Below, one piece after another: positions 1 through 34,569 of a stretch of 34,569 nt of DNA; the stretch's first letter is position 1; each line of letters starts with the position of its first letter. Source of the DNA: Lachnospiraceae bacterium (GTDB lineage: Bacteria > Bacillota > Clostridia > Lachnospirales > Lachnospiraceae); NCBI GenBank assembly GCA_910574195.1, contig CAJTBF010000024.1, forward strand, positions 1 through 34,569, in the 5' to 3' direction. The notes under the pieces were generated by a model, which worked only from the letters and a program-made list of their open reading frames with translations, was not told where the DNA came from and searched no databases. A program made the position numbers and the translations under genes.

Positions 1-45
1 ATGACACCGATAGAATATAGAAACTATTTGAAAGATGCTGCATAA
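1..45 (+). CDS. IS3-family transposase OrfB, C-terminal fragment
   Basis: Only the last 14 codons are visible, with a TAA stop at 43-45. The residues T-P-I-E-Y-R fit the conserved end of the DDE transposase of IS3-family elements. In these, the sequence after the catalytic core ends with a YR-containing tail just before the right inverted repeat. No catalytic residue is visible, so function is inferred from the tail and from the IS-end-like sequence that follows. The gene is truncated by the window edge rather than demonstrably broken. Confidence 0.45.
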   Translation: MTPIEYRNYLKDAA

Positions 46-50
46 AAACT

Positions 51-76
51 CTGCCAGTCCTCTTTGCGACTGGCAG
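51..76 (+). terminator. Stem-loop after the transposase fragment
   Basis: CTGCCAGTC at 51-59 pairs perfectly with GACTGGCAG at 68-76 (9-bp stem, 8-nt loop). A T-rich tract follows at 85-97. It lies 6 bases after the transposase stop, so it is probably the transposase gene's terminator inside the IS end. Confidence 0.5.
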
Positions 77-164
77 GTAAAAATTTTTATTTTTTTAACT
101 GTCTACTTGACAGGGAGCGGTTCAAAAACTACACCAATCGGCTATGTAAAAGTTTATTCTGTTT

Positions 165-500
165 TTATCTGTTCTTATATGATAAGGCTTTCCTTATTCT
201 CTCTATATCCCATTTTTCTGGAAACAACACTGCCATAATATGAAACGCATCCATTAGTCCTGCAATATACGCATGGGTGCCGTATTCAAAATCCTGCTTT
301 TCCCTGCAATCAATAAGATGTTGGCAAACTTCCCTCTGTTCCTCCGTCAAATCAAGCTGGTTAAAGGCATCCTCCGCATATCCCTCATCCTTACTGTCTT
401 TTTGATAACTGGCATCAGCCTGTAACAATTTTAATACGGATTCGTCTTTTAATTTCTCTACTGCTATCTTCACCAGTTCTTTAAATTCCTTATCGCACAT
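165..500 (-). CDS. Small unknown protein of an accessory element (111 aa)
   Basis: I do not recognise a named family. The protein is acidic and probably helical, without signal peptide or membrane segment. Its C-terminal part, with YGTHAYIAGLMDAFHIM followed by a charged helix, looks like a compact helical domain. The ATG at 500 is chosen over a GTG at 503 because GGAGG sits 5 bases before the ATG. That ribosome binding site lies inside the end of the upstream gene at 490-687, and the two genes overlap by 11 bp, so translation is probably coupled. Position next to an IS end and outside the conserved origin block suggests accessory, possibly integrative-element, DNA; this is inference. Confidence 0.6.
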   Translation of the reverse strand: MCDKEFKELVKIAVEKLKDESVLKLLQADASYQKDSKDEGYAEDAFNQLDLTEEQREVCQHLIDCREKQDFEYGTHAYIAGLMDAFHIMAVLFPEKWDIERIRKALSYKNR

Positions 501-687
501 CACTTCCTCCTGCCAGTTCTACTCTTAATTTTTTAATAGGTGCATGGATAACCTTAAAAATAAGTTCGTCAACGCAGTCTGTATATCTGCCCTGCTGTAT
601 GAGCTGATTCTTCAGCTCCACAAGGCTATGTAGCAAAATGCTCCGCTCCCCACTGTCTACATACAAATGATTTTTCTTTTCTCTCAT
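490..687 (-). CDS. Small unknown protein of an accessory element (65 aa)
   Basis: This short protein of unknown function contains a helix-like stretch SILLHSLVELKNQLIQQG, then a Y-T-D-C-V-D-E-L motif and a basic K-K-L-R-V-E end. There is no membrane segment. The start could be GTG at 696 or ATG at 687. The ATG is preferred because GGTGAT lies just upstream at suitable spacing, but the choice is not firm. The gene overlaps the next one by 11 bp and carries that gene's Shine-Dalgarno sequence, so the pair forms a two-gene operon. No promoter was identified with confidence. Confidence 0.55.
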   Translation of the reverse strand: MREKKNHLYVDSGERSILLHSLVELKNQLIQQGRYTDCVDELIFKVIHAPIKKLRVELAGGSDVR

Positions 688-832
688 ATATATCACCGTC
701 CTTTTTTGATTTCATTATATAAGCAGATGTCACTATCATCAAATGTACGGGACTATGTAACACCAGAAAAAAGCTCTTTGAACGAGTAACTTTTGCCTTT
801 TTAATTAGCAGGATTTTTAGCACGATTTTTGC

Positions 833-959
833 TCCGATTAGCAGGAAAGGCATTTTGATTAGCTTGCTAATCATTAGCAAGCTAATCGGTGACGATAATT
901 AACAGTTCAATTTCTTTTTAGTCAAATCTGATTAGCAAAAACCGCTCCTGCTAATCGGA
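833..959. repeat. Cluster of TTAGCA-type inverted repeats and a 31-bp palindrome
   Basis: TCCGATTAGCAGGA at 833-846 recurs as a perfect inverted copy TCCTGCTAATCGGA at 946-959. Between them, GATTAGCTTGCTAAT (857-871) and ATTAGCAAGCTAATC (873-887) form a perfect palindrome around one central base. Further ATTAGCA copies lie at 804-810 and 931-937. No gene overlaps convincingly. The arrangement resembles a set of protein-binding sites, such as a recombinase or excisionase arm region or an iteron origin, next to the tRNA-Arg gene. The role is inferred. Confidence 0.7.
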
Positions 960-997
960 CATTGCTACGAGTTCAAATTTATTCGGAAAATGAGAAA

Positions 998-1031
998 CGC
1001 CGAAAACCTTGAAAAATCAATGTTTTCGGCG
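998..1031 (-). terminator. Stem-loop downstream of tRNA-Arg
   Basis: CGCCGAAAAC (998-1007) pairs perfectly with GTTTTCGGCG (1022-1031), giving a 10-bp stem with a 14-nt loop. It starts 11 bp after the 3' end of the intact tRNA-Arg. On the minus strand it is followed by TTTCTCATTTTC, a moderate T tract. It fits a rho-independent terminator for the tRNA transcript. Confidence 0.6.
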
Positions 1032-1041
1032 ATGTTTTCAG

Positions 1042-1115
1042 CGTCGCTAAGAGGATTTGAACCTCCGACCTACCGCTTAGGAGGCGGTCGCTCTATCCAA
1101 CTGAGCTATAGCGAC
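1042..1115 (-). tRNA. tRNA-Arg(CCT), intact
   Basis: A complete cloverleaf can be drawn. The acceptor stem is GTCGCTA with TAGCGAC, and the D-stem GAGC pairs with GCTC. The anticodon stem ACCGC/GCGGT encloses the loop CTCCTAA with anticodon CCT. The T-loop is TTCAAAT within GGAGG/CCTCT. The discriminator base is G and CCA is not encoded. It reads AGG codons. It is the last unit of a four-member array and sits directly beside accessory DNA, so it is a plausible integration site. Confidence 0.93.
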
Positions 1116-1188
1116 ATTCAAAAAATCTATATTTAGTTTTACTTGTTACCTTTTCCCTTGTCCTCTCAGGCGAATGTTATAACACTTT

Positions 1189-1228
1189 CTTAGGAGGCGT
1201 GTGCTCTATCCAGCTGAGCTACATGGAC
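1189..1228 (-). pseudogene. tRNA-Arg(CCT) 5'-half fragment
   Basis: The sequence from GTCCATG through the D-arm to the anticodon loop (CCTCCTAAG) matches the first 40 bases of a tRNA-Arg. It then breaks off into unrelated sequence with the palindrome GTGTTATAACAC. The acceptor strand GTCCATG differs from the neighbouring GTCGCTA, so this fragment derives from a different tRNA-Arg(CCT) allele. No 3' anticodon stem, T-arm or 3' acceptor strand follows. Confidence 0.75.
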
Positions 1229-1248
1229 ATTTATCAAAAATATTAAGT

Positions 1249-1321
1249 TGTATGCAAGATTTAGACTCGAACCATCTACCGCTTAGGAGGCGGTCGCTCT
1301 ATCCAACTGAGCTATAGCGAC
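1249..1321 (-). pseudogene. tRNA-Arg-like chimera with mismatched 3' end
   Basis: The 5' part is identical to the intact tRNA-Arg(CCT), including the anticodon stem-loop (ACCGC, CTCCTAA, GCGGT). After GCGGTAG the sequence becomes ATGGTTCGAGTCTAAATC, whose T-stem pairs poorly. The 3' end does not complement the 5' acceptor strand GTCGCTA. A functional acceptor stem cannot form, so this is most likely a pseudogene made by recombination at the anticodon-variable region. The 3' boundary is approximate. Confidence 0.7.
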
Positions 1322-1394
1322 ATTTAAAAAATCTATATTTAGTTTTACTTGTTACCTTTTCCCTTGTCCTCTCAGGCGAGTGTTATAACACTTT

Positions 1395-1434
1395 CTTAGG
1401 AGGCAGTCGCTCTATCCTACTGAGCTACAACGAC
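1395..1434 (-). pseudogene. tRNA-Arg(CCT) 5'-half fragment, promoter-proximal
   Basis: From GTCGTTG through D-arm and anticodon loop (CTGCCTCCTAAG) this is the 5' half of a tRNA-Arg(CCT). It breaks at the same base as the fragment at 1189-1228. Its acceptor strand GTCGTTG is a third variant. It is the unit nearest the promoter, so it may be the remnant of the original chromosomal gene. Confidence 0.75.
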
Positions 1435-1477
1435 AAACATAAAATTTATATTCTACTTATTCCTTTTGCACTTTCTT

Positions 1478-1506
1478 ATTCTAACATCAGATTTCCTGAA
1501 AATCAA
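1478..1506 (-). promoter_or_regulatory. Promoter of the tRNA-Arg array
   Basis: On the minus strand, TTGATT (1501-1506) is separated by 17 bp from TAGAAT (1478-1483). The likely transcription start is near 1470, about 35 bp before the first tRNA-like unit. It would transcribe through the three broken copies to reach the intact tRNA at 1042-1115. Confidence 0.6.
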
Positions 1507-1557
1507 TATATATTACATTTTAATTTTATATATTCAGAATCTTAAATCTGTATCTTC

Positions 1558-2433
1558 TCAGAAATTTATTTCCCCCTGAAGCCAAATCGTCCCTTTAAAC
1601 CTTCTTCCGATTTCAGGTTCTCCAAGCACTTCTTTTTTAGGAACACAAATATCAAACTGTAATTCATTCACATTTAGTTTCATTTGATATAATTTTTCAT
1701 TTGTAACATAATTTTCTCTTTCTCTTATAGCCAATATTTCCCCCATAATAGAATACATATCACATTCTACGCCATAGGGCATAAAATAAGTATCTACAAT
1801 CGTAAATATATCTTCGTGCAAAATTCTTCGAGATACTTTGGAATATGTATCAATATCATCCAAAGTTAAAGTTTCTATTGCCGTCGGATCTCCATTTTTC
1901 GCTGCATTTAAAAGATTTCTTCGATTGGTAGATGCCTCATTTTCAATTTTTATTTGTTCCTGATTCTTTTTTACAGGAAGCAGGATATTGCCGGATAAAG
2001 CCAAACCTGAAAAAGTAACGGAAGTATTTAATCTGGATTCTATACCTAACTGCCGTTCTTTCATATATTCAATTCCATTTTTTAAATAAAATATCAAACT
2101 GATTCCAACTTTCGGATCCTCACAAATACCAATATACTGCTCCCTGTCAATTCTTCTTTCCACAAGAACTTCAGAAAATGTAGAAATACCACTGCCATTA
2201 AAATAAGGTGTATAATAATCTGCATCAAAATGATCTGTCTGATCTAATTCTCCATACAAAGTAATTCCGATTTCCTGTCCATATTCTTTCTGTAATTCGC
2301 AAAAGTCAGCAATTTCATTATATGAGACAACCGTCTGATGAGTAAATTCGTTCTCTACCTGATGTAACAAATCTTTCAATTCCTTTTTTGTATGAATATT
2401 ACCAAAACCAATTGCCTTTAAATATTGATGCAT
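1558..2433 (-). CDS. DUF3881 family protein (291 aa)
   Basis: The N-terminus MHQYLKAIGF and the overall length fit the DUF3881 family, found in Lachnospiraceae and commonly next to serS. Function is unknown. The protein appears soluble, with no signal peptide or membrane helix. The annotated start is ATG at 2433; an upstream TTG at 2445 is in frame, but its own codon is part of the TTGGAG ribosome binding site of the ATG. It follows serS by about 33 bp on the same strand with no visible terminator, so it is probably the last gene of the parA-parB-DUF4446-serS-DUF3881 run. Confidence 0.8.
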   Translation of the reverse strand: MHQYLKAIGFGNIHTKKELKDLLHQVENEFTHQTVVSYNEIADFCELQKEYGQEIGITLYGELDQTDHFDADYYTPYFNGSGISTFSEVLVERRIDREQYIGICEDPKVGISLIFYLKNGIEYMKERQLGIESRLNTSVTFSGLALSGNILLPVKKNQEQIKIENEASTNRRNLLNAAKNGDPTAIETLTLDDIDTYSKVSRRILHEDIFTIVDTYFMPYGVECDMYSIMGEILAIRERENYVTNEKLYQMKLNVNELQFDICVPKKEVLGEPEIGRRFKGTIWLQGEINF

Positions 2434-2466
2434 GATATTCTCCAATTTTTTATTTTTCGGCTATTT

Positions 2467-3753
2467 TTATTTTTTAGGTACAATTACAGAATTTCCACCC
2501 ATATATAATCTTAATGCTTCCGGAATTTTTACAGAACCATCCTCCTGAAGATTATTTTCCAAAAATGCAATCAACATTCTGGGCGGAGCAACTACTGTAT
2601 TATTCAGTGTATGCGCAAAATACTTTCCTTTTTCCCCTTTCACACGAATTCCAAGTCTTCTTGCCTGTGCATCTCCAAGATTGGAACAACTTCCTACCTC
2701 AAAATATTTTTTCTGCCTTGGAGACCATGCCTCTACATCAACAGACTTTACTTTTAAATCTGCCAGATCACCGGAACAACATTCTAAAGTACGAACGGGA
2801 ATATCCAGAGAACGGAATAAATCTACCGTATTCTTCCATAATTTTTCATACCACATACTACTGTCTTCTGGTTTACATACAACTATCATTTCCTGTTTTT
2901 CAAATTGATGGATTCTATATACTCCTCTTTCCTCAATTCCATGCGCCCCTTTTTCTTTCCGAAAACATGGAGAATAGCTGGTCAAAGTCTGCGGCAGCTC
3001 CTTTTCCGTCAACTGCGTATCAATAAATTTTCCAATCATAGAATGTTCACTGGTTCCAATTAAATATAAGTCTTCCCCTTCAATTTTATACATCATTGCG
3101 TCCATTTCCGCAAAACTCATAACTCCGGTCACCACATTGCTTCGGATCATAAAGGGCGGAACACAGTACGTAAATCCCCTGTTAATCATAAAATCTCTTG
3201 CATAGGCAATTACTGCTGAATGTAATCTCGCAATATCCCCCATCAAATAATAAAATCCATTTCCGGCAACTTTTCTTGCACTATCCATATCAATTCCATC
3301 AAATTTTTCCATAATTTCTGTATGATAAGGAATCTCAAAATCAGGTATGACAGGTTCCCCAAAACGTTCTACTTCCACATTTTCACTGTCATCTTTTCCA
3401 ATCGGAACGGAAGGATCAATGATATTCGGAATTGTCATCATATTTTTCTTTAATTTCGCTTCTACTTCTTTTTCCTCTATGGTTAAACTTTCTACTCTAT
3501 TTGCATTTTCTGTAATCTTCTTTTTTAATTCACCTGCTTCCTGCTTTTTTCCCTGGGCCATCATTGCCCCAATTTGTTTCGAAATTTTGTTTTTTTCTGC
3601 ACGAAGTGCCTCTACTTCCTGCTTAATCTCCCTATTTCTTATATCAAGTTCCAATACTTCATCAACTAATGGCAGCTTTTCATCCTGAAATTTATTTTTT
3701 ATATTCTGTTTCACAATCTCCGGATTTGTTCTTACAAATTTAATATCTAACAT
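2467..3753 (-). CDS. serS: Serine--tRNA ligase
   Basis: Cytoplasmic class II aminoacyl-tRNA synthetase that charges tRNA-Ser. The N-terminal ~110 residues form the long antiparallel coiled coil that grips the tRNA-Ser variable arm (charged helices around residues 30-105). The catalytic domain shows GTSEHSMIGKF, the motif 2 region FRKEKGAHGIEERGVYRIHQ, and motif 3 near the C-terminus (LNNTVVAPPRMLIAFLENN). At 428 aa it has the normal family length. ATG at 3753 is preceded by a GAGGAGG-type ribosome binding site. It lies 32 bp after the DUF4446 gene. I see no T-box leader in that gap, so it is probably co-transcribed with the par operon. Confidence 0.97.
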   Translation of the reverse strand: MLDIKFVRTNPEIVKQNIKNKFQDEKLPLVDEVLELDIRNREIKQEVEALRAEKNKISKQIGAMMAQGKKQEAGELKKKITENANRVESLTIEEKEVEAKLKKNMMTIPNIIDPSVPIGKDDSENVEVERFGEPVIPDFEIPYHTEIMEKFDGIDMDSARKVAGNGFYYLMGDIARLHSAVIAYARDFMINRGFTYCVPPFMIRSNVVTGVMSFAEMDAMMYKIEGEDLYLIGTSEHSMIGKFIDTQLTEKELPQTLTSYSPCFRKEKGAHGIEERGVYRIHQFEKQEMIVVCKPEDSSMWYEKLWKNTVDLFRSLDIPVRTLECCSGDLADLKVKSVDVEAWSPRQKKYFEVGSCSNLGDAQARRLGIRVKGEKGKYFAHTLNNTVVAPPRMLIAFLENNLQEDGSVKIPEALRLYMGGNSVIVPKK

Positions 3754-3785
3754 AGCAGCATTCCTCCTCTTTCTACTTGAAATTT

Positions 3786-4325
3786 TTATTTTAGTTTTAA
3801 TTTTACATCTTTCAAATCATATGCTTCCTGAAAAATTGCTCTTTCTAATGATTCTTTTTCTTCTTCCGCAAGTTCGATATAACTTTCCCCTTTTACAATT
3901 TCTTTAATATACGTATAGCACCCTTCACGACTATGCATAGAATTTAAAATCCATCCATTATTTTCTTCGTCCAGCAGAGTTAACGCAAAACTTAAGTTTC
4001 CACCCATTTCCCAGAAAGCATCATATTTTACAATTCCGACTTTTTGATAATTTTTTCTTATTTTTTTTTGAATAGAACGGATATCTTCTGTATTTTTCTT
4101 CGCTATTTCTGAAATAGAATCCAACTCTTTAAATTTCAGCAAAATACTGTCTTCCAAATTCTTTCCATCTTTTCCACGCATAAACGAAGAATAATTTGTT
4201 TTTAATCGATTATATTTCATATGCACACTAATTACCAAAATCAGCAGCAATATGTCAATCATGAATGACAGGATCATAAAATGTACAGGATCAATATTAA
4301 AATTTGAAATAATTCCACTTTCCAT
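3786..4325 (-). CDS. DUF4446 family membrane-anchored protein (179 aa)
   Basis: Function is unknown. One hydrophobic segment lies at about residues 14-36 (FMILSFMIDILLLILVISV), followed by a basic patch and a probable coiled coil (residues ~55-95). A compact domain then contains GIVKYDAFWEMGGNLSFALTLLD and the S-R-E-G-C-Y-T-Y-I-K-E motif typical of DUF4446. The family is recurrently encoded just downstream of parB in clostridia. Here it starts 53 bp after parB on the same strand. A link to membrane-associated chromosome segregation is inference from context only. GGAGGG precedes the ATG at 4325. Confidence 0.85.
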   Translation of the reverse strand: MESGIISNFNIDPVHFMILSFMIDILLLILVISVHMKYNRLKTNYSSFMRGKDGKNLEDSILLKFKELDSISEIAKKNTEDIRSIQKKIRKNYQKVGIVKYDAFWEMGGNLSFALTLLDEENNGWILNSMHSREGCYTYIKEIVKGESYIELAEEEKESLERAIFQEAYDLKDVKLKLK

Positions 4326-4378
4326 TGATCTGTTCCCTCCTTCTATTATTCACTGCATGCATATCACTGAATATCCTG

Positions 4379-5425
4379 TCAATGTATACTCATAATCAAA
4401 TCATAAATTCTCTCTAATTCCTCTTCGGAATAATATTCAATTTCTATTTTTCCTTTTCCATTTGCTTTCGCATGAATATTTACTTTAGTTCCTATTACAT
4501 TCTTTAATTTTTCCTGAATATCGTCGTATACAAACATGTGTTCTATTTTCTTTTTTTCAGTAGCTTTTTTTGGTGTTTTCAGCGACTTTACTAATTTTTC
4601 TGTTTCACGAACACTTAATTTTTCATCAAAAATTTTAGATGCCAAAATAAACTGTTGTTCCTCATCCTCAATCGCAAGAAGTGCTCTTGCATGTCCGGTT
4701 GATATCATATCATCAATTACCATCTGCTGTACTTTACTACTTAATCTTAATAACCTCATAGAATTTGTTACTGCAGTTCTGCTTTTTGAAACTCTTTCTG
4801 CTACTTCATCCTGTTTCAAATGAAATTCTTCCAATAAGCGTTTAAAAGCTACTGCTTCTTCTATCGGATTTAAATTTTCTCTTTGTATATTTTCAATTAA
4901 AGAAATTTCTACAATTTCTTGATCTGTATATTCCTTTATTAAAACAGGAACTTCTTTTAATCCGGCAATTTTTGCTGCACGCCATCTTCTCTCTCCTGCT
5001 ATTATTTCATAATAATCATTTTTCTTCTTTACTAAAAGCGGCTGCAGGATACCAAATTGTTTTATGGAATCGGCAAGTTCTAAAAGAGCATCTTCATCAA
5101 ATTCTTTTCTTGGTTGATTTCTATTTGGTTCCACTTGATTCAACTTTACCAATATACCGCCTTCCGAAGAATTCATTTCTATATCAGTTCCATCATTTTT
5201 TGTTTCTCGTATATTTAATTCTATTTCTTTTTCATTTGAATTTTCCACATAGTTTAATGATTCATTAGAAGTTCTTACATTACTTTTTGTCTCATCTAAA
5301 GTTTCTATTTCATTTTTTATTGCTGTCGTTTTTGTATGCTTTGATTCATTTTTAGCAATTCTACTATTTCGATCCGGTATAAGACTATCCAAACCTTTGC
5401 CAAGTCCATTCCTTTTTGATGGCAT
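4379..5425 (-). CDS. parB: ParB/Spo0J chromosome-partitioning protein
   Basis: ParB is a CTP-dependent DNA clamp that loads at parS and spreads on nearby DNA. The N-terminus (KRNGLGKGLDSLIP) is the conserved ParA-stimulating segment. A long Asn/Glu/Lys-rich linker (~20-90) is followed by the CTP-binding ParB domain with the NQPRKEF, GERRWRAAK and ENIQRENLNPIEEA motifs. The helix-turn-helix parS reader (LKQDEVAERVSKSRTAVTN) and a C-terminal dimerisation region complete the protein. At 348 aa it is longer than B. subtilis Spo0J (282 aa), mainly because of the linker. It starts 3 bp after parA, with a GGGGAGG ribosome binding site. Four perfect parS sites lie upstream of the operon. Confidence 0.97.
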   Translation of the reverse strand: MPSKRNGLGKGLDSLIPDRNSRIAKNESKHTKTTAIKNEIETLDETKSNVRTSNESLNYVENSNEKEIELNIRETKNDGTDIEMNSSEGGILVKLNQVEPNRNQPRKEFDEDALLELADSIKQFGILQPLLVKKKNDYYEIIAGERRWRAAKIAGLKEVPVLIKEYTDQEIVEISLIENIQRENLNPIEEAVAFKRLLEEFHLKQDEVAERVSKSRTAVTNSMRLLRLSSKVQQMVIDDMISTGHARALLAIEDEEQQFILASKIFDEKLSVRETEKLVKSLKTPKKATEKKKIEHMFVYDDIQEKLKNVIGTKVNIHAKANGKGKIEIEYYSEEELERIYDLIMSIH

Positions 5426-5428
5426 TCC

Positions 5429-6196
5429 TTAATCCTCCCCTTTACGAATCACTTCTTCTGCTAACTGCATATAACTTTCTGCACCCGCTGATTTAGGATC
5501 ATACAAATTAATTGGCATTCCATAACTCGGCGCCTCTGCAAGACGTATATTTCTAGGAATGATTGTTTTATAGATATTTTGTTCCAGATTATCTTTCACA
5601 TTTTCCACTACCTGCAAAGAAAGATTTGTCCTTGCATCATACATTGTGAATACAACTCCTTCTATTTTTAAAGATGCATTAAGACGTTCCTGGACTAACT
5701 CGATCGTATGTATCAACTGGCTCAATCCTTCCAACGCATAATACTCACATTGTATTGGCACTAAAATAGAATCAGCAGTTGTCATTGCATTTATTGTCAA
5801 CATACTTAAAGCAGGAGGACAATCTATAATTACAAAATCATAATTTTCTTTTACTTTTTCCATCTCTGTTTTTATAATAAACTCTTTATTTTCAACCCCG
5901 ATTAGTTCAATCTCTGCCGCTGAAAGATCTATATTTGAAGGGAGTACGTCAAGATTATCCAGTACACCTTCATAAATGCATTCCTCTATTCCAGCTTCCC
6001 CGATAATTAAATCATATACGTTCTTTTCAATATTATCTTTATCAACACCCAAACCACTTGTCATATTTCCTTGTGGGTCCATGTCCAATGCTAATACCTT
6101 TTTCCCAAGACCAGCAAGACAGGAAGATAAATTAATGGCAGTTGTTGTTTTTCCAACGCCTCCTTTTTGATTGGCAATTGCAATAATTCTACTCAT
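5429..6196 (-). CDS. parA: ParA/Soj chromosome-partitioning ATPase
   Basis: Deviant Walker-type ATPase of the ParA/MinD superfamily that works with ParB in origin segregation and, in B. subtilis, controls DnaA. The protein shows KGGVGKTTTAINL with both the signature and Walker lysines (residues ~11-18), LALDMDPQGN (Walker A') and VIIDCPPAL (Walker B). The start is ATG at 6196. A TTG at 6217 is in frame but overlaps the ribosome binding site AGGAAAGGAG of the ATG. At 255 aa it is close to Soj (253 aa). It is the first gene of the par operon, with an extended -10 promoter and a parS site immediately upstream. Confidence 0.97.
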   Translation of the reverse strand: MSRIIAIANQKGGVGKTTTAINLSSCLAGLGKKVLALDMDPQGNMTSGLGVDKDNIEKNVYDLIIGEAGIEECIYEGVLDNLDVLPSNIDLSAAEIELIGVENKEFIIKTEMEKVKENYDFVIIDCPPALSMLTINAMTTADSILVPIQCEYYALEGLSQLIHTIELVQERLNASLKIEGVVFTMYDARTNLSLQVVENVKDNLEQNIYKTIIPRNIRLAEAPSYGMPINLYDPKSAGAESYMQLAEEVIRKGED

Positions 6197-6226
6197 TTGT
6201 AGTACTCCTTTCCTCAAGACTTTTTT

Positions 6227-6255
6227 ATTATAACACTTATTGAAAATATAATCTA
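6227..6255 (-). promoter_or_regulatory. Promoter of the parA operon
   Basis: On the minus strand an extended -10, TG-T-TATAAT, has its TATAAT at 6227-6232. A weak -35 (TAGATT) lies 17 bp upstream. The parS site at 6263-6278 begins only 7 bp beyond the -35, so ParB loading there could affect transcription of its own operon. That regulatory effect is inference. Confidence 0.5.
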
Positions 6256-6262
6256 TACAAAA

Positions 6263-6278
6263 TGTTTCACGTGAAACA
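6263..6278. promoter_or_regulatory. parS site 1
   Basis: TGTTTCACGTGAAACA, a perfect match to the Firmicutes parS consensus, is extended here to a 24-bp perfect palindrome (AAAATG...CATTTT). It lies just upstream of the parA promoter. Confidence 0.95.
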
Positions 6279-6482
6279 TTTTTTACAATAAAATAACTGA
6301 TACTATTTCATATAATAGCGTACCTTATTAAATCCAATGTTTCTATTTATATAAAACAACTTAATCACAAGATGTATGGCTAATTATTGTCTGCATTTAT
6401 ATCTCATAGTTTATTTCTATGCAAACAAAAAATTAGTACAAAACGGACTATTCTTATGGAGCATATTTAGTATAACCTTATC

Positions 6483-6673
6483 GGACAAAAGCAGTCGTCC
6501 GCCAGGGCAGAAATACTTGTCCACATCACCCCACTTTCGCTTCTCAAAAAACGTAACAGACGCTAAACTCGAAAAAAACTCGTTAAGCGCTGACGTTTTT
6601 TGAGAGGTTCTGATACGCAAGTATTTCTGCCCTGACTATTTTTTTTCAAAAATGTAAGATGTGTTCCGGTAAG
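6483..6673 (+). repeat. Long-hairpin repeat element, copy A
   Basis: This 191-bp sequence recurs at 26010-26201 in the same orientation. It can fold into nested stems. The outer stem pairs 6503-6519 with 6618-6634 (17 of 17 pairs). A middle stem pairs 6540-6554 with 6593-6607 (15 pairs, one wobble). An inner hairpin is formed by CAG-CGCT-AA and TTAAGCG-CTG. A conserved single-stranded stretch, TCCACATCACCCC, follows the outer 5' strand. Open frames of 67-75 codons cross it on both strands but seem to be by-products of the palindrome. No transposase or terminal target duplication is visible. It could be a structured RNA or a non-autonomous hairpin element. Confidence 0.75.
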
Positions 6674-6700
6674 TTATACTAATTGGACTACTAATCTCCA

Positions 6701-6756
6701 ATTATTTATACCCATCCAGGCATGAATTACAGGATGTCCGGATAGGTATAAATAAT
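6701..6756. repeat. TATACCC palindromic repeat, copy 1
   Basis: ATTATTTATACC (6701-6712) pairs with GGTATAAATAAT (6745-6756). The arms continue as CATCCAGGCAT versus ATGTCCGGATA, with a few mismatches, around a short loop. Related palindromes occur at 8941-9110, 13216-13265 and 26202-26278. Confidence 0.7.
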
Positions 6757-6831
6757 CAAACTAAAAATTATAAATTATATAAATAATAAAAATATATAGA
6801 TATTTATAATATAGAAAGCCTGTCACTGATA

Positions 6832-6952
6832 TCTTTTCCATATACTATAACATATAGAAAAATCTCTGCTAGCAGTTCTTCGTAATACTGTAACATACAA
6901 AAACTACCATTAACAGTTTTTCCACATATTATAACCTTAAAAAAAAGATTAA
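6832..6952. repeat. Degenerate tandem repeat (about 41-45 bp, three units)
   Basis: Three units can be aligned at 6832-6876, 6877-6917 and from 6918 on. Each has the pattern TTTTCCATATACTATAAC, then an A-rich stretch, then (in the first two) an ending in CAGT. Similarity is partial. The array runs up to parS site 2. Role unknown. Confidence 0.4.
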
Positions 6953-6968
6953 TGTTTCACGTGAAACA
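6953..6968. promoter_or_regulatory. parS site 2
   Basis: Perfect parS TGTTTCACGTGAAACA within a 22-bp palindrome (TAATG...CATTA). It lies about 690 bp from parS site 1 in gene-free AT-rich DNA. Confidence 0.95.
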
Positions 6969-7534
6969 TTAGCCTTTTTTATTATTAAACTATCTTTATA
7001 TTTCCATTTTTATTTGTCAACTTTAATAAATTCAAATAAAATAATTTTGTAAAACAGATTATTTTATCTCTATTATAATTAATTTTATAAAATGATATTG
7101 TCAATTTTCTTTTATACCTAATTGAATATTAATAATTTAATTAATAAATTTATCAAACAATGTTAGCTATCCGCTCTTCTCATTGCATATTTATTATAGA
7201 ATATTTCTCATGTACCCCTTCTTGGACAATAATTATTTTCTATTGTCCACTCATGCGAAGCTTATTTCATATAGGGTATTTAAACAAACATCCTTCATAG
7301 ACATAATATATTTACTTATATAAAATAAATTGAATACAAAAAATCTAAACAAATATATCTTCTCAAATATAAAATGTCTATTTATGCAAAATAAATTTGA
7401 TATGAAATATTTAGATAAAAAACATTTTCTTAAATGAATATTAAATACCATCCTTTGGATATTTAATATAGAATATCCTAATAATAATTATTACTTATAA
7501 CACATTTAAATTGGAATTTTCAAAAAACTATAAA

Positions 7535-7550
7535 TGTTTCACGTGAAACA
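7535..7550. promoter_or_regulatory. parS site 3
   Basis: Perfect parS TGTTTCACGTGAAACA, extended to a 22-bp palindrome (AAATG...CATTT). It is 115 bp from parS site 4, the closest pair in the cluster. Confidence 0.95.
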
Positions 7551-7649
7551 TTTAATAAATGAAATAAAATCATATTTATATAATAGTATTTAATATTAAA
7601 ATCTCTAATCATAATAAACAAGTATAAGATACAATTAAAAATTATTTAA

Positions 7650-7665
7650 TGTTTCACGTGAAACA
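7650..7665. promoter_or_regulatory. parS site 4
   Basis: Perfect parS TGTTTCACGTGAAACA, embedded in a 26-bp perfect palindrome (TTTAATG...CATTAAA), the longest of the four. It lies 245 bp upstream of the alpha/beta hydrolase start codon. Confidence 0.95.
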
Positions 7666-7910
7666 TTAAATAAAAGGACGACCATGATATAAAAATAAAA
7701 TAAATTTACACATCTATATTTTTAATTCGGATTTAAAAAAAGAATAAATATTACAATTATTTTATTTTCTATTTTAATTCCAAAAAAACTATAGTATAAT
7801 ATTTCATATAAAATAATTTTCATTCACAATTGAAATATTATAATTGAATTACTCTAGCATAAATTTAAATTCAATTATAAAAACACCTACATATAGAAAG
7901 GACTGATTTT

Positions 7911-8870
7911 TTGAATATTTCTAAAAAAATATGTATATTTACTTTTTTCAGCAGCACTGCTTTAACAGCTATTCATATATATAACAGATTTACACATTAT
8001 ATTTCTACTTCAAATCACTATCTCAATGATGAAAACGGGAATTATTATAATTGGAGATTTGGAAATATATATTATGAAAAAAAGGGGGCTGGTAAACCGA
8101 TTTTATTAATACATGATCTAAATGTATGTAGTTCTTCCTACGAATGGCATAAAGTTATAAAAACATTATCTGAAACAAATACAGTTTACACTTTAGATCT
8201 CTTAGGATGTGGAAATTCTGATAAACCAAATTTAACTTATACAAATTATTTATATGTACAACTTATAACTGACTTTATCAAAAATATAATAAAAGATAAA
8301 ACTGATATAATCGTTACTGGAGAATCGGCCTCTATTGCTATTATGACTTGTGCAAACGATGATAGTATTATAAATAGAATCTTACTAATCAACCCAATTA
8401 ACATGGCATCCTTAGCAAAAATACCAGATAAAAATTCAAAATTTTTTCGATTTTTATTATGTACTCCGTTCCTTGGAACGCTCTTATATAATATATCATT
8501 TAATAAAAAAACAATTAAAAATTTATTTGTCAGTACCTATTTTTACAATCAACATAAAATAAGTGAAAAAGATATATTTACTTATTTCGAATCTTGCCAT
8601 AAACAAAATACAAAAGGGAAATTTTTATTTTCCAGTATCATAGGGCTATATACAAACATTAATATATTAGCCGGACTAAAAAAATTAAATAATGATATTT
8701 TTATTATCATAGGAAATACAAATCCAGAAAACAAATTATCTGCTGATCAGTATCAAAATCAATTACCCTCTATTGAAATAATAGAAATGGAAGAAGCAAA
8801 ATTGCTTCCTCACTTAGAAAAGCCAAAAGAATTTATTGAAAAACTAAAACTGCTATTTGAAATAGAATAA
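7911..8870 (+). CDS. Alpha/beta fold hydrolase with N-terminal membrane anchor (319 aa)
   Basis: Predicted serine hydrolase of unknown substrate. A hydrophobic N-terminal segment (residues ~5-25, ICIFTFFSSTALTAIHIY) suggests a signal anchor with the enzyme domain outside the membrane. The fold is shown by GKPILLIHDLN (oxyanion strand), VYTLDLLGCGNSDKP, the nucleophile elbow GESAS and a late LLPHLE carrying the probable catalytic His. The acidic triad member is not obvious. The start is TTG at 7911, with GAAAGGA ending 8 bp before it. The gene is strikingly AT-rich compared with neighbours and stands alone between the parS cluster and a terminator, convergent with rsmG. An esterase, lipase or peptidase role cannot be separated by sequence alone. 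Confidence 0.85.
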   Translation: MNISKKICIFTFFSSTALTAIHIYNRFTHYISTSNHYLNDENGNYYNWRFGNIYYEKKGAGKPILLIHDLNVCSSSYEWHKVIKTLSETNTVYTLDLLGCGNSDKPNLTYTNYLYVQLITDFIKNIIKDKTDIIVTGESASIAIMTCANDDSIINRILLINPINMASLAKIPDKNSKFFRFLLCTPFLGTLLYNISFNKKTIKNLFVSTYFYNQHKISEKDIFTYFESCHKQNTKGKFLFSSIIGLYTNINILAGLKKLNNDIFIIIGNTNPENKLSADQYQNQLPSIEIIEMEEAKLLPHLEKPKEFIEKLKLLFEIE

Positions 8871-8872
8871 AA

Positions 8873-8924
8873 AAATCCAGCCCTCTTGTATCATAAATAG
8901 ATCTTCTGGGCTGGATTTATTTTC
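8873..8924 (+). terminator. Rho-independent terminator of the hydrolase gene
   Basis: AAATCCAGCCC (8873-8883) pairs perfectly with GGGCTGGATTT (8908-8918). TATTTT follows. The stem begins 2 bp after the hydrolase stop codon. Confidence 0.85.
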
Positions 8925-8940
8925 CATTTTCCACACTAAT

Positions 8941-9110
8941 TTGACTACTAACACCTAATCAGATATACCCACTCGGGCATCCCGTAATTCATGCCCTTCA
9001 GGCAGATGGACAGCTACCGCTGTCCGATAAGGTATACCTTATCAGATACGAAGTGTCCGCTCGTGCAAAGCACATCAGATACGGAATGCCCTGTGGTATA
9101 CTTATAATAT
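8941..9110. repeat. TATACCC palindromic repeat, long copy 2
   Basis: ATATACCCACTCGGGCATCC and the following TAATTCATGCCC closely match the copy at 26202-26278. The preceding TTGACTACTAA matches the sequence before copy 1 (TTGGACTACTAA near 6683). It contains the hairpin GGACAGC-TACC-GCTGTCC (9008-9025) and the palindrome ATAAGGTATACCTTAT. It fills the gap between the hydrolase terminator and the end of rsmG, where no gene is seen. Confidence 0.65.
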
Positions 9111-9157
9111 TTTTTACTGTAAAAAATTCATTAATATATTATGATTCACTTTTAAAT

Positions 9158-9871
9158 TCAATCAAGAGGTTTTTTTAATGGTATTCCTGCTTTACGAGGA
9201 TATCTTTTATTCGTAGTTCTTTCCTTTGAAATTGAAATAAATGATCTTTTGATTTCGCTTTCCGGAAGCTGAAATTTTTCTATTTTTTGGATATTTCCTC
9301 CCAAAATATGAATTGCATTTTCTGAATGTTTTACTTCTTCATCTATAAGATCGCTTTTATAAGAAATAAATTTTCCTCCGATCTTTACAAATGGAATACA
9401 GTATTCACTTAAGACAGAAAGATCAGCAACTGCTCTGGAAACACATAAATCAAAATTTTCTCTATACTTTACATCCTTTGCATAATCCTCTGCCCGTCCA
9501 TGTTTTGCTTCTATTTGAAATAATCCTAAATCATGGATTACTTCATTTAAAAATAAAATCCTCTTTTGAAGAGAATCCAACAAAATCACCTCTAAATGCG
9601 GAAAAACAATTTTCAATGGTAAACCTGGAAAACCGGCCCCTGTACCAACGTCAATTAAAGTATGTACACTCTTTATATTTATCATTTTTACAAGTGACAA
9701 ACTATCTATAAAATGTTTTTCCTGCACTTCCTTATAATCGACAATCGCAGTTAAATTCATTACTTTATTCCATTTTACTAATAATTCATAATATTGATAA
9801 AATTGTTTTTCCTGCTTCTCACTTAAGTGAATATCTAACCTTTCCAATTGTTGAAAAAATTTATTCTTCAA
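9158..9871 (-). CDS. rsmG: 16S rRNA (guanine-527-N7)-methyltransferase
   Basis: SAM-dependent methyltransferase (GidB family) that methylates G527 of 16S rRNA. The SAM-binding motif I is seen as LIDVGTGAGFPGLPL (residues ~70-85), followed by VILLDSLQKRILFL and CVSRAVADL. The C-terminus is basic (RYPRKAGIPLKKPL), as usual in the family. At 237 aa the length is normal. The start is TTG at 9871, supported by a strong GAGGAGG about 6 bases upstream. It follows mnmG by 13 bp and ends the rpmH-to-rsmG run. Confidence 0.96.
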   Translation of the reverse strand: MKNKFFQQLERLDIHLSEKQEKQFYQYYELLVKWNKVMNLTAIVDYKEVQEKHFIDSLSLVKMINIKSVHTLIDVGTGAGFPGLPLKIVFPHLEVILLDSLQKRILFLNEVIHDLGLFQIEAKHGRAEDYAKDVKYRENFDLCVSRAVADLSVLSEYCIPFVKIGGKFISYKSDLIDEEVKHSENAIHILGGNIQKIEKFQLPESEIKRSFISISKERTTNKRYPRKAGIPLKKPLD

Positions 9872-9884
9872 AATATCCTCCTCA

Positions 9885-11789
9885 TCATACTTTATCTTTA
9901 AAATCTTTCAAATACACAAGCAAAACGGATATATCAGCAGGAGAAACTCCGGAAATTCTGGAAGCTTGCCCGATTGATGCCGGGCGGATCTCATTTAACT
10001 TTTGCTTTGCCTCAATTCGAAGACTTGGAATTTTTTCATAATCAATTTTTTCCGGAATCACTTTATTCTCTAACTTTTTAAATTGTTCCATTTGTTTTTG
10101 CTGCCTTCTAATATAACCTTCATATTTTATATTAATATTTACCTGCTCTGCTACATCACAAGGAAGTTTTTCTCTTTCTTTATCAATCGGTGCAAGACAT
10201 TCATAATTTAATTCCGGCCTCCGAATCAATTCCGCAAGCGTAATGCCGGATAACAAAGGTGTACTTTCATATAATTTCAAAAAAGATTGCACTTCCTCTG
10301 AAGTCCCGATATGTGTATGATTCATGCGTTTTATTTCTTTCTGAATCATTTTTTCCTTTTCCAATAATTTTCGATATCGTTCTTCTTCAATCAGGCCAAC
10401 TTCATATCCTATTTTTGTCAAACGCAAATCCGCATTATCCTGTCTCAAAAGCAAACGATATTCTGCACGAGAAGTCATCATTCGATAAGGCTCATGACTT
10501 TCTTTTGTTACAAGATCATCAATTAACACCCCTATATATCCCTGTGACCGATCCAAAATAATTCCGTTTTTTCCCTGCAATTTTCTTGCCGCATTGATTC
10601 CTGCCAGTAATCCCTGTGCCGCCGCCTCCTCATATCCGGAACTTCCGTTAAACTGGCCTCCACTAAATAAACCTTCTATATTTTTAAATTCCAAAGTATT
10701 CTTCAACTGTCTGGCATCAATGCAGTCATATTCGATTGCATATGCATTTCTTACTATCTTCGCATTTTCCAATCCAGGAACTGTACGATACATCTTATAT
10801 TGAACATCTTCCGGAAGAGAACTTGACATTCCCCCTACATACATTTCATTTGTATAAATCCCTTCCGGTTCAATAAACACCTGATGTCTGTTTTTATCTG
10901 AAAATTTAACTACTTTATCCTCAATTGACGGACAATATCTAGGTCCTGTTCCTTCTATCATTCCAGAAAAAAGAGGAGATCGATCTAAATTTTCCCTTAT
11001 AATACGATGTGTATTCTCATTCGTATAAGTAAGCCAACAGGAAACTTGATCAATTTGTACATCTCCTGGATTTGTCGTAAAAGAAAAGGGAATAACAAAT
11101 TCATCTCCCTTTTGTTCTTCCATTTTACTAAAATCAATAGAATCTTTATCAATTCTTGCAGGTGTCCCGGTCTTAAACCGATACATCTTAATTCCAAGAT
11201 TTTTTAAACTTTCTGTAAGATAATTAGCCGGCTGCAATCCATTCGGTCCTGTGTAAGTGCTTACATCCCCATAGATGCATCTGGCACGAAGATAAGTACC
11301 TGTACATAATACAACAGCACGACAACGATAAATTGCTCCCGAATAAGTCTGTACTCCTGTAATCTTTCCATGTTCTGCCAATAAATCCGTAACTTCCATT
11401 TGACGAATCTCAAGATTCTTTTGTTTCTGCAAAACCTGCCGCATCGTTCTGCTATAATTTTCCTTATCCGCCTGCGCACGTAAAGAATGTACAGCCGGCC
11501 CCTTGGATTTATTCAACATTTTTGATTGAATAAAGGTGCGATCAATCACCTTCCCCATCTCTCCACCTAAAGCATCCACTTCTCTGACAAGATGTCCTTT
11601 CGAACTTCCGCCAATATTAGGATTACAGGGCATCATTGCAATACTGTCGATACTAACGGTAAATATAATTGTTCGAAATCCAAGTCTTGCCGCAGCAAGT
11701 GCCGCTTCACATCCGGCATGTCCTGCACCAACCACGATAATATCATATATATCCTTATTTTCCCATACAGAATTTGCTGAATATTTCAT
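9885..11789 (-). CDS. mnmG: tRNA uridine-34 5-carboxymethylaminomethyl modification enzyme MnmG (GidA)
   Basis: FAD-dependent partner of MnmE; together they install the cmnm5 group at U34 of several tRNAs. The N-terminal dinucleotide-binding motif is [12 protein letters not shown] (G-A-G-H-A-G at residues ~21-26). Further family signatures are [34 protein letters not shown] and GYEEAAAQG. The C-terminal helical domain ends with [17 protein letters not shown]. At 634 aa it is full length. Its start overlaps the end of mnmE by 35 bp in another frame, which suggests translational coupling of the two partner subunits. Confidence 0.97.
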
Positions 11790-13197
11790 GAATCAGATCT
11801 TCTCCTATCGTTTCTCCTGTAATATTTCCCAACACCTCATATGCATCCATAAGATCAATGGAATAAAAATCTTCCGGCATTTGATGTTCAATACTTTCCA
11901 ATACATGACTTAAAGAAACATACGCACTATTTAACGCTTCTTTTTGTCTCAAATTTGTAATATATATTTCATCATTAAACGAAATCATCCCTTTAAAGAA
12001 CATCTGTTTTACAGTCTCTTCAAATTCCGATATTCCCCGCTCCAATTTCACAGAAATATCAATCATTGGAATTTCTTCTATACTATATTCTTTTCTGTTT
12101 TGTTCTTCTGAAAAAGCGGAAGAATTTATTCCTTTAAATACTTCTTTGATCTCATTCCTTAATTTTTCTTTTTCTACTAAAACAGATAAATCTGATTTAT
12201 TTAACAAAATAATACTCTTTTTTCCATAGAGCATTGCTATAATTTTTCTATCATTTTCATCCAGATTCCTGGAAGCATCCACTACATAAATAAGGAGATT
12301 TGCATCTTCTGCATATTGTTTTGCACGGTCTACCCCTATCTGCTCCACAATATCATTAGTTTTTCGAATTCCAGCCGTATCAACTACATTCAGACATAAA
12401 CCATTTATCTGTATCTGTTCCTCAAGAACATCCCGTGTAGTCCCTTCTACATCCGTCACGATTGCTCTTTCACTGCCGGAAAGTAAATTCAAAAGAGAAG
12501 ATTTCCCTGCATTTGTCTTTCCAAGTATAACGGTTTGTATTCCTTCCTTTAATATTTTCCCATTTTCAGAAGAATCAATTAATTTTTTCAAATCCTCTCT
12601 GATCTGCTCCACTACATTCTTTAAAGTATCACCATACCCATCTATTTGAATATGTTCCGGATCATCCAATGCCGTTTCAATATAAGCGGTATGATATAAA
12701 ATTTCTTTTCTTATATTTTCTATTTTACTTCGGATACTGCCTTTTAGCTGACTTATGGAACTTTTTCTTGCATATTCATTTTTCGAAAAAATTAAATCAC
12801 TTACAGCTTCCGCCTGCGATAGATCTAATTTTCCATTTAAAAATGCACGCTTTGTAAATTCTCCCGGTTCCGCAGCTCTTGCACCGTTTTTCAATACAGT
12901 TTCAAGAACCTTATTTACAACATATATACCACCATGACAATTAATCTCTACTGTATTTTCTCCCGTATAAGTTCCTGGCGCATACATAACTGACACAAGA
13001 ACCTCATCTATCGTCTCTTTTTCATCTACAATATAACCATGATGAATTGTATGGCTTTCTACTTCCGATAATTTTACTTTCCCTTTAAAAATACGATCAA
13101 TGATTTTAAAAACTTCCTCGCCACTCATCCGTACAATTCCAATTCCGGAATTAGACATACCGGTAGAAATTGCAGCAATTGTTTCTCTCTTTAACAT
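11755..13197 (-). CDS. mnmE: tRNA modification GTPase MnmE (TrmE)
   Basis: GTPase that forms a complex with MnmG for U34 modification of tRNA. The N-terminal folate-binding domain (~1-118) includes GIGIVRMSG and [13 protein letters not shown]. The embedded G domain shows G1 [10 protein letters not shown]2 EGTTRD, G3 DTAGIR and G4 NKSD. The C-terminus ends with the catalytic-Cys motif FCMGK, equivalent to the family's FCIGK. I place the start at ATG 13197 (480 aa, [11 protein letters not shown]). An in-frame ATG at 13227 lies inside a palindromic repeat and lacks a ribosome binding site. Confidence 0.97.
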
Positions 13198-13215
13198 ATC
13201 ATCACCACTTACAAT

Positions 13216-13265
13216 ATATATACCCATCCAGGTATCAAATATAAGATGCCCGGATGGGTATATAT
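13216..13265. repeat. TATACCC palindromic repeat, copy 3, between jag and mnmE
   Basis: ATATATACCCATCC (13216-13229) pairs with GGATGGGTATATAT (13252-13265). The stem continues with one mismatch and one wobble to 20 positions. It occupies most of the jag-mnmE gap, touches the jag stop codon and ends about 20 bp before the mnmE start. No T tract follows on the transcribed strand, so it is not a typical terminator. It may tune mRNA stability between the genes. Confidence 0.75.
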
Positions 13266-14185
13266 TATCTTTTTAATGTTACAACCACTTTTCTATAAGG
13301 TTCTTCGCCTTCACTATGTGTAGTTACATAGGGATCTGACTGTAATGCGGAATGAATAATTCTTCTTTCATACGGATTCATAGGTTCTAACGCAACAGGC
13401 CTTCTTCCTTTTTTTACCTTATGTGCAATATTTTTAGCCAAATGCCGCAATGTATCTTCTCTTCTTGCACGATAATTTTCCGTATCTAATTTTACCCGTA
13501 CATAACCTGTCTGATGTTTATTCGCAACCCGATTAGAAAGATACTGTAAAGAATCTAAAGTCTGTCCTCTTTTCCCTATGAGGATTCCCATGTTTTCTCC
13601 GGAAAGTTCTACACACAAAATTCCATCTTTATCTACTTCAGAAACAATTTCTACATTCATCCCCATTGCTTTTAATGTATCTTGAAGAAATGCTTCCACA
13701 GCCTGTTTTGTCTCTTCCGCTACTTCTACAATTTCCCGCACACGCTTTGTACTTTGCTCACTTTTTATAGAATCTTCTACATCAATATTTTCGTTCAAAT
13801 TCTTCTTTTCTTCTTTAATTGCTTCCTCCTTCTTTGAATGTAAATCGATAGTTTTTTCAGAAATATTTTCATTTCCTTTTTTTGCTTTTATATCCTGTTT
13901 TTTTGTATCCTTTTTTATTTCTTTATTCACTTGTTTCTTATCTAAACTTATTTCTTCTTTCTTAATTTCATTTTTTATTTCCTGAAGAATATCTGTCTCC
14001 TCTGCAATTCCCTTCTTTCTTCTTGCCTCAATTACAGCCTGTTTCATACCTATTCCAAGAAAACCGGCACTTCCTTTTTCAATGACTTCATATTCCAATT
14101 TATCACTGGTCACACCCAACTGAATTAATGCCTCTGTAATCGCATCGTCTACAGTCTTTGCTGATACTCTGATACTCCCATCCAT
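13265..14185 (-). CDS. jag: Jag/KhpB RNA-binding protein
   Basis: Conserved RNA-binding protein encoded next to yidC; homologues (KhpB) influence cell division and cell-wall synthesis. The N-terminal Jag_N domain (residues ~1-55) contains the EKGSAGFLGIG motif. A long Lys/Glu-rich linker (~58-150) follows, then a KH-II domain with GILIGKRGQTLDSLQYL and VRVKLDTENYRARRE. The C-terminal R3H domain is marked by PMNPYERRIIHSAL. At 306 aa it is longer than the B. subtilis protein (208 aa) because of the linker. An AAAGGTGG ribosome binding site precedes ATG 14185. It lies 27 bp downstream of yidC. Confidence 0.95.
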   Translation of the reverse strand: MDGSIRVSAKTVDDAITEALIQLGVTSDKLEYEVIEKGSAGFLGIGMKQAVIEARRKKGIAEETDILQEIKNEIKKEEISLDKKQVNKEIKKDTKKQDIKAKKGNENISEKTIDLHSKKEEAIKEEKKNLNENIDVEDSIKSEQSTKRVREIVEVAEETKQAVEAFLQDTLKAMGMNVEIVSEVDKDGILCVELSGENMGILIGKRGQTLDSLQYLSNRVANKHQTGYVRVKLDTENYRARREDTLRHLAKNIAHKVKKGRRPVALEPMNPYERRIIHSALQSDPYVTTHSEGEEPYRKVVVTLKR

Positions 14186-14212
14186 CTTTGAATCCCACCT
14201 TTCTAAATAGAA

Positions 14213-15502
14213 TTACTTTTTCTTCTCTTCCTCTTTACTATGATTGCTATTATTATATCTACTAACCATATTTGCAATATCTGTAAGACTTCCTGGCTTT
14301 ACATTTTTATTTAAACTTGCTGCTTTTTCCAGCTTTTTTTGTCTCTCTTCTTCACTCATATCAGATTGTCTTGATTTCTTTTCTACACTTTTCGTACTTT
14401 TTGTTGCCAATTGTCTGATTTCCTCTGAAGAAGTTCCTCTTTTTTTCTTCTTTTTTGCCGCTTTTTCCTGATTTTCTTTTATCAGATCCTCTGTTGATTT
14501 TGTACTCAAATATTTATTAATTGCAATCTGCTGTACACATCTTACCATAGCACTTACTGCCCAATAAAGTCCAAGTCCTGCCGGAAGTGTAAAACCAAAA
14601 AATACAGACATCAACGGCATTGTATATGTCATTGACTTCATAGAATTCGCCATCGGATTATCCGGATCTGAAGCCGGCTGTGGTTGAAGCTTCACACTGA
14701 TAAATTGAGTAAGACCTGCCGTAATTGGAATAATCACTGACAAAATAATCCCACCGATTGCAAAATTGCTTATGGAGGTCATTAACATTGTCATCGGTGT
14801 TTCTCCGATATTTATTCCGAGAAAACTATTCAAATGTCCCATTGTCTCTGTCGTGGTCCTTACAATTTCTTCCAGAGAAGGTATTTTTTCTACCAATGTC
14901 TGCCACGTAGAGTCCTGAAATTTATATAATACATTCACCAGTGTATCCGCCTGTGAATAATCATATTTACTTGGACTAATCAATACCGGACTTTCTGAAC
15001 CAATAGCTTCCATAATTTTCTGAAAACCATTCGTTGCCATAATCTTTTCCACGACCGGCATGTATACATTTTTTACTCCTTCTACATAATTCGGAATATT
15101 CTGCACAACCGGATAAAGTGCAAACAAAATTGGCATCTGAACGAGCAGTGGAAGACATCCTCCTGTTGGAGTAATTCCATATTTATCATAGATCGCATTC
15201 ATTTCATCCTGCTGTCTAAGCATAGATGTCTGATCTTTTTTCCCTGCATATTTCTTTGTTACTTTTTGAATTTCCGGCTGCATCACCGCGGACATTCTGG
15301 ACCACTTCTGTTGCTTAATAATCAGTGGAATCATCAATGTATAAATAATGATCGTAAAGATGATAATGCATACACCAATATTCTGTATGCCAAACAGACC
15401 ATCCATTACATTATAAATTCCATTCATCAGCTTTCCAAGCAGCCAGGCTACCTGATGAATAACCGGCCAGTCTGCATAACCTGCAGCTAAAATACCATAC
15501 AT
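14213..15502 (-). CDS. yidC: YidC/Oxa1 family membrane protein insertase
   Basis: Inserts and folds membrane proteins, alone or with SecYEG. An N-terminal hydrophobic segment precedes the transmembrane core (VCIIIFTIIIYTLMIPL, then LPLLVQMPILFALYPVV, ISNFAIGGIILSVIIPI and a C-terminal pair). The conserved cytosolic loop QPEIQKVTKKYAGKKDQ lies between the first core helices. An enlarged loop of about 90 residues separates the next two. There is no lipobox at the N-terminus. The tail is very basic and Lys-rich, as in ribosome-binding YidC forms. Its AAGGAGG ribosome binding site overlaps the yidD stop codon. Confidence 0.96.
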   Translation of the reverse strand: MYGILAAGYADWPVIHQVAWLLGKLMNGIYNVMDGLFGIQNIGVCIIIFTIIIYTLMIPLIIKQQKWSRMSAVMQPEIQKVTKKYAGKKDQTSMLRQQDEMNAIYDKYGITPTGGCLPLLVQMPILFALYPVVQNIPNYVEGVKNVYMPVVEKIMATNGFQKIMEAIGSESPVLISPSKYDYSQADTLVNVLYKFQDSTWQTLVEKIPSLEEIVRTTTETMGHLNSFLGINIGETPMTMLMTSISNFAIGGIILSVIIPITAGLTQFISVKLQPQPASDPDNPMANSMKSMTYTMPLMSVFFGFTLPAGLGLYWAVSAMVRCVQQIAINKYLSTKSTEDLIKENQEKAAKKKKKRGTSSEEIRQLATKSTKSVEKKSRQSDMSEEERQKKLEKAASLNKNVKPGSLTDIANMVSRYNNSNHSKEEEKKK

Positions 15503-15514
15503 TTCTTATCCTCC

Positions 15515-15727
15515 TTAAGGTACCGGATCATATCCGCCTTTTGCAAATGGATTACATCGAAGAATTCTCCAGATTGTCAATATACCTCCTTTTAATGCAC
15601 CATACTTTTCAATTGCCTCAATTCCATATTGAGAACATGTAGGTGTATAAATACAACAGGAACCATATTTCAAACCAGATAAATATTTTTGATAGAATCG
15701 TATCAATCCTATCATCATCTTCTTCAA
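15515..15727 (-). CDS. yidD: Membrane protein insertion efficiency factor YidD
   Basis: Small membrane-associated protein thought to assist YidC. The family pattern is complete: [13 protein letters not shown], then [22 protein letters not shown], then [17 protein letters not shown], including the three conserved Cys. The length of 70 aa is typical. The start at 15727 is TTG, directly abutting the rnpA stop codon. ATG codons at positions 4 and 5 of this frame are alternatives, but the family usually begins with MKK, which supports the TTG. Confidence 0.93.
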
Positions 15728-16075
15728 CTACATCACATCCCCTTTATATATTTTATGAAGCTTTCCCAAATGGATCAATGCACTGTTCATGTCTGCAAAT
15801 GTACTATTCCTGGCATTGACTCTGACCACAACAATAATGTCATATCCACAGGAGAAATGTTCTTCTTGAAGTCGATAACTTTCTCTGACCAATCTTGTAA
15901 GGTGATGTCTCACAACACTGTTCCCCACTTTTTTACTGACAGAAATTCCCAATCGGTTCTTCTTCAAATTATTCTCTTTTTGATACATCACTAAATTCCG
16001 ATTTGCAAAGGATTTTCCCGATCTATAAACATCTTGAAAATCTTTCTTCTTTTTTAAAGATTCAGAATATAACAT
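15728..16075 (-). CDS. rnpA: Ribonuclease P protein component
   Basis: Protein subunit of RNase P, which removes the 5' leader from pre-tRNAs. The basic protein (115 aa, normal length) shows the N-terminal LKKKKDFQDVYRSGKSFANR and the RNR-type helix NSVVRHHLTRLVRESYR, followed by DIIVVVRVNAR. In the RNR motif the common R-N-R/K is R-H-H here, a mild deviation. The ATG at 16075 follows GGAAGAGGC. It lies downstream of rpmH with an attenuator-like hairpin between them. Confidence 0.95.
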   Translation of the reverse strand: MLYSESLKKKKDFQDVYRSGKSFANRNLVMYQKENNLKKNRLGISVSKKVGNSVVRHHLTRLVRESYRLQEEHFSCGYDIIVVVRVNARNSTFADMNSALIHLGKLHKIYKGDVM

Positions 16076-16114
16076 AGCCAGCCTCTTCCGTCATTCTATT
16101 TTTTATAGAAGAAA

Positions 16115-16135
16115 AGGCCACAATAAATGCGGCCT
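16115..16135 (-). terminator. Attenuator-like hairpin between rpmH and rnpA
   Basis: On the minus strand AGGCCGCA pairs with TGTGGCCT (8 bp, one wobble; loop TTTAT). TTTTCTTCT follows. It starts within the rpmH stop codon, so it probably lets abundant L34 mRNA end here while some transcription continues into rnpA. Confidence 0.7.
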
Positions 16136-16268
16136 AAGCTGATAAACACTTTCTTCCTTTTGCTCTTCTGGCAGCCAAAACTTTTCTTCCGCCTGCTGTT
16201 CTCATTCTTGCTCTAAATCCATGTACCTTTGATCTGGATCTCTTTTTCGGCTGAAATGTCATTTTCAT
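16134..16268 (-). CDS. rpmH: 50S ribosomal protein L34
   Basis: Ribosomal protein L34, 44 residues, too short for a routine ORF length cut-off. It begins [18 protein letters not shown] and continues [20 protein letters not shown], an almost invariant sequence in bacteria, ending in KCLSA. GGGAGGTG precedes the ATG at 16268. It is the first gene of the leftward run and lies beside oriC, the usual place in bacteria. A sigma-A-type promoter is visible 75 bp upstream. Confidence 0.98.
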
Positions 16269-16342
16269 TATTCATACACCTCCCTCTAAGTGATATATTC
16301 TTATATTCCAATGCTCACAAAAAGCAAACATTTTCTCTTGTT

Positions 16343-16371
16343 AGTATAGTCAGAAAATCTTTTTAAGTCAA
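16343..16371 (-). promoter_or_regulatory. rpmH promoter
   Basis: On the minus strand TTGACT (16366-16371), a 17-bp spacer and TATACT (16343-16348) make a near-consensus housekeeping promoter reading into rpmH-rnpA-yidD-yidC-jag. Confidence 0.8.
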
Positions 16372-16494
16372 GCTAAACCTTCTATATTTACTATATTTTC
16401 GAAAATTTTACAGAGAAGGCCGATATAGATACTTTTTTTCATAGTGTCAAATCATTCTCTGTCTGTACATTTTCTCCTTTCACAACATAAAAAT

Positions 16495-16636
16495 TTATCC
16501 CCAAAATGTGGATAACTTGTTGAAAAAGTGTGGAAAAGTATAAAATAATATGTGTATAAAAAATTTTTTCTTCTTCAAAATCCATAAAATATCAATGAAA
16601 AATCATTGTGAATATTATGAACTTAGGTTATACACA
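16495..16636. other. oriC, upstream DnaA-box cluster
   Basis: DnaA boxes (consensus TTATNCACA) are seen as TGTGGATAA (16507-16515), TGTGTATAA (16551-16559) and TTATACACA (16628-16636). Near matches are TTATCCCCA (16495-16503) and TGTGAATAT (16607-16615). The 520-bp rpmH-dnaA gap holds these boxes, AT-rich stretches and the rpmH promoter, and no further gene. This is the usual left half of a bipartite Firmicutes origin. Confidence 0.88.
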
Positions 16637-16788
16637 TCATTTTCATTGCTTCTGACTCCTTTTTGATGTAAAATAAGAAAGAGTATAAAATGAGTAAGGC
16701 ATTTCAGTTGAGGCATTTATCATACCTTTATTTTTTTGATGCCTGATTCTCTATTTTTCTCTATTCTATTGATTAGGAGTTACGATTG

Positions 16789-18159
16789 ATGAACATTGTA
16801 GAAGAAAATTGGGAAAAAATCCTTCATAAAATGAAATCCGAATATTGCTCATCAAATATTGCTTATAATACGTGGATTGCTCCGCTTACCGTATATGAGA
16901 TTACAGATGATACCGTTTATATTCTGGTAAAACTAAAAGCAAGTCTGGAACATATCGAAGAAAAATATATGCTCCCTTTTAGAGTTTGTATCGGAGAAGT
17001 AACGGGATATGAATATGAAGTTGCATTTGTCACAGAAGATCATGCGGTGATACATGCAAAAAAAGAAGCTACTATAAAAAAACAAAAAAATAATGCTCTC
17101 CTGGAATCTGCAAATCTGAATTCCAAGTATACTTTTGATACCTTTGTTGTAGGCAGTAATAACAGCTTTGCACATGCAGCTTCCCTTGCAGTTGCCGAAT
17201 CTCCGGGAGATACTTATAATCCGCTTTTTATTTATGGAGGTGTAGGACTGGGAAAAACTCATCTTATGCATTCTGTGGCACATTATATATTAGAAAAAGA
17301 TCCTACAAAAAAGGTTCTTTACGTTACAAGTGAAACTTTTACAAATGAATTGATCGACGCACTAAAAATTGGTAAAAATGGTAATGAACTGGCAATGACT
17401 ACTTTTCGTGAAAAATATCGAAATAATGATGTCCTCCTAATCGATGATATCCAATTCATTATAGGAAAGGAAAGTACACAAGAAGAATTTTTTCATACAT
17501 TTAATCATCTCCATGTTTCCGGAAAACAAATCATCATCTCCAGCGACAAACCTCCAAAAGATATTGAAACCTTGGAAGCCCGCCTGAGAACACGGTTTGA
17601 ATGGGGATTGATTGCAGATATTTCCTCACCGGATTATGAGACAAGAATGGCAATTTTAAGAAAAAAAGAAGAATTGGACGGCCTGGAACGTTATCATATT
17701 CCCGACGATGTCATGCAGTATATTGCAAATAATATCAAATCCAATATACGAGAATTGGAAGGTTCTTTGAATAAATTGATTGCCCTTTCCAACCTGGAAA
17801 AAAAGCCGATTGATATTCCGCTTGCAGCAGAAGCTCTAAAAGATATGATTTCACCCGATAATATCCGTGAAATTACACCAGAATTAATCATTGATGTTGT
17901 CTCTGATCATTTTAATATTCCGGTTCATGAATTAAAAGGAAAGAAAAGAAATTCCGAGATTGTTCTTCCAAGACAGATCGTCATGTATCTTTGCCGCAAT
18001 ATGACAGATACACCATTAAAAGCAATTGGGGTACTGCTTGGCGGAAAAGATCATGCCTCCATCAGCCACGGAGTAAAAAAAATAACTGCCGATATCCAGA
18101 CAGATGAAGCGCTGAACAATACTGTAAGTATTATTATGAAAAAACTGAATCCTTTATAA
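16789..18159 (+). CDS. dnaA: Chromosomal replication initiator protein DnaA
   Basis: AAA+ ATPase that binds DnaA boxes and melts oriC. Domain I covers ~1-85 and a short linker ~86-110. The AAA+ core carries Walker A GGVGLGKTH (~150-158) and Walker B VLLIDDIQF (~215-222). Domain IV (last ~95 residues) contains the DNA-binding signature GGKDHASISHGVKKI. At 456 aa it is full length (B. subtilis 446). I choose ATG 16789, 9 bases after GGAG. TTG at 16786 is an in-frame alternative. DnaA boxes on both sides suggest autoregulation. Confidence 0.98.
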   Translation: MNIVEENWEKILHKMKSEYCSSNIAYNTWIAPLTVYEITDDTVYILVKLKASLEHIEEKYMLPFRVCIGEVTGYEYEVAFVTEDHAVIHAKKEATIKKQKNNALLESANLNSKYTFDTFVVGSNNSFAHAASLAVAESPGDTYNPLFIYGGVGLGKTHLMHSVAHYILEKDPTKKVLYVTSETFTNELIDALKIGKNGNELAMTTFREKYRNNDVLLIDDIQFIIGKESTQEEFFHTFNHLHVSGKQIIISSDKPPKDIETLEARLRTRFEWGLIADISSPDYETRMAILRKKEELDGLERYHIPDDVMQYIANNIKSNIRELEGSLNKLIALSNLEKKPIDIPLAAEALKDMISPDNIREITPELIIDVVSDHFNIPVHELKGKKRNSEIVLPRQIVMYLCRNMTDTPLKAIGVLLGGKDHASISHGVKKITADIQTDEALNNTVSIIMKKLNPL

Positions 18160-18213
18160 CTATATGTTTAAAAAGTAATTGATTACACCTTTTAAAAGAT
18201 ATGAAAACCATAT

Positions 18214-18256
18214 TGTGAATAACTTTATGAATAAGTTGTGAAATCAATGTGGATAG
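18214..18256. other. oriC, dnaA-dnaN DnaA boxes
   Basis: TGTGAATAA (18214-18222) is a perfect DnaA box, and TGTGGATAG (18248-18256) differs at one base. In Firmicutes with a bipartite origin the unwinding element lies in the dnaA-dnaN gap, so melting probably occurs nearby. The exact position cannot be read from sequence alone. Confidence 0.7.
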
Positions 18257-18291
18257 TACAGTTGAGAATGAAAACATAATATAACTCCATT

Positions 18292-18369
18292 TTATTTATC
18301 TTCATTCTCTTCCCTGTCTTTCCTTTGTTTTTTAACATACTTATTCAAATAGATAAGCATTGATTCCAT
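18292..18369 (-). CDS. Possible 25-residue antisense small protein
   Basis: An open frame begins MESMLIYLNKYVKK and ends in a highly charged K/R/D/E tail before a TAA stop. It overlaps the end of the 17-codon frame at 18341-18394 by 29 bp, in a different frame. It has no strong ribosome binding site of its own, so it would depend on translation of the upstream frame. The composition, an amphipathic helix plus charged tail, is protein-like. No family is recognised and it could be chance. Confidence 0.3.
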   Translation of the reverse strand: MESMLIYLNKYVKKQRKDREENEDK

Positions 18370-18394
18370 AAAAGGTTTCGGTACTTTTCAACAT
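18341..18394 (-). CDS. Possible 17-residue antisense leader peptide in oriC
   Basis: AGGAGGTG at 18400-18407 (minus strand) is a near-perfect Shine-Dalgarno, spaced 7 bp from an ATG at 18394. It opens the frame MLKSTETFYGINAYLFE-stop. It lies antisense within the dnaA-dnaN intergenic region. Such a strong ribosome binding site in non-coding DNA is unexpected, which is the main support. No promoter was firmly identified. It may be a leader of the overlapping 25-codon frame. Confidence 0.4.
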   Translation of the reverse strand: MLKSTETFYGINAYLFE

Positions 18395-18501
18395 ATTCAC
18401 ACCTCCTAATAAGACGGAGAATAAAAATATTTTTATACTATACCTAAAAAGATGTGTGGGAAAATTTATTTCAACCACAACATGTGAAAGGAGATTTTAA
18501 C

Positions 18502-19611
18502 ATGAAAATTGTATGTAGCAGAAATAATCTTGCAAAAGGAGTCAGTATTGTATCAAAAGCAGTCCCATCAAAAACGACGATGCCCATTCTGGAATGTATT
18601 CTGATTGATGCGTCCCTTGACGTGATTAAATTGACAGCGAACGATATGGAACTTGGAATTGAGACAACGATTGAAGGTGAAATTATTGAGCATGGAATTC
18701 TTGCATTAAATGCAAAGATTTTTTCAGAAATCGTGAGAAAACTTCCGGATAATGATGTTGTGATTGAAACCGATTCAAATGATCAGACTATGATTGTTTG
18801 TGAAAAATCAAAGTTTCATATTGCCGCACAATCGGGAGAAGATTTCTCTTATTTGCCTGTAATTGAAAAAGAAGATTCTATTTCTGTTTCTGAATTTACG
18901 TTGAAGGAGGCAATTCGACAAACCATTTTCTCTATCGCAGATAATGATTCTAATAAAATGATGACAGGAGAGTTATTTGAAATTACAGAAGGACAATTAC
19001 GGGTTGTATCTTTAGATGGCCATAGAATTTCGATTCGAAAGATTGAATTAAAGGACTCTTATACTTCCAGAAAAGTAATTGTTCCCGGAAAAACATTGCA
19101 GGAAATTAATAAAATTATAGGAGGGGAAGCAGAGAAGGAAGTAGAGATTTCTTTTACAAAAAATCATATTGTGTTCGAATTTGATAAAACGGTTGTTGTT
19201 TCCCGTCTAATTGAAGGAGATTATTTCAAGATTGATCAAATGCTTTCCAGTGATTATGAGACAAAAGTGACGATTCATAAACGAGAATTGTTAGATTGCA
19301 TTGATCGTGCCACACTGCTGATCAAAGAAGGAGATAAAAAACCAATTATTATCAGCATTGAAGAGGAAGTAATGCAATTAAAGATTAAGTCTCAGATTGG
19401 TTCTATGGATGAAGAGATTATGATTGAAAGGGAAGGAAAAGATCTGTTAATTGGATTTAATCCTAAATTTTTGATTGATGCTTTACGCGCAATTGATGAT
19501 GAAGAAGTTGATCTTTACTTTATGAATGCAAAAGCTCCCTGTTTTATAAAAGATGAACAGCAGTCTTATATTTATCTCATTCTTCCTGTTAATTTTAATG
19601 CGGTGGGATAA
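18502..19611 (+). CDS. dnaN: DNA polymerase III subunit beta (sliding clamp)
   Basis: Ring-shaped processivity clamp of DNA polymerase III. Three repeated clamp domains cover the 369 residues, with recognisable family stretches MKIVCSRNNLAKGVSIVSKAV, TTMPILECILI, GEDFSYLPVIEK and VSLDGHRISIRK. The C-terminus is YLILPVNFNAVG, where the LILPV core is conserved and the tail is slightly extended. The start is ATG 18502 with AAAGGAG upstream; an in-frame GTG at 18454 would add 16 non-conserved residues. It follows dnaA by 342 bp, which contain the right part of oriC. Confidence 0.97.
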   Translation: MKIVCSRNNLAKGVSIVSKAVPSKTTMPILECILIDASLDVIKLTANDMELGIETTIEGEIIEHGILALNAKIFSEIVRKLPDNDVVIETDSNDQTMIVCEKSKFHIAAQSGEDFSYLPVIEKEDSISVSEFTLKEAIRQTIFSIADNDSNKMMTGELFEITEGQLRVVSLDGHRISIRKIELKDSYTSRKVIVPGKTLQEINKIIGGEAEKEVEISFTKNHIVFEFDKTVVVSRLIEGDYFKIDQMLSSDYETKVTIHKRELLDCIDRATLLIKEGDKKPIIISIEEEVMQLKIKSQIGSMDEEIMIEREGKDLLIGFNPKFLIDALRAIDDEEVDLYFMNAKAPCFIKDEQQSYIYLILPVNFNAVG

Positions 19612-19662
19612 GTTTGTTGGTATGGATCAGATTTTGATATAGGAAATACTTTTTATAAGCCG

Positions 19663-19710
19663 TAAATTCCACATACAATTTTCTTCTGTAAGAATTGTAT
19701 GTGGAATTTA
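19663..19710 (+). other. Perfect 18-bp hairpin between dnaN and rlbA
   Basis: TAAATTCCACATACAATT (19663-19680) is perfectly complementary to 19693-19710, with a 12-nt loop. No T tract follows (TGTAAAGATG), so a classical terminator is doubtful. It ends 22 bp before the rlbA start codon and could stabilise the dnaN mRNA 3' end or set the dnaN/rlbA ratio. Confidence 0.7.
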
Positions 19711-19732
19711 TGTAAAGATGTGAGAGGAAAAT

Positions 19733-19951
19733 ATGGAAATTATAAAAATTCGAGATACAGATGATTTTATAAAATTAGGACAGGCTTTAAAAGTGGTTGG
19801 TTTGGTAGAATCCGGCGTAGAAGCAAAACAGGTTATTCAGGATGGAAAAGTAAGGGTAAACGGAGAAATAGATTTTAGAAGAGGAAGAAAACTCTATCAT
19901 GGGGATATTGTTTTATATAATCAAACAGAAATAAAAATAATAAAAAGTTGA
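19733..19951 (+). CDS. rlbA: S4-domain RNA-binding protein RlbA/YaaA
   Basis: Small protein of the YaaA/RlbA family, consisting almost entirely of an S4 RNA-binding domain. IKLGQALKVVGLVESGVEAKQVI is followed by GKVRVNGEIDFRRGRKLYHGD, the S4 alpha-L motif. It is encoded between dnaN and recF in many Firmicutes; its proposed role is in ribosome assembly. The length of 72 aa is normal. AGAGGA lies before the ATG at 19733. No other domain is present. Confidence 0.92.
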   Translation: MEIIKIRDTDDFIKLGQALKVVGLVESGVEAKQVIQDGKVRVNGEIDFRRGRKLYHGDIVLYNQTEIKIIKS

Positions 19952-19967
19952 AATTGTAATAAAAAAA

Positions 19968-19996
19968 TTGAAAATTTATTTAAAACAGTGTAAAAT
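19968..19996 (+). promoter_or_regulatory. Candidate promoter for recF-gyrB-gyrA
   Basis: TTGAAA (19968-19973), a 17-bp spacer and TAAAAT (19991-19996) lie about 100 bp before the recF start and just after the rlbA stop codon. Confidence 0.5.
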
Positions 19997-20098
19997 AAGA
20001 GTATTGAGGTAATTTAGCAGCTTTTATTACTTCATTGGAATGAAAAAGTATATAAGTGATAAAGTGAATTATTGTAACAAAAGTAATCTGGAGACGAT

Positions 20099-21184
20099 AT
20101 GGTTATCAAATCTTTGAAACTTAAAAATTATAGAAATTATGATTTTCTGGATTTGAACTTTGATACAAAGACAAATATTCTCTATGGTGATAACGCGCAG
20201 GGAAAGACAAACGTTCTGGAGGCTTTATATTTATCAGGAACCACAAAGTCACATAGAGGAACAAAAGACAAAGATTTGATTCAATTTGAGCATGAGGAGT
20301 CTCATATCGAGACGGCGATTGAAAAACGAGGAATTGAATATCAGATTGATATACATTTGAAAAAAAATAGTCCAAAGGGGATTGCCGTAAATAAGATACC
20401 AATTCGAAAAGCAGGTGAATTGTTCGGAATCATTCATTTTGTGTTTTTTTCTCCTGAGGATTTGAATATTATCAAGGAAGGACCGGCAGGAAGAAGAAAA
20501 TTTATTGATCTTGAGTTGTCACAGCTTGATAAAGTATATCTAAGTAATCTTTCTAATTATAATCGTATCATTAATCAAAGAAATTCCTTGTTAAAAGAAA
20601 TTGTTTTTCATGAAAATTTGTTGGAAACGTTGGATATCTGGGATATGCAGCTTGTTGAATATGGAACAAAAATAATAGAAAGCAGAAAAAAATTTGTGTC
20701 TCAGATAAATCAGATTATTTCAGAGATCCATTTAAAGTTGACCGGGGGAAAGGAAAAGATTCAGATTTCCTATGAGACAGTTACAGGGGACTTGTCTTTG
20801 GCTCATGCATTAAAAAAATACAGAGACAGAGATTTAAAATTAAAAAGTACATCCGTAGGACCACATAGAGATGATCTGGAATTTAAAACAGGAAATTTAG
20901 ATATTCGAAGATTTGGTTCGCAAGGACAGCAAAGGACCGCTGCTTTATCTTTAAAATTATCGGAAATTGAATTGGTAAGAAAGATCATAGGGGATACTCC
21001 TGTACTTTTATTAGATGATGTTTTGTCTGAATTGGATAAAAACAGGCAAAACTATTTATTGGACAGTATTCATGATATACAGACAATAATTACATGTACG
21101 GGACTGGATGAATTTATAAATCATAGATTTTCTATTAATAAAGTATTTTATGTAAAAAATGGAAGTGTAAGGAAAAGAAATTAG
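20099..21184 (+). CDS. recF: DNA replication and repair protein RecF
   Basis: SMC-like ABC ATPase that helps load RecA at gaps in DNA. Walker A is GDNAQGKTNVLEAL (residues ~30-43), preceded by LKLKNYRNYDFLDL. The signature region is RRFGSQGQQRTAALSLKLSE, and Walker B with D-loop is PVLLLDDVLSELDKNR. At 361 aa it has the standard length. GGAG stands 5 bases before the ATG at 20099. gyrB follows after 74 bp, with no remB/DUF370 gene between them, unlike B. subtilis. Confidence 0.97.
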   Translation: MVIKSLKLKNYRNYDFLDLNFDTKTNILYGDNAQGKTNVLEALYLSGTTKSHRGTKDKDLIQFEHEESHIETAIEKRGIEYQIDIHLKKNSPKGIAVNKIPIRKAGELFGIIHFVFFSPEDLNIIKEGPAGRRKFIDLELSQLDKVYLSNLSNYNRIINQRNSLLKEIVFHENLLETLDIWDMQLVEYGTKIIESRKKFVSQINQIISEIHLKLTGGKEKIQISYETVTGDLSLAHALKKYRDRDLKLKSTSVGPHRDDLEFKTGNLDIRRFGSQGQQRTAALSLKLSEIELVRKIIGDTPVLLLDDVLSELDKNRQNYLLDSIHDIQTIITCTGLDEFINHRFSINKVFYVKNGSVRKRN

Positions 21185-21258
21185 TATTACGTTTAAAAAT
21201 GATCCAATGTAATTATTTAAAATGTAATATTGAAATCAGAAGATTAGGAGGTTGTTGA

Positions 21259-23196
<1,938 letters not shown>

Positions 23197-23269
23197 TATT
23201 GTAAAATAATGAATGAAAAGATAGTTTAACATGAGATCAGATAGTCAGGTGGCATAAAAAGGAGAGAAT

Positions 23270-25774
23270 ATGAAAGATAATATTTTTGACAAAGTTCATG
23301 AAGTTGATTTAAAGAAGACAATGGAAACTTCTTATATCGACTATGCCATGAGTGTCATAGCTGCCCGTGCGCTTCCGGATGTAAGAGATGGATTAAAGCC
23401 GGTGCAGAGAAGAATTTTATATTCTATGATCGAATTAAATAATGGTCCGGATAAGCCGCATCGTAAATGTGCACGTATCGTCGGTGATACAATGGGAAAA
23501 TATCACCCTCATGGTGACAGTTCCATTTATGGTGCTTTGGTAAATCTTGCGCAGGAATGGTCTACCAGATATCCTCTGGTAGACGGACATGGGAATTTTG
23601 GCTCTGTGGACGGTGACGGTGCTGCAGCAATGCGGTATACGGAAGCGCGTTTGAGTAAAATTTCCATGGAAATGACAGCAGATATCGGAAAAGATACGGT
23701 AGACTTTGCTCCAAACTTTGATGAAACGGAAAAAGAACCTGTTGTTCTTCCGTCCAGATTTCCTAATCTTCTGGTAAATGGGACAAACGGAATTGCAGTG
23801 GGAATGGCTACCAATATTCCACCTCATAATTTGAAAGAGATTATCTCCGCGGTAGTAAAGATTATAGATGATCAAATTGATGAAAATGGAGAGACTTCTT
23901 TGGAAGATATTATGGATATTGTAAAAGGTCCGGATTTTCCAACGGGGGCAGAAATTCTTGGAACTAAGGGAATAGAGGAGTCTTATCGTACCGGCCGTGG
24001 AAAAATTCGTGTGCGTGCCGTTACGAATATTGAACCAATGCAGAATGGAAAAAACAGAATTATTGTAACGGAACTTCCATTCATGGTGAATAAAGCAAGA
24101 TTAATTGAAAAGATTGCAGAACTGGTAAGAGATAAAAAAATAGATGGAATTACAGATTTAAGTGATCAATCTAACAGAGAAGGAATGAGAATCTGTATTG
24201 AATTACGAAGAGATGTAAATCCGAATATTATTTTAAATCAACTCTATAAGCATACGCAGCTTCAGGATACATTTGGAGTAATTATGCTTGCTTTGGTGAA
24301 TAATCAGCCGAAAGTTATGAATCTTCTTGAAATGTTGAATCATTATTTGAAACATCAGGAAGAAGTTGTAACGAGAAGAACAAAATATGAATTAAATAAA
24401 GCACAGGAACGTGCACATCTTTTAGAAGGATTATTAATTGCTCTGGATCATATTGATGAAGTGATTCAGATTATTCGTGGTTCCAGAAGTGTACAGATTG
24501 CGAAAGAAGAGCTGATCAAGCGGTTTGATTTGACAGATGTACAGGCACAAGCAATTGTAGATATGCGTCTTCGTGCTTTGACAGGTTTGGAACGGGAAAA
24601 ACTGGAAGCAGAATATGCAGAATTGATGAAAAAAATTGAAGAATTAAAAGCAATTCTTGCAGACAGAAAATTATTACTTGGTGTGATTAAAAAGGAAATC
24701 CTTTTGATCTCAGAAAAATATGGGGATGAACGTCGGACCAGCATTGGATACGATGAATATGATATCTCTATGGAGGATATGATTCCGAAACAGGATGTGG
24801 TTATTACGATGACAAGGCTGGGATATATTAAGCGTATGACCACAGATAATTTCAAAAATCAGAATCGAGGCGGAAAAGGCATCAAGGGAATGCAGAAACT
24901 GGATGAAGATTATATTCAGGAACTGTTTATTACATCTACGCATAATTATATTATGTTCTTTACAAATACGGGACGTGTTTACCGTATGAAAGCATATGAG
25001 ATCCCGGAGGCAGGAAGAACTTCAAGAGGAACTGCAATTATCAATCTTTTACAATTGATGCCGGAAGAAAAAATTACAGCGATGATCCCCGTTAAAATTT
25101 ATGATGATAATCAATACCTGTTTATGGCAACAGAGCAGGGACTTGTGAAGAAAACACCGCTTAGAGAATATTCCAATGTACGGAAAAAAGGTCTGGCGGC
25201 AATTACTTTACGGGAAGATGATAATTTGATCGAAGTAAAAATCACGGATAATGAAAAGGATATTCTGCTTGTTACAAAATATGGACAATGTATTCGTTTT
25301 GATGAAAAAGATGTACGTTCCACAGGAAGAACTTCTATGGGAGTCAGAGGGATTAATCTGGTAGATCGAGATACTGTGATTGGGATGCAGGTTCATACAC
25401 AGGGAGAATGTATGTTGGTCGTATCGGAAAATGGAATTGGAAAACGTACCGCAATGGGTGAATTTACATGTCAGAATCGCGGTGGTAAAGGTGTAAAATG
25501 TTATAAGATTACAGATAAGACAGGCAATGTAATCGGAATGAAAGCCGTGAATGAAGATGATGAGATTATGATGATCAATAGCGAAGGAATTATCATCCGA
25601 ATGTCCTGTGCAGATATTTCAAAATTAGGTAGAATTACTTCAGGTGTAAAATTGATTCATCTTGGTGAAAAAGAAAAAGTAGTCAGTCTGGCAAAAGTAA
25701 GAAAAGCATCTGCAGAAATAGACGGAGAGGAAATAGAAATAGACGAATCCGTTGATGAAATAAAAGAAGAATAA
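23270..25774 (+). CDS. gyrA: DNA gyrase subunit A
   Basis: DNA-cleaving subunit of gyrase. The catalytic Tyr is Y123 in [11 protein letters not shown]. The winged-helix region contains [11 protein letters not shown] and the quinolone-determining stretch [19 protein letters not shown] (S84, S85, G88). The C-terminal beta-pinwheel carries the GyrA-box-like [10 protein letters not shown] near residue 540 and a second QNRGGKGVK in a later blade. The gene has 834 codons, full length. G88 occupies the place of E. coli D87. The ribosome binding site AAAGGAG lies before ATG 23270. Confidence 0.98.
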
Positions 25775-25895
25775 AGTTGTTCCTTATGATACATCCTTTT
25801 GAGCATATTGCAATCTATGCTTCTGTCGGAGCAAACGGATACTTTGCGTCCAATAAGGAATAAGGCAGGAAAAAGATATCGTAAAAAGGGATCAA

Positions 25896-25943
25896 AGAAT
25901 CCAGCTTTTTCTGAAGAAAAGCCTTCGAATTAAGTTGGATTCT
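25896..25943 (+). terminator. Hairpin downstream of gyrA, possible terminator
   Basis: AGAATCCAGCTT (25896-25907) pairs with AAGTTGGATTCT (25932-25943) through 12 positions with one G-U wobble. An inner GAAG/CTTC stem is also possible. ATTACATT follows, so the T tract is weak. It lies 120 bp after gyrA. Nothing else in 25775-26009 looks like a gene. Confidence 0.5.
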
Positions 25944-26009
25944 ATTACATTAGCAGTTTGTTTGCTTGAAGGGCATTCAATGTGGGATGATTTTGGAGTA
26001 TGCTTTGTT

Positions 26010-26201
26010 GGACAAAAAGCAATCGTCCGCCAGGACAGAAATATTTGTCCACATCACCCCGCTTTTGCTTCGCAAAAAATGTAACAGACGCTAAACTCGG
26101 AAAAACCTCGTTAAGCGCTGACGTTTTTTGAGAGGTTCTTTAGGACAAATATTTCTGCCCTGGTTATTTTTTCGCAAAAATGTAAGATATGTTTCGGTAA
26201 A
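26010..26201 (+). repeat. Long-hairpin repeat element, copy B
   Basis: Second copy of the element at 6483-6673, clearly alignable over its whole length. The outer stem pairs 26031-26050 with 26143-26162 (20 positions, one mismatch). The middle stem pairs 26068-26082 with 26121-26135 (one mismatch, two wobbles). The base pair C-G at 6516/6621 of copy A is T-A at 26044/26149 here, a compensatory change. The element lies between gyrA and the fumarase genes, with no open frame of its own. Confidence 0.75.
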
Positions 26202-26278
26202 TTATATCCATTCGGGCATCCCATAATTCATGTCCCATTAGGACGATCGTACAGCTAACACTGTTCAACAAAACATAC
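26202..26278. repeat. TATACCC-type repeat, copy 4
   Basis: The sequence ATATCCATTCGGGCATCCCA then TAATTCATG matches copy 2 near 8963-8993 with few differences. The following ACAGCTAACACTGTTC corresponds to the hairpin at 9008-9025 in a degraded form. It directly follows copy B of the long-hairpin element, just as copy 1 follows copy A at a short distance. Confidence 0.6.
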
Positions 26279-26308
26279 CTAATTGGACAGTAAGAACAGG
26301 GAGGATAT

Positions 26309-27154
26309 ATGATTCGTACAATAGATGTAAAAGAAATAACAAAAAATATCAAGGAGATGTGTATAAAGGCAAATTATGTTCTTTCTTCTGATATGAATGC
26401 AGCTATGAAATCTGCGGAAAAAAAAGAAAAGTCTCCATTGGGAAAACAGATTTTAGGACAACTTCAGGAAAATTTAAAAATTGCAGAAGAAGAAATGATT
26501 CCGATTTGCCAGGATACAGGAATGGCAGTTGTGTTTTTAGAAATAGGTCAGGATGTACATTTGCAGGGAGGGATCCTGGAGGATGCGGTGAATGAAGGGG
26601 TAAGACAGGGATATGTGGAAGGATTTTTAAGAAAATCGGTAGTAAAAGATCCTCTTATTCGTAAAAATACAAATGACAATACGCCGGCAGTAATTCATAC
26701 TAAAATCGGAAAAGGGAACAAAGTAAAAATAAAAGTAGCTCCGAAAGGTTTTGGCAGTGAAAATATGAGTCGTGTTTTTATGTTAAAACCGGCGGAGGGC
26801 ATAGAAGGAGTAAAAAAGGCAATATTGACAACGGTAAAAGATGCGGGACCAAATGCATGTCCGCCTATGGTGATTGGAGTTGGAATAGGAGGAACATTTG
26901 AAAAATGTGCACTTATGGCAAAGGAAGCTTTAACTCGTGAAGTAGGGAATCATTCTGAAATTCCTTATGTAAGAGAATTAGAGGAAGAAATGCTGATGAA
27001 AATCAACAATCTTGGAATAGGTCCCGGAGGGCTTGGCGGTACAACAACAGCTTTGGCAGTAAATATTCTTACATATCCGACTCATATCGCAGGGCTGCCG
27101 GTTGGAATCAATATTTGTTGTCATGTAAACAGACATGTAATAAGAGAATTATAA
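26309..27154 (+). CDS. Class I fumarate hydratase, alpha subunit
   Basis: Oxygen-sensitive [4Fe-4S] hydro-lyase subunit interconverting fumarate and malate; the closely related tartrate dehydratase alpha cannot be fully excluded. Probable cluster ligands are C67 (in IPICQDTGMAV), C184 (GPNACPPMVIG) and C271 (in the C-H-x-x-R-H ending NICCHVNRH). The glycine-rich stretch IGPGGLGGTTTALAV is also typical. At 281 aa it matches two-subunit enzymes. GGGAGG precedes ATG 26309. The beta subunit follows after 59 bp, so the two form an operon. Confidence 0.93.
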   Translation: MIRTIDVKEITKNIKEMCIKANYVLSSDMNAAMKSAEKKEKSPLGKQILGQLQENLKIAEEEMIPICQDTGMAVVFLEIGQDVHLQGGILEDAVNEGVRQGYVEGFLRKSVVKDPLIRKNTNDNTPAVIHTKIGKGNKVKIKVAPKGFGSENMSRVFMLKPAEGIEGVKKAILTTVKDAGPNACPPMVIGVGIGGTFEKCALMAKEALTREVGNHSEIPYVRELEEEMLMKINNLGIGPGGLGGTTTALAVNILTYPTHIAGLPVGINICCHVNRHVIREL

Positions 27155-27213
27155 TAAAGAAAAAAGAAATAAAAAAATATACTTCATTATAGAATGTAGG
27201 GGATATTGATTTT

Positions 27214-27768
27214 ATGGAAAAATATATTACATCACCAATAGAAAAAGATTGTGTAAAAGACTTAAAAGCTGGTGATTATGTATATATTACGGGTATCATT
27301 TATACGGCAAGAGATGCGGCGCATCAAAGAATGTATGATACATTACAAAAAAAAGGAGTGCTTCCTGTTGACTGGAGAGGACAAATTATCTATTATATGG
27401 GTCCTTCCCCGGCAAGAGAAGGGCGTCCAATTGGTTCGGCGGGTCCCACAACAGCAAGTAGGATGGACAAATATACGCCGCAATTGTTGGATATGGGACT
27501 AGGTGCGATGATCGGGAAAGGAAAAAGAAATCAGGAAGTTATTGAAGCAATCATTAGAAATCATTCTGTTTACTTTGCAGCAATCGGAGGGGCCGGAGCA
27601 TTGCTTTCAAAATGTATTACGAATTCAGAGGTGGTGGCTTATGATGATCTTGGAACGGAAGCAATTAGAAAACTTACAGTTGAGAATTTTCCGGTAATTG
27701 TAGTAATTGACAGTGAAGGAAACAATCTTTATGAAACAATAGTAAAAGAGTATTGTACCTCTTTGTAA
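27214..27768 (+). CDS. Class I fumarate hydratase, beta subunit
   Basis: C-terminal swivelling domain of class I fumarase, encoded separately from the alpha subunit. Family features are DYVYITGIIYTARDAAHQRM, YYMGPSPAREGRPIGSAGPTT, SRMDKYTPQLLDMGLGAMIGKG and the conserved AAIGGAGALLS. The length of 184 aa is normal. It supplies substrate-binding residues to the interface with the alpha subunit. Assignment as fumarase rather than L(+)-tartrate dehydratase is by similarity of the whole pair and is not certain. Confidence 0.93.
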   Translation: MEKYITSPIEKDCVKDLKAGDYVYITGIIYTARDAAHQRMYDTLQKKGVLPVDWRGQIIYYMGPSPAREGRPIGSAGPTTASRMDKYTPQLLDMGLGAMIGKGKRNQEVIEAIIRNHSVYFAAIGGAGALLSKCITNSEVVAYDDLGTEAIRKLTVENFPVIVVIDSEGNNLYETIVKEYCTSL

Positions 27769-27836
27769 AATTGTTATCCGTATTCTTTAAAATATTCTAT
27801 TTGTAGGAATGTGCGTGCGTTTTGCGAGGATAAAAG

Positions 27837-28574
27837 ATGAGACGTATTATTATGATGGTAATCAGAAACATTTTTTTGGTTCCGATTATGTGGTTTAAAT
27901 TGTGTTATCATGCTTCTCATGTAGATAAATATACAGAAGAGCAACATTATAAAATATTGAAGTTTATTGATCATAGAGCAAATAAAGGTGGAAATGTCCA
28001 TATAAAAGCATATGGTCTTGATAATATTCCAAAGGAAAATGGATTTATGTTTTTTCCGAACCATCAAGGGCTATATGATGTTCTTGCAATTATGGAAGTA
28101 TGTCCGGTTCCTTTTTCAGTAGTGGCGAAAAAAGAAGTGGCGGAAATTCCTTTTCTGAAACAGGTTTTTGCGTGTATGAGAGCATATATGTTAGACCGGG
28201 ATGATGTACGTCAGGCATTACAGATTATAATAAATGTAGCAAATGAAGTAAAAAGTGGAAGAAATTATTTGATATTTGCAGAAGGAACTCGTTCTAAAAA
28301 CGGGAATCATATAGGAGAATTTAAAGGGGGAAGTTTTAAATCTGCAACGAAAGCAAAGTGTCCCATTATTCCGGTTGCACTGATTGATTCTTTTAAACCT
28401 TTTGATACGAAATCTTTGAAGCAAGTAACAGTGCAGGTCCACTTTTTGGAACCGTTATATTATGAAGATTATAAGGAAATGAAGACAGTGGAAATTGCGA
28501 ATCTGGTACATGATAGAATCCAGAATACAATTGATCAATACTGTAATGAAAATAAAAAAGAGAAAATGCGGTAA
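27837..28574 (+). CDS. 1-acyl-sn-glycerol-3-phosphate acyltransferase (PlsC family)
   Basis: Membrane-associated enzyme that adds the second acyl chain to lysophosphatidate in phospholipid synthesis. A short hydrophobic N-terminus (IIMMVIRNIFLVPIMWF) acts as anchor. The catalytic H-x4-D motif is NHQGLYD (H76, D81). Block III is LIFAEGTRSKNG, and block IV lies around CPIIPVALI. At 245 aa it has normal length. It starts 68 bp after the fumarase beta gene on the same strand, with GAGGA before the ATG, so it may be co-transcribed. Exact acyl acceptor is inferred from the family. Confidence 0.92.
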   Translation: MRRIIMMVIRNIFLVPIMWFKLCYHASHVDKYTEEQHYKILKFIDHRANKGGNVHIKAYGLDNIPKENGFMFFPNHQGLYDVLAIMEVCPVPFSVVAKKEVAEIPFLKQVFACMRAYMLDRDDVRQALQIIINVANEVKSGRNYLIFAEGTRSKNGNHIGEFKGGSFKSATKAKCPIIPVALIDSFKPFDTKSLKQVTVQVHFLEPLYYEDYKEMKTVEIANLVHDRIQNTIDQYCNENKKEKMR

Positions 28575-28874
28575 AAATGTCATTTTTATTTGAAATAATG
28601 AAATACTAAAGTAAAAAATAGAGAAAAATGCAGGATATCTTGCAAAAATAATAAAAAGAGTTTTATGTGCAATAAAATATGATAGGTTTTGGTGGGTTTT
28701 TGTAACAGTTCAGCCAGGACTTTGCACTTGCTGCAAAGTCCGTAGGAACGCATCACAGTTGGAATAGAATTCGGCTTCTTTGCCATAAGGCAAACTTTAA
28801 TAGGCCGGATTCCTTAACTATGAGGCAATAAGCTGAATAGTTCTGAATTTTTAAAATAAATATAGGATTTTACG
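28575..28874. other. Intergenic region with a GC-richer hairpin
   Basis: No gene is seen. GGACTTTGCA (28717-28726) pairs perfectly with TGCAAAGTCC (28732-28741) around a 5-nt loop. This lies in a locally GC-richer stretch, 28690-28820, within AT-rich DNA. The stretch looks like an inserted or repeated sequence. The hairpin lacks a T tract. Confidence 0.45.
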
Positions 28875-28903
28875 TTGACATATGGAAATTGATTTAGTAT
28901 AAT
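28875..28903 (+). promoter_or_regulatory. Consensus promoter upstream of tRNA-Ser
   Basis: TTGACA (28875-28880), a 17-bp spacer and TATAAT (28898-28903) match the sigma-A consensus perfectly. Transcription would start near 28910, about 80 bp before tRNA-Ser. Confidence 0.9.
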
Positions 28904-28990
28904 AATTCATGCGTTGTTATGATGCAATAAACAATTGTATAAAATTTTATTAAGAATATTGTTTTTAATTAAGAAGTAATTCAGAATTTT

Positions 28991-29078
28991 GGAGAAATAC
29001 TCAAGAGGCTGAAGAGGCGCCCCTGCTAAGGGTGTAGGTCGGGTGACCGGCGCGAGGGTTCAAATCCCTCTTTCTCCG
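28991..29078 (+). tRNA. tRNA-Ser(GCT)
   Basis: A class II tRNA with acceptor stem GGAGAAA/TTTCTCC. The anticodon loop holds GCT between CCC and GGG. The long variable arm GGTCGGGTGACC is typical of tRNA-Ser. The T-loop is TTCAAAT between GAGGG and CCCTC. The discriminator is G and CCA is not encoded. It reads AGC/AGU codons. Confidence 0.95.
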
Positions 29079-29093
29079 TTTATATTCAACCAG

Positions 29094-29125
29094 AAAACTA
29101 CTGAGCAATGTCCAGTAGTTTTTGC
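29094..29125 (+). terminator. Terminator of tRNA-Ser
   Basis: AAAACTACTG (29094-29103) pairs perfectly with CAGTAGTTTT (29113-29122), which runs into TTT. It starts 15 bp after tRNA-Ser. An outer 11-bp inverted repeat (ATATTCAACCA/TGGTTGAATAT) encloses it. Confidence 0.8.
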
Positions 29126-29189
29126 ATATAAAACATTTTTTGTGGTTGAATATTTTATAAGATACTAGATATAGTATCGTTTTCTGTAT

Positions 29190-29253
29190 TTGGAAAAAAG
29201 AGTAAAAAAAATAAAAAAAACTCTTGACAGAAATACAGAAGAAATGATATTAT
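29190..29253 (+). promoter_or_regulatory. rRNA operon promoter with A-tract UP region
   Basis: TTGACA (29224-29229) and TATTAT (29248-29253) are separated by 18 bp. A-rich tracts immediately upstream (29192-29220) resemble an UP element, as expected for a strong rRNA promoter. It lies about 200 bp before 16S rRNA. Confidence 0.8.
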
Positions 29254-29451
29254 GTCTAAGCTGACTCGAGAGAGGCAGCGCCGAACCTTGATAATTAAAC
29301 AATAGACAACAATCCTTGAAAATTTCTTAAGAGAATGAATTCAGAACAAAGAAGCATCAAAGAGATGCACCCCTCGTTCTGGTAAGAGAGGACGAGAGAG
29401 AGTAAAAAGGGATAGATTAGCTAGCAGAATAATCTTGAACGGAAACAAACT
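29254..29451 (+). other. rRNA leader with 16S processing stem (5' arm)
   Basis: Transcribed leader between the promoter and 16S rRNA. The stretch 29291-29311, with the core TAAACAATAGACAACA, is complementary to 31012-31032 downstream of 16S over 21 positions with one G-U wobble. It therefore forms the long stem that loops out pre-16S for RNase III cleavage. A boxA-like CCTTGATAATTAAACAA overlaps it. No gene is present. Confidence 0.8.
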
Positions 29452-30991
<1,540 letters not shown>

Positions 30992-31079
30992 AAGAAAGAA
31001 GTAGAGGGAAATGTTGTCTATTGTTTAGTTATCGGAGGAGCCTAGGGGAAGGAACTGGCGAAAGAGATAACGAAAGATT

Positions 31080-31194
31080 TTGGCGGCGATGCGTCGAGGG
31101 GAAACACGCGTACCCATCCCGAACACGAGAGTGAAGACCTGGACGGCCGATGGTACTGCATTGGTGACGATGTGGGAGAGCAGGTGGCCGCCAA
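31080..31194 (+). rRNA. 5S ribosomal RNA, located between 16S and 23S
   Basis: The terminal helix TGGCGGC (31081-31087) pairs with GCCGCCA (31187-31193). Internal hallmarks are TACCCATCCCGAACACGAGAG and GGCCGATGGTACTGCATTGG, then GTGGGAGAGCAGGTGGCCGCC. Length is about 115 nt. It lies only about 95 bp after 16S and 450 bp before 23S, not in the usual place after 23S. Exact ends are uncertain by one or two bases. Confidence 0.95.
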
Positions 31195-31640
31195 ATAAAA
31201 AAAGAATTGCATCAAGGAAGAAAGCGCGAGGAAGTACCGGCGCGAAAGGGATTCAAATAGATACAGGCAGGGACAGGCAACCACCTGTCAGCGCCAACCC
31301 AGTCAGCAGGGCAGTGCTGTTGGAATAGCTGGTTTTTCCAGTGATCAGAGAGTTGAAAAGGAGGAAAGCGTGGGAGTTTTCCGGAAAGTTTCAAAGTTCT
31401 GATGACTGTAAAAAAGCAGTCAGACATGCACCTTGAAAACCGCATACAGAGAAATATCTAATAAGAGAGATGAAGGAAACTTCATCAAGACATCCGAGGT
31501 ATGTAAGAGACATACAAAAGTCCAGGGGAAGGACGAGAAAGAGTCCCCGCTTACTGTGAAGACAGTAAGGCCTGTCACCAAAGCACGTCACGCTAGACGT
31601 GAGAAGCCGGAATCCACCACCCGTGTGGACGAGGCGATTT
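31195..31640 (+). other. 5S-23S spacer, no tRNA gene, string of small hairpins
   Basis: No tRNA is found. Several short stem-loops follow one another, e.g. GATGAAGGAAACTTCATC, GTATGTAAGAGACATAC, CTTACTGTGAAGACAGTAAG and GGGGAAGG...AGTCCCC. The text ACCTTGAAAACCGCATACAG near 31430 resembles the boxA-type leader seen before rRNA genes and may belong to the 23S processing region. Confidence 0.6.
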
Positions 31641-34536
<2,896 letters not shown>

Positions 34537-34569
34537 AGAGAAGGGGACAGGAGAGAGACGGATAAAAGT

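Follow-up and report, generated by a model that had tools for sequence, protein, structure and literature searches.

The window analyzed here, a 34,569-nucleotide stretch of Lachnospiraceae DNA, carries two copies (A and B) of a long hairpin that is a dispersed, orientation-neutral mobile element with a covarying fold. The tip of this hairpin is common to the mobile copies and to compact elements, which lie mostly in the sense direction between co-oriented genes. On balance, we favor the reading that A and B are MITE-like mobile hairpins carrying a putative, family-specific RNA punctuation tip, served by a putative transposase acting in trans and a putative reader. An earlier note on this DNA had offered an undescribed structured RNA or a non-autonomous hairpin element as alternatives, and both are supported at once, by dispersed MITE-like copies on the one hand and by a tip motif that also occurs alone on the other.

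Structure and copy number of the long hairpin

The positions and common orientation that had been reported for copies A and B were correct when checked against the sequence, and the compensatory change between them (C6516-G6621 in A, T26044-A26149 in B) was verified base by base. The two copies do lie on the same strand as each other, but because our models of the structured core (R1) and of the tip (R2) both match the minus strand of the window, the plus strand that had been read is the antisense of the better-supported one. The strand that folds best is the minus strand, and the parts of both copies are as follows.

6468..6681, minus strand: copy A, whole repeat with outer inverted ends (ends by eye, approximate)
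6468-6485 and 6665-6680: outer ends of copy A, AGTATAACCTTATCGGAC against TCCGGTAAGTTATACT (by eye, approximate)
6490..6644, minus strand: copy A, structured core (model R1, 148.9 bits)
6615..6636, minus strand: copy A, 5' arm of the 22-bp stem P1 in the sense reading (columns 9-30 of alignment A5)
6501..6522, minus strand: copy A, 3' arm of stem P1 in the sense reading (columns 123-144 of alignment A5)
6558..6592, minus strand: copy A, tip motif hairpin (model R2, 41.1 bits)
6533..6540, minus strand: copy A, small GNRA hairpin of the junction (GCGAAAGU)
25997..26208, minus strand: copy B, whole repeat with outer ends (by eye, approximate)
26018..26172, minus strand: copy B, structured core (model R1, 167.9 bits)
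26143..26164, minus strand: copy B, 5' arm of stem P1 (alignment columns 9-30)
26029..26050, minus strand: copy B, 3' arm of stem P1 (alignment columns 123-144)
26086..26120, minus strand: copy B, tip motif hairpin (model R2, 49.2 bits)
26061..26068, minus strand: copy B, small junction hairpin with loop AAAA instead of GNRA

Copy A sits upstream of parA and is oriented like it, copy B is antisense to both adjoining genes, gyrA and fumarase, and no reading frame of at least 80 amino acids overlaps either copy. The description of the pair as lying near the origin holds for A and B themselves (ParA/ParB and gyrase A/B were recognized by Pfam), but copies of the family are found on many contigs. 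Elsewhere in the window, Rfam placed a 5S rRNA match (31079-31196) between the 16S (29452-30985) and 23S (31641-34538) rRNA genes, on the same strand; the usual place of 5S rRNA is behind the 23S gene.

The element is about 205 to 215 bp in size and is predicted to fold nearly end to end into one long hairpin with a conserved three-way junction and a 35-nt tip on top. Read along the minus strand of the window, the order of parts is the 22-bp stem P1, a short P2, the junction with its small GNRA hairpin, P3, and the tip, whose marks are tandem G.A pairs and a U.U mismatch. The arms are free to vary in sequence provided that they pair, while both the junction and the tip are conserved.

Its author had made the proposal in the earlier note depend on the existence of further copies and on covariation among them, and both were found. 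With copy A as the query, we obtained 31 matches in the 3.96-Mb genome from which the window comes, 24 of which cover most of the element and, A itself aside, are 86 to 95% identical to it. Model R1, which was built from 15 copies with B included and A excluded, also gave 31 matches in this genome, namely, 24 clear copies scoring at least 134 bits, a diverged copy scoring 76.5 bits, and 6 matches to the opposite strand of copies; more copies occur in relatives.

Covariation was strong in alignments at the level of the genome, the genus, and a wider set of relatives. In the own-genome alignment (A5, 24 of the 25 copies), standard pairs made up 96.6% of the pair cells, against a mean of 94.1% in shuffled alignments and 38.2 to 48.6% when the structure was slid along the alignment. 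Both partners had changed in 15 of 51 pairs and in 30 cells (shuffled means, 4.4 and 7.7), values that none of 500 shuffles reached and that slid structures, with at most 4 pairs and 6 cells, did not approach. When 7 own-genome copies were combined with 8 from the same genus, double changes rose to 24 of 51 pairs and 105 cells; the shuffles (means, 14.9 and 30.6) ignore relatedness, whereas slid structures keep it and gave no more than 30 doubly changed cells in this set.

The same fold was apparent in 123 relatives aligned to R1, an alignment that was fitted to the model, so that its paired fraction is biased toward the structure. Most P1 positions in this set show all four Watson-Crick pair types, 2,466 of 2,623 P1 cells are Watson-Crick, and on the sense strand G.U outnumbers A.C by 83 cells to 28. 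The small junction loop is GNRA in 120 of the 123 (GAGA in 43, GAAA in 37, GGAA in 13, GCAA in 11, GGGA in 10, and GCGA in 6), the remaining three being AAAA (the case of copy B), AAGA, and one with an unread base, and its third base is a purine in every readable loop.

Distribution and mobility

The genome under study belongs to the Lachnospiraceae genus that includes Schaedlerella arabinosiphila, and R1 matched 6 of the 12 genomes of that genus, our own included. Across the family, a major one in the gut, R1 matched 86 of 299 genus representatives, with the same fold and other arm sequences, and the tip model R2 matched 118 of the 299 at E values up to 0.01. In an order-wide sample of 256 genomes, whose share lying outside the family is not given, all 20 genomes with R1 matches were labeled as Lachnospiraceae, and in a class-wide sample R2 matched 10 of 291 genomes, 9 of them in Lachnospiraceae and one outside it at an E value of 0.004. 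Because only the best candidates per genome were scored in these large searches (10 for R1 in the 299 genera, 11 in the order-wide sample, and 23 for R2, with stricter filters), the copy numbers and the positives are lower bounds. A sequence search returned at least 120 matching stretches, and most of the titles among the matches listed read Lachnospiraceae, Butyrivibrio, Clostridium, Clostridiaceae, or Clostridiales; three contigs of one metagenome-assembled genome in that list are titled Bacteroides sp., which we suspect to be a mislabel. In the samples searched, the hairpin family turned up almost exclusively in Lachnospiraceae. Viral contigs gave no exact match to one tip pattern and hence, at that stringency, no sign of a phage source.

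The long copies take no consistent orientation with respect to genes. Among 81 copies in 8-kb loci (of 104 matches, those at locus ends and partial, weak, or opposite-strand duplicate matches having been left out), both neighbors were co-directed with the element in 28 and both were opposite in 28, and the remainder lay between convergent genes (12) or divergent genes (8) or had a neighbor missing on one side (5). Here and for the compact elements below, gene order and neighbors come from a simple reading-frame prediction. It follows from this neutrality that about half of the mobile copies, copy B included, place an antisense version of the motif in neighboring transcripts. It also leaves strand-biased transposition of single-stranded DNA, which we had considered, unsupported. 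The idea that the arms are copied from the insertion target was rejected because copies within one genome have a common arm sequence.

The ends of the element are clearest in one relative, genome G223, in which AGGYRATTGCGAAACT occurs 39 times on each strand when up to one mismatch is allowed (reversed control, 0). Examination of 30 loci drawn from these 78 end matches yielded 16 copies with paired ends, spaced 204 to 208 bp apart in eleven, 261 to 264 bp in four, and 138 bp in one; longer stretches between ends are also present (L280 and L281). Target duplications of 7 to 13 bp (score of at least 7) flank 13 of the 16, against 0 of 800 cross-paired controls. In a wider set made up of the 119 of 123 aligned elements that had sufficient flank, a symmetric direct repeat with a score of at least 8 was found in 21 copies, against 2.6 expected, and single longer direct repeats of 21 and 32 nt were seen in other lineages. 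The 24 copies of our own genome gave no excess of target duplications (1 observed, 1.8 expected), and their inverted ends, recognized by eye, are degenerate.

By eye, the ends differ between lineages, being GTATACCTTATYGGAC-like in our own genome, AGGTAATTGCGAAACT in G223, and GTTACTATTCACAG in record JAMPHY. Like MITEs, the elements are short, present in many copies, devoid (as judged from A and B) of a reading frame of 80 or more amino acids, and bounded by terminal inverted repeats, with target-site duplication in G223; since their ends vary while the core persists, they are in this respect the reverse of an ordinary MITE. Clustering of the neighboring proteins brought out no recurrent gene beside the copies. 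The largest clusters, of 18 and 14 loci with representatives of 583 and 1,243 amino acids, presumably represent two large families, transporters and sensor kinases. When the mobile copies were inspected by eye, no conserved promoter was apparent beside them.

Several other repeats and arrangements were recorded in the course of this work. Our own genome also contains 46 occurrences of a different short palindrome, GTATACCTWATTGGAC, counted with no more than one mismatch (25 forward and 21 reverse; reversed control, 0) and often in copies 32 bp apart (for example, at 63442-63555 of contig C1 and 64004-64084 of contig C12 of this genome, G000); in the window it lies near 9022-9037. This repeat resembles the outer ends of the own-genome hairpins. 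Some mobile hairpins are paired in opposite orientation about 100 to 550 bp apart (L058, L062, L064, L069, and L076). Copies lie close to fumarase genes in three genomes (L010, L120, and L173) with differing positions and orientations and are probably independent insertions.

The tip as a separate module

Short R1 matches led to tips that lack the usual long arms and the junction. The tip is a 35-nt hairpin of the form CUU RRC GA G ... C GA GYY U AG, and a pattern for it was present in 7 of 10 chosen genomes, with a reversed control of 0 in all 10. Among 128 distinct 35-mers, the U.U mismatch is found in all 128, the two G.A positions are kept in 126 and 128, and the adjacent pairs covary: cells changed on both sides number 60, whereas shuffling gave a mean of 18.7 and slid structures no more than 12. 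Because the search expression fixed part of the sequence and allowed one mismatch per half, this covariation is stronger evidence for the tip than the U.U and G.A counts.

On the long elements, the tip is exchanged and multiplied in several ways, as judged by eye from predicted folds. A second hairpin of the tip type replaces the GNRA hairpin in L161, L184, and L174, a tip is nested within a tip in L238 and L250, and a plain hairpin serves as the tip in L232, L234, and L240; some of the G223 copies lack the tandem G.A tip. Expanded variants with extra hairpins built into the junction beside the tip were observed at loci L271 to L277 of genome G215.

The lone tips, unlike the mobile copies, are mostly in the sense direction. 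Five genomes (G294, G367, G387, G242, and our own) provided 44 clusters at 40 loci; both neighbors were co-directed with the tip in 24 of these clusters and both were opposite in 4, the others being mixed (4 and 3) or lacking a neighbor (9). Three of the 44, on the plus strand at L376, L378, and L385, are chance matches in rRNA to a loose search expression, none of which was counted as co-directed on both sides; one cluster that was so counted (L382) is doubtful, and 23 remain. The bias of 24 to 4 does not represent 28 independent cases, because three of the genomes (G367, G387, and G242) are congeneric and several of the clusters share a gene context. Nineteen of the 44 clusters begin 4 to 10 nt past the end of the upstream frame on the same strand, and in several cases the element itself contains the stop codon (AAG UAA UCACUU).

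Pfam matches to the flanking proteins, obtained for all but 4 of 20 at the cutoff used, place lone tips between genes of central operons. The flanking pairs include glyceraldehyde-3-phosphate dehydrogenase and phosphoglycerate kinase (L372), phosphoglycerate kinase and triosephosphate isomerase (L303 and L397, in G242 and our own genome), ATP synthase gamma and alpha-beta family subunits (L374), importer permease and solute-binding protein (L379), and a KduI-type isomerase and a short-chain dehydrogenase (L373). The position between pgk and tpi is orthologous in several genera. When one R2-bearing genome from each of 30 genera was considered, an R2 match lay directly behind pgk in 5 (L399, L403, L404, L425, and L428), in each case running in the direction of pgk, and 25 had no R2 match there; L400 has two matches on the other side of pgk. 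In our own genome, R2 matched 27 places. Twenty of them are mobile copies and two fall within the pgk/tpi spacer; another two, at 59.9 to 60.0 kb of contig C2, are antisense to their neighbors, and the last three form a 103-bp tandem array at 155.5 to 155.8 kb of contig C5, in a spacer read by eye as rpsH/rplF.

Further lone tips, also assigned by eye, follow a terminator T-run or a T-box-like leader, follow the 3' end of 23S rRNA, or stand between tRNAs, and those of G294 come directly after TATAAT. At L359 to L365 of G294, tandem arrays of tips lie, as judged by eye, directly behind TATAAT boxes, some with -35-like hexamers upstream; it is possible that these arrays are leaders that begin with the motif.

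Interpretation and relation to known systems

These observations could be brought together as follows. A putative transposase would move the element in trans, and the tip would be an RNA punctuation signal bound by a putative family-specific RNA-binding protein or ribonuclease, which would set the processing or stability of neighboring RNA units (gene and gene, leader and gene, or rRNA and tRNA). That one internal motif recurs across operons points to a putative reader protein rather than to folding energy alone. Mobile hairpins may carry the signal because it makes intergenic insertions less harmful, or the compact elements may be trimmed descendants of mobile ones.

The explanation that competes most directly with an RNA signal is a foldback acting at the level of DNA, in which a recombinase recognizes single-stranded or cruciform DNA, template switching keeps the arms paired, and RNA is irrelevant. 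DNA, too, forms stable GNNA loops and tandem G.A pairs, P1 is nearly all Watson-Crick, even the outer ends match within one copy (L122), and the mobile copies are neutral in orientation, all of which such a foldback would accommodate. We nevertheless consider it unlikely, given the preference for G.U over A.C on one strand, the purine at the third base of every readable junction loop, and the sense bias of the compact tips, a strand bias that could still reflect single-stranded DNA of one strand. Somewhat more doubtful is the proposal that the compact elements are partial terminators or attenuators, that termination sets operon stoichiometry, and that the mobile hairpin is functionally unrelated. 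In genus g232 a second hairpin and then UUCCUU-like tracts often follow the tip (by eye), and in cellulolytic Clostridia the ratio among ABC importer genes is set by terminators within the operon (PMC9045158). However, the tract is U-poor, the tip keeps a U.U mismatch and tandem G.A pairs that termination does not need, and tips also stand, as judged by eye, behind existing terminator T-runs, behind the 3' end of 23S rRNA, and between tRNAs.

The two other alternatives concern the origin of the long element. The three-way junction and the many conserved unpaired bases would suit an independent noncoding RNA gene or a trans-acting ribozyme, a reading made quite improbable by the dispersed copies with target duplications, by the lack of any promoter noticed beside them, and by the recurrence of the tip alone without the junction. 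We give the least credence to a SINE-like element inserted by a reverse transcriptase: it would account for the apparent duplications, of 7 to 13 bp in G223 and, in one case each, of 21 and 32 bp in further lineages, but inverted ends like those of DNA transposons bound the G223 copies, no neighboring gene recurs, and lineages with different ends may use different transposases.

Going beyond the mobile hairpin with a punctuation tip that we favor for A and B, we raise more tentatively the possibility of an RNA punctuation code of the Lachnospiraceae's own, a U.U/G.A hairpin with a putative dedicated reader that was captured and spread by mobile hairpins with differing ends. Were this so, boundaries would be marked in glycolytic, ATP synthase, transporter, ribosomal-protein, and rRNA/tRNA operons, and transposition could create new operon processing sites. 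The presence of the motif both in central operons and on mobile elements makes two questions testable, namely, which protein reads the tip and whether operons gain new RNA processing sites through transposons, and a searchable model of the motif is now available.

On the window's element, no Rfam family scored as high as its gathering threshold, and relaxed scans of 10, 11, and 10 loci produced no credible match on an element; a microRNA model in L061 came to an E value of 0.0067 (33 bits against a gathering score of 87). About 1 kb from one element copy, at L046:253-442, the Rfam Clostridiales-1 RNA scored 46.2 bits against a gathering score of 48. In the main texts of the open-access papers searched, we found no description of the motif, and term look-ups in PMC11109978, PMC8040213, and PMC8632094 gave none either. 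The category, MITE-like repeats in untranslated regions and operon spacers together with the mobile/repeat candidates of PMC11109978, is known, and this specific family is without an Rfam 15 match in the loci scanned.

Among known intergenic palindromic repeats, REP/BIME, ERIC, and Correia/NEMIS elements have proposed roles in mRNA processing or stability. They belong to other lineages, have other sequences, and are not known to share a tandem G.A tip. REP elements are also mentioned in PMC3733652. The bcr1 to bcr3 repeats of the Bacillus cereus group are MITE-like, intergenic, and often located in untranslated regions or operon spacers, and bcr3 correlates with the rate of mRNA decay (PMC3446304). 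They occur in another lineage, and it is the hairpin family described here that has a conserved center, ends that vary by lineage, and a tip that also stands alone in operons.

Operon stem-loops behind genes have been associated with a higher level of the upstream transcript, with protection tied to folding energy (PMC4423207). The compact motifs take the same kind of position, and the arrangement that defines such SRPS stem-loops, a stem-loop behind a gene within an operon, was found for the compact copies only. They differ in that one U.U/G.A motif recurs across operons and genera and is also present on mobile copies; processing is putative here. In cellulolytic Clostridia, ABC importer operons likewise have stem-loops between their genes, which act as internal terminators (PMC9045158), but these lie behind the binding-protein gene, whereas the tip at L379 lies between the permease and binding-protein genes and tips are found in glycolytic and ATP synthase operons as well. 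Finally, the mobile/repeat sequence candidates (MRSC), such as MRSC-65-2, resemble the long hairpin in having many copies per genome, a covarying stem, and an inconsistent orientation to genes (PMC11109978). MRSC-65-2, which comes from diverse phyla, consists of one long stem with a UYCCGG repeat, whereas the hairpin described here combines a three-way junction with a distinct tip and, in the samples searched, was found almost only in Lachnospiraceae.
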